Shown: piece after piece, positions 1 through 64,000 of the stretch
How the letters are laid out: each line of letters begins with the position of its first letter
Position numbering within the stretch: position 1 is the first letter of the stretch
Origin: Craterostigma plantagineum
Taxonomy: Eukaryota > Streptophyta > Magnoliopsida > Lamiales > Linderniaceae
Length of the DNA: 64,000 nucleotides
Assembly: GCA_027422505.1 (NCBI GenBank)
Contig: JAPQWV010000050.1
Location: 4,340,001-4,404,000, forward strand
Direction of reading: 5' to 3'
Program-made: the position numbers and the translations under genes
The notes under the pieces: generated by a model
The model's database searches: none
The model's input: only the letters and a program-made list of their open reading frames with translations
Told to the model about the DNA's origin: nothing

Positions 1-599
1 AATTCATAGGATTTTAAGACAAAGCTAGAAAAACCTTAATGGGCTACTTTTGTTTTAATTATTTCCTGTATTTCTGTTATTTATGTGCTCTGCTTTCTGA
101 GTTTTATAGTATTACATGATGGTCCAAAAATCTATTCCTTAACTTTCACGAATAAATTTATATCCTGAAAATAAAATTCTTCAATGTTCAAATGTAAATT
201 TATTTGAACTAGTCCTATCATATGGAATTACATAGTAATATATTACAATTAGCGTATATATATGTATATATATATATATTAATTTAGAGCTGAAATAAGC
301 TTTTCACTGTTGTTCGTGCCAAAAGGAATATTCTTCATGTGGTTTGTCTATTCTCAGAACCTGCACGCTTACTATGTGCACATGTCTTGTTTCTTTAATG
401 GCCCGAATATATTTACATTATTATGGGACATTATTTTCCTAATATAAACACATATATATGTATGTTAGTCGATTGATTTGCAAATCGAACTTACGTCAGG
501 ATTATTACTATGTGACCAAATATAAGTTTTAACGTTCCAGGAAACCTTAGATACAAGGATAAGCAGTAGTAAGCCATATCTATTTAAGAAAGCAATAAG
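1..599. other. Intergenic, AT-rich
   Basis: No gene seen. The stretch is AT-rich with a short TA microsatellite near 255-280. Its last five bases (ATAAG, 595-599) are the left target-site duplication of the copia element that follows. Confidence 0.6.
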
Positions 600-1059
600 T
601 GTCGACATAATAATCAACCACAAGGGTTGAATGGTTGGTTTGAATAGTCAATCAAGGGAGCATTTAAACGTGGGAAACACTTTTCAAAGTGGTGCTGAGG
701 ATTGTTCATATTACATTGTTCACACCTTGGGATTTGCCTATAAAAAGGGCATCGATCGATCACATGAATATCATCCCATAGAAGATAAAAATAAGAGAGA
801 TAGAGAGAGAATAAAAATAGAGAGTTTGTCGGTATTTTTCTCCGACTATAAAGAGAGATATTGAGGGTTTTCTCCTTTATAGATTGAGAGGTTGTAACTC
901 CTATATTTTTTCTATAGTGAATTCTTCTTCCTTGCCCGTGGTTTTTACCCCGATTTGTTTGGGGGTTTTCCACGTTAAATCCCGGTGTCCACAATTTATC
1001 TTTAATTACCCAAATATTAGCCGCAATATTATTCGACCGGGTCCGCTGCCACGCCAACA
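600..1059 (+). repeat. 5' LTR of the copia element
   Basis: The 460-bp LTR has TG...CA ends. A TATA-like box (TATAAAAAG) at 739-747 fits the U3 promoter. The same sequence recurs at 5260-5718. Confidence 0.97.
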
Positions 1060-1061
1060 AT

Positions 1062-1073
1062 TGGTATCAGAGC
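1062..1073 (+). other. Primer-binding site, initiator tRNA-Met type
   Basis: TGGTATCAGAGC lies two bases after the 5' LTR, the usual minus-strand priming site of plant copia elements. Confidence 0.9.
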
Positions 1074-1256
1074 CTAGCTTGGGTTTTATATATCTGTTTA
1101 TCGTATGCTCTGTGGTTGCCACTAACGTGGACCCTCCACATCAGAAAATAATAGATATTATACTGCCCTTGTTACGGTGACGAAAAAGCCGGTACGAGTT
1201 CAATAATTATCTGCTGCAACCCCGTCGGAGGTATCGCTCACGACTGAGCAGAAATT

Positions 1257-4200
1257 ATGGCGGCGAAGTTTGATATCGAAAAGTTCAACGGAAGGAATTT
1301 CTCACTGTGGAAATTAAAGATAAAGGCGATCTTGCGAAAGGACGGCTGTCTGGAGGCTATCGATGGAAAACCAACCACCGTGACAGATGACAAGAAATGG
1401 AACGAGATGGACGGGAGCGCTGTCGCAAATCTCCATCTGGCACTAGCAGATGAGATATTGTCCAGCGTAGAAGAAAAGAAAACGGCAAAGGAGATTTGGG
1501 ACCACCTAACAAATTTGTACGAAACGAAGTCGCTACACAACAAAATTTTCTTGAAGAGAAAATTGTACACCTTGAGAATGTCAGAATCTACTTCAGTGAC
1601 GGAGCATCTCAACGTCTTGAATACTCTATTTTCCCAGCTAACATCGTTGGGGTACGTCTCAAGAGCGTGCAGAAATTCTACTTCAAAGTCTGCCTGATTC
1701 GTATGATCAACTCATCATCAACCTGACGAATAAGCCTGCAGATGTCTCAACTACAAAAGAAGAAAATAAATCCACCGATACTCTGGTCTTTGACAACATC
1801 GCATCTGCTGTTCTCGAAGAAGAAAATCGGCGAAAGAACAAGGAGGACCAGCAAGCAGGATCTCAACAGGTCGAAGCTTTGACGGTGATGAGAGGGAGAT
1901 CAACGGAACGTGGTTCAAGTGGGAGTCACACTCAAGGCAGGGGAAAATCAAGAAGTAAGAAGAAGGATATGAAATGCTACCACTGCGGAAAGAAGGGTCA
2001 CTTGAAGAAGGATTGTTGGAACCTGAAAAATTCCAATCCTCAAGGAAATTTGGCAAACGCGCCAGGTGGAGACGTACTGTGTAGCGAAGCAGCTATCTCA
2101 ACGGAGAGCAGGAAGGCGTACGATGAAATATGGCTTCTTGACTCGGGCGCAACTTATCATATGACCTCTCGAAGAGACTGGTTCAACCACTACGAACCTA
2201 TCGTAGGAGGATCTGTGTACAGTTGCGAAGATAATGCCTTAAAGATCGTAGGCGTTGGAACCGTGAGGTTGAAGTTGCACGACGGTACAATTCGCACTAT
2301 TCAAGGAGTGCGGCACGTGGAAGGTCTGAAGAAGAATTTATTGTCTGTGGGACAGCTAGACGATCTTGGCTGTGAAATCAAAGTTCGGGAAGGAATAATG
2401 AAAATATTCCGTGGAGCACTTGTAGTCATGAAAGGTGAAAAGGTCGCTGCAAATTTGTATATGCTATTGGGAGAGACGGTGCAAGAAGGGGAAGCGTCTG
2501 TGGCTTCGGGAAATTCAACCGAAAAATCTACTATGCTGTGGCATCAAAAGCTCGGGCATATGTCTGAACAAGGTATGAAAATTCTTGCGAGCCAGAATCT
2601 ACTTCCGGGTCTCACGAAGGTGTCACTACCGTTCTGTGAGCATTGCGTAGCAAACAAGCAGCATCGGCTACAATTTCAACACATCAAATTCCAGAAGCAA
2701 CGGTATTCTAGAATTGGTTCACTCTGATGTATGGCAATCACCGGTTTCATCCCGAGGAGGAGGGAAGTACTTCGTGTCTTTCATCGACGATTACTCCGGA
2801 GATGTTGGGTGTATATCATCAAGAGTAAGGGAGATGTGTTCGCTACCTTCAAGAATTTCAAGGCTCGGGTCGAACTTGATACAGGAAAGAAGATCAAGTG
2901 TTTGAGGACGGATAATGGAGGAGAATACACTGGTAGGGAATTTGATAGCTTTTGCAAAAGAGAAGGCATCAAAAGGCACTTCACTACGGCGTATACTCCA
3001 CAACAAAATGGAGTGGCGGAGCGGATGAACATGACTCTGTTGGAGAGAACAAGAGCCATGTTGGGAGCTGCAGGTCTGGATAAATCATACTGGGCAGAAG
3101 CAGTCAACACCGCCTGCTACGTGATCAATCGATCGCCTTCAACGGCAATCGATCAGAAGACGCCGATGGAGATGTGGACCGGAAAGCCAGCGGACTATTC
3201 CAAACTCCATGTATTTGGAAGTCCTGTGTACGTGATGTACAACGCCCAAGAAACTACGAAGTTGGATCCGAAGTCCAGGAAGTGTTTGTTCTTGGGGTAT
3301 GCTGATGGTGTGAAGGGGTATCGCCTGTGGGATCCCACTGCGCACAAGGTTGTCATCAGCAGGGAGGTTATCTTCTTAGAAGATAAAATAATCGGAGAAA
3401 ATAATAGCACTACAAAGGAAAGCCCAGAAACTACGACGATTCAGGCGAAAGGGAAGTCTGTGGAACAAGATTCTTCTGAAGCTGCACCGGAGCACGAAGA
3501 AGGGCCAGCCGAATCTTCAGAGCCAGAACCTAGAAGGGGCACACGCAAAAGAGCCGCACCATCCTGGCATGAAGATTACGACATGGACAGCAACGTTGCA
3601 TACTGTCTTTTAACTGATGACGGAGAGCCATCAACTCTTCAAGAAGCACTGAACAGTTCAGATGCAGATCAGTGGTTGGCGGCAATGCAAGAAGAAATGT
3701 AAGCTCTACGGAAAAATAAGACTTGGGAGTTGGTGCCACTACCTCAGGAAAGAAAGGCAATCGGCAATAAATGGGTCTTTAAGATCAAGCGGAACAGCGA
3801 CGATCAAGTAGAGCGGTTTCGTGCAAGACTGGTGGTTAAAGGCTACGCTCAGAAGGAGGGCATTGACTTCAATGAGATTTTCTCACCGGTGGTTCGACTG
3901 ACGACAGTTCGGATACTCCTGGCGATGTGTGCTACATTCGACCTACATCTAGAGCAACTAGATGTGAAGACATCTTTTCTTCATGGAGATCTTGAAGAAG
4001 AGATTTATATGCTCCAACCGGAAGGTTTTGAAGACAACGAAGAGCAGAACTTGGTTTGCAGGTTAAACAAATCTCTATACGGTCTCAAACAGGCGCCGAG
4101 GTGTTGGTATAAGAGATTTGATTCCTTTATCATGAGCCTTGGATACAACAGATTAAACGCAGACCCTTGTGCATATTTCAAGAGGTTTGGTGAAAATGAT

Positions 4201-5184
4201 TTTATCATATTACTGTTGTATGTTGACGACATGTTGGTAGCAGGCCCCAACAAAGATCGAGTAGAAGAACTCAAGGCACAGTTGGCTAGGGAATTTGAAA
4301 TGAAGGACTTGGGACCAGCAAACAAGATTCTAGGGATGCAAATTTACCGAGACAGAAATAACAAGAAGATTTGGCTTTCGCAGAAGAATTATCTGAGGAA
4401 GGTCTTGCGACGCTTCAATATGCAAGATTGTAAGCCAATTTCTACCCCACTTCTTGTTAATTTCAAATTATCCTCAAGTATGAGTCCTAGCAGTGAAGAA
4501 GGGAGGATTGAGATGTCTCGAGTACCGTATGCATCAGCGGTGGGAAGTCTTATGTTCGCGATGATTTGTACACGACCAGACATTGCACATGCAGTGGGAG
4601 TAGTGAGTCGGTACATGGCGAATCCGGGCAAAGAGCATTGGAGTGCGGTGAAGAGGATCCTACGATATATCAAAGGAACCTCAGATGTTGCATTATGTTA
4701 CGGAGGAGCAGACTTTACTGTCAGGGGGTACGTTGACTCTGATTATGCAGGTGATCTTGACAAGAGCAAATCTACCACGGGATATGTGTTTACTCTTACT
4801 GGTGGAACCGTAAGCTGGGTATCAAAACTTCAGTCCGTTGTCGCGACGTCAACTACTGAAGCTGAATATGTTGCAGCTACGCAGGCAAGTAAAGAGGCGA
4901 TATGGTTGAAAATGATCATGGAGGAACTCGGGCACGGACAGGAAAATATTCCTCTGTTCTGTGACAGTCAGAGTGCCTTGCATCTTGCAAGGAATCCAGC
5001 TTTTCATTCCAGGTCAAAACACATACGAGTCCAGTATCACTTCGTTCGTGAGAAAGTGGAAGAGGGCACGGTAGATATGTTGAAGATTTATACGAAACAC
5101 AACCTAGCAGATTTCTTGACGAAGGCGGTCAACACTGACAAGTTCGTTTGGTGTCGTTCCTCAAGTGGTCTGGCGGAGACGTAA
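1257..5184 (+). pseudogene. Copia gag-pol polyprotein, frameshifted
   Basis: Gag starts at 1257 and reads open for about 135 residues. The frame shifts near 1650-1665, where a few codons seem lost. The next open stretch (1879-2727) carries the zinc knuckle CYHCGKKGHLKKDC, the protease motif DSGATYH and the GAG-pre-integrase WHQKLGHM motif. In integrase the frame changes near 2680 and returns near 2797. After that it is open through RTDNGGEY and TPQQNGVAER until a TAA at 3700-3702. RT and RNase H continue in the same frame, with the catalytic YVDD box near 4219 and DSDYAGD in RNase H, and end at 5184. At least three frame changes and one stop are needed to read the whole protein, so it should be inactive unless some are assembly errors. 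Confidence 0.93.
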
Positions 5185-5259
5185 GCAACATGAATGGCAA
5201 GGGAGAAAGAATGGTGTGAAGATCTGATTGATCCTCAATCAAATCTTCAAGTGGGAGAT

Positions 5260-5718
5260 TGTCGACATAATAATCAACCACAAGGGTTGAATGGTTGGTT
5301 TGAATAGTCAATCAAGGGAGCATTTAAACGTGGGAAACACTTTTCAAAGTGGTGCTGAGGATTGTTATATTACATTGTTCACACCTTGGGATTTGCCTAT
5401 AAAAAGGGCATCGATCGATCACATGAATATCATCCCATAGAAGATAAAAATAAGAGAGATAGAGAGAGAATAAAAATAAAGAGTTTGTCGGTATTTTTCT
5501 CCGACTATAAAGAGAGATATTGAGGGTTTTCTCCTTTATAGATTGAGAGGTTGTAACTCCTATATTTTTTCTATAGTGAATTCTTCTTCCTTGCCCGTGG
5601 TTTTTACCCCGATTTGTTTGGGGGTTTTCCACGTTAAATCCCGGTGTCCACAATTTATCTTTAATTACCCAAATATTAGCCGCAATATTATTCGACCGGG
5701 TCCGCTGCCACGCCAACA
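5260..5718 (+). repeat. 3' LTR of the copia element
   Basis: This matches the 5' LTR except for one missing base near 5367 and one G-to-A change near 5479. It is followed by the ATAAG target duplication. Confidence 0.97.
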
Positions 5719-5723
5719 ATAAG

Positions 5724-7720
5724 CATGTTTTTTTTAACTATATTTAATGGTAGTGTGTGATTGATATTATTAAAATGATCATAAATAGAAGTTGTAGTAA
5801 CTCCACCAATTTTTTATTTAATTGAAGAATATCGTATATATGTAATTAATTGTGCAATGTGTGACACATGACGATCAAATTTAAATTAGTTTCATATATC
5901 AAGAAAGCATAAACATTCTTCTCCTCCTCCCAATGGTACTTTGTCTTCTTCTCAAGCACCTTTTTATTTCACAGCCAACTTTAGGCCTACTTTTAAGGGT
6001 TTTGCCAAATATATGCAACTTTAAAGGTTTGCAATAATATAAATTTAATAAAATTAATAGCATCCGAATTAATATAGTAAAATAATTCTTACTACTACTG
6101 CGGTTTGAATGATGGGAAGACCAAAGTATATCGAATAACTATTTCTTTTCTCTTTAAAGGGTGGTGGGAAGTTGTGTTTCCTTGATTTAAGGTATTCAAA
6201 TTAATAACAATATGAAAAATATGAAAATACCAAACGCAGCTCAAAAGTGAAATGAGTATCGATCGTAATTACTTACCTATTCAAACGTAAATAAATGCTA
6301 AATGGATACGAGAAGATCATATATAAATCGTATATTACACGCCGCCAAGATAACACAATTTTGACCTATTTGACGGTCTATACTAACAAAATCTGGTGCC
6401 AAAAATCTATATAAAATGATTATTTAATTACCGACCCGCGACACCTTTTCTTGCATAATCATCTATATCAATCTCTTGAAATTTTCAATGAAGTTCATTT
6501 AGCTGTACTTACAGCTTTTTAGTGCAATAAATCCTATACTAATGTGAGATTTTATTTAGTTAGGAGTACTTAACGAGAGAGCCCGACGTAAGCATAAAAT
6601 TTAAGGAGTATGTAACTTAATTACCATGTAATAAAATACTAAGTACGATATATGGTAGCACGCCTCGAGGATGAAAAGGTTAGGAAAAAAAATAATGGTG
6701 CAGAAAAAAGGCAAAGGCAAAGCTTGCCCATACTCTGCTATCACATTCTCCCAGCTTCAACTTTTTAGAATGATATGAAACTTTATGGGATTGATATATT
6801 TTAATATCGACCATATAAATAGATATTAATCGTACAGAATAATCGACAGCTTTTATCTGATTAAAAGAATTAATAATCAAACATTAGCTTTTTCAATTAT
6901 TTATCGAATTGATCTCACGCTGGGAAATGCTTTTTAATTAGTATTTATGGCAAAAACAGACAAAACAGTCGAAAGGTAAGATTCTTTAAAAGAGTGTTGA
7001 TTGTCTAATATTATTTAATCATCGATAGATCAGGTAATTAAGTATACTTAGCCTCTCTTGCAATTTCTTGCGTTTATGCCCTACTAAAAGTACAATCCCT
7101 AACACATGAGCCGATAAAGCTATAGTTAAGCCAAAAAATATTTGATTTGGTTTAATAAGTTCCGAATCCGATAGTTATGAACTGTGATTTTACATAATAA
7201 ATGGTATATACCAAAACTATAAACCGATATGTTTAAAAATAGATGAAGGTTTCATAAAACCCTAGCCGTTCCAGAATCCTACTCACCAGAAAATACTCCA
7301 AAATCTATTTCAACATACTTATAAGTAACATTTGTACGATGATGTCATGTCAAGGTCAAGATGACATCATCCATGGGTTGTCCTTTCGATACAGTCAAAC
7401 ACAACATAATGTTTTTTGAGACGTTTATACAAACACATACTACACACATGTGTGTCTGTGTGTGTAATGTCTCATGCGGCAATAAAGATCATTCCAATCT
7501 GAGGGTATTTTATTTTATCTTTTATTTTTTTGTTTTATTCCCCCCTTGTTTTTATTATGTCCCCTCGCAGTTTGATTATCCTCTTAGGTTGTTTTCATTG
7601 ATTTCCTCAATGGCCAAATATTATTAGCCACAATTCATTTGGGGCTTCTCAGCTCTTATCCCCTTTCCAGTTGACATGATTTACAGCACACACACGTACA
7701 AAACTAGAGATTATATATAT
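5724..7720. other. Intergenic, AT-rich
   Basis: No coding exon recognised on either strand. Short open stretches (near 6680-6880 and 7361-7627) have no recognisable protein and lie in AT- or TG-rich sequence. Confidence 0.5.
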
Positions 7721-8087
7721 AGAAATTTTATGGTGCTCACCTGTGGACACCTGTTGATGTGGCACTGATTCGTGCCATTTTAACATCTCACATCGACATC
7801 TAAGATTATGTCGTCTTAATTAACACCTTCTAGGTGGCATTAATCGACATTTCGAATGCTGATGTAATAAATTGACGCGATATATTCCATTGACATGTAA
7901 AATGTTATGTAAGGCGTCAAGTTGTCACACCAACATCAACAATGTCGATTAATGGCACCTATAAGGTATTAATTAAGACGACATAACTTTAGATGTCGAT
8001 GTGTCACGTTGAAATGATACGAATCGATGTCACATTAACAGATGATCATATAAGGTGTTCACATAAGGTGAGCACCATAAAATTCCT
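7721..8087. mobile_element. Foldback MITE with long terminal inverted repeats
   Basis: The left end AATTTTATGGTGCTCACC is mirrored by GGTGAGCACCATAAAATT at the right end. The two halves remain inversely related far inward: for example GTGGCATTAATCGACATT on the left pairs with AATGTCGATTAATGGCAC on the right. The arms are about 150 bp each, with no coding capacity. TA repeats flank both sides, which suggests insertion into a TA microsatellite. The same end motif recurs at 50353-50413 and 55112-55480. Confidence 0.85.
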
Positions 8088-8519
8088 CTATATATATATA
8101 TATATATATATGAGAGAAGGGGGGATATATATTTGCTAGTACCATTTTGTTGAAAAAGCCTTGAGACTTGAGACTGGCAGGAGCCATAGATAGCATATAG
8201 GTTTACAAAAAGACATTCGATGACATAAATATCACATAATTGTCCATGTTATTGAGCGATAGGGACGATAATACTTGTTCCTTTTACAAAGATTAAATAG
8301 GGCTTCGATATATAAATAGATGAATTAAGGCATAAAGTGAAGAGGTTAATCTAAGTACATGTGAATGGTTCAAAATCGTTCTTTCTAATTGTTCCCTGGT
8401 TTTGAAGGATGTGCCTTCTATGAAGAGGAGATTGAAGGACTAAAGAAAGGGAAATATGAAAAAAAGGTGATTAAAGGGAACATAGGGAGGTATATGGTTC
8501 CCATACCTATCATGTTTTT

Positions 8520-8563
<44 letters not shown>

Positions 8564-8636
8564 ATACCTATACCTTTTGATATTTTAAGTTGGTATTGGG
8601 ATTTTCAAGTGCGTTAAAGAAGAATCATACATCATT
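8088..8636. other. Upstream region of the bHLH gene with (GA)n tract
   Basis: A TA microsatellite follows the MITE, and a GA dinucleotide run of about 40 bp lies at 8522-8561, about 75 bp before the predicted start codon. GA/CT runs in 5' leaders are common in plant genes. No other gene seen. Confidence 0.5.
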
Positions 8637-11600
8637 ATGGAGTCGGCAAACATCCATCAAATGCTCCATGAACATCATCTTATTGTTGGCTCTTGTCCTC
8701 CTCCAACTTCGTCTTCTTCATTAGCTACATCTTCTTGCTTTGGAGTTTCAACAGCTACTCATGATGCTGCTTGGAATACTCACAAATCAATCTTGTAATA
8801 GAGTTTCTCTCCCCCTTTCTTTACACAAATTTGCCAGATTTGCTTTGATTAAAGAAAAAAGAAATATATGCAGACACAGAGATAATAGTAGTGGCCATCA
8901 TCATCTCCTTTTACTTTTCTTTTCCACACACAGTCTTCTGTGATTTGATGTGCAAATTGAGAAGGGATATCTCTTCAAGCACACAGTTATTGGGCTTAAT
9001 CATGCTTTTAGGGATTCTCTTATTTTGATTTCAGACATAGAATCTCTCTTGTCTTCTCGTATATAATCATGCATCTTTTTATAACCTCGTTAATCATTTA
9101 TATTTATTGGTGGATTTCATTCTAGGGCTTTGAATATTTTCATCTCTTTCTTTCTCATCATGTCAAGTATATCTTATTACAGGAATAGCACAAGCAGCTT
9201 GAATCCACACCCTAATAATGAAGCTTCACTGAATCAAAGACAAGAAGAGAGCAATAACACTTTGATGGCTCCAAACTCGAGCTTTAATTACTGGCCAAAT
9301 CACAGCTTCATTAACATCCAATCTGCAGAAGATTTGCAGCAGGTTTCGAGGATTAAGGAAGAACTAGCAGATAACTACTACCTCAGATACACTGAACTCT
9401 TGGGGAATAACAGCCCTTGTTCAAGCAGCAACGATCAAGAATCCGTGCACAATGATCATCACCTCAGCACAAAGTTCTTGCTCAAATCGTTCTCATCTGG
9501 GAATCTTGAGAGCAAAGATCGCAGGGGAGATCTTTCGTACTCGGGCAATGTCGATGTGAATTCAAGGAAAGGGTTTTCTCAGGTTTTTCCTAGTGTCCCA
9601 GTTTCGAGCTTGCTTAATGGAGCAGATTTCAGTATAAGTCATGGGCCAACGCTTGATATGAACTTGGAGGCTTTAGATCTCCTAACTTCTTCGAGACTAG
9701 GTGGAAACTATATGAACCATTGTTTTGAAAATCAAATTGGGATGATGAGAGATGGTTTTTACCATGGATTTGATCATCGTATGCATCAGCAATCTCCTCA
9801 GCTCCCTATGCATAGCAGCATCAGTAACGAGGTTAGTTATTAAGAAGCCCTTAGAGGAAGTAACAGTAATTATTATTACAGTATATGAGACATTGTCTGC
9901 AAGAACAGCCACGAACAGTATATATTCTCTTCCTTTTATTTCTTGATGATACCCTTCACACGATATTTTTTTCATTACATCTTTTCTTACATATGATATA
10001 GCTATTTGAAAAAACAGGAAAGCTACGACCTTTTTCTTTTATTTTGCTTTCTTTTTCTTTAAACTCTTCCCTTTATACATGAAAAAAAAAACTTTTTGTT
10101 TTCCCCATCCTGTACTCAAAGGCTTAAAGCCTCCAGCTTTTTGCAATATGCGAGTGAGCTACTTTACATTTTTACAGGGTTTTTTTTTTCGAGTCTTTTT
10201 ATTCATGGAAATTGACAAAGAGGACCACGATAATTATCCTTCATTACCATTATTTTTATTGAACTATTGTAGTTATTGTTGTGTTGAATTTCTTAAGGTA
10301 ACAAACTCAAATGGAGCAGAAGCAGAAGAAGTGAAGCGACCCAGAAACAAAATCGATTCGTATTCGAAGCCTATAAATCAAATTACTGCGGCTAAGAAAC
10401 CGCGGTTTGAGCCACGCCCTTCTTGCCCTCCATTTAAGGTTTGTAGAGAAAACCTAAAATTTCCATCTCTATGAATATTTGACTCACACACACACACACG
10501 CAAAACGCATAATATCATGCAATTATGTTCTGTTTATTACACGATTTATTACATCGAAGCAGGTGAGGAAAGAAAAGCTTGGAGATAGAATTGCTGCACT
10601 TCAGCAGTTAGTAGCACCTTTCGGCAAGGTACTTAACATAGCCCTATAGTACTTGGCATGCATGGACGAACCCTAATTAGTAACCTAATCATTTATTACA
10701 TATAGCTAACTAACTAATATGAATCACCATAATAAACTTAACATGGTACCACATGTCTGATTCACTGTGGTCCTGTTAATTATCCTTGGCTTTTATCATA
10801 CCTCATATATAATCATCAAATATAAGCACATACATAACTAATCAAATGAAAATCCTGAGAACATCAGTCTGAGATGTACAGAGAAAATGAGGGGTCGTCT
10901 TTGAAAGTTGCATGCTTGTGGGCTTCAGAAAACGAGGATATATTCTTTTTATAAGATGCTGTCAAGATAGATTTTATTTATTATAGTATTTGTTATATAT
11001 GTATATATATATAGAGAGATTGTCATAAAATATGGTAATATGTAATAATACTGCAGACAGACACGGCAACTGTACTTATGGAAGCCATTGGATACATCAA
11101 ATTCCTTCAAAACCAAGTTGAGGTACTTCGATATTCTTGTCGATATCTATTAGTCATTATCATGCCGTCAATTTTCTTCTTCCTTATTTTATTTCCGATT
11201 TATCATTTCACATTTGCATCAGTTCTCTTTACTCTAACCAACCCTTGTCTCTATTTTAATCACAATCTTGGATTTTAACCTTACATAAAAAATCACTTGT
11301 TGCTTTAAATGAAGTAACCATCTTCTCATTTTTTGCAGACACTAAGCGTTCCTTACATGAAATCAGCACGCAACAACAAGTCCAATAGATTGACAAAAGG
11401 GGTAAGAAGCTTCTTAAATTGACGATATAATAATAAACTTAATTCCAACTTTTATTACAAATCCACACATAATATGTATTCTCTGCGCAGTGCCCTATAG
11501 ATAGGAACGAAGAAGAAGAAGAACCAAAGATCGACCTAAAAAGCCGAGGACTTTGTCTGGTACCTTCGTCTTGCCTATCCTACATCACCGACGGCGGCGG

Positions 11601-11676
11601 CGGCGGCGGCGGTGCAGTTGTATGGCCGCCGTCTCGCTATGATTGTGCGGCGGAGCAAGCCAGCTTGAATTATTAA
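8637..11676 (+). CDS. bHLH110: bHLH transcription factor, bHLH110-like
   Basis: Seven exons are predicted: 8637-8794, 9183-9831, 10298-10438, 10563-10628, 11057-11122, 11339-11401 and 11491-11676. All have GT-AG borders and phases that add up, giving 442 residues. The start MESANIHQ and the C-terminal motif LKSRGLCLVP resemble Arabidopsis bHLH110. The helix-loop-helix lies at about residues 317-365 (VRKEKLGDRIAALQQLV, then MEAIGYIKFLQ). The segment before helix 1 (SCPPFK) lacks the usual His-Glu-Arg of E-box binders, as in this atypical subgroup, so DNA binding may differ or depend on a partner. The long Ser/Asn-rich N-terminus is probably disordered. A run of seven Gly codons lies near the C-terminus. 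It should act in the nucleus; its target pathway is unknown. Confidence 0.9.
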
Positions 11677-12493
11677 ATATGTGTTATTTAATTAAGAGTA
11701 ATTACTCCGCTTTTGTTATTGTGCCCTTTCTGTTATTTTTTATTACAGTTTCATCCTCGGTGGAGCAAACTTGGTCACCCTTTTAAGAATGAGAGAGATT
11801 TTGGTGAGAATATATTGTGGGATGGACCAAGTTTGATCCATTTGTGGTGAGCATATTGTCATGCTTTTGATTTTAATTTCCTCTAATATATGTTGTTTGA
11901 CTATTGTTTTTGTTAGTTATTATATTCTTCATTCCCATTTAATTTGCTACTTACTTTATTAATTAAATTATTGCATGTTATCTAGCTAAGTATGCTAGCT
12001 AAGAACGTGAAACCATAATAACAATATAACAATAATGATAATAATAATAATAATAATAAAACTGTTCGATGTGTAGGTGTTGTTGAAGGAAAGATCCTTT
12101 TGTTATTTCTTTATAGAAATTAAAAAGAGAATTACTATGCTAAATTATTTGGGAAAAAGGAAAAGGTAAAAGAAAAGATAAAATAGCTCTTATGTAAGCA
12201 AATAAAAACACTAATTGAAGAAAGAAAAGAACGACAAAACACCACAATTCAAATTGACGGATTAATTGCGAGATACTTCAATTTCAATCCCAAGTCTCGT
12301 GACTTGAATCCAGGATCTGCTGTCCACTGATCAGTGGTAAGTGATCACCAGCTCCTTTCGTTCTGTTTTAGTCTCGTCATCTCGATTAATTGCGGAATTT
12401 TGACGCTATCTCTTTAATGTTGTTTGGTTGTGCAATTGAAGGAAGAAAGCTATCTGTCGTGATTTGTCTTTGTTGAAAGGTCCATCAAAGTTG
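11677..12493. other. Intergenic region with (TAA)n microsatellite
   Basis: Holds the bHLH 3' end and the GAUT1 upstream region. An AAT/TAA microsatellite lies near 12030-12060. No other gene recognised. Confidence 0.5.
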
Positions 12494-15400
12494 ATGGCGA
12501 CGCGGAAGGGGATACTATCAGGTGGCAATGTCAAGAAGAGTAAAGTAATTGGATCTCGGGTCCATGTGGCAGTCGCTGTTGTCTTCCTCGCATTCATCGG
12601 TTTCACGGCTTTGTTCTTCGTTTACGGTGTGTTCTCCGACAAGTTTGGATTCTATGTTATTCCTGTTGTTCTGGTAATTTAGTATTCGATTTAGGTCTAT
12701 GGTGTGCCGTGCCTTTTATGAAGTGGCTTGGTTGTGTTTAGTTTTAGTCTTTGAAATATCGAATTGAGTTAGCTTATTTGGTCAAATTTTGGTTTTTTTT
12801 TGGACGGTGTTCTTTAATGCAAGTGATTTGGGAAAGGTGCGACTGAGTTGTGGTAGACGTTTGTTAGTTATGGTGTTCGAAGTTCAAGGCTGTTCAACTA
12901 GGATTTTTCCGTGCTTGATGGAGCTGAAGATTTTGTTAATTAATTGTTGGTTGAATCACACATTGGTGAAGTTTGCTATTTTGAATGTATTGATAGCCTT
13001 ATATATGAAGAATTGGGAAGCTTTGCAAAAGGTATGACAATATTTGACACGTGTTCATGGCACAGAAGTGGAAATAGTGATAGTAAATTGAATGTCAGTG
13101 TTACTTCGATTGCAAGCTGCCGTTACTGGTTATCGAGCTTTCAGTTTAGTTGTCTTATACTGTTCCCTTATCACACAGGAAAAGTGTGCTACCCTCATCA
13201 TTTTTGTGTGTCTGAACCTTGGCTCCTTGCAATAAATGAACCATCTACTGGGAAAACTGATTTTGATCCCTCCATGTAATGCAACAAAGCATATCAAGTT
13301 TCGATGGGAGCCTTTTTTGTGACTTTTGTTGTCCGTGCTCATACCCCTCATCTGCTATAATTTACTTTGTCCTTTGAATTTTTGTAGATCAAAAGGAAAA
13401 ATTTGGAGATTCAAGTAGTCAGGTAGGCTTCTTTGCTAATGCTAATTTTATTTTTATAATCTTGCTGACCTTTTGTCTTAACAAGAATACTGTTGCATAA
13501 CAGGGTCTTGGTTGGAGAGAGAAGCAGGCCTTGGAGCATCTTAAACCTCTATTGTCTAAAGAGGTAGTTGACGATTTAATAAGCATGCTCGTGCACTCTG
13601 AAATAGGCTCTTAACATCTTGCAATTGCTCCTGTTTCAGCTTATTGATGTCATTAGTGCTGGTGTTGAAGATCTAGGGCCTTTCAGTGTTGATTTTTTCA
13701 GAAAGAGTAATTTGTCAGCATCATGGAAATCTGTTGTGCAAGACCCTAGTGCTGACAAGACCACTTCTTCTGAGGTTTGCGTGCTAGGTATATAGCAAGT
13801 ATGTGTCTCTAATTGTACTTTACTGAATCTTTCTCTTTCTCATCTTCCAAAGTCAACTGAAGAAGCTTCAAATGCAAAGGACGAGACATCCAAAAGTACT
13901 TAATCATCTTTCAGTAAATTCTATAGATATGATGCTTAATTCACAATGAAATTGATAATTATTGAATCGAATTATTCGTCTTATCCAGCAGACAGTTCCG
14001 AATCTTTGGAGACACCCGCCATCCGGGCTAGGAGGGTGAGTAATATGACCGTCCTTAAGTGCTGTGGCTCTTTCCCTTTCTGCTATAGAAGAATGAATGA
14101 TTTCCATCTGCAAAAACCTTTTTTTTTTCCTCCTAAAAGTCTTCTCGAATAACTCGCAGCAACTGAGAGAAAAAAGACGCGAAAAACGTGCTGCTGATCT
14201 ACTAAAACAAGATGCTGAAGTGATCGTGAAGCTCGAAAATGCAGCCATCGAACGCTCTAAGTCGGTGGATTCTGCAGTTCTGGGGAAGTACAGCATATGG
14301 AGAAAAGAGAACGAGAATGAGAACACCGATTCAACTGTGCGCTTGATACGAGATCAAATGATCATGGCAAGGGTGTATGTAAGTCTTGCGAAAATGAAAA
14401 ATAACCTCCAATTGGCTAGTGAATTGCAGGCACGTATCAAGGAAAGCCAGCGGTCTTTAGGAGAGGCCACCACTGATTCTGACTTACAGCACAGGTAATA
14501 ATCATGTACTTGCATCTTTCATGGATCATCTATCATGAAATTGTTCTCTAACCTGTGAACTTATGCACGTGACAGTGCTCATGAAAAGATTAAACTGATG
14601 GGTCAGGCGCTTACTAAAGCTAAAGAGCAATTGTACGACTGCAATCTGGTCACTGCAAAGCTAAGGGCCATGCTGCAATCTGCAGACGAGCAAGTCAGAA
14701 GTCTGAAAAAGCAGAGCACTTTCCTCAGCCAACTTGCTGCAAAGACTATACCAAACGGGCTTCACTGTCTGGCCATGCGCTTAACGATAGAATACTACCT
14801 CCTTCCTCTAGAGAAAAGAAAGTTCCCAAGACTCGAGAATCTGGAAAATCCAAATCTTTACCATTATGCCCTCTTTTCTGACAATGTTCTTGCTGCTTCA
14901 GTGGTTGTTAACTCGACAATTATGAATGCCAAGGTACTGAGTTCCTTTCTCACCTTCCTTCTCTTTCATATGCAAACTATACATATGATCTCATATGATT
15001 TACGTTATATTTCCTGGATTAGGGTTACTCTAAATGCAGTAATGATGAATTAAGATAGATACACAATCTTACTCACACAGAGGGGGTTACCCATCATTGT
15101 AGTCAATTGTATGCATGTCTTTTCTGACAAGTTTCTGATTGACATGAAAATCTGAAATACCTTTTCGAGTGTCTGTTTTCCGACACGGGCTCCTGCAATT
15201 TTAGAATATAACATGCAAAAGATTGATTCCCTTACAACATAGCCATTGTTATCATGTTCGCAGGAGCCAGAGAAACACGTTTTCCATCTCGTCACTGACA
15301 AGTTAAACTTCGGAGCCATGAACATGTGGTTCCTCTTAAACCCTCCTGGAAAAGCCACGATCCACGTCGAAAACGTCGACGAATTCAAGTGGCTCAACTC

Positions 15401-16207
15401 TTCATACTGCCCCGTCCTGCGCCAGCTAGAATCAGCAGCCATGAAGGAATACTACTTCAAGGCTTCCTCTCATCCCAACACTCTATCCGCCGGTTCTTCG
15501 AATCTCAAGTACAGAAACCCAAAGTACCTTTCGATGCTCAACCACCTAAGGTTCTACCTCCCGCAAGTCTACCCAAAGCTCGATAAAATCCTCTTCCTCG
15601 ACGACGACATAGTCGTCCAGAAAGACCTCACTGGCTTGTGGGAAGTTGACCTCCGCGGAAAGGTGAACGGCGCAGTCGAGACGTGCGGCGAGAGCTTCCA
15701 CCGTTTCGACAAGTATTTGAACTTTTCGAATCCTCACATTGCCAAGCACTTCGACCCAAACGCCTGTGGGTGGGCTTATGGGATGAACGTCTTCGACCTC
15801 AAGGAGTGGAAGAAGAAGGATATAACCGGGATATACCACAAATGGCAGAACATGGTACGTCTTATTCCGTCTCGATATAGAAATCGTACATTTTTCGTTC
15901 CAAAATTAAGTTCATCGTATATTCTTTGTAGAATGAAGACAGAGTTCTTTGGAAACTCGGTACTCTGCCGCCAGGTCTCATTACATTCTATGGCCTCACA
16001 CATCCTTTAGACAAGTCCTGGCACGTCCTCGGCTTAGGTTACAATCCAAGCCTCGACCGCTCGGAGCTCGACAACGCTGCTGTCGTGCATTACAATGGAA
16101 ACATGAAACCTTGGCTCGAGCTGGCGATGAACAAGTACAAGGCCTATTGGACCAAGTACATAAAATACGACCATCCTTACATGAAGAGCTGCAAACTAAC
16201 CGAATGA
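12494..16207 (+). CDS. GAUT1: Polygalacturonate 4-alpha-galacturonosyltransferase (GAUT1-like)
   Basis: Ten exons: 12494-12626, 13388-13422, 13504-13563, 13640-13774, 13853-13895, 13989-14035, 14160-14494, 14576-14933, 15264-15854 and 15932-16207. Phases are consistent and give 670 residues, close to Arabidopsis GAUT1 (673). The enzyme adds galacturonic acid from UDP-GalA to homogalacturonan pectin in the Golgi. Residues about 23-45 form one hydrophobic anchor, typical of a type II membrane protein. A middle region with QLREKRREKRA and KSVDSAVLGKYSIWR matches the GAUT1 stem. The GT8 domain carries the metal-binding LFLDDDIVV (about 495) and HYNGNMKPW near the end. An in-frame ATG at 12464 could add ten residues; 12494 is preferred because it aligns with the short GAUT1 start. 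Exon 6 could begin at 13989 or 13992. The stop lies 219 bp from the stop of the convergent ATPase gene. Confidence 0.95.
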
Positions 16208-16426
16208 TTCTCAGACACGAAAAAGTTAAGGTAAAAAAAAAAAAAGCTTCCTCCCATAATGACCGTCGCCTAACACCCACTCCTCAATCGCGGGTTTATT
16301 TCTTTAACATTGTTGTTGATAAATTGCTTTCATTCATCTGTATTTGTGGGGAAAAAGATTGCACTGATTGTATTATTTAGTAGTAGAAAAATCTCTAAGC
16401 TGCGAAAATGTTGGGTTATTTTTCTT

Positions 16427-18568
16427 CTAAAACTTGTGTTCGAGAAACTCGATCAAACTCATGAGGGCGATTTGGGCGTCTTCGCTCTTCATGAGTTCCC
16501 CGGCGACTTCGGCTGGCGTGGCCTTCGCGCGAGCCAATAGCTCTTCGACTCTAGGAAAGAGGGCGTGGGGCTCGACGACTCTCAAGTAGTTGTAGGCGAG
16601 TATCTTGAACCCTTCGAACGTGCAATAGGACATTTCTACGTGCACGTCCATTCGGCCCGGCCTCAGCAACGCCGGGTCCAGACGGTCCTTGTGGTTCGTG
16701 GTGAACACTACGATTCTCTCGTCCCCACAGCTCGACCACAGGCCGTCGATGAAATTGAGAAGCCCAGATAGCGTTATCTGCACACACAAAAAAAGAAATC
16801 AATTTAAGGGCATTGTTAACTGCAAATTTTGCAATTTAAGGACACTAACTTTCAAAATCAAAACAATTTAAGGACACCAAGTGTCTAGAAACGTAATATT
16901 TGGCTTGAACTTTGACGCGTCTCCAGCACGTGTCGAATAATTTGGTAATGATGTCTGTGGCGTCAAACTGTTGCTTATTTGGAAATAAATTTGCACAACA
17001 CTTTTAGGACACCTAACTTACGAGCTTGTAATTTAAGGACAATGACTTTCAAAATTGAATCAGTTTAAGAACGCTAACTTAATTTAAAGGCCTAGGTTAG
17101 GGATTCTTAAACTGTCACCTACCTTACCAAAACAATTTACTGCTAATTAAGTTTCAGGCCCCAAAAGATGTTTTAAATTAGATTTTAGGCCCCTATCAGA
17201 AAATTTTTAAGGTAAATGACTCGATTATTGTAAAATTTAAAGATAAGGACCTAAAATTTACGCAAGTGTTATACAGTGCATATGAACTGGTATCGACTAT
17301 TGTTTGTGTTATTACAGAACAATGAAGTCGTACTGCAGAACGATGATAGTACTGTAGAACCATATGGTACTGCAGGTCCATGAAGTGGTACTATATGTTC
17401 ATGAAGTGGTACTAAAAAACACTTAAGTGTATCGGCCATTAAAACTAAAAAAAATCTGACGTAAGCATGAAACCTAAATGAACTTAGAGCTTGACAACAA
17501 ATTGCCCCAAAAATTTAGTCAACCCAAGTTTTACTACAAAACTATACTTTTATACCAACGATGTATGTAATGTATCAACGTTACCTTGTCATCCTCATTT
17601 ACTGCTGTAGCATTTTCGCTCTCTCTGCTCTGCAGCCCTACGTTGCAATCAATATCTTCGATGACAAGAATCGACCTATTCGCCGAGCCAATCAGCAACC
17701 TCCTAAGATCGCTATTACACTGAACCTCCCTCAAGTCCAAGTCATAGACGTCGAACTTGAGGTGGTTCGCCATGGCAGCAACCAAGCTCGATTTCCCAGT
17801 CCCAGGCGGTCCGTACAAAAGGTACCCTCTCTTCCAAGCTTTCCCAACCCTTCTGTAATAATCTCTCCCGCCCGAAAACCTATCAAGATCCTCGATTAGG
17901 CCCCTCTTCACGCTCGAATCCATGGCCATGGTATCGAAATTCGCCGGGTGGTTAAGACCCACGGAGCTCCAATAATCCGACCCATTGTAGTCCACCGTGT
18001 GCAGCCTCACTGATTTCGCTTCTTCTCTGATCTCCTTCGCTTTCTTTAGCACGTAAGGAAGGTAAGATTTCAGCGCGAGAGCCCTGTGCTTTTTGTGGCA
18101 GGTCAGCTCAAAGTACCTAAATTCGGGCCTTTTTAAGCTCTCTTTGCCGTTTCCTTTGATGGGGTTCGAGTGTAGGGTCCACCGAAATGTGACGCCGCCG
18201 TAGGAATCGACGATATCTTGGTGCTTGTCGACGGTGACGGTCATTTCCTTGTCTTTCTCTGGTTTGTGGGCCTTGATTCTGATCGTAGAGGGAGAGATTT
18301 TCGTGGATAGGTATGCGTTTGATGCTTGGAACATTTGGTTTGATGTTAAGCCGTCGGATTCTTCGAGGACGATGGTGAGCTGAGATGAGAGTCGGCCGGC
18401 GATTCTGCTGAGGTAGGAAGAGAAGCCGGCGGCGATATTTTCCGGGATGAGGTCGTTTGCTATGGTTTTGAAGAGGACGATTGAGCCCACGATTGAAGCT
18501 GCTGTTGTGAGCACTTTGCTCGACGAGGGCAGAGATTCGTAGGAAGAGGATGACATCATCGTCATCAT
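16427..18568 (-). CDS. BCS1-like AAA-ATPase (plant AATP1/At3g50940 clade)
   Basis: Two exons on the minus strand, 18568-17585 and 16777-16427, give 444 residues with GT-AG borders and phase 0. The N-terminus has a hydrophobic segment (about 20-36) followed by the plant AAA-associated domain. The AAA core has Walker A GPPGTGKS (253-260), Walker B ILVIEDID (300-307), and in exon 2 the conserved LLNFIDGLWS and RPGRMD motifs. Members of this clade sit in mitochondrial or ER membranes, and some are stress- or pathogen-induced; the substrate of this one is unknown. The 807-bp intron contains stretches with repeated TTTAAGGACAC motifs related to the MITE in the gammaCA intron. An alternative start is the second in-frame ATG a few codons downstream. 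Confidence 0.92.
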
Positions 18569-19048
18569 GTTGTGTTTTCTTCAGTGTTCTTTCTCCATGT
18601 TTTTTCGGGTTTTTTAAGGTTTTTTGCTCTTCCTTTGGAGCGAAATGTGTAGTGTGTTTCTTGGAGATCAAGATATTCGTAGGTGAGTCGGCTTTTACTA
18701 GGGCTTGCAATTATCTTATTGGGCTTAAAGCCCATATTCAAGAGCCTGTAATTGGGCTTTACTAACTACTATTGTGTATTGAATTACCATTATAATAAGG
18801 TGAATCGGTAGAAAATAGTCAATTGTAGAAAAAATTTGCAAGTCAGTACCCCCGTCAGAATTCTTTTATACAAGTACACATTCAACTGTGCGTACCATTT
18901 TCTCGGTCTTTATTTTTTGCGTACCACGTCACGCATTTATATAGTACTCATATATGGTATCTATATACGTTCGATACGGTACCTTGCGGCTGATTATATG
19001 ATGGTACCATTTTCTAGTTGACGTACCACTATACGTTTCTCTATTATA
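18569..19048. other. Upstream region of the AAA-ATPase gene
   Basis: No coding exon recognised. Contains the presumed 5' leader and promoter of the minus-strand ATPase gene. Confidence 0.5.
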
Positions 19049-19056
19049 CCTAAATG

Positions 19057-19752
19057 TAGGTGTGGGCATCGGGTCGGGTAGTCGGGTACCGGGTAGTTCG
19101 GGTTCGGGTTAAGATTTTCAATACCCGAACCCGACCCGATTTACGGCGGGTACCCGCTTGTCGGTTATATATCGGGTTCGGGTACCCTACGTCGGGTAGT
19201 CGGGTACCGATTTTTAATTAGAATATGACTAAAAATATTATAATTCAATAATATTAAAATATTCGTGTTATATATTAATATCACTTACAATATTTGGATA
19301 TTTTGTTTTCAATAAATATAATATATACATTGATATAAATTATCAGTTGTTAATTATACATTAATAAAAATTTGAGAATATATTTTAAATTTTTATGATG
19401 ATCTATACATTGATATAAATTATCAGTTGTTAATTATACACTTAAAATAAGAAACTAGTCGAAATATTATTTAAAACTTTAACATCACTCAAGTTATATA
19501 TTGATATATGTATTATATATGTTTTTAATGTATGTACAAAAACTAATAATTTTTTTTTAAAAAAAAATATATCGGGTACCCGAATAACTCGATCGGGTAG
19601 TAAATTACTACCCGATACCCGACCCGATTAACAACTATCGGGTATCGGGTTACCCGATATCCGAAAAATAACCCGAACTACCCGACCCGAACTACCCGAA
19701 CCAGATCGGGTTCGGGTAAAACCCAGATACCCGAACCCGAACGCCCAAACTA
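19057..19752. mobile_element. hAT-type MITE with CGGGT-rich inverted ends
   Basis: Eight-base target duplication CCTAAATG at 19049-19056 and 19753-19760. The ends (TAGGTGTGGGCATCGGGT, and TAGTTTGGGCGTTCGGGT read from the right) form imperfect inverted repeats rich in CGGGTA and CGGGTT. The about 350-bp middle is very AT-rich and non-coding, with a duplicated TTGATATAAATTATCAGTTG segment near 19330 and 19410. An 8-bp duplication points to the hAT superfamily. Confidence 0.85.
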
Positions 19753-19760
19753 CCTAAATG

Positions 19761-20060
19761 TGTGATATGATGTACCTTGCAGCGGGGCAGGTACCAATGT
19801 GTAAAAATTTATTCTGACCGGTACCTCCACGTAAAAAAAGATTGCAAAGTACTGATTTGTCAATGGTTTATATTACCGGGTATTTTTATGTAAAATCTCC
19901 TTGTTAGAATTGCCATTATAATAAATGGAAGTCTTTAATTTGAACTTCGATCCTTCCTTGAAGGGAAAGAAAACCCATCTTTCTTCACATACTACAATAC
20001 ACAGAAGCTGAGCTAAGACTAAACGCAGGTCATTTCCAAATCCTTCGAAGGAGTAAAACG
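19761..20060. promoter_or_regulatory. Upstream region of PAF1
   Basis: About 300 bp between the MITE and the PAF1 start codon. No other gene recognised; presumed promoter and 5' leader. Confidence 0.4.
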
Positions 20061-21653
20061 ATGTTTCGCAATCAGTACGACACGGACGTGACGACGTGGT
20101 CCCCCGCCGGGAGATTGTTTCAGGTGGAGTACGCAATGGAGGCGGTGAAGCAGGGCTCGGCGGCGATCGGGCTCCGATCGAAGCGCACGTGGTGCTCGCC
20201 TGCGTCAACAAGTCGGCGTCGGAGCTGTCGTCACACCAGAAGAAGATCTTCAAGGTCGACGACCACATAGGCGTCGCCATCGCCGGGCTCACCGCCGACG
20301 GAAGGGTTCTGTCGCGGTACATGAGGAATGAGTGTATTAATTACTCGTACACGTACGAGGCTCCTTTGCCCGTGGGGAGGCTCGTTGTGCAGTTGGCCGA
20401 CAAGGCTCAGGTTTGTGCTGGTTTTTTTTCTACTTTGTTTCTTAGGGCATTTTAGTAGGTAGGTCTGCGATCTTTAGTTGATTTTTGATTTTGTTACAAG
20501 CTTTAGCTTGGCGGTTTACGTGTGCTGATTTTCCAGAAATGCAAAGTTTTTCGAAATCAGAATGTGCTTCCACTTAGAGGGACTTAAGATACGCTACTGT
20601 GTCTCGTTGATAGGCAAAAATGAAGGTAGATTCTAATGGGGAATTCTCGCCTATCCCATTCTTAGTGGTATGAGATAACTTATATAGGGGAGATCGTGAC
20701 TTTCGCATTTGTGTTGATGGACAGTCAGATTGAGGTATTTCGATCATATATAGATATTTGTATTGGTTATGAATCTTGGGAATTTAACCTGTTTGATTTG
20801 CTTGTTCGTGTGTGGAGAACACGAAGGAAAGATTCCATTGGTTGCCTTTCCTTGCCGAATCTTTGTCCAATAGGCGATGTGAATTATTTCGTTTACGTCG
20901 TTCTATTTTCTGTCGGTGCTAATGAAAACAATATTCAGAAAATTTGCATATCTACCATGCGCACTAGAATTCAAACTTTTGAATTAAGTTTTGTTTATAC
21001 GTTTTTCTTCTGTGTGTATGAGTTTTGATTTGATAAGGAAATAGAGTTGAATTAGTAAGAAGGAATTGTATGATTACCTTTTGATAATCGAAACCTGGCA
21101 TCTTGAACGATACGGTCAATATCTGATAACGATGTTCAGTTACAAAATTGAGCTACCTTTACAATCTTATCTCCTTTCAGCTCAGTTGAATCCCGAGATT
21201 TTCGTTCATCCCTCCGTAAATTTTCTGAATCAATCTCAGGTCTGCACACAGCGCTCGTGGAAACGACCCTACGGCGTCGGCCTTTTGGTCGGCGGCCTTG
21301 ACGAGGGCGGGGCCCACCTATACTACAACTGCCCGAGCGGAAACTACTTCGAATACCAAGCGTTTGCCATTGGGTCCCGCTCGCAGGCTGCAAAAACCTA
21401 CTTGGAAAGAAAATTCGAAGCGTTCGCAGAGTCGTCGAGGGACAACCTCGTAAGAGAAGCACTGTTCGCCCTAAGGGAGACATTTCAAGGGGAGAAGCTC
21501 ACGAGCTCCACGTGTACGGTTTCCATCTTAGGAGTCGGCGAGGCGTTCAGTGTTCTGAGCCAAGAAAATGTTCAGAAGTTGATCGATGAGTTTGAAGTTG
21601 TCGGCGAAGAACAGCCGCCAACAAATGCTGATGAGACTCCGATGGATATTTGA
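20061..21653 (+). CDS. PAF1: 20S proteasome subunit alpha-6 (alpha type-1), one-base frameshift in exon 1
   Basis: Exon 1 is 20061-20410 and exon 2 is 21240-21653. It encodes an outer-ring alpha subunit of the 20S proteasome. The start [15 protein letters not shown] and the N-terminal gate segment [16 protein letters not shown] are typical. Exon 2 begins [16 protein letters not shown] and ends DETPMDI. Near 20183 the frame breaks: the sequence after LRSK continues correctly ([26 protein letters not shown]) one base out of frame. Exon 1 is 350 bp where 351 would keep the splice phase, so a single base is missing. With it the protein would be 254 residues, somewhat shorter at the C-terminus than the about 278 of Arabidopsis. 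As written the gene makes only a short truncated peptide. A sequencing error or a recent null allele are both possible. Confidence 0.9.
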
Positions 21654-22570
21654 TTTTTCGAGAGGTCTGAGTTTTACGGTTCCCGAAAATGAGCGTTGCT
21701 TCGCCGAGGCTTACGGCTCTTGGGATCTTGGTGATTCTCTGTGTTTGTCATGTTTTTAAACTTGAGTGAACTTCTGTAATCTTTGTGATGCCACTTGAGA
21801 TTGTTATTTTAGTCCTAAGACTTTTGCAAAATTTATTTTTCGTACTCTTATTGATCTTCTATTCAAAATTCGTCCAGTATGTTTACTAGGCATATTTTTA
21901 TGATTTATATGATCTATTTATCATTGATATCATTCACACTACATAAATTGACGTTTCTTGTTGAAGCAATCTTACTTTTGCTGCCGGGAACAAGGCAAGA
22001 AATGGCCGGAAAAGTTACAAATTTGAATATTTATGACTGAATTGTGTAAAAATATGGATCTAGTTTTGAAGATAAGGGGGCGAAAAATAAATTTATTGAA
22101 AAAATATAGCACTAAATTTGAATTTACTCAACAATTATTAAAACTTAGTACATAAGCACATTCTATGTATAAGAAATTAATTTGAGGATAGTTGTAATAT
22201 TTATCATTATTATGGGTAAATTGTAATTATTATTGACACACCAAATTAATTAGATGACTCAAAGTCTCTCTCACTTAATAAAATAAGATAATTTGTTCAC
22301 GTTTCGACCAACAATATGAATATGAAATATCCAAATCCAAAGATTTATCGCATACATATATCATATCAGATAACAGGAAAAATCCATGTAATGGCATAAC
22401 ATAACTCAGTGCAGATATTTCGGACTGCAAAAATGAAAAAAATGAACACGAACCAAAAGCAAAGATGAAAATCCCATCTCAGAAATCATTCCTTTTTCCA
22501 GCCTTATTGAAAAGGGAAATAAATACGAATTTCATTTCGCGCCAACGGAAAATCCAACAAAAAAACTCTC
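21654..22570. other. Intergenic, between PAF1 and gammaCA 3' ends
   Basis: Tail-to-tail spacer, AT-rich. No coding exon or structured repeat recognised. Confidence 0.5.
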
Positions 22571-23312
22571 TCATTGGACGGCTTTCTGAGGTTTTTCTGG
22601 GAGAATGTTATCGGGAAGGACGAGCTCGGGGGGAGTTTCGCGGACAACTCCGATCATGGAGTCGTACTCTTCATCTCTGCGCGCAAACTTCTTTCTCAGC
22701 ATCTTCTCATATTCGATCTCCTCGAAAGACTTCTCGTTCTCAGCTGAGTGCACCTTCGCAAGGTTTACGTAGTTGGTCGCAGATTGGGCGATGAACGCAA
22801 TCTCTTCTTCGCTGAGCTTCCTTAGGAACTTGGCTGGATTACCGGCCCATATCTGTTATCATGTAAGAAGTTAAGAATACATCGTTTTATGTGCGAAAGC
22901 GAGACACATAGTATATATAAATAGAAGAGGGTACATCGTTTTCGTACTCTTATTGACCTTCATTCAAAATTCCCCCAGTATGTTTCAAAAAATTGAAGTG
23001 ATTTATGGGCACAATGCAGACATAATATTTTTACTGCAACTTCAAAATGTGATTTGCACGAAATAATTTGAGGATAAACACTACGTCACCAGAATTGCTT
23101 ATTTGGGGAAAAATCCTACGCGACAGTTCCATGACACCCAACTTCAAGGGTTGCAATTTAACGGCACTACCTTTCATAATTGAAGCAATTTAAGAACAAC
23201 AAATTAGAATTCTGAAGCATTGTATCCCTAAATTGCTTCAATTTTGAACGTTAGTGTCCTTAAACTGAAACCCTATAAGTTGGGATGTCATGAAAGTGTC
23301 ATTTCCCCTAGT

Positions 23313-23379
<67 letters not shown>

Positions 23380-25316
23380 CGCCAGAAGGGACCCTTGTGT
23401 TCTGCCTGACAAGAGATCCCGCGGCAACCATGGCGTGTTTCTCGACAACCACTCCGTCGAGAAGAGTGGCTCCCATTCCAACAAAGGCCTCGTCCTCAAC
23501 CGTGCACCCATGTACAACCGCACTATGGCCTACAAGTGCGTTCAGCATTTTTTACGTTTCAATTTGGAGGTGATTGTCAATATATAGATCGATGTTAAGA
23601 GAAAAAAAGGATCGAAGCACTCACCGATGGTGACGTTATTCCCGATAATAGTAGGCAGCACTTTCCCGCTAAGGTTAGATTTAGCCACGTGCACCAAAGA
23701 GTTGTCCTGTATGTTGGTCCCCGACCCAATGCTGATGCTGTTCACATCGCCTGCGTGTACATAGTTGTAAAAGGGGAATTTACTGTTTGAAACGAGTGTA
23801 ATCTAAAGAAACGAGATTTTTCGAACCAAGTACTTACCACGAAGGACAGACCCGTACCATATTGATGACCCACGGCCAACTTGGACATCGCCGATAACGG
23901 AGGCGCTAGGAGCAATAAAGGCGTCTTTGTCAACCACGGGAGATTTGTCGAAGAGGTTCATCAAAGTACGGTGCCTAGAGACTTAAAAAAAAAATTAAAT
24001 ATTAGTGAGATGAAGGAGATTTAGTGTAGTATAGGTCGAGTCATGCTAGGCCAAAGAATCATGGCTAGCAGGCAATTACTTATGCAATGTAGTCATAATT
24101 AAAGAATCATACTATGAACTGCAACATCCATGAATGAATGCTGTGTGGCTACCAAAGGCCAAGGCACAATGCAGAAATCATTAAGGGCACGTTTATACAC
24201 TGCCACCCGTCAAGAACTTGTATGATTCTTGAGTCTCTTTTATGCGTATTTTAGTTTTTACAACTGAACCTTACATGAAGACCCATACCACGAGAAAAGG
24301 AATCACGATGTCTTTCGGATTATTGTTCTAAACATATCTAGCATAGGTTGACATGACGATAATCTTTCGATTCTGAAGCGTGTGCCTCATAGGGGTAGCT
24401 TAGGACATTGATATTACATATAAGCTTCAGACGTTGAGATTCCTCAGACTGGGAAACAATGGTTGGTTAAACGATGAAGGTTAGAATTTCCGTCTAATCA
24501 ACAGTCAATGATATATCTATAAACATTCTACATTACGATGAATTTCTGGCTACACATCTCACCTTTCATCTACTCTAGTCCAGAGAATTCAGTGCCACTC
24601 AAAGGCATATCATAGGCATAACAACGACCAGAAAAGAAATGCCTTTCACTGCATTGTCTCAAAAGTTCAAAACGATTTCGCCACTCCTTCGAGTTATGAT
24701 ATTATTACGACTTAAGTACCTCCACAAAAATGATTACCTCAGAACTAACATAACAGGCAACTTTCCGGACAAATTATTTCATGGCCTCTCAATCAAGAAC
24801 ACAAGCCAAGATCAATCATCAAGAGCCAATAATACCCATAGAAGCTGAATTGTCTTGCACTAAAATCCAACTCTAAGTCTCTATCTTCAAACTGAAAATC
24901 AAAGCTGCTACCTACATAGATTATCCCATAGGACTATTCAAATGAATGCACAATTCAGCTCGGCCAAACTCGTTTGCACCTTCAACAAGCCAAAAGAATA
25001 AAATGCAAGAATCGACACGAAAACCCCTAAATGCAGCACATATGAAAACTCAATTAGGTCCGCGGTCAAATTACATTTCGCACGCACAAATTCAACAAAA
25101 AGCGGAAATTAACGAGTAATCGGAAGCGATTCAGCAAATGCGAGTAATGGTATCATCCCAGAAACGATCAATCGAGAAAAATCAAAGCAAACAACACTCA
25201 CGCTGCTCCTGGAAATAGTAATTCCCTTGGAGGCGACAACCGAGTCGATCCATGGCTTGTCCCGTCTCTCTAATCCAATTTCCCAAGGTATACACAGCTC
25301 TTCCTAGACTTCCCAT
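22571..25316 (-). CDS. Mitochondrial gamma carbonic anhydrase (complex I subunit)
   Basis: Five exons on the minus strand: 25316-25202, 23981-23838, 23750-23625, 23529-23378 and 22852-22571. Phases fit and give 272 residues. Plant gammaCAs form the matrix-side carbonic anhydrase domain of mitochondrial complex I and are needed for its assembly. The left-handed beta-helix region (about 55-200) is present, and all three zinc-ligand histidines of the active type are kept: H107 in LVHVAK, H130 in TIGHSA and H135 in VVHGCT. The C-terminal ETPPELVLPDN motif is typical. It is closer to gammaCA1/2 than to the gammaCA-like proteins. Intron 1 (1,220 bp) contains a 70-bp segment (24845-24914) that also occurs as coding exon in MTF. 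Intron 4 begins with an unusual GTCTCTCT donor inside a CT microsatellite and holds a MITE. Exon 1 and its promoter were copied, inverted, to 31298-31412. Confidence 0.95.
23105..23308. mobile_element. Short foldback MITE in gammaCA intron 4
   Basis: A 204-bp element. The left arm starts GGGGAAA and runs through CATGACACCCAACTT and AATTGAAGCAATTTA; the right arm has the complementary blocks in mirror order (TAAATTGCTTCAATT, AAGTTGGGATGTCATG, TTTCCCC). Target duplication was not resolved. Degenerate relatives with TTTAAGGACAC motifs lie in the AAA-ATPase intron near 16800-17090. Confidence 0.75.
23315..23376. repeat. (GA)31 microsatellite at a 5' splice site
   Basis: A 62-bp GA run on the plus strand, which reads (CT)n on the gene strand. 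It sits directly against the exon 4 end of the gammaCA gene, so the intron starts GTCTCTCT. Confidence 0.95.
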
Positions 25317-25902
25317 TTGATCGGAGTATCACTACCACAAAACCCAACAACTTCGATGGCGTGTGATCTGAAGAACACCGAAAATTCTTGACAAACCGAA
25401 GTTCTGCGTGGCTTCGTTCTTCCCAGGGGTATACGTGGGATTTCGCCACCCCTTACTCTTTTGACATTTAATAGAGAAAATGTATTAAGCCTATTAATTA
25501 ATTAAAGAAAACCCTCCCTTCCCCACTCGAAATTTCTTCAACCATCTTGTGTGCCGTTAATGCAAATTTAGGTTCGAATTCTCTCGCACTTTCAGGTAAA
25601 GTCAGCATCTTTCGTTGTCTATTTGATAATCATCAGATGTTTTTATTTGTTCACGGTGAGAAATTTTGAGTTTAATTCAGTGCTTCATCCTAGTTGTATC
25701 GGTCTTGAGTAATTTGGATTGCAGTTTAGTTTAGTTTAATCTTTTCTGGGCTGAATCAAAGTTCAGGTTTGCACCGTTATCATGATTATGTAAATTGCAG
25801 GCTAGAATGTTCTCTATATTTTCTCTTCACTGCACTGAAATTTTATTCCCTAATTTTGATCTACTGTAAAGAAAAAAAAAAGGTTTCGATTTAGGCGAAG
25901 AA
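25317..25902. promoter_or_regulatory. Shared divergent promoter of gammaCA and RER1
   Basis: The two start codons point away from each other, 586 bp apart, so the genes probably share a bidirectional promoter. On the RER1 side the leader appears to hold an intron (donor ACTTTCAG|GTAAAG near 25596). Most of this region was copied in inverted orientation upstream of MTF (28821-31297). Confidence 0.7.
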
Positions 25903-26758
25903 ATGGAGGAAGAAGAAGGCGTGAGCAATAGCACCGTGCCAATATCACCATTATCAAAGTGGAGAAACGACTATGCTCGTAAATTCCAGTATTACTTGGA
26001 TCGATCAGCTCCACATATGGGCCGAAGATGGCTTGGAACTATTTTAGCAGCGGCGATATACATTTTGCGTGTTTATTACGTAAAGGGTTACTATGTAATT
26101 TCCTATGGGCTCGGTATATATCTCTTGAACATTCTGACGGGATTTTTGTCCCCAAAAGTCGACCCCGAGTTGGAAGTTTTCGACGGTGCTTCTTCGCCGA
26201 CTGGAAGAGACAGAGAGGAATTTAGGCCTTTTGTTCGTCGCCTGCCTGAATTTAGGTTCTGGTGAGATAATTATCACTATTTCAAGTGACCATTTATGAA
26301 TTTGAATCGAAGGATGTGTAATATTGTGACCAACTTGGAATCTTGGCTCTTGGGTCAGAATCTTGATAAGCAATCTTATTATATTACTTCTGTTTTTCGG
26401 TAATCGTTTTTGCAGGTATGCAGCTACGAAAGCCTTCTGCGTTGCGTTTCTGATGACGTTCATATCTATCTTCGATGTCCCAGTTTTCTGGCCCATACTT
26501 TTCTCTTACGGTACTTTCTTGTTTTTCCTAACGATGAAGAGGCAAATCACTCATATGATCAAACACAGATATCTCCCATTCACCTATGGCAAGCAGGTCA
26601 ATCTCTAATCTGAAAAAACGTATTTTTTAGCATTACAGTGTTTTTTTGGTTTCGATCGGTCTATGTATGTGAAAGTTTTCCTTCCCTTTGCTTTTGAACA
26701 GAGATATGCTGGAAACAGATCTGCTGGGAGTAGCAGGTCTAGTTCATTCAGGGACTGA
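25903..26758 (+). CDS. RER1: RER1, Golgi-to-ER retrieval receptor
   Basis: Three exons, 25903-26261, 26416-26596 and 26702-26758, with consistent phases, give 198 residues, the usual RER1 size. RER1 proteins sit in the cis-Golgi and return ER membrane proteins through COPI vesicles. The conserved [17 protein letters not shown] block, paired hydrophobic segments (about 43-60 and 60-80, then 125-145 and 145-160), LPEFRFWYAATKAF across the first splice site and [14 protein letters not shown] across the second are all typical. The C-terminal tail is Ser/Arg-rich. Part of exon 2, exon 3 and the downstream region were duplicated to 54746-58068. Confidence 0.96.
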
Positions 26759-27349
26759 TATGTCATGTTTTCGTCGAATAGTACGCATCAAATTTAACCG
26801 ATGTATAATGTATATATATATATATACATACATACGTTCATGCATATATAACTTGCTGAAATCTTCTAAGCTATGGTAGCTTGGTATGTAAGTATGAGGC
26901 TACTACTTAAGTTTCTGCAATTTGCTGCTGTTTTTCTATTCGTCTTCTTGATGATTTACCATGTTCAAGAATCATGATATTTTGATGATTAAATATATTA
27001 TAAGGTCAAATACAGTAAAATATTAAATAACTTGTAGGCCATAGATATCACAATTCATCAATCATCTGCGTCATCATCAATCATCATGAGCAAGGACAGT
27101 TCATTGTTGTTAGTTGGCTTGTAATGATAAAGACATGTCTATAGTAGAATGAATATATATTCAGTCATTACAGATAAAGCCTTTGTTTGGTAATACTTTA
27201 TATTTCATAATTATGTTCATCTACAGCTAAGTCTTCAACCTCCCTTGCAGCAGCAGCGCAATAAAAGCCCAAGAACCTTCTCTTCAATCATGGCTGCAAA
27301 AATAACATCATTTCTTTTTCAATCTTAGGTTTCTTTGTAAAATCAAGAA

Positions 27350-27565
27350 ATGAATGTTAGAACTTATGCGTTGATATTGTTCTTCTGGGCTGTCTTAATC
27401 GTCGTCACGCCCATGCTCGTTCGTTTATCTGCTTCAGCTAAGCTCTACGAAAGAAATTTAAATTTAGGTACGTATTTATTCATTTTCAACAAGCCTCTCA
27501 TTGTTACTGACTTATTTGAAATTTTAATTCATTCATTTTATTTTGTAGCTACAACGAAGGATTAA
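27350..27565 (+). CDS. Small single-pass membrane protein, copy A (shortened C-terminus)
   Basis: Exon 1 is 27350-27467 and exon 2 is 27549-27565, for 44 residues. It starts MNVRTYALILFFWAV, with one hydrophobic segment (about 6-25) that could be a signal anchor, followed by LSASAKLYERN. Compared with copy B at 57479-57749, exon 2 has lost ten bases after the acceptor and gained an insertion downstream, so the shared GLNLLHARRAL segment falls out of frame and translation stops early. I do not recognise the family. Reading it as a gene rests on the matching exon-intron layout of the two copies. Confidence 0.5.
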   Translation: MNVRTYALILFFWAVLIVVTPMLVRLSASAKLYERNLNLGTYLFIFNKPLIVTDLFEILIHSFYFVATTKD

Positions 27566-28328
27566 ATCTGCTGCATGCAAGAAGAGCACTGGTGCAGAGA
27601 TTTTCGATAGAACCATCGCCTCCGCCGTGTAATACACGATGATAATCGTATGAAATATATATTCCAATCGACTGTAGATTCAAATAAAATAATATACGAC
27701 GTTAGTCTGTATGTTTATGCCCTTATCTTTAGGAACATTTTTATCTCGAAGGCATTGTCTTATAGTTAAAATTCGATTCTGATTATTGCCCACTACCCAT
27801 TGATTTTTGACGAAAAAAGGTTAAAGATCCAGAAAGTTACATTTTGTAAGTAGTTCATTTATTTCATTACAAGGTAAAAAGAAAAAAAATGGGACGAGAC
27901 ATAATTTCTTGCAGCTTTTAATTGAAAGAGATGGAAATTAAGATTCTAAAGAACTAATAGATGGGATCATGTGTAACATTATGAACATCCTCTGTCTCTC
28001 TAAGAAGTAAGACAACAATAACTTATGGTAAGAGAAATAAAACAGACTTAATTGGGCATGATTCATGAACACCATTGGGAACACAATCAATTCACCCCCA
28101 TCTTCTCATCAGCCTAATAAAGAACAAAGTTTTACAATTCTAAACTATGCATTCACACAAGCACAACAATCTAGTCGGGCCGAAATAGCAGCAATAAAAT
28201 CAATGGATGTCCAGGCGCACATAAACAAAACCAAAAAGGAGAAAGCAATTAGCCGATAGTACCTTGAGTGAAGACGACGACGACGAAACAAGGGCTTGAA
28301 AGCTGAAGGAAGAAGAATACATAGTTGT
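27566..28328. other. Downstream duplicated stretch and unassigned sequence
   Basis: 27566-27949 is the right part of the segment duplicated at 57750-58068. From 27950 to 28328 no gene is clear. On the minus strand a Ser-rich open stretch ending in a possible donor (CTCAAG|GTACTA near 28258) could be a lost first exon, but no partner exon was found. Confidence 0.4.
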
Positions 28329-28336
28329 ATTGTATG

Positions 28337-28777
28337 TAGAGCTGTCAAAGTGGCCCGTGGCCCGCGGGCCGCCCCGCCCCGCCCCGCTAAAGTGGCGGGT
28401 TGGGCTGAGCTTTTTCAGGCCGCCAGGGGCGGGGCTAAGCGGGCCAGCCCGCGCGCGGCTGCGGGTTGGCGGGGCGGGGCGGGCTAGCCCGCGGGCCGGT
28501 CCGACATTATTGTAAATATATAATATATTAAATAAATATATTATATTGAAAATAAATACTAAATATAGAAAATAAAACTAAATTAATTAGATAATATAAT
28601 TATTATCATAATTAAATAAAAATTATTAGTAAATTAAAATTTTAAATTAAAATAAAAAATAGAAAAAAATACTAGGCGGGGGCTGGCCCGCGGGGCGGTC
28701 CCCAATTTTTTAGGCCCGCCATCTGGCGGGCGGCGGGCTTGCCCAGCCCGGCCCGCCCCGCCAAATTGACAGTACTA
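28337..28777. mobile_element. hAT-type MITE with GGCGGG-rich ends
   Basis: Eight-base target duplication ATTGTATG at 28329-28336 and 28778-28785. The inverted ends read TAGAGCTGTCAAAGTGGC and, from the right, TAGTACTGTCAATTTGGC. Subterminal regions are packed with CCCGCC/GGCGGG motifs and the middle is very AT-rich. Non-coding. Same architecture as the element at 19057-19752. Confidence 0.88.
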
Positions 28778-29047
28778 ATTGTATGTATCTGAAGCTTGAC
28801 AAGGCAATTGTGTAAAAACGAAATCTAGCCTGCAATTCACACAATCATGGTAGCGGTGTCAAACAAAATCCTGAATTGCTATTCACCGCCCCCTTTTTCC
28901 TAGTCACCGCCCCCTAAAGGGCTGAAAAAAGACGATTTTGCCCTTATGATATTTAAATTAATTTAAAAAGAGAAAAGGGCCTATTTTCACGACTGATAAG
29001 CCAAATTAACGTAAAACTTTGTTCGAATTTCAACTCGACCGAAAAAA

Positions 29048-29308
29048 AAAAAAAAATTCGACCGAAATCAATTTTCGGTCAGTACTGTACTGACCGAAAA
29101 TTGATTTCGGTCAGTACTGTAACGACCGAAAATCGATTTCGGTCAGTACAGCACCGACCGAAATCAATTTTCGGTCGGTACAGCACTGACCGAAATCAAT
29201 TTTCGGTCGGTACTGTACTGACCGAAATCAATTTTCGGTCGTTACAGTACTGACCGAAATCAATTTTCGGTCAGTACTGTAACGACCGAAAATTGATTTC
29301 GGTCGATT
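29048..29308. repeat. Left palindromic array (8 units of 32 bp)
   Basis: Each unit is a 21-nt near-palindrome with arms GACCGAAA and TTTCGGTC around a 5-nt centre (TCAAT, ATTGA or TCGAT), plus an 11-nt spacer such as AGTACTGTAAC. Orientation of the centre alternates irregularly. Every unit can form a hairpin. Confidence 0.92.
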
Positions 29309-29309
29309 T

Positions 29310-29590
29310 TTTTTTATATATTATTTATTTTGATTATTTATTTATAATATTTATTTGGATTATTTATTTGTATATTTTATTTGGATTATTTATTTGTATT
29401 ATTTATTTGGATTATTTATTTGTATATTTTATTTGGATTATTTATTTTTATTATTTATTTGGATTATTTATTTGTATATTTTATTTGGGTTATTTATTTT
29501 TATTATTTATTTGGATTATTTATTTGTATTATTTATTTGGGTTATTTATTTATATTATTTATTTGGATTATTTATTTGCAAACAAATATT
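29310..29590. repeat. T-rich array (TTATTTGGATTATTTATT)
   Basis: Tandem variants of TTATTTGGATTATTTATTTG. All forward frames are open only because the repeat lacks stops, so this is not coding. A shorter reverse-complement copy lies at 29955-30066. Confidence 0.9.
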
Positions 29591-29649
29591 GAAAACATAT
29601 ATAAAATCCGTCCGATACAATAAAAGATAAAAAAACAATAGCAACAGCG

Positions 29650-29946
29650 TCAAGGGGCCTGGCGCCACCGGTCGTTGATGTCATTCAGCCTGTGTCGGAA
29701 CTCGTCCGTACGCGTCGTTTCACCACGATGCAGACTGGCTAGCATGTCCGAACTCAAGCTGTACATCGTGTTGTACCACTGCACATAGCAATAATACGTA
29801 CGATTACACATATAAATATAAAAAAATCGACATAAGATTTAATTACGTACGTAGTCGGCGTGGCTGCGCGGGGGTATGCATGCCGATGAGGATCCCTGCT
29901 CCGTCGAAAGCAGGCGAGGATGAGAATGTATCTCATACCAGTCCAT
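29650..29946 (-). pseudogene. Captured spliced coding fragment in the MULE core
   Basis: On the minus strand an open segment (29946-29851: MDWYEIHSHPRLL ... RSHADY) ends at a GTACGT donor. After a 72-bp AT-rich stretch ending GTGCAG, a second open segment (29778-29650) reads WYNTMYSLSSDMLASLHRG ... RHRLNDINDRW and stops. The phases join without interruption. The composition is much less AT-rich than the surrounding arrays. I do not recognise the source gene with certainty; a plant-mobile-domain-type protein is a guess. It looks like a host gene piece carried by the element. Confidence 0.5.
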
Positions 29947-29954
29947 GTACAAGA

Positions 29955-30066
29955 AAAATAAATAATCCAAATAAATAATACAAATAAATAATCCAAATAA
30001 ATATACAAATAAATAATCAAAATAATAATCCAAATAAATAATATAAATAAATAATCAAAATAAGTA
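29955..30066. repeat. A-rich array, mirror of the T-rich array
   Basis: Variants of AATAATCCAAATAAATAAT, the reverse complement of the array at 29310-29590 but shorter. It completes the mirror symmetry of the MULE. Confidence 0.88.
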
Positions 30067-30086
30067 ATAATAAGAAAAAAAAAAAA

Positions 30087-30530
30087 TTCGACCGAAATCA
30101 ATTTTCGGTCGTTACAGTACTGACCGAAAATTGATTTCGGTCAGTACTGTAATGACCGAAAATCGATTTCGGTCAATATAGTACTGACCGAAAATTGATT
30201 TCGGCCGGTACAGTAGTGACCGAAATCAATTTTCGGTCAGTACTGTAACGACCGAAATCGATTTTCGGTCATTACAGTAGTGACCGAAATCAATTTTCGG
30301 TCAGTACTGTAACGACCGAAAATTGATTTCGGTCGGTACAGTACCGACCGAAAACTGATTTCGGTCACTACTGTACCGACCGAAATCAATTTTCGGTCAG
30401 TACTGTACTGACCGAAATCGATTTTCGGTCGTTACAGTACCGACCGAAAATTGATTTCGGTCACTACTGTACAGACCGAAAATTGATTTCGGTCACTACT
30501 GTACCGACCGAAAATTGATTTCGGTCGAAT
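30087..30530. repeat. Right palindromic array (14 units of 32 bp)
   Basis: Same 32-bp unit as the left array, with 14 copies against 8. Spacers vary (AGTACTGTAAC, ACTACTGTACC, GGTACAGTACC), and a few units have point changes in the arms (for example GGCC in unit 4). Confidence 0.92.
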
Positions 30531-31297
30531 TTTTTTTTTCTTTCGGTCGAGTTGAAATTCGAACAATGTTTTACGTTAATTTGGCTTAAGTCGTGAAAAT
30601 AGGCCCTTTCCCTTTCCTAGTCCCTGTCGGCGATCCATTGCGATTTCAGTATTTTTTTTGTTTTTCTCTGATTTTCGATATGTGATTTGAAAAGTGTTGT
30701 CTGGAGAGAGCTTTAAATAGATATTTTTATTGTTTATTATAATTTTCTCTTTTTAAATTAATTTAAAAATCATAAGGGCAAAATCGTCTTTTTCCAGCCC
30801 TTTAGGGGGCGGTAACAAGTAAAAAGGGGGCGGTAAATAGTAATTCCCAACAAAATCTGAACTTTTATCAGTCCATAAAACATTACACTAAATTAAACTG
30901 CAATCCAAATTACTAAGGACCGTAGGATGACGAACTGAATTAAACTAAAATTTATCACCACGAACAGATAAAAACATATGATGATTATCAAATAGACAAC
31001 GAAAGATGCTGACTTTACCTGAAAGTGCGACAAAATTCGAACCTAAATTTGCATTAAGGGCACACAAGATGGTTGAAGAAACGAGTGGGAAGGGAGGGAC
31101 AGATGGTTTTATTTAATTAACAGGCTTAATATATTTTCTCTATTAAATGTCAAAAAAGTAAAGGTTGGCGAAATCCCACGTATACCCTTGGGAAGAACGA
31201 AGCCACACAGAACTTCGGTTTGTCAAGAATTTTCGGTGTTCTTCAGATCACACGCCGTCGAAGTTGTTGGGTTTTGTGGTAGTGATATTCCGATCAA

Positions 31298-34200
31298 ATG
31301 GGAAGTCTAGGGAGAGCTGCGTATACCTTGGGAAATTGGATTAGAGAGACTGGACAGGCCATGGATCGACGAGGTTGTCGCCTCCAAGGGAACTACTATT
31401 TCCAGGAGCAGCGTGAGTGTCGTTTGCTTTGATTTTTCTCGATTGATCGTTTCTGGGATGATACAGTTACTCGCATTTGCTCAATCGCTTCCGATTACTT
31501 GTTAATTTCCGATTTTTTGTTGACTTTGTGTGTGCGAAATGTAATTTGACGGCGGACCCAATTGAGTTTTTATATGTGCTGCATTAGGGGTTTCTTCTTT
31601 CGTGTCGATTTTTGTATTTTGTTCTATGTAGGTAGTAGCTACGATTTTCAATTTGAAGATAGAGACTTAGAGTTGGATTTTAGTGCAAGACAGTTCAGGA
31701 AAAAACGCCTCGTCTTCATGGGTTCCCCGCAGGTAATTTTCACTGATTTGGTTAAAGAGAAAATTCCTCTTTGATGATCATCCCAGATAGTCATCGACAT
31801 TTAACTCAAATTCAATACTGCATTTTCAGGTATCGACCTCTGTTCTCGACAATCTTCTCACTGCTTCTTCAGCACCGAACTCTATATTCGAGGTACTAGC
31901 TCTGCTTTGCTTTATTTTCCGTATAGTTGCTTGTATCCCTTTCATCGTATCCCTCTATTGGATAGTATTCTTTTCCCCTGGGGCAACTAAACACGGATGC
32001 GTTGTGATTCAAAAGGTGCTTAGTGTTAATCATTATTTGCAAAGCTTATAATGTACATAAGATAGCGTATTCTTTTGTCCTTTGGATTTCGGTCTGTTAG
32101 AAATTAGTGAAAATACGAGCCATGTGTTGGTAATCCTGTCAAGAAAAAATTCAATGGTCCAATATTTTTTAGATTTTATTTTTAAAGCGACGCATAGCAG
32201 TATAAAATTAGTTTTTTTGTGAAAATGAAATGTTTTAGAGTTTATACCGTGATATGTATGTTGGCATGTTTCAGATTGTGGGTATTGTGACTCAACCTCC
32301 TTCAGGAAGAGATAGGGGTCGGAAAGTAATGCCTTCTGCAGTTGCACAATATGCTTTGGACAAAGGTTTTCCACCTGATCTGATTTTCACGCCATTGAAA
32401 GCAAGTGAGGTATATTTCAGTAGTTGATGTCTTAACCAATGAATGGTTCAAGTTTCATCTTGTAATGTGCAACTTATCGTGTGGTTAACTATTACAGTGA
32501 TGTCTTTCTGCTTCTCGTTCTGCATGTTGGCTGTTTATGGCTATTGAATGAGATTCACGTCTTATGTATTGCGACGTGCCGTTTGCACGGAGCTATATTT
32601 TGAACTTCATTAGAATTACTGTGCAGGAAATATTTCTTTCGAGCTTTAAAGCTTTGGACCCTGAGGTCTGCGTCACAGCTGCGTATGGAAATATCCTACC
32701 TACGAAATTCCTCAAGATTCCTTCGATGGGTCAGTATGAATATTTGTCCTTAGTACCATGGTATGCAGTGTCCAATGAGCATCGATTCTTGAAATTTTTG
32801 CCAAGATATTACAATGGTTATCCAAGCAAATAATTGGCATGTAATAATATAGAAACGCTTATGTAGGGACGGTTAACATACATCCCAGCTTGCTTCCTTT
32901 GTATCGAGGCGCAGCACCTGTTCAAAGAGCCTTGCAGGTTAATAATTATTGTTTCTCTGATTCTTGTTTGCGTTCTTTGTCTTTCTCAGTTTCTTTTAAA
33001 CTTTACGTGAGAAATAAATGAAATTCATCAGGAAGGTGTGAAAGAAATAGGAGTTTCACTGGCATATACTGTGCGCCAACTAGATGCTGGTCCTATAATT
33101 GCTCAAGAAAAAATGGATATAGACGACAATATAAAGGTACCTCTTTTTCATTTTTCTTGTGCTTGCCTTAGCTTAAGTGAACTCCAAGACGGGAAATACA
33201 AATTGTGATTCGGTAACTTAACAATTAGTGAAAAGGGTTGAGGACCCGTAGTATGATCAATCATTGATGTAGATTCTGTCCATGATTTTTAATGGTAGTT
33301 GCCTTTTGTTTAGTTTCCTATATTTATTTATTATCATCCGTTTTAGCAAATTTCTGATCGAGCTTTAGTGGTCTTTGCACAGGCTACTGATTTGCTCAAC
33401 CTGCTATTTGCTCGAGGTCTGTTTTTCCCATACCTCATTGATATAATACTTTGCATATACAAACTTCAGATCAAATTGTTATATTTTTCAAGCTTCCGTT
33501 CCTTCGATTTAGGACGCTAACATTGAACATAACGGAATCTTACATTGCGTTGTTTCTAATGTAGGATCCAAACTTCTGATCCATCACCTTCCCTCAATAT
33601 TGGACGGATCAGCGAAGGCTAAAGCACTTCCTCAAGATGAATCCATGGCTACTTTGGCGCCAAAAGTAAGACATTTCGCTCCTTTGTAACTCTTATTTTG
33701 GTTGAAGATAGTCTCAACAATCATGTAGCCATCGTTTCTTTCATTATTTGCAGATAAACCCCGATGAATCTTGGCTATCCTTCGATGACAACGCTACAGT
33801 ACTTCACAATAAGGTTTATCTTTTCTTTTTTCGTTTGGAAGAAATAATTAGTGTTAGTCATCATTTTGTTTAATATTTTCATTCTGATTCTGAGATATGT
33901 ATGTTCATAAACCTCTCAGGTTCGTGCATTCGCAGGTTGGCCAGGAACACGTGCAAAAGTCTTAGTCGGTGATCATAACAATGTCATAGAGCTCAAAATC
34001 ATCGCCACTCGCGTGCACAGTAATAACGAAACCCCGATCTGCGAAATGGGTGATGTTTTATTTTCAAAAGGCTCTTTGATATTCGCTTGTGGTGAGGGAA
34101 CGGCGCTTGAGGTAGTTATTAATAATTTTTTAATTTATATTCATTCTTGTCTTACACAAATACTTATTGGTTGGTAAGGATATTATTTTGATACATGGGA

Positions 34201-34318
34201 TCGTTCATCATATCTGAATTAGGTGTTAGAGGTTCAGCTTCCTGGTAAAAGAGTTGTTAACGCAGCTGCATTTTGGAACGGTCTGAGAGGCCAAAAACTG
34301 AAAACGTGCAAAGCATAA
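31298..34318 (+). CDS. Methionyl-tRNA formyltransferase with a captured gammaCA first exon
   Basis: Twelve exons: 31298-31412, 31632-31732, 31830-31892, 32275-32409, 32627-32729, 32867-32937, 33032-33136, 33383-33416, 33565-33665, 33754-33813, 33920-34111 and 34223-34318. The phases fit and give 391 residues. The enzyme formylates initiator Met-tRNA for organelle translation, using 10-formyl-THF. Core motifs: RLVFMGSPQ, TAAYGNILP, NIHPSLLPLYRGAAPVQRAL with catalytic N176 and H178, LDAGP with D214, and AFAGWPGTRAKV in the C-terminal domain. Exon 1 (MGSLGRAAYTLGNW ... FQEQ) is a copy of gammaCA exon 1 with its GTGAGT donor. It joins in phase to exon 2, whose first 67 bases match gammaCA intron 1 reversed. 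No native MTF leader is visible upstream. The splice of exon 1 to 2 is inferred from phase and sites only; exons 3-12 are firm. Confidence 0.9.
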
Positions 34319-34914
34319 CCCAAACCATCTTTTTCTCTCTTTACTCCACTGAAAAACTAAAGTCCAGGTAATGAACATTTAGTTTGCTTGTTTTCTATGA
34401 TCTTTTTGAGGAGCTACTTATTTTGTCCTATGTCTCAGTTTTATGTCCCGAAAACAGCGAAAAAATGTCGTTATGTCATACTATTTGTATTATAGTGTGT
34501 GTGTGTCTGTGTGCGCGTGGACTTTATCGTTACGAAATTCAATTGATGGCTCATTTTCATTTCATTAGATTCCATGCATGAAGAATCACCAAAGCAGATA
34601 TGCGAACCGAAGTGGAAACTGTGACATTTACAAGTTCTTCAGGTAAAAGCAAAGAAGACAGTCATCATTTCAGGTGCCTATTTACGAGACATTATGCCAA
34701 GAAATTGCAGAGAATCAATAACGTTTATATTTTCGTAGCATACGATCTGGTGATCTATTTATCAGAAAACCCGTAAAGAGATTTGAATCTCAGCTGCTGT
34801 TTAATTGAAAACAAATCGATCAAGAAAATACTTTGTTCACAAAAACTAACACTAGCTGCTACTAAGTTGTGAACATTTCACATCCAAGAAACTACTCATT
34901 GTTTACGATATTCG
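34319..34914. other. MTF 3' flank
   Basis: Presumed 3' UTR followed by AT-rich spacer. A TG microsatellite-like stretch (GTGTGTGTGTCTGTGTGCG) lies near 34496. No other gene seen. Confidence 0.5.
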
Positions 34915-35330
34915 TTTGAGCTCTATTTCTCTGCACTGACGTGGCTTAGCCTCAAAAACACGTCCGTTTTCGTAAACGATCGCACTTTCCTCTGCCAAAG
35001 AGTTGCTTCTCTACGGTTTTAGCGTTGTAGTAATTGTCCCACTTGGGACGTTTTCCAACTTCATCTTTGCTGCTGGTACGAAGGCTTTTATATCGAGCTC
35101 TGCGTCCCCCATCTTGTCGTCGGGCATGAACGTATCCCTGCGTCGTAAACTTGCTGCTAGCAGATTTTTTTATTTTTTATTTTTCAGTGAGTGGGGATTA
35201 AATATAATTAGTATTGATTTGATTGGAGTATAAGATAAAATAAAGATATGAGGATTATTCTTAATTGTTATTACCAGTTTGATGGGGAGATTTGGGTCGT
35301 GAATAGATATTGTGAGTTCTTCATACGCTC
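34915..35330 (-). pseudogene. C2-domain protein fragment (CAR-like), degenerate
   Basis: On the minus strand, 35330-35275 reads AYEELTISIHDPNLPIKL and ends at a GTAATA donor. A second piece from about 35158 reads VYD, then shifts frame and continues DTFMPDDKMGDAELDIKAFV ... LENVPSGTI. A TAG replaces the expected Ser codon before the SLAEESAIVYENG block. These match the second half of the single C2 domain of the C2-domain ABA-related (CAR) family. The first half of the domain and the start codon are missing. The frameshift and stop make it a pseudogene. Confidence 0.65.
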
Positions 35331-35918
35331 ATCTTCTTCACCACGAGTCTTCAATTTCTGTTGATCCAATCCAACAAATATTATTATATATATAATACAA
35401 ATAAAAAATCATCTGACTTCTATATATGCACAGCGAAAAATATTAGATCTATAAAGATGAGTTCTAAGATAAACATCCCTACCCATTTCATTGAACGACT
35501 ACGAACATGGAGTAAAAACCCTAACCTTTAAGTTTTAACAAAAAAAAAACACATGTTAACGAAAAAAAGGAACAAATAAACATTCTTGGACATCTATCAT
35601 GTTGATCCTCAGCAACCCCAGCAAGTTTTCCATATATTGTTTGCAATATCGCAGAACAGATCTTAGGAGTTTGTGGGTGATTTTTTTTTTTTCGCTATCT
35701 ATTGTATTTGGGTCCACATGCTCAATGGATTCTGCAACTTTTTTTTTATTTTTATTTTATATATGATCTTAGGAAGTCGAAGGTTGTCAGAGCAAACCAA
35801 TGGGAGTGTCGCAGAATCAAGTGAGTTGTACCAATAATAAATAGATAGAAAAGAACCATAGCATATATAAACTAGGTTGAAACGCTGCAAAAGAAGAAAC
35901 ACACGTCAGTCAAAGCAT
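35331..35918. other. Intergenic, AT-rich
   Basis: No gene recognised. Ends in GTGAT (35919-35923), the target duplication of the next LTR element. Confidence 0.5.
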
Positions 35919-35923
35919 GTGAT

Positions 35924-36445
35924 TGTTGACTTTTCAATAATGGAGAAGAAAACCATAGGAGATCAAATTGAATTTGATCACCTATGAGCTAAGCACTTAC
36001 GTGCTTTGTGCCCTAAACACCTATAAATAGGCTTAGGTGCTCAATGTAATAGACACCCCAAATCCAAGAGAGAAAGAGAGCGAGGGAGAGAGAATGAGAG
36101 GGAAAAAGAAAGAAAAAAATGGAAATCTTGTCCGTGCGGATAAGGGTGAGAGCGGGTTTAGTTTTACTGGAGTAGTTGGGAGTAGGTACAAAAACATTAC
36201 CCGGGTGGGTAAGGGGTCTCGGGTTTTGGGTTTAAACACGAGCGTTATTTTGTACGATGTAATATTCTCAAATATAGTAAAACTATGTCTCTCCGTGGAT
36301 GTAGGCGGTATTGGCCGAACCACGTAAAAATCTCGGTGTTCTCTTGGTGTCATTACGACTTTAATTAATATCCCGATAAATTGTCGCGGGGTCCAAATAC
36401 AACTACCGCTGGCCCGGAATTAAATATTACCGCTAAACCCCAACA
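35924..36445 (+). repeat. 5' LTR of the deleted copia-like element
   Basis: TG...CA ends, with a TATA-like box CTATAAATAG at 36021-36030. Confidence 0.92.
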
Positions 36446-37981
36446 AGTGGTATCAGAGCCAAACCCTACTGGTATTCTAAGTATGCTCTGTGGTTGCAGC
36501 TGTGTCTGATCTTCCACATCAGAAAAGATATCAGAAGGGAATATCGATCGGGGGGAGCCAGTGTCAGAGCGAGGTTCAACGAAGTGATGCCTTGTGCTGA
36601 AGAAATGATGGTACAAGATGGACGTTGATGGGATGCTCTGTGTGGGCGGAGCTTGTGCGGCGGTGGAGTTTTGGCGAGTTATGGCAATAGTGCTGTGAGG
36701 CAGGTCATTCTTTTTGTGGAAAATATCTGATCAGTACTATTTGGGCCGGGCTGTTGACAAGGATAATAACGACGGATGACAACAAAGTGCGACAATGTGC
36801 TAGTGCGGGAGGTTTCACTCTGTGGCAGAAAAGAGTGAAGGATGTGCTCGTTTGTCAAAGCTGGGTGATAAGCTTTGATGGGAGACGAGGATAAGTCGGA
36901 GTAAATGACGAAAGATTTGGGGTCAAGATGTGTCGGAGAGGAAGAAGTAAGGCCCTGTTACTTCTTACCTCGTTTCCTGATTCGGGTGATAATTTGATCA
37001 CAACCATCGTACGATACGATGCAGACGGTGGATGGTGGAGTCAACTCTTTTGGAGCATGAAAAGAGAAGGCGGTCAAATTTTGGTGATAGCTGGGTGTTG
37101 GCTATTTTTCAGAGTGAATCATAGAGGAAGGTGATATGCCAAAGGGATTTGGGACAACAGCAGGTCCAAATCCAGGTGGCAGGAAGGGCATGTGATGCTA
37201 CAAATGTGGTGAGTCGGGACACATCAGAAGAACGGTCCGACTTGGAGGAAGAAGGACAAGCGGCTAGCAAAAAATTCCACATGAGGGTACCACACGGGTT
37301 ATCTTGGAGACGTTCTCACGGTCTCTAATGATGGCGCTCGTTCTCAAGAACAAAGATATTAAATTCGGGTTTGCTCCGAGAGAATATTTTGATGCGTTTA
37401 GGGAAATGCAAACGGTTTTTCGATCTCCATGGGCTGATGGATATCGTTGTGTTGTTCGGTGTGTTGGAACGGGGAAGATCAAAATGGTTAGTGGAGCGGT
37501 GCGCATTTTGGGTGGTGCGACGTTGTCCCAAAGTTGCGTAGTTTTTAATATTCTTGAGCCAGTCAGATTTCAGGGCTATGGGGTTTCATAGCAGGGGGAG
37601 TCTGGGAAAATCACACATGGCGGAAATGGTCCTACCAAAGGGAGAAGAGTGCAAAGGTTTGTATCGTCTGGGTTCACGAAAATTGCTCGAGCGTGGTATA
37701 AAGGCAGACGATGGTGAGAAGGAAAATCCTGCTGGAGAAGGGGTTGCATCGAAGTCCCTCTTCGGGAATCGACGGATCGAGTCGGTTCAACATAGCTGCA
37801 CATAATATTGGCCGCTGAATGAATCAAGTGGGGTAGGATCAGAATTCTTGATTCGGATTATGTGTAGGTGCTACAAGGAAGGCCAATGGACGTTCGGGGT
37901 ATTTACGAACGAGTTACTCTCATTCTCGGGTTCGCTGGAGTGCTCTCTAAAGAAGGCGCAGATGTTGAAAAGGGGGGAGAT

Positions 37982-38497
37982 TGTTGACTTTTCAATAATG
38001 GAGAAGAAAACCATAGGAGATCAAATTGAATTTGATCACCTATGAGCTAAGCACTTATGTGCTTTGTGCCCTAAACACCTATAAATAGGCTTAGGTGCTC
38101 AATGTAATAGACACCCCAAATCCAAGAGAGAAAGAGAGCTAGGGAGAGAGAATGAGAGGGAAAAAGAAAAGAAAAAAATGGAAATCTTGTCCGTGCGGAT
38201 AAGGGTGAGAGCGGGTTTAGTTTTACTGGGGTAGTTGAGAGTAGGTAACAAAACATTACCCGGGTGGGTAAGGGGTCTAGGGTTTTGGGTTTAAACACGA
38301 GCGTTATTTTGTACGATGTAATATTCTCAAATATAGTAAAACTATTGTCTCTCCGTGGATGTAGGCGGTATTGGTCGAACCACGTAAAAATGTTCTCTTG
38401 GTGTCATTACGACTTTAATTAATCCCGATAAATTGTCGCGGGGTCCAAATACAACTATCGCTGGCCCGGAATTAAATATTACCGCTAAACCCCAACA
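37982..38497 (+). repeat. 3' LTR of the deleted copia-like element
   Basis: Second copy, followed by GTGAT. It lacks a few bases present in the 5' LTR (for example CTCGGT near 36330). Confidence 0.92.
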
Positions 38498-38502
38498 GTG
38501 AT

Positions 38503-40079
38503 GATGTAATCATCCGAGATGTGTTGCTTTCCAAGCCCTATGTGTTTTGTTTGCGTCTGAGCCTGCAATAAAGATTCTCCATTGTTCGTAACAGAATGAA
38601 AACAACTAAAACGTCTCTGAATTGCCCGCATATGAACTACTAGAAACTCAAGTGGATAATAGAATAAAAGGGAGACCTTACTCTTGTTCTTTTTTTTTTT
38701 CATCCGCCAATATCTTCTCCATTCTTTTTCACTGAAAATCAAGCCTGAAGCCGCTGAGATTTAACTTCTTATTATATACTGAACTCACCGCTCCTTTACA
38801 GCTCAAGAACAGAAGAAAAAATTATTGTTGGCAAACTATCTCTCTCACGTTGTATGGAGGGAATTTTTTTATTATTTTGATGGCTTGCACTATCGAATAG
38901 AAAAGAAGCAAAAAAGAGGTTATTAAAATATTTAGTTTTTCTCACAACTCTCTGACACAATTGCTCGTTTCTTTCTTTAATGACACGCACAGCTATTCAT
39001 GTCTCTCCCTCTCTCATTTTACTACAAACACACATGCATATATATAGTATGTATAAGATAACGTGCATATCTAATGATATCTAATGATATCTATCCTCAA
39101 ACGGCGCTAGATAGGATATGCAATATTTTCTTTGGACTTTTCCTTTGATATTCAACTGCTTTGGCTGCTGCGTTGATTTCTTCTTCTATTTTTTCTTCAT
39201 ATCTTATCTTTTAGATTTTTGGTATTGGATTTATTCAACAAAGCCAAACAAATTCATTCCCACCAAATTCTTATTTACACAGAGCTCATAAACTATTCAA
39301 TAGATTACAAACCATCAATGAAAACCTAAGCATGGATTGTCCAAATTCATAAATCGAAAGCTAGTAATAACTTACAACACATAAGTTAATCCCCATGAGG
39401 AAATTCTTTATAGCGATGACCCGAGCGTTCATTAGTTTCTTGTGTTTGTTTATCTACGGCGAAAAACATAACTCGTCACCCAATATATGGCAATTACATC
39501 GAACCTGAGAGCAACGGACCAGCGACAACGGTCGGCGAGCAGCGTGAAGCATCCGAAGGCGGGCGGCGAGTAGCTACCAGCAACCGGTGATGCCGTGACG
39601 AGCTGTTAGAGACGACGGACGAAGAGATACGAGAAATATTTAAGAAAATGCCATTTGATTTGGTCCACGTTAAAAAGATAGTCTCCGAAATGTTAAAAGT
39701 CCAATGTACCCTTACTAAGTCTGCGTAAAAGACTATTTTACCCCTCGTTAATGGCAATAATAACACGCTAACGTAAATTACTTTTTTCACAGAGGTTACC
39801 GCAGAATATGTAAAAGCACTGATAAAGTAAATAAATATAATATCTAAAAAAAGAACCCATTATACAGATCGAATCGAATATCAGCAAATCGATCGTTCCC
39901 TTCATGTATTTTAACTATCTCCCTCATAGAATTCTCAACAACAATGGCAATTAACGTGTGATCCCAAAAAGTGAAGGTAGTTGTTTTTTAATTTAGGAAG
40001 AAGTTGTCGTCTACCTCAGGACTACGCTAGCAGTTGACCCTAATTTGTAGCGCATGGGACCCTAATTTCAAGCGCAGTG
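38503..40079. other. Intergenic
   Basis: No gene recognised on either strand. A short direct repeat (ATCTAATGATATCTAATGAT) lies near 39066. Confidence 0.45.
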
Positions 40080-40364
40080 TGCGTTAATTCCAAACGCAGG
40101 GTACTCGTGCTTGCAACAGTAAGGGACCGTGCTTTTAAGCTCATGGATCTGTGCGTGCACGCGGAAGGGAGTCGTGGGTGCAAGCGGTGGGGTCTGTTGC
40201 AGTGGACCCGTGCTTGGTTGAACAGGGGACATGTGCTTGCTAGCGCTACCCGTGCATGCAAGTGCACGGGACCCGCACGTAGTAGTAGGGGACCCGCACA
40301 GCATAGCAAGGGACCCGCACATAGTAGCTGGGGACCTATGCGCGCAAGCGCACGGGACCCGCAC
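40080..40364. repeat. Degenerate GGGACCCGCAC tandem repeat
   Basis: Repeated variants of GGGACCCGCACATAGTAG or GGGACCCGTGC with GCAAGCGCACG spacers. It is split by the gypsy insertion: similar repeat continues at 49596-49650 (GGCCCGGCACAGCATAGC). Both frames that look open here come from the repeat. Confidence 0.7.
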
Positions 40365-42569
40365 TGTAACGACCCGACTTCCTAGATACGTATTTTGGCG
40401 GATTTTCGCAGCGTAAGCAGCGGAAAACCCATTTAATTAAAACTTTTAAAATATAATAATACAAATACGTTCGATGTCTAAATCATAAGTTCAAACCCAA
40501 ACACATTTTGATTCATTTGGCCGAAGCCCAATAAGTCCAAGCCCAAATTTTAAAAACACGAAACATAAACTCGTTCCACAGGTCGCGTCCCATGTACTGC
40601 GCCGCCCTCAAAAGTCCGTGGAGTCACCGCCATCAGCCGTCTTACCTACACACGTAAACCCTGAGCTTTTGCCCAGTAGATGAAAATATGCATGAATGCA
40701 AATGCTCTCACATCCCAAACTCGACACATCTCACAAAATGCACGCTCGACTCTTTTATAATATCTCATCATCAACTCAACTAATCTCATCACAATCAGGG
40801 TCCGAGGCTTAGGAACTAAAGGCAACACGCGCGCGCAGGGGTCCGTAGATCGGGAGGCCCCACTCCCCACAAGGGTCAGTAGCTCGGGAGGCCCACTCCC
40901 CACATCTCAATCATATAGTGCGCCTTAGTCCTAACCTCAACTCATATCATTCGACAACCATCAATCGGTCATAAACTACCCCACTGAACATCACTATACA
41001 ATATTACCGTGACTCCACACAGTTCTCTCTTTTCGTACATGTGTATGCAAATGTCGTGCAAATAGAATGCAACATATAAAATGCATCATTTAAACAACAA
41101 CATATCGGCCCGATATATAATCTCGGCCCGATCTAAAAAAAACTATCATACACCAAATAATTCGGGACCAAAGCCCGCGTTCCGATTTAATCGACCCGAA
41201 ACCTTAACCATAGAAACTCTCCCGAAATTCACTAATAGTTCCCAAAATTTAATCATTTTTACTTTAAGACCCTAATTTCACAATTGGTCCCTAATTTAAT
41301 ATATTTTAAAATTCTAACGTCCAACTTTCAAAATATCACTTAAATTTCTAATTTAAAAATATCTTTATGAATTTTGCACTTAAAATCCCAAAATCTCATA
41401 ATTTACTTTTTAGGACCAAAAATTTTCCTAAGTTTCAGATCTGCCCCGAAAGCTTTAGAAATTTCTTTAAAAATCTCCCTTGTTCGGATTTTACATTCTC
41501 AGCCCCCACAATTTTAAAACTTTTCAATCTAGTCTCCCAATTTTTGAAAACAAAACTATTTTTATACGGCTGTTTTGCGACAGTTTAGTATTTCTCAATG
41601 ATCACAGAGTAAACGACGTCCGATGGACCTGAAATTTTAAACATAGATAAAGAACTTGCAAAACTTGATTCTGTCCAAAGGGATTTTTAATCCGAATTTT
41701 AGATCGTGAGATATGAATTTTTGAACCTCTTGGCCGAAATGGATAAAGAAAACCCTAGAAAACACTAATCCTCCCCAAGTTTTGTTCTATCCTCTTAATC
41801 ACAAGTCCTCTAACTCTATTCTTATGTTTCATAGACCTAAACTTCATAAAGATTAAGGTATTAAGCTGGCCGAATTTTAGCATGTAAGCATCATCGCGAA
41901 AATCATACAAGAAATTCACGTTTAGCACATAAACACGTATAAATTCGAAAGAGATCATGCAATCACGAAAAATTCACGGATTCAAAACTTATTTACGTGT
42001 GTAGGTGATCTTCACCTACCTTAATCCGTAGAGAGCTACGTAACAGGTTGTGTAGTATGATCCCGACCCGAGAGCTTCGATCCCGAGCTTCCGGAGAATT
42101 TTCTCCTCCTCCTCCTTCTCCTTTCTTTCTTTCTTCTTCTTCTTTTTTTTTTCTTCTTTCTCCCTTTCTTCCTCTATCTCTCGGCCTCTCTCCCTTCTTT
42201 CTTTCCTTTCACCTTATTTATTTATTTTGCCCTCCATGTGTATTAGTTGTTGAATGGTACTTGTTTATTTCAAAGATACCCTACCCTCACATGCATGGAG
42301 GAGGAATATTGAGGATGCCATGTGGGTTCCTTGTCATCATGAAGGAAACTTCCCACCCACCTTCAATTATTTTCGTCCTCCCTTTCAATTTTTTTTTTTT
42401 TTTATATTTGAGCTTTAGTTTCTCATTTTTCGGCCCCTTTTAAATTCCTCGGGTCCAATCGTAAATTCTTGGCTCGACACGGAAAGAAATCGGTGTATGT
42501 TCGAAATCGACTTCACACATTCCGAATATTATTGAAATAATCCCGTATTAAATTTTTACGGGTATTACA
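40365..42569 (-). repeat. 3' LTR of the gypsy element
   Basis: 2,205 bp; contains a long pyrimidine tract (CTCCTCCTCCTTCTCC...) near 42100-42200 and a poly-T run near 42390. Paired with 47393-49595. Confidence 0.95.
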
Positions 42570-42583
42570 TTCTCCCCCCCTTA
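42570..42583 (-). other. Polypurine tract of the gypsy element
   Basis: On the minus strand TAAGGGGGGGAGAA lies directly before the 3' LTR. Confidence 0.85.
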
Positions 42584-42609
42584 CAAGAATTTCGTCCCCG
42601 AAATCACCT

Positions 42610-45600
42610 CTAAAGAAATAATTCGGGATAACGATTCTTCATATCATCTTCTCGCTCCCACGTGGCTTCTTCAACTGCTTGGCTTCGCCACAGTACTTTG
42701 ACTAACGGAATATTTTTATTCCGAAGTCGCTTCACTTCGCGCACTAAGATTTCAACTGGCTCCTCTTCGTAGCTCAGGTCCGGCTTGAGTTGCTGGTGAA
42801 GTGATTCGCTTCCTAGTACATGATTCGGGTTCGTAACGTATTTACGTAAGGTTGATACGTGAAATACGTCGTGGACTTGGGCTAACGAGGCTGGTAACTC
42901 CAGTTGATATGCAACTTCCCCGACTCTCTTAAGGATTTGGAAAGGACCAATGTACCTCGGACTGAGCTTGCCCTTCTTTCCGAATCTTTTCACGCCTCTC
43001 ATAGGAGATATCTTCAAGAACACCCGATCGCCTTCCAAGAACTCTAGTGGCCTTCGTCGTTGATCAGCATAGCTCTTCTGACGACTTTGGGCTGTCTGCA
43101 TTCTTTCTCGGATTTTGGTGACCGCCTCCGTCATTTCTCGTATCATATCGGGACCTAAGAGTGCTCGCTCACCGATCTCGTCCCAGTGGATCGGGGATCG
43201 GCATTTGCGCCCGTATAAAGCTTCGTACGGTGCCATCCCGATTGAAGAATGATAACTGTTGTTATACGAGAATTCGATCAGAGGAAGAAATTTGCTCCAG
43301 CTCCCTTTGAAGTCTAAGACACAAGCTCGGAGCATATCTTCGAGGGTCTGAATAGTTCGTTCTGATTGCCCGTCAGTTTGGGGATGATAAGCAGTGCTGA
43401 ACGAAAGCTTCGTCCCCATTGATTTCTGTAAGCTCATCCAGAACTTGGACAGAAATTTTGAATCTCGATCCGAGACGATGGACGAAGGAATCCCGTGAAG
43501 TCGAACTATTTCTTGAATATACAATTTAGCATGTTGCTCCAAAGAGAAAGTTGAACAAATAGGTAGAAAATGGGCGGACTTAGTTAATCGATCTACAATT
43601 ACCCAAATGGCGTCGTGGCCTTTCGCAGTTTTCGGCAAGCCGACGACAAAGTCCATGGTAATATGATCCCATTTCCACTCGGGAATAGACAAGGATTGCA
43701 GCATCCCAGCCGGCCTCTGATGTTCTGCCTTGACTTGTTGGCAAGTGAGACACTGGCTCACGAACGTCGCAATGTCTCCCTTCATTCCCGGCCACCAGTA
43801 CGTCTCACGTAAATCTCGATACATCTTCGTAGCTCCGGGGTGTACCGAGTATGTAGTGGCGTGCGCCTCCGTCATTATGGTTTTCCGGAGTTCTGCATTA
43901 TCGGGCACGTACAGACGATTGTTATAGAATAAATTCCCGTCTCCTTGTAATTTGAATTCTGATGAAGTCGTGATTGTTTTCTCGCTTGTCAATTTCAGAT
44001 ACAGCTCGTCTTGCTCCTGAGCTTTCTTGATCTGCTCCGGCAACGTAGGGTGAAGAGTTAACGCCGCCATTCTAGCCTCGATCTCGCCAAAATTTATTAC
44101 TTCTACTTCGAGGTTGTGGAGTTCCGTGTTCACCGCCTTTCGACTCAATGCGTCGGCGACTACGTTTGCTTTGCCGGGGTGATAGTTGATCACGCAATCG
44201 TAGTCTTTAACGAGCTCCAACCAACGTCGTTGCCTCATATTCAACTCCTTCTGGGTAAAGAAGTATTTCAGGCTCTTATGGTCGGTGTAGATCTCGCACC
44301 GTCCCCGTAGAGATAATGACGCCAGATTTTTAGGGCGAACACAACTGCTGCGAGTTCGAGATCGTGCGTGGGGTAATTCTTCTCATAAGGTTTCAACTGT
44401 CGGGAGGCATACGCAATTACCTTCCCATTCTGCATCAGCACGCACCCCAAGCCAATCTTTGAGGCATCACTGTACACCGAGAAGCTTTCGGTACCGGAGG
44501 GAATCGTAAGAACTGGAGCCGTTGTCAATCGTTTTTTCAACTCCTGGAAGCTTTGCTCGCATGCTTCCGTCCACTTGAATGGGACATTCTTCTTCGTCAG
44601 GTTCGTGAGTGTCGAGGCAATGCTGGAAAAGTCCTTGATGAACTTTCGGTAGTATCCAGCAAGCCCGAGAAAACTCCTGACCTCCGTGGGAGTGGTTGGT
44701 CGTGGCCAATCGCTTACGGCTTCGATCTTGCTGGGGTCCACAGAAATCCCTTTTCCGGAGACAATGTGTCCCAGAAAGGCCACTTGCGTGAGCCAAAATT
44801 CACATTTCTTGAATTTGGCATAGAGTTGTTTTTCCCGAAGAATTCCGAGAACCGTTCGTAAATGAGCGTCATGTTCCTCCTTCGTTTTAGAATAAACGAG
44901 GATATCATCTATAAAGATGATTACGAAGTGGTCGAGGAAATCTTTGAAGACCCGGTGCATTAGGTCCATAAATACTGCTGGAGCGTTCGTCAACCCGAAA
45001 GGCATAACCAAAAATTCATAGTGGCCATACCTCGTATTGAACGCCGTTTTTGGAACGTCGGCTTCCCGAACCTTCAGCTGATGGTACCCCGATCTTAAAT
45101 CAATTTTGGAAAATATAGACGCTCCTTGTAGCTGATCGAACAGATCGTCAATTCTGAGCAGCGGGTATTTGTTTTTGATCGTCAGTTTATTCAGCTCTCG
45201 GTAGTCGATACAAAGTCTCATCGACCCGTCCTTCTTACGAACGAACAGGACCGGTGCTCCCCAAGGCGAGAAACTGGGCTGAATAAATCCTTTCTGCAAT
45301 AGCTCATCAAGTTGCTCTTTTAACTCTCGTAGTTCGCTTGGTGCTAAACGGTACGGAGTCTTAGAGAACGGTGCTGCTCCTGGAGTTAGTTCGATCGCGA
45401 ATTGGAGTTCTCGATTAGGAGGTAGTCCCGGGAGATCGTCAGGAAATACGTCGGGAAATTCATTTGCAACGGGTACGTCTTTTAATTTCGGTTGAGGCGA
45501 TTCGTCGGTCTTTATTGCAAATAGGAGAAAAGACTCACATCCCGAATTCAGAAGTCGTTGGGCTTTTAAGGCAGAAATTTGATGGATTTTGCTCCTCTCC

Positions 45601-47210
45601 TTCGCTCCCACAAACGTGAACATTTCATCTTCAGGAATTTGGAACGCCACCATCTTCTTCCGGCAATCGATTATGGCCCCGTATTTCGAGAGCCAATCCA
45701 TTCCGAAGATAACGTCGTAGTCGTTCATCGGGATCACAATTAGATCTACACTCAAACTCCTTCCTTCGATCGTCACGGGACATTTCTCCAACACTAGATT
45801 AGTTCGAGATGGATCCCCGTGTGGTAGGGTTACTACATAGTTTTAATCAGATAAGGTAGGAGAGATGCCTACCTTGGTCACATATTTGGCCGACACAAAC
45901 GAGTGCGTGGCTCCAGAATCAAACAACACGGAAGTAGGCACGTCGTAAATTTGTAACGTACCGGTCACCACTGTAGGATTTGCCTCTGCCTCTTCATTGG
46001 TAAATGTGAACACCCGTGCTGGAATCGGTGGTGGTCGTGCCTCCACCTCTTCATTAGACAATGCAAACACTCGAGCTGGAGCTGGTGGTGGTAGCGCCTC
46101 CGCCCTTTCATTGGTCATTGCAAATGCTCGAGTCGGAACCGGTGGCGGTCGTGCAAGCGTCTGAGTCGGGTTCCTGGGTTGATCGCAGGCTCGTGCGTAA
46201 TGTCCCTGTTTCCCGCAGAGATAGCAGACGACGTTGGGGTTGTATCCAACTCCAAAGCAGACACCGACGTGGTTACGCCCACATTGTTGACACGGTGGTG
46301 AGTTGTATGAAGATCGGTTCGGAACGCTGGGTGGTCCCTGGTTCGGCCTCGGTCGCCAGTTAGATGGTCCCGAGCGACCTCCTTGATTAGGGCCTTTCCC
46401 GAAGAATGGTCTCTTTCGGTCACCTCCACCTCCCTGCTGACTCTCCGTTCTCTTCCTTGCTTCTTGCGCCGCCACGATCTGAGCCTCTGCTTGCTCCGCG
46501 ATGATGGCTCGTTCGGCCACTTGTGTGAAGTGCACACCAGGGATACCCGACATGCTTACGTCACGGTAAATCTCGGGTCTGAGGCCCACCATGAAACGAG
46601 CCACCTTTAATGCATCAGTAGCTACCATGTGTGGAGCGAAGCGAGATAGCTCTTCGAATTTACGGACGTATTCCGGCACCGTCATCCTTCCTTGTCGGAG
46701 GTTGATGAATTCGTTCATTCGTTGTGCTTGCTCGTGGGCTGAGAAGTATTTTTCGAAGAACAGTTCTTTGAATCTATCCCATGGCATCGTAGCGGGATCG
46801 TTAAGGATTTTGATGGTATCCCACCAAAATCGCGCACTTCCTCGTAACATCGAAACGGCACAGAGAACTTGTTCGTTCCCTGGCACCCGACCGTATACGA
46901 ACATATCTTCAATTGTTCGGATCCAGTCTTCTGCCATCGAAGGATCGGTAGCTTGCTCGAAAGTCGGGGGATTCAGTTTACGAAACCTTTCCCCGATAAT
47001 TTCCACACGGTCAGGATGTGGAGAGGATCGGTGCTCAGATGAGCTCCGGAAATTGATTAGATCGTGGATTTGAGCAGCCTGTTGCTGGATCAGCTCAGTC
47101 AAACAGCGGATGGTATCGTTCTCGCGTGTGTTGTTCTCACGAGTCGGGGATTCAGAGCCATCCCGACGACTGGGCTCTCCATCATTCCCATTTCCCGATC
47201 GTGTCCTCAT
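42610..47210 (-). pseudogene. Gypsy gag-pol polyprotein, one stop and one frameshift
   Basis: Gag starts at 47210 (MRTRSGNG), with the retrotransposon gag block and the zinc knuckle CYLCGKQGHYARAC. The protease motif LFDSGATHSFV follows, then an in-frame TAA at 45843-45845. The same frame reopens through [14 protein letters not shown], the RT core with the catalytic FIDDILVYS box, and the start of RNase H. Near 44270-44300 one base is out of step. The next frame (44244-42610) holds the end of RNase H, the tether [14 protein letters not shown], the integrase zinc finger ([11 protein letters not shown]), the DDE core ([14 protein letters not shown]) and a C-terminal chromodomain ([16 protein letters not shown]). 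Only two small lesions separate it from an open polyprotein. Confidence 0.93.
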
Positions 47211-47376
47211 TTTCTAAGAGTCTACAAGTTCACATAACATAGAAAAGCACACACAGAAAAAAAAACACATAAGCATTTACATGTATTCACGTAATAGTAT
47301 AAAACTTACAGACGTAGGCTGATCCTCCCGGCTTTTGAGCGGCAGTACATGGACGGTCTACAGAACCTAAAGCCTA

Positions 47377-47390
47377 GCGCTCTGATACCA
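47377..47390 (-). other. Primer-binding site of the gypsy element
   Basis: TGGTATCAGAGCGC on the minus strand, two bases inside the 5' LTR; initiator tRNA-Met type. Confidence 0.88.
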
Positions 47391-47392
47391 CC

Positions 47393-49595
47393 TGTAACGA
47401 CCCGACTTCCTAGATACGTATTTTGGCGGATTTTCGCAGCGTAAGCAGCGGAAAACCCATTTAATTAAAACTTTTAAAATATAATAATACAAATACGTTC
47501 GATGTCTAAATCATAAGTTCAAACCCAAACACATTTTGATTCATTTGGCCGAAGCCCAATAAGTCCAAGCCCAAATTTTAAAACACGAAACATAAACTCG
47601 TTCCACAGGTCGCGTCCCATGTACTGCGCCGCCCTCAAAAGTCCGTGGAGTCACCGCCATCAGCCGTCTTACCTACACACGTAAACCCTGAGCTTTTGCC
47701 CAGTAGATGAAAATATGCATGAATGCAAATGCTCTCACATCCCAAACTCGACACATCTCACAAAATGCACGCTCGACTCTTTTATAATATCTCATCATCA
47801 ACTCAACTCATCTCATCACAATCAGGGCCCGAGGCTTAGGAACTAAAGGCAACACGCGCGCGCAGGGGTCCGTAGCTCGGAGGCCCCACTCCCCACAAGG
47901 GTCAGTAGCTCGGGAGGCCCACTCCCCACATCTCAATCATATAGTGCGCCTTAGTCCTAACCTCAACTCATATCATTCGACAACCATCAATCGGTCATAA
48001 ACTACCCCACTGAACATCACTATACAATATTACCGTGACTCCACACAGTTCTCTCTTTTCGTACATGTGTATGCAAATGTCGTGCAAATAGAATGCAACA
48101 TATAAAAATGCATCATTTAAACAACAACATATCGGCCCGATATATAATCTCGGCCCGATCTAAAAAAAACTATCATACACCAAATAATTCGGGACCAAAG
48201 CCCGCGTTCCGATTTAATCGACCCGAAACCTTAACCATAGAAACTCTCCCGAAATTCACTATAGTTCCCAAAATTTAATCATTTTTACTTTAAGACCCTA
48301 ATTTCACAATTGGTCCCTAATTTAATATATTTTAAAATTCTAACGTCCAACTTTCAAAATATCACTTAAATTTCTAATTTAAAAATATCTTTATGAATTT
48401 TGCACTTAAAATCCCAAAATCTCATAATTTACTTTTTAGGACCAAAAATTTTCCTAAGTTTCAGATCTGCCCCGAAAGCTTTAGAAATTTCTTTAAAAAT
48501 CTCCCTTGTTCGGATTTTACATTCTCAGCCCCCACAATTTTAAAACTTTTCAATCTAGTCTCCCAATTTTTGAAAACAAAACTATTTTATACGGCTGTTT
48601 TGCGACAGTTTAGTATTTCTCAATGATCACAGAGTAAACGACGTCCGATGGACCTGAAATTTTAAACATAGATAAAGAACTTGCAAAACTTGATTCTGTC
48701 CAAAGGGATTTTTAATCCGAATTTTAGATCGTGAGATATGAATTTTTGAACCTCTTGGCCGAAATGGATAAAGAAAACCCTAGAAAACACTAATCCTCCC
48801 CAGTTTTGTTCTATCCTCTTAATCACAAGTCCTCTAACTCTATTCTTATGTTTCATAGACCTAAACTTCATAAAGATTAAGGTATTAAGCTGGCCGAATT
48901 TTAGCATGTAAGCATCATCGCGAAAATCATACAAGAAATTCACGTTTAGCACATAAACACGTATAAATTCGAAAGAGATCATGCAATCACGAAAAATTCA
49001 CGGATTCAAAACTTGTTTACGTGTGTAGGTGATCTTCACCTACCTTAATCCGTAGAGAGCTACGTAACAGGTTGTGTAGTATGATCCCGACCCGAGAGCT
49101 TCGATCCCGAGCTTCCGGAGAATTTTCTCCTCCTCCTCCTTCTCCTTTCTTTCTTTCTTCTTCTTCTTTTTTTTTTCTTCTTCTTTCTCCCTTTCTTCCT
49201 CTATCTCTCGGCCTCTCTCCCTTCTTTCTTTCCTTTCACCTTATTTATTTATTTTGCCCTCCATGTGTATTAGTTGTTGAATGGTACTTGTTTATTTCAA
49301 AGATACCCTACCCTCACATGCATGGAGGAGGAATATTGAGGATGCCATGTGGGTTCCTTGTCATCATGAAGGAAACTTCCCACCCACCTTCAATTATTTT
49401 CGTCCTCCCTTTCAATTTTTTTTTTTTTTATATTTGAGCTTTAGTTTCTCATGTTTCGGCCCCTTTTAAATTCCTCGGGTCCAATCGTAAATTCTTGGCT
49501 CGACACGGAAAGAAATCGGTGTATGTTCGAAATCGACTTCACACATTCCGAATATTATTGAAATAATCCCGTATTAAATTTTTACGGGTATTACA
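47393..49595 (-). repeat. 5' LTR of the gypsy element
   Basis: 2,203 bp, nearly identical to 40365-42569. Confidence 0.95.
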
Positions 49596-49600
49596 CGCAC

Positions 49601-49875
49601 ATAATCTCAAGGGCCCGGCACAGCATAGCATGGGACTCGTGCGTACAAGCAGCGGTCGAAATCAGGATTTCGAAACGTAGCTTTCGAAATCAGGACTTTC
49701 GAGAATTGTCTTCAGAAATAAGGATTTTCGAGACCTGACTTTCGAAAATCATCTGGCTTTTGCAAATCCTCGTCTAATCATTCAATCTAATTAACTTACA
49801 ATTTCTTATATTTAGGTTATATTGAAGAAGTAGTTTGCCCGATGTGATTAAGATTTTGAGTGTCGGATAACACTG
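49601..49875. repeat. Low-complexity flank with TTTCGAAATCAGGA motifs
   Basis: After the continued GGGACCCG-type repeat, short variants of TCGAAATCAGGATTTCGA and TTTCGAGA recur between 49645 and 49755. Origin unknown. Confidence 0.45.
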
Positions 49876-50151
49876 ATGTCACTTAACGTCGAAGCGAGCC
49901 AGAAGAACGTCGAATGTCTAAACGACAATGATTTAGCAGTATTTACGGAATGGAGTCCGTTCGGCAAACTCGTCAAAGTTGCCGCTGATTTCAATTTGTC
50001 GGCGCAGTTATTGTGGTATCTCATCAAGAAACAGATGCAACTTCACGACCATGAGGAGCTTTGCATTATCCTTGGGAACAAACTAATTCATTTTTCAAAA
50101 TCGGATGATTGCCTAAACATTGGGATGAAGTTCGCAACGTACCAGAAGTGA
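49876..50151 (+). pseudogene. Open fragment resembling a DUF1985-type domain
   Basis: 91 codons. The end reads LCIILGNKLIHFSKSDDCLNIGMKF, which has the pattern of the DUF1985 region (a long-arm strand, then ...F.L.TG...) found in plant transposon-associated Ulp1-like proteins. No Ulp1 domain follows. It lies beside repeats and is probably a remnant. The family call is tentative. Confidence 0.3.
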
Positions 50152-50352
50152 ACTTCAGTGCGGAATTCCCTCAACTACATTCTCTGGTAGATCAACGGTT
50201 CGTATGTCGTACTTTGTGCAGTGAGTAGAAGAGTTGGTTGCCATTAATATGCAGGGCATGATATCGAGAAGTCGAAGTTGGCGGACCTCTACATTGTCGT
50301 CGCCGTCTTGCTACCCCGACATTCAAAGAAGGATGCCGTTGTTCCTTCTTGG

Positions 50353-50413
50353 TTCATTTATTAATTGTTATGGTGTCCACCTACCGTGAGCACCATAACA
50401 ATTAATAAATGAA
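50353..50413. repeat. 61-bp perfect-arm hairpin related to the foldback MITEs
   Basis: Arms of 23 bp (TTCATTTATTAATTGTTATGGTG and its exact reverse complement) surround a 15-nt centre TCCACCTACCGTGAG. The middle repeats the terminal motif of the foldback element at 55112-55480 (CCACCTACCGTGAGCACCATA). Confidence 0.9.
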
Positions 50414-52616
50414 TTTTCGTGTTGCGATATACATGACTACTCTGACTTGAGGCATGATAGTAGTCTTGTGCGTATTGTGCTTTACTTTTATCCTTTGATT
50501 GCTGGATAATCACAAAAGGGATATTTTTGGTATTGTATCAGTGTGTATGGAGATTTGTCTGTGCCAAAATAGAATTCGACACTTATATAATAAGTGAGTT
50601 TCCTATGTTTTTATAGTTTATGATTGGCCAAGGCAGGATGAATTGATATTCATAAATGAATCATTTAAACTTGAAATGGAATCATAGTAATTAGATCAAT
50701 TGGGTTTTGACTTATAATTCCATGCCCACGCTCTAATCGGGAAATTAGTCGTCGAAAGGATTTTACGTGTATGCACTTGCAAATTGAAAAGGTCTCGCTA
50801 CTTCGCTCAATACTAGATAATCACGCTAATTAATTATTGTATTTTAAGTTGGACTTAAATTCAAAATAAAGCTCATCACGTCTTAATGTTTATAACGTCT
50901 AGAATTATTATTCTCTTTAAATGGTGATTTGAAGAAATAATAATTATATTCCTATGTGAGTAGGAAACGGATTGACTCAAAGTGGGAGTAAGTTTGTAAC
51001 ATATATATCGTATATATGACTTAGTGGAAAGGAACGTTTTGACTCAAAGAAGGAAATGGGTATTAAGAAATATTAATGTGAGATGAGTATTAAAGAAATA
51101 TTAACGTGAGGTGCGCAATTAGGTTACAAAGTTCTTGTGTGTGTATATATAGGTATATTGTTGCATACAAGAGTAACATAACGAAAACTCACAAAGACAC
51201 TCTTACTCCCATTTTCCTGTTTTGACGTGAGCACACCAACAAAAGAAAAAGTTTCTTTTGCTTATTCCCTTTGTGGTTCTCAGTATCGATTTAAAGAACC
51301 GGGATTTTTTCTACTAGCGAAGAAATCATCTCGGCATCGTAAACCAAAAGGTGGAGTCAATTTGATGGGAGGCATTTGAATCCTTACGGCGCGTACGAGT
51401 ACGGTGACGTCTATGACGAACTTACGAAGACAGCGTTCGCCATTAGCTGGGAATTAATTCTCTCTCCTTTTGTCGCATAAGAAGCTAAATATGTAATATA
51501 CTAAACCCTAGCCAAGCAAAATTCGTACCACTTACGTGATTTTAAAAGATGACGATCCCAACAATCGTTAGAGAAACCGACGCGGTGAACATTTATACAA
51601 TAAATGTACAATTTCATTTCGAAGTTTCCGCTGTGATCGCCTCGTGCGGCCCTCGCGCCTTACCAGTCAGAGCCACTGGTTTTAGCATCTTTAAAATCAG
51701 ATTTTGCTTTGCTTGTTTATACGATAAACAAATTTTCATGAAACACGTAGGTTGTTAATAAGAAAAGTGTTTTCTGTGAGCAAGGGAATATATTTTTGTT
51801 GATATGATGATGACGGATGATTATTGCTAAAATGCATTTACATGTAAATGATTGCTTACATAAATTGGTGAATTTATTCGTTTCAAATTCATGTGATGAA
51901 TGTTTTATCATGTTTTCTTTTTCCATGATTATTTGCATAGGATGCATGTTCCATTTATTTGAATGATATTTGTTTGCGCTTCATATGATGATTTTTTATT
52001 CTAAGTCGATGAGGCCTTGAAAACCCTAAGTTTTGAAACATTGAAGGAATCTAACTTGATTAGTTCCATATCAAATCGAAATGGATAAAATAGGTGGAGA
52101 CCTATTATTCCATGCCTTCCATCAAAGGTAGATGACATGACGATGCTATGGTGCTTGGTCGCTGGCCATGAGTCGTGGAGTGGACTTGTGCGAAAACCTG
52201 TGATCTCTGCCAAACATATATCGTGAGGTGGTTTCGTCTTTGTGTTGGCCACGAGTCGTGGGACACCTTGATGTTCCATTTGCGCGAAGGTTTGATGGGC
52301 TTGATTGACACGTAGTACACATGAGCTCATAAAATTTGGGCATATAGGAAAAGTTAGGCAATAATCTTGAAGGCTGTATGTTGATACAATTGTCAAAGCG
52401 TTGACAACCAATATAATTTCTCATGGGCTCATAAAATTGAGGTGTGAATTATTTTTAATTGGACTTCAAGCCCACTATGAAAATGTTATTTTCAAAATAT
52501 ATTATGGGGTTTAAATAAAATAGTGGGAGGAATTTAATATAAAAGACCTTATATTAAATAGATATTTTTTCATAGTTTGTTTATTTCTGCTTCGTTTATT
52601 TCTGTATATTTTTATA
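50414..52616. other. Intergenic, possibly the LTR/leader of the following copia fragment
   Basis: No gene recognised. No second copy of any part was seen in the window, so an LTR cannot be delimited. A short imperfect repeat (GGCCATGAGTCGTGG and GGCCACGAGTCGTGG) lies at 52163 and 52249. Confidence 0.4.
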
Positions 52617-52621
52617 CTACA

Positions 52622-54745
52622 ATGGCCAAACATCCATTATTGCAAGTATTCTTGAGCCAAACAAGTCGACCGGCTCAAATTTCGTTGACTGGTTGAGAAA
52701 CCTTAAGATTGTCCTTTAGTCTGCAAAGAAGGACAATGTGCTCGACACAGCCCCTCCTCTTGTACCTGATGATGAGACGTATGAGGACTACGAGCAGTAT
52801 CTTATTCATGTTGACGATAACCTACATGCTCGATGCTACATGTTAGTATGTCAAATGAGTTGCAGAGTCAGCACGAGCCATTTAATAATGCTAGAGATAT
52901 TCTTGTTCACCTACAAGAGTTGTACGGTGAAAGAACTAGGCAAATGAGATATCAGATATCTAAAGATCTTTCAGATGTTGTATGAAAAAGGGCTCTTCAG
53001 TCCAAGTGCATGGGCTTAAGATGATAGGCCTCATTGAAAAGATTAATTCGCTTGGAGTCGTTATGGATAATGAGCTCTTTGTGGACCTTGTGTTGCAATC
53101 TCTACCTCCATCATTTGACAGTTTCGTTGTGTCAACTTTAACATGCACTCCATGGAGACTACTCTCCCTAGTTGGTGAACATGTTAAAGACGACTGAGTC
53201 CACTGTAAAGAAGAACAAGCCGGTGCTTCTCGTTGATCCACTTATAAGGCAGCGGTGTCTAAGAAAAGAAAGTGGAAGGGAAAGTTCCCCCAAGCCCAAC
53301 AAGAAGTCGAAGCCAATGGGGCAAAGGGCAAAGGAAAAGAAAAGGTTAATTCTCAAGCCGATCACAAGTGTTTTCAGTGGCAAAATGGGGCACTGGAAGA
53401 GGAACTGCAAGGAATACCTTGCTAGCATGAAGCTTTCGGGTATGTATTATGTTGAAGTTGACTAATTCAGTTAACGATGCTTCTTGGGTATTAGATACCG
53501 GTTGTGGCTCATGTATCTGTAATGATATACAGATGATGGCAACAAGCAGGAAGCTGGACCGTAACGAAAGGGTCCTTAGTATGGGTAATGGAGCAAGAGT
53601 TGCGGCACTAGCTACTGGAACTGTTTCTTTAGCTTTGAATAATCGTGTTGGTTTATCTTTGAATTATTGTCTTTATGTTCAAGACATTATTAGAAATATT
53701 ATCTCTATTCCAGTTTTGGATAGAGAATGTTTTAAGTTTATTATTGAGAGTGGATGTTGTTCCATTTTCAAAAATAATATTTTTATATATTCAGCTTGTT
53801 TGACAAATTGTTTATACGCCATTACACCGCAAAGCCCAGTCCATGCAGTTCAACAAAATAAAAGAAAGTTAGATGATCATACTTCATTTGCACTTTGGCA
53901 TGCTAGATTGGGTCATATATCTGAAAAGAGGATTCACAAATTAGGGCAAAAAATCGACCTTAGGGGAGATGATAAGTTGCCTACATGTGAGTCGTGTCTT
54001 AAGGGAAAGATGACCAAGTTACCATTTGTTGGACAAGTGGAGCGAGCCAAAGGTCAATTGGATCTGATTCATACAGATGTTTGTCGGCCACTAAGTGTTA
54101 GTGCAAGAGGAAACTATCACTACTTCATAACATTTACCGATGATTTCTCTAGATACGGTTATGTATACCTTATGAGGTATAATATGATGCTTTTAAAAAG
54201 TTCAAAGAATTTGGATCTGAAGTAGAGAAGCAAAGTCATCGTAGCATAACGATTCTTCGATCTGATCGAGAAGGCGAATACTTGACCACTGAACTTCTTG
54301 ATTATTAAAAGAGAATGGGATTCGGTCACAGTGGACTCCTCCTGGTATTCCACAACTTAATGGAGTTCCTGAACTTCGGAATCGAACTTGTTAGACATGA
54401 TTCGATCAATGATGAGTTTCACTGCTTTACCTCTTTCATTCTGGGGCTATGCCTTAGAAACGGCGGCGCATCTACTAAACAGAGTACCAAGTAAAGTTGT
54501 CCTAAGTACACCCTATGAGATATGGTGTGGCAAGACACCCTCTTAGAGGTATCTCAGAGTATGGGGTGTGCTGCTTACGTGAAGCAGCAAATGGGAGATA
54601 AATTGGACATGAGATCCATTTTATGTAAATTTGTGGGATATCCAAGAGAGTCTATAGGATACCTACGATCCCCTCCGAACAAAAAGTTTTTGTTTCAAGG
54701 AATGCTACTTTCTTTGAGGAAGAGTTCCTTTCTGAAAACAGTGGC
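52622..54745 (+). pseudogene. Degenerate Ty1/copia gag-protease-integrase fragment
   Basis: It starts with a gag-like MAKHPLLQVF stretch, soon broken by stops. Recognisable parts in order: a damaged zinc knuckle (KMGHWKRNCKEYL near 53385), protease (WVLDTGCGSCICND near 53485), GAG-pre-integrase (LWHARLGHISEKRIHKLGQ, CESCLKGK), integrase (LDLIHTDVC, HYFITFTDDFSRYGYVYLM) and the later integrase region to about 54740, with several frame changes. RT, RNase H and both LTRs are missing. The right end is fused directly to a piece of RER1 exon 2 at about 54746. Confidence 0.85.
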
Positions 54746-55031
54746 GTCCCAGTTTTCTGGCCCATACTATTCTCTTACGGTACTTTCTTGTTTTTCCTAA
54801 CGATGAAGAGGCAAATCACTCATAATGATCAAACACAGATATCTCCGTTCAACTATGGCAAGTAGGTCAATCTCTAATCTCAAAAAGAAAAATGTATTTT
54901 TTTTAGCATTACAGTGTTTTTTCGTTTCGATCAATCTATGAATGTGAGTTTTCCTTCCCTTTACTTTCGAACAGAGATACGCTGGAAACAGATCTATTGG
55001 GAGTAGCATGTCTAGTTCATTCAGGGACTGA
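54746..55031 (+). pseudogene. RER1 pseudogene fragment (part of exon 2 plus exon 3)
   Basis: Reads [17 protein letters not shown] like RER1 exon 2. An extra base then follows (CATAATGATC where RER1 has CATATGATC), and the glutamine codon before the donor is changed to a stop (AAGTAGGTC). Exon 3 is recognisable up to FRD and the stop. Exon 1, the first membrane segments and a promoter are absent. Confidence 0.9.
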
Positions 55032-55079
55032 TATGCCGTGAATTCTTCGAATAGTACGCATCACATTTCACCGATGTAT

Positions 55080-55111
<32 letters not shown>

Positions 55112-55117
<6 letters not shown>

Positions 55118-55480
55118 CTATATGGTGCCCACCTACCGTGAGCACCATAAGCAAATCTCTCAATGTGTTGCATTTTTTCGATTCTCAACGTCGCCAACAC
55201 CTCCGTAGATCCCTGATATCCATTGTTAACCTAAATCACCCTCTCCAACACGTTAATTTTTAAGAAAATTCATTATTTATTGCTCACATGTGGATGGCGT
55301 ACTAATGTGATGATTTTCTTAAAATATATTGGAGTGGGCGATTTAGGTTAACAATGGATCCGAGAGGGTCTACGGAGGTGTTGGCGACGTTGGGAATCAG
55401 AAAAACGCAAAATATTGAGAGATTTGCTTATGGTGCTCACGGTGATTGCTCACGGTAGGTGGACACCATAGAAAATCTCA
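55112..55480. mobile_element. Foldback MITE in a TA microsatellite
   Basis: The two arms of about 150 bp are inverted copies: AAGCAAATCTCTCAAT, CAACGTCGCCAACACCTCCG and CCATTGTTAACCTAAATC on the left recur as reverse complements on the right. The ends carry CCACCTACCGTGAGCACCATA. TA repeats flank both sides; the same microsatellite without the insert is seen at 26812-26830 in the original RER1 flank, which confirms insertion after the duplication. Confidence 0.88.
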
Positions 55481-55536
55481 TATATATATGTATATATATA
55501 TATATATATATTAGTATATACATACATAGATTCATG

Positions 55537-56964
55537 CAGTGGTGGATCTATTCATAGGGCGGGGGGGCCATGCCCCCCCGGAAATTTTCGAAAATTTTAG
55601 CAGTATATATGTATATATACAAATAGTAGATATATAAGGAGTGTTTCTGTATGTATTAAGCAAATAGAACCTAGCATAGATGGTTGAGGAAGTTGTCATC
55701 TGCTTTCTGGATCCGGGTTCTCACCTAGAGGTGTCAGTATTATTACTTTTTTGTACTAATAAAAAGCAACACACGGCCCATAGGAATAATTGCGCTGCCA
55801 AGAAAATGTAGAGACACGGCCCATATCAAAATTGCTCAATTGGCTCGTTTACCAATTTAATTAATTGTTTAATTTGTTTGGACGAACTTAAATCTATTTG
55901 TTTTCCTTTTTAGTTTTTTTTTTTCTAATTATTTAACCATATAGTAAAAATAACAATAAATACATAATTGTTTCTAGGAACCTAAATATGGAAACTATAA
56001 TTTTTGCAAACATGATATAATTCAATATTATTTAAATAATTTAATTTTAACAAGATAAAATGAATATTTCTTATTAAAAATTCTTATTCCGTCATGGACT
56101 CCCAAAATTTTAATTTGATGAGCCGTATTCAAACTACAACAATTATCTGTCATATAAAAAACAAAATATCGAACAAGTAGTGCAGTTTACCTACACAACA
56201 CATGATTTGTGTTATTTCTCCTGTATTTTTTAATTCGCGTTATATAAAATATAAAATTTATGTTGATCATAAAAAATTCGTTTCGAAGCCCAAAAACCCA
56301 TAAAATTTTCAAGCACTTTGCAATAGACATTGATGCAGGGGCCACATCCGATCAGTGACGGATCTACAGCGGGGCTCGGGGGTCTGTTGCCCCCCCCCCC
56401 CCCCCCCCGCCGGCCGGATTACCCCTTAGGCGAGCTCTCCAACGGGTACTGGTTTTCCTTCTCGGCAGCTGAAAAGGCCCCCCAAAGAAGACGATGAATA
56501 GGGCAGCCGTTGGGTTTTATTTCCAGATTTTGGGTTGGGCTAGGCTTGTTAAAAGAAAAGGTTTGGGCTTTTTAATTCTTTTTACTTATTGGGCATTATT
56601 TGCTGTTTTTGGGCCATTACTTATTTCATTTTTATTGTTTTCCTTGAAAATTTTATTTATGAGCCGTAACTTAGCCTTTGAACTTGTTTAATTATTTTTA
56701 GTTATGTTGTAAGTTTTTATTTATAAAGGAAAATATACAAACTTACATTCAAAATAAAAATTTCATTACCCAATAAAATAAATTAAGTTAAAATCGTACA
56801 TAAAAAATACTAAAGTTGTCCAAAAAATTATATGGTTCTAGATGACGGATCAAAATCCGACCCTGTCGCGCCCCCCAAGCGTATAATCCTGGATCCGTTA
56901 CTGCATCCGATCTCTTACTTTTACATCACGGCCCACCGACAAAAATTTTCTGGATCCACCCCTG
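55537..56964. mobile_element. Non-autonomous hAT element (outer)
   Basis: Target duplication GATTCATG at 55529-55536 and 56965-56972. Ends are CAGTGGTGGATCTA and, from the right, CAGGGGTGGATCCA. No transposase found. It contains a second hAT element at 56353-56903. Confidence 0.88.
56353..56903. mobile_element. Non-autonomous hAT element nested in another hAT
   Basis: Target duplication CATCCGAT at 56345-56352 and 56904-56911. Ends are CAGTGACGGATCTA and, from the right, CAGTAACGGATCCA. It contains an 18-base C run near 56391-56408. Confidence 0.88.
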
Positions 56965-57478
56965 GATTCATGCATATATAACTTGCTGAAATCTCCTAAG
57001 CTATGGTAGCATGGCGTGTAAGTATGAGCCTACTACTTAAGGTTCTGCAGTTTGGTGCTGTTTTTTCTATTCGTCTTCTTGATGATTTACCATGTTCAAG
57101 AATCATCATATTTTGATTATTAAATTTATTATAAGGTCAAATACAGGAAAATATTAACTAACTTGTAGGCCGTAGATATCACAATTCATCAATCATCTGC
57201 TTCATCATCAATCATCATGAACAAGGACAGTTCATTGTTGTTAGTTGGCTTGTAATGACAAAGACATGTCTATAATAGAATTATATATATTCAGTCATTA
57301 CAGATAAAGCCTTTGTCTGGTAATACTTTATATTGCATAATTATGTTCATCTACTACAGCTAAGTCTTCAACCTCCATTGCAGCAGCAGCAAGTCAATAA
57401 AAGCCCAAGAACCTTCTCTTCATTCATGGCTGCAAAAATAACATCATTTTTTTTTCAATCTTATTGTAAAATCAAGAA

Positions 57479-57749
57479 ATGAATGTCAGAACTTATGTAT
57501 TGATATTGTTCTTCTGGGCTGTCGCAACCGTTATAACGCCCATGCTCGTTCATTTATCTGCTTCAGCTAAGCTCTACGAAAGAAATATAGGTACGCATGT
57601 ATTCTATTTCAACAGGCATCTCATTATTTGCTAACTTATTTGAAATTTCAATTAATTCATTTTATTTTGTAGCAGAAATTTACAAGTACGAAGGATTAAA
57701 TCTGCTGCATGCAAGAAGAGCACTTGAAACCATCGCCTCCGCCGTGTAA
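57479..57749 (+). CDS. Small single-pass membrane protein, copy B (longer form)
   Basis: Exon 1 is 57479-57590 and exon 2 is 57673-57749, joined GT-AG in phase, for 62 residues. It starts MNVRTYVLILFFWAV, with one hydrophobic segment (about 6-25), then LSASAKLYERN, then a polar tail YKYEGLNLLHARRALETIASAV. It is the duplicate of copy A at 27350, but its exon 2 keeps an open tail. I do not recognise the family; a small secreted or membrane-anchored plant protein is likely. No RER1 function remains next to it. Confidence 0.55.
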
Positions 57750-58068
57750 TACACGATGATAAATTCTTATGAAATATATATTCCAGTCGACTGTAGAGTG
57801 TAGATTCAAATAAAATAATATACGTTAATCTGTATGTTTATGCCCTTATCTTTAGGAATATTTTTATCTCGAAAGCATTTTGTCTTATAATTCGATTCTG
57901 ATTATTACCCACTATCCATTGATTTAAACGAAAAAAGGTTAAAAAAGATCCAGAAAGTTACATTTTGTAAGTAGTTCATTAATTTCATTACTAGGTAAAA
58001 GGAAAAAAATGGGACGAGACATAATTTCTTGCATCTTTTAATTGAAAGAGATGGAAATAAGATTCTAA

Positions 58069-59113
58069 AGATATATGTCGTCAAAGGTTCACTGTGTAGA
58101 TATGAAGATTCTTGAACCCTTTTAGCCTGAATATATATATCTAACTAACAAGCAAAATATTTGTCGAATAAAAGAATATTTAGTACCATAGTATAGAGGG
58201 GTCGAAGAGATATATGTCTGTCTCTGTGTGGGTAAATAAACACCTTCTATTACATTTCATGTTCAAAAACAAAATAAAATGCTTGTGAAGTTGAAAATTT
58301 AATTAAAATTACATGCTTCGTAAATGAAATCATGAATTGTTACATATTATCTAACTACACAATTAGCTCAGAGCTGCTAAATTGTCTTTAGTCTGCAATG
58401 AAATGTCAAAATAGAGTCGATCGATAGTTTAAGGACAAGAAAAACAATCACATAGCAGACGTAAATATAATGAAGACTTTGGAACGTTGTAAGGTAACAG
58501 ATACTGATGAAAAAAAGCACCATTTCCAACATTTTTAACAAAGGTCAACATCGTAAATGACAAAAACGATATTAAAAATGGTAATGGTACGACTTAATTA
58601 ACTATATGCTTTGACGTAATTGGCTTGTAATAAATCAAATTAAAGATTTTGAACTTTTTGCAGAGATTTCGCATATCAAAGATGATGGAAGCATAAGAAT
58701 CTCCAAGCAAGATTTGCAATTTCTTCAAGTTGCGTATTGACCTGCATTTTAATTCAGAATCACGAACAGTAGATAAGTAGCATGATAAGATTAAATAGAA
58801 TGTTTATTTATATATTTATACATACATATATTCTCGAAAAAAAGAAAGCAGAATATTACAATTACCCAAGAAGTTTGTTCTGTGTCTCGTTATCGTATCT
58901 AAATCTTAACAACTTGTGAAGGCTTTCGAATATATATACATGGTATCTAATCCGAGCCAACTAGTTTTGGAATATCTTACCTATAGACATATCAATTTAT
59001 TTAAAAAAATTTAAGGAAAAATGACATTTCCTTGCCTTTTAGCACCAAACTATATCATAATTCCCACTATACCTATATACATCGCAGACAAATGACATTT
59101 TCATTAAATATAA
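58069..59113. other. Intergenic, AT-rich
   Basis: No gene or clear repeat recognised. Confidence 0.45.
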
Positions 59114-59372
59114 ACGTTGACCACGTTTCCTAAAGGTGATACTTAAAGGAAGTGTATCACTTTTTAATCTTATATATTATATATCTCCAACACGTTCCCC
59201 CACGTCTAGACTGATTTTTTTATTATCTAGACTTAGACGTATAGTTCTCTTAAATGAGTGGTCGTGATGTTTCGTACCCATGACCTATGTTCCCTAAGCT
59301 CTGATACCATGTCGAGTGATCACTTTTCCTAAAAGGTTAACCTTAATCTTACATATTATTATACTTCCAACA
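59114..59372 (-). mobile_element. TRIM-like miniature LTR retrotransposon
   Basis: On the minus strand a short terminal repeat (59372-59310, TGTTGGAAGTATAATAATAT ... CACTCGACA) is followed directly by the primer site TGGTATCAGAGC (59309-59298). A second related terminal repeat starts TGTTGGAGATATATAAT at 59192, preceded by a purine-rich GTGGGGGAACG. Both repeats share TAAGATTAA and TTTAGGAAA. The internal part is about 120 bp and non-coding. The repeats have diverged, so it is old. The left edge (59114) is approximate. Confidence 0.6.
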
Positions 59373-59495
59373 ATAAATACATACAATTTAAAGAATTAAG
59401 CATTTTCTCCGCCTAAAATATAAATAGCAATCAACATAATACAAAAGACATCAAATATTATTCTTCAATAGTCTCTCATAGCTCTTTTCCTCCCC

Positions 59496-59505
59496 TATAT
59501 ATAAA
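59496..59505 (+). promoter_or_regulatory. TATA box of the RADIALIS-like gene
   Basis: TATATATAAA lies about 145 bp before the start codon, followed by a CT-rich leader. Confidence 0.6.
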
Positions 59506-59648
59506 CAACTCTCCTCTCAATCAAATTACTACCCACCAACACAATCCACTTCATCTTACCTTCAAAATATTCTTCCTTACAACATCTAAATAAAAGCTCT
59601 CTATCAACAACAACAATAATAATAATAGTAATAATAAATACGATAAGA

Positions 59649-60087
59649 ATGTCGTCGGGCTATCGCGGGTCGACGTCTGTGTGGACGGCTAAGCAGAACA
59701 AGCAGTTCGAGGAGGCACTGGCTAAGTACGATAGGGACACGCCCGACCGTTGGGCTAACATTTCCCGAGCCGTGGGCGGGAATAAATCTCCCGAGGATGT
59801 GAGGAGACACTACGACGCACTGGTCGAAGACATAATGCAGATCGAAAACGACCAAGTCCCAATTCCAAACTATCGAACCATTCCCTATTCGTCGAACCAA
59901 AGGAGGTAATGTAATCATATTAAACACAGATAAAAAAAATTACGTTCTTTTTTTCTATGATGACGTCATTGTTCTTCAATTTTATTTGCATGCATGTATT
60001 TTTGTTTTTGTTTTTTTTTAAGCTTACCGTATTTATATATAATTGAAATGTTTCGACAGGATTTTGAAGAATCTGAAGCTGAGCTGA
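59649..60087 (+). CDS. RADIALIS-like single-repeat MYB (SANT) protein
   Basis: Exon 1 is 59649-59905 and exon 2 is 60060-60087, for 94 residues, the usual size. The MYB/SANT domain is at about residues 9-60: [31 protein letters not shown] and [15 protein letters not shown]. Exon 2 adds only ILKNLKLS, typical of this family, and joins in phase (NQRR to ILKN). RADIALIS-type proteins are small nuclear/cytosolic MYBs that compete with DIVARICATA for DRIF partners, affecting petal symmetry and cell expansion. The exact member cannot be told from sequence alone. Confidence 0.94.
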
Positions 60088-61353
60088 TTTGATTGTATTA
60101 TTATTATTATTCGATTACCACCAATCATGAAAGATGGTTCTGTCCAAGGAATTTTAATTTACTGTTCATCAGTCAAACTCTCGTTGTCGTATCGGTTAGA
60201 ATGAGAATAATAAATAAATGTGTGTATGTAACGTTGGCTACGTGTAAGGGGTCAATCGAGCAATTTGTATAAGATAAATAATTACTGTTATGTTTATTAT
60301 TAAATTATATACGGTGTGGTCATATATAGTTTGTTAGCCACTCAGTAGCCTTCTTTTTCTGTACGTCGCGTGAAAGGAAAAATGATTCGAGCTTCCAAAG
60401 AATGTTATCTACCGACTACACAAAAAACAATCAAGAAGTAAATCCCTATATCAAGAAATGATTGATAATTAATATGGAGACTCTATTATTATACTATTCT
60501 AATCGATTTGTCACGATACAATAAACTTCAACATATGAAGTGAAATTTTGCCCAATGTCTTTGTTTTTCTCGTCCACGTTTGTCGTAGTCTCCAATTTCT
60601 GAATAACTTCAATATGAATCGAATCTTAATTATCGAATATGAGACGACCTCAATTTTCAAGGGAATTAATGTTGCTTTGCATGTACTGTCCTAAGATTGG
60701 TAAATTTTGTGATAAATTTTGGCCCCATTAAAAGGTAAAACTTAGTCGTTGGAGAATAATATCAATTTGACCCTCAAACTTCTATCTTTGTCCAATTTCA
60801 TCCCTTCAATATTTAGGAATCAAATGTAGTTTCCTTCATTGATGGGAAATAAAATTCCCTTATATCCCAAATCCCCATTAATTCATGTGAGTTACCATTC
60901 TTAAATCAAACTTTAATATATAGAATAGTCCATTCAGCTTCAAACTTAACAACTTATTTAGCTAATCAATGATAGAATTATCGGAATTGCCACACCCTAA
61001 TACATACTTGGATGGAAATCGCCACTAAAAGCCTATATATTGGAGGTCACAACCAATATTTAATTTACTACTCTCAATAATTAATTGAAGTCAAACCCAC
61101 CTGAAGATCTATCACTACTTAAAAAGTACAAGAACTCATCATCATAGAAATCTTAAACCAACATTAAATATTTAATCGAAAGAGAAGCTTGCAATTAGAA
61201 TAATCAAACACACAAAGCTCCTCCGCTGAGCTAGTTTTCTTACCAATTAAACATAATTAACTGAAAAAAAAAAGACAGACATTAAGAAACGGAAACTACT
61301 ACTTAAATTAACTACTACCCCTATAAATAGCTTATGATTATTAGCTACCTTAA
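60088..61353. other. Intergenic, AT-rich
   Basis: Spacer between two convergent genes, holding their 3' flanks. No further gene seen. Confidence 0.5.
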
Positions 61354-62295
61354 TTAAAACCCTTGATGATGCTGATGCTGATGATTATCGCTATTATCAC
61401 CATTGTTATTATTATTTCCTCCCCTCTGAATATCATTAACGCCTCCGTCATTAGCACCGCCGCCGCTGCTAATCTTCTTGGCCGCCGCCGCCGACGAGGC
61501 GGACGTTGTCTTGTTGTTGTGCATCCAAACCTTAAAAACTTGTCTTTTGACGCCGACTTCGCTGCAAAACCTCTGTACCTGAGAATCGTCTTCTCTAGGT
61601 ATCCTCCAGCCAAGCCTTTCGGCGAACTCAAGCATCCTCTCCTTCTGCTCCGCCGTGAACTTCGTACGGAACCTCTTCTTCCCGGAGGAAGGCGGTGGCG
61701 GAGCCGTGGAGTGGAAGTTGTGGTGGTGGTGGTGGGTCGTCGTCATCATGTGTTCGTCTCCGCTGGAAGAGTCCGGCGTGCCGATGCTGGTGGAGCCGCC
61801 GGCGCAGCCGGCGTAGGCGATCTTGACAGGGTGGACGAGCGGGCCTCCGCCGTAGGCGGGGCGGTGGTGAATGGGGGGAGGGGTGGTGGAGATGGGGTGG
61901 TGGTGGTGAGGGTGCTCCCTGCGGTGGAAGTTGCGGTGGCAGGTGCAGGCGGCGCATTTGAGGGACTCTAGGGTTCCGTCGGGGCCGGAGGGCATGAACT
62001 CGCCGCAGCCGTCGGTGACGTGGCCGCCCATGGAGGCGGCGTGGTTCTTGAGGCACTCGCGGTACGTTGTAATTGGGTGGTTGTTGCTGTTGTTGGTGGG
62101 AGACGGCAACGCCGCCGCCATCACGGCGGCGTTGGGGTCGGGCACGGCGGGCACGATGAGCTGATGGGCGTTCTGCTGCTGCATGATTCTTGGTTCTTTG
62201 CCGTCGATGACGTCGTCGTCGTTTTCTTGGCGGCGGTTGTTGTGATGGTGGTGGCCGCGGTTGTGATCAGCGCCGCCGCCGCCGGTTAGTGACAT
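61354..62295 (-). CDS. Zinc-finger homeodomain (ZHD) transcription factor
   Basis: A single-exon reading frame of 313 residues, normal for plant ZHDs, which mostly lack coding introns. The ZF-HD dimerisation zinc finger spans about 77-126 ([38 protein letters not shown]). The homeodomain lies at about 207-264 ([23 protein letters not shown] ... [10 protein letters not shown]). His-rich runs at 14-19, 129-134 and 188-193, and an Asn/His-rich tail, are low-complexity. ZHDs bind as homo- or heterodimers to ATTA-type sites and act in flower and shoot development; MIF proteins can inhibit them. The start MSLTGGGG is preferred as the first Met in the frame. Confidence 0.94.
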
Positions 62296-64000
62296 AATAT
62301 CTCGGCCGTTCTTCTCTTCCTTTATATTAATTATTACAAGAAAGAAGAAAAACGTTACACAAAATTAAGATCAACAAGCACAGTAAATTCACTGTAATAA
62401 ACCCTAAAAATGGCCAAAATGTGAAATCTTGGAAGAAACCTAACCTTGAATTCTGTAAATTCATGCGGAAGATAGAAAAGGTTGAGCACTTTTAGCAAGA
62501 ACTTCAATTACCCTAAAAACCCTAATAAAAACTCTTAGTTACTTGGACTTAAACACAAGCTTTCTGATACCAAGAATTCCCAGGAAGAAAGAGATGGGCT
62601 GCAAGAGGGAATTGAATTAGAGCTGAAAGAGAGTTCTTCTTTGAGTGTGTGTTTGTGCGTGTTTTTTTCAGTGACATGTGAGGTTGTAAATGTGTTGCAG
62701 AGGTTCCAACAGCCAACTAAGAATCCAACAAGAGACAGCTTGGTTCCTTACGAAGAAGCTAATAGTGAGAGAGAGATAGATAGAGAGAGATGAGAGAGAT
62801 TTGAGTGGGAAACAACCAACTCTTTGTTATTGCAAAGATTCTAACGTAACAATACAACTAAAACAACAAAGAGAGGAAAAGAGAGAAAATGGAAAAATGG
62901 GAAATAAAAATCTCTGAACACAAAAAACAACCGACAATGTCATGTTCGTCCTCTCCCACGCCCTGCCACTTGGTCCCATCCAGCCTTCATTATTGCTCAA
63001 CGTTTCTCTTCTTAACTTTCTTTTTCTTTTTTAATTTTTTTTGTAAATTTAACTTCCTCTTGCAAAATTCTCCCCATGTACTCACTAACCTTTTCATATT
63101 TTGCATCTTTTCTTTAAGTAGTAAATAGGGTTTGGTTAAAAAAAGGAGATACAAAGCGTGTAAAAAGTTGAGATTTTTTTATATTGATACGAGTGTGGAG
63201 AATGTATTATGCTATACCATCTAATATTAATTGCGTGACGTATATGTTTCTTGGTAATTTTATTACACATAGAATAGTACACTTGAAAACTTCAATTGTT
63301 TTTATGTTCGTTGAGATAATAAATGAGGTTGGAATGTGATTCTGCGCCTGAGATTTGACAACGTTCTCAGGCTTTATTGCCTTTTTTTTTTCTACATGTA
63401 CATTTATTATCCACCTTGACTTCGATTCAAAATACATCTCTTTTTCTTCCTAAAAGCGTAGGTTTTATATCATCACTACCACTACACGACATATTAGGGC
63501 TAAGACAATAGAGTTAAAAAGAATCAACGATAACCATAATTCTAGGGTTTGGATAGATGGGGAATTAAATTGAGGTTGGTGGGGCCTAAGCTAGAAATGA
63601 TATGAAGATGAGATCATGTTAATTTTTTATTTATATTTTAAAAATTTAAATGGAGAGGGAGAGGGACAGAGGAGAGGATTAAATGCTTTGCTGCTTTGCT
63701 TTGAATTTAATTTTTGATGATTCTTTTTGAGTGTGTATGTATATGAATGCGTGGTTGTTTGATTTTGTGTGTGTCAGACACTCTCATTGAGTTATCGTTT
63801 TCAAGTACAGATAATACTATAATTACAGTATACATACATACACATACATATACATACATATATAGTATATATACATCAATGTACATATATATCGTTGGAT
63901 CAGAAAAAGATGGGCCAACAATAAATAACGTGTAGTTTGTGGTCATATGTGTGTATGAGCTCTATGCAGAGCAGAGAGAGCAGAAGACGGGCGGGCCCCA
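62296..64000. other. ZHD upstream region and window end
   Basis: Presumed 5' leader and promoter of the ZHD gene, with a GA-rich stretch near 62766-62805. Short CA/TA repeats lie near 63825-63890. No other gene recognised. Confidence 0.5.

Follow-up and report, generated by a model that had tools for sequence, protein, structure and literature searches.

Passages of PMC8317393 report that some transferred mitochondrial genes have taken over the presequence of another gene; for rps10 and exon shuffling, Wischmann and Schuster 1995 is cited there. The presequence of cytochrome c1 is attributed to exon shuffling by Long et al. 1996, as cited in PMC6198282. For plastid EF-G (chl-fus), passages of PMC4522979 describe a transit peptide recruited via a phase-1 intron, with 5′ regulatory sequence proposed to have been co-recruited. 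The passages of PMC10375062 on retargeted aminoacyl-tRNA synthetases in the Sileneae report no transit peptide donated by another protein, and organelle leader swaps in which the donor can be identified seem to be rare.

The locus described here lies in the window, the whole stretch of 64,000 nucleotides of Craterostigma plantagineum DNA that was analysed, and concerns a methionyl-tRNA formyltransferase (MTF) gene preceded by DNA of the gene for gamma carbonic anhydrase (γCA). The most probable reading, to which we give a probability of roughly 0.7, is the capture of leader and promoter from γCA, making the window MTF mitochondrial.

Duplicated γCA tract

The 5′ part of the γCA gene is present a second time in inverted orientation ahead of MTF, and the region comprises the following features.

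22571–25316, minus strand: γCA gene, five exons, intact open reading frame of 272 residues
25202–25316, minus strand: exon 1 of γCA, the leader donor, 38 codons and one base
24845–25770, minus strand: donor tract, by alignment; γCA 5′ flank and exon 1 with the beginning of intron 1
25903–26262, plus strand: first exon of a Rer1-family gene (PF03248, E 2.6e-35), divergent from γCA
28824–28864, plus strand: distal fragment of the duplicated tract, 41 bp, matching 25806–25767 (BLASTN E 2e-7)
28873–30846, no strand given: element, about 2 kb, bounded by terminal inverted repeats of 86 bp (28873–28958 and 30846–30761), within the duplicated tract
30853–31698, plus strand: inverted duplicate of the γCA tract, by local alignment and repeat search
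30853–31297, plus strand: copied γCA 5′ flank, by alignment; putative promoter and 5′ UTR for the fusion

In the local alignment, 30853–31698 matches 25770–24845 on the opposite strand with approximately 90% identity, the copies lying about 5 kb apart. BLASTN splits the match into pieces of 89.96% identity over 787 aligned positions and 93.4% over 76, and a repeat search of the window returned the inverted pair 25097–25522 and 31092–31517, 93% complementary. The donor tract runs from the intergenic 5′ flank between γCA and its Rer1 neighbour through γCA exon 1 and into intron 1; because the Rer1-family gene is divergent from γCA, the tract may hold a bidirectional promoter region. The alignment and the inverted-repeat match are far above chance, which rules out chance similarity. 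With about 10% divergence between the copies, their inverted orientation, and the element splitting one of them, an assembly duplicate is unlikely.

The first-pass annotation had described 31298–31412 as an inverted copy of γCA exon 1 (25316–25202) with seven substitutions, and had placed the end of homology to the γCA locus at 31698, just before the MTF core; the alignment agrees on both points. The exon 1 copies are 115 bases long, with the seven substitutions falling in six codons, no indel and no stop, and they have in common the ATG and the GTGAGT donor. Two of the codon changes alter the amino acid (V8A and L25R) and four are silent. The distal flank has 25 substitutions in 303 positions and seven gap openings, the proximal flank 6 in 137 and none, exon 1 has 7 in 115 and none, the intron 13 in 212 and five, and the exon-2 part 5 in 67 and none. 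The divergence of exon 1 (6.1%, against 4.4–8.3% in flanks and intron) gives no clear sign of constraint on this exon, which weighs against the capture reading; it is not clearly slower than its surroundings, so that its conservation alone is no proof, and the lack of indels in the exons between the copies could be due to chance.

The element at 28873–30846 separates 28824–28864 from the rest of the duplicate, and we place the duplication of the γCA tract first and the insertion of the element later. Capture of the γCA fragment inside a transposon is disfavoured, because the element's inverted repeats do not enclose the fragment. Internally, the element carries tandem arrays of 32 bp (GACCGAAATCAATTTTCGGTC...) and 13 bp (ATTATTTATTTGG), and a possible target duplication of 8–9 bp surrounds ACAAAATC.

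Other repeats occur elsewhere in the window. Open frames of a retrotransposon, separated by stops, lie at 1642–5184 and match Pol_BBD, gag_pre-integrs, SH3_retrovirus, a weak rve and RVT_2; from these domains we take it to be of Copia type. On the minus strand, 42610–47213 holds retrotransposon frames with a Ty3-type capsid/gag, protease, reverse transcriptase, parts of an integrase and a weak chromodomain match. An AG/CT dinucleotide run of 63 bases (23314–23376) directly follows the donor of γCA exon 4.

Gene model of the fused MTF

Joining 31412 to 31632 gives an open frame of 12 exons with GT–AG introns, from a start at 31298 to a stop at 34318, encoding 391 residues.

31298–31412, plus strand: exon 1, γCA-derived leader, ending in phase 1
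31413–31631, plus strand: intron 1, 219 nt, from γCA intron 1
31632–31732, plus strand: exon 2; 31632–31698 is former γCA intron and 31699–31732 native MTF (KKRLVFMGSPQ)
31830–34318, plus strand: exons 3–12 of the model, stop codon at 34316–34318, TIGR00460 above cutoff
31574–31732, plus strand: alternative start at an ATG within intron 1, with an open frame through exon 2 to the core

Residues 1–38 are thus encoded by γCA exon 1, the next 22 by former γCA intron, and the MTF part begins at KKRLVFMGSPQ. The first codon of exon 2 is shared with exon 1, and one arginine codon spans the breakpoint at 31698, which lies inside the first native MTF exon, one base ahead of the first lysine codon of the KKRLVF core. 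Intron phase and reading frame therefore permit a joined γCA–MTF product of the kind that presequence capture requires. Going upstream from 31298, the first ATG is met at 31147. Two direct copies approximately 2.06 kb apart, 96–100% identical in five pieces, lie downstream of MTF at 35921–38497.

Sixteen AG sites were tested, with exon starts between 31467 and 31733; five are in frame and four of those are open (31632, 31659, 31665 and 31671), while the only other AG, between 31413 and 31440, falls inside the donor. The earlier proposal that TATGTAG (31625–31631) is the sole phase-compatible acceptor thus does not hold. All four open acceptors lie in the same new exon and join the γCA leader to the MTF core, and the gene model bears out that the exon starting at 31632 runs without stops into RLVFMGSPQ. 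The 20 bases before 31632 are 70% T, the highest value among the 11 introns of the model (next 60%), and the exon lengths are such that skipping of exon 2 would lead to a frameshift.

A shorter transcript might instead start at the intronic ATG 31574, leaving the captured exon unused in the protein and giving the leader MCCIRGFFFRVDFCILFYVGSS. No stop separates this ATG from the core, and the phase fits. However, the 41 residues before the core would carry a net charge of −3 and form no amphipathic helix (muH 0.233), the γCA copy of the frame meets a stop after four codons, and a promoter would be needed within the intron; we consider this start very improbable.

The counterpart of exon 2 in γCA intron 1, 24845–24911, has kept the acceptor, TATGTAG, and can be read without a stop in the phase set by exon 1. 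GT sites at 24860 and 24800 are open and in the phase needed by γCA exon 2, with poor donor contexts. A cryptic exon in γCA itself at this position is possible, though nothing indicates it. As a candidate for an annotated alternative γCA exon the exon-2 peptide was rejected: 85 of the 86 listed matches to residues 1–64 of the fusion cover no more than 67%, and the wider one, from Nymphaea thermarum (P0143), has an unrelated insertion.

MTF leaders in related species

Searched against the protein collection, the fusion had 4540 matches, and the best 120 of these cover at most 86% of it, all without the new leader. From the same 120, 27 proteins were chosen for comparison and 26 were used, Ipomoea being dropped because the core pattern was not found. 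The leader before the core differs from that of the fusion in 26 of 26, and none is γCA-like, in that no γCA leader words occur. Native leaders contain 26–56% Ser and Thr, have an acidic residue in 1 of 26, and show RR followed by F, Y or I in all except that of Buddleja (25/26). The fusion leader has 8% Ser/Thr and three acidic residues.

The search with residues 1–64 listed 86 proteins, all with PF00132 (hexapeptide domain) and none with the exon-2 peptide. None of the 277 proteins compared shares two or more of the 4-residue words of that peptide, and none joins a γCA leader to an MTF core; the only two that share words with both do so through a coincidental five-residue word, IRETG, within the core. 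Since the relatives have a different leader and no fusion protein occurs among those compared, the window MTF represents the derived state.

When leaders of six relatives were used as tblastn queries against the window, nothing convincing was found (best E 0.058). The first-pass annotation held that the native MTF leader had been replaced, and had called for a comparison of MTF N-termini across related species. That comparison gave a different leader in every one of the 26, and together with a breakpoint just before the core, the lack of a native leader in the window and an intact core that looks constrained it gives the replacement good support. The leader DNA is traceable to a recognisable donor gene, γCA, as in presequence capture. 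In the MTF tree, the window protein groups with Salvia, Perilla and Phlomoides (support 99/98); the γCA tree leaves the placement unresolved.

Condition of the MTF core

The core is conserved. It scores 211.3 bits against TIGR00460 (methionyl-tRNA formyltransferase; cutoff 201.5) over residues 64–383, and the six best solved Fmt sequences match the fusion from residue 62–64 to residue 374–386. The VNIHPSLLP stretch, to which we ascribe a catalytic role, is present. Of the 130 columns that do not vary among the other 26 proteins, the window MTF has private changes in three, none with a negative BLOSUM62 score; by the same measure, Phlomoides has 8/135 changes, four of them radical.

Free drift of the core was simulated at half the noncoding divergence of the duplicate, assuming that one indel in five preserves the frame and that rates are equal on both branches. 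The core stayed intact in 0.00025 of the runs, and in 0.033 with a three-fold lower indel rate. With substitutions only it stayed intact in 0.37, or 0.53 at the lowest regional rate, so that the argument against decay leans on indels. To judge from these comparisons the core looks constrained.

The locus might alternatively lack a usable leader, as a young pseudogene or as the source of a cytosolic protein starting at Met68 (MGSPQ). No fusion protein appears among the best 120 of 4540 matches, nor among those to residues 1–64, which is in keeping with such a locus. Against it, neutral decay is improbable if indels are counted, and a start at Met68 would remove residues 63–67, where the matches to solved formyltransferases and TIGR00460 begin and which we take to be the first strand of the formyltransferase fold. 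We regard this alternative as improbable.

Branch lengths in the MTF tree are 0.28 for the window, 0.052 for Salvia, 0.16 for Phlomoides and 0.29 for Andrographis. In relative-rate tests the window MTF is significantly faster than those of Salvia, Penstemon and Paulownia (for example, 32 versus 16 changes, p 0.029), with no significant difference from those of Perilla, Phlomoides and Andrographis. The window γCA has an ordinary branch (0.051) in its own tree, and the faster pace therefore seems to belong to the MTF gene rather than to the whole lineage. Relaxed or altered selection on the window MTF is possible.

Such a pace also bears on whether another MTF with a native leader is encoded elsewhere in the genome, with the fused copy redundant, slowly decaying or specialised for mitochondria. 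The long core branch beside that of Salvia and the ordinary γCA branch favour a spare copy of this kind, as does the expectation that plastids need MTF too (passages of PMC13308715). Among the matches listed, Paulownia and Rehmannia each have two MTF proteins on different contigs, which could be haplotype copies. The intact frame, the retained invariant sites and the equally long branch of Andrographis speak against it. We hold a spare copy as a tentative alternative, with less than even odds, and one partly compatible with capture of the γCA leader.

Properties and destination of the leader

The leader retains the first half of its donor's amphipathic stretch and has lost part of the second, with muH values of 0.563 in the fusion versus 0.582 in γCA at residues 3–20, and of 0.537 versus 0.620 at residues 11–28; its net charge has risen from +1 to +2. 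Compared with shuffled leaders, the best moment has p 0.056 in the fusion, 0.015 in γCA and 0.37–0.60 in three native MTF leaders. AlphaFold2, run on exon 1 alone with no alignment, gave a weak prediction of a helix at residues 3–36 (pLDDT 83 and 89 in the first two ten-residue blocks, mean pLDDT 75, pTM 0.37). The make-up of the fusion leader looks mitochondrial rather than plastid-like. The proposal of the first-pass annotation, that a γCA presequence would now target the window MTF, is a reasonable one, though it took no account of the expected plastid role of plant MTF or of the reports that the γCA presequence stays uncleaved and binds the membrane.

Positions 8 and 25 were compared among γCA proteins with the SSIWYG stretch, 127 of 140 having the leader in register and the others being left out. 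All 127 have L, V or I at position 25, and all 127 have one of I, V, F and L at position 8; the two replacements in the fusion leader, V8A and L25R, both fall at these invariably hydrophobic sites, another point against clear constraint on exon 1. L25R maps to the hydrophobic face of the helix, at 57 degrees to the moment. The two changes would fit a release from the structural role in γCA with the import signal kept, and would equally fit plain drift.

In mung-bean complex I, according to passages of PMC7447434, the presequences of CA1 and CA2 are uncleaved and form a short amphipathic coiled-coil-like structure at the matrix surface of the inner membrane. Plant complex I γCA chains in the PDB (7a23 and 6x89) match the fusion only at residues 1–42, and the hexapeptide-repeat CA domain of a γCA or complex I subunit is absent from it. 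The fused MTF might be confined to mitochondria with the γCA helix uncleaved, placed on the matrix face of the inner membrane and perhaps beside complex I, plastids using another MTF or unformylated initiation. We think this unlikely, and the complex I part is the less favoured because L25R puts an arginine on that hydrophobic face, where 127/127 have L, V or I.

In plants, MTF is expected to act in both plastids and mitochondria (passages of PMC13308715), and Chlamydomonas MTF1 is given as the chloroplast enzyme in passages of PMC10760936; among the titles listed by our literature searches, 10 of 221 in the widest of them, none concerns the localisation of angiosperm MTF. The fusion leader is without the Ser/Thr-rich make-up of native leaders, which counts against the capture model in that the plastid supply is unaccounted for. 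With a leader that is only mitochondrial and an enzyme expected in both organelles, a second MTF or another plastid solution would be needed.

Proposed course of the capture

On the capture reading, the γCA 5′ flank, exon 1 and the start of intron 1 would have been copied, inverted and joined to MTF, which lies nearby, within its first exon, displacing the native transit peptide and the sequence upstream. MTF would then be transcribed from the copied γCA promoter, and exon 1 spliced to an acceptor within the former γCA intron. The predicted precursor would consist of the 38-residue γCA presequence, 22 intron-derived residues and the enzyme, and the leader would import MTF into mitochondria for formylation of initiator Met-tRNA. 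From the genomic DNA we infer transcription, splicing and import of the fused MTF, and a mitochondrial rather than a plastid destination.

The donor, the breakpoint, the 5′ flank copy and the partly intron-derived exon are all still readable. If confirmed, the fusion would let one test in nature whether a single MTF shared by both organelles is a necessity for plants. MTF is taken to be a soluble enzyme, and a confirmed fusion would also show the effect of placing an uncleaved membrane-binding presequence on such an enzyme. Among the titles listed by our literature searches, which were not aimed at the exact γCA–MTF fusion and of which some gave part of their matches (10 of 221 and 10 of 362, for example), none describes it.

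Comparison with known systems

As in the transferred mitochondrial genes treated in passages of PMC8317393, the leader of one mitochondrial protein gene serves another protein; unlike in those cases, where the receiver is an organelle gene on its way in, the gene that lost its leader here is a nuclear one whose product was already at work in organelles. The likeness to cytochrome c1, judged by the title of Long et al. 1996, is that an exon brings a targeting function to a new gene. In contrast to that case, the donor tract, the breakpoint and the 5′ flank copy are here recognisable at approximately 90% identity, and the joined exon is partly former intron. With chl-fus the locus has in common a phase-1 intron behind the leader exon and 5′ regulatory sequence that was possibly co-transferred, whereas the plastid case was inferred from intron phase across plants, with no donor gene named in passages of PMC4522979. 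The aminoacyl-tRNA synthetases of the Sileneae, as treated in passages of PMC10375062, are likewise plant organelle translation enzymes that switch address, but here the leader donor is identified. The γCA–MTF fusion thus joins the known presequence captures, and is unusual among them for the replacement of an existing leader, for a promoter that probably moved along with the exon, and for a stretch of intron that became coding.
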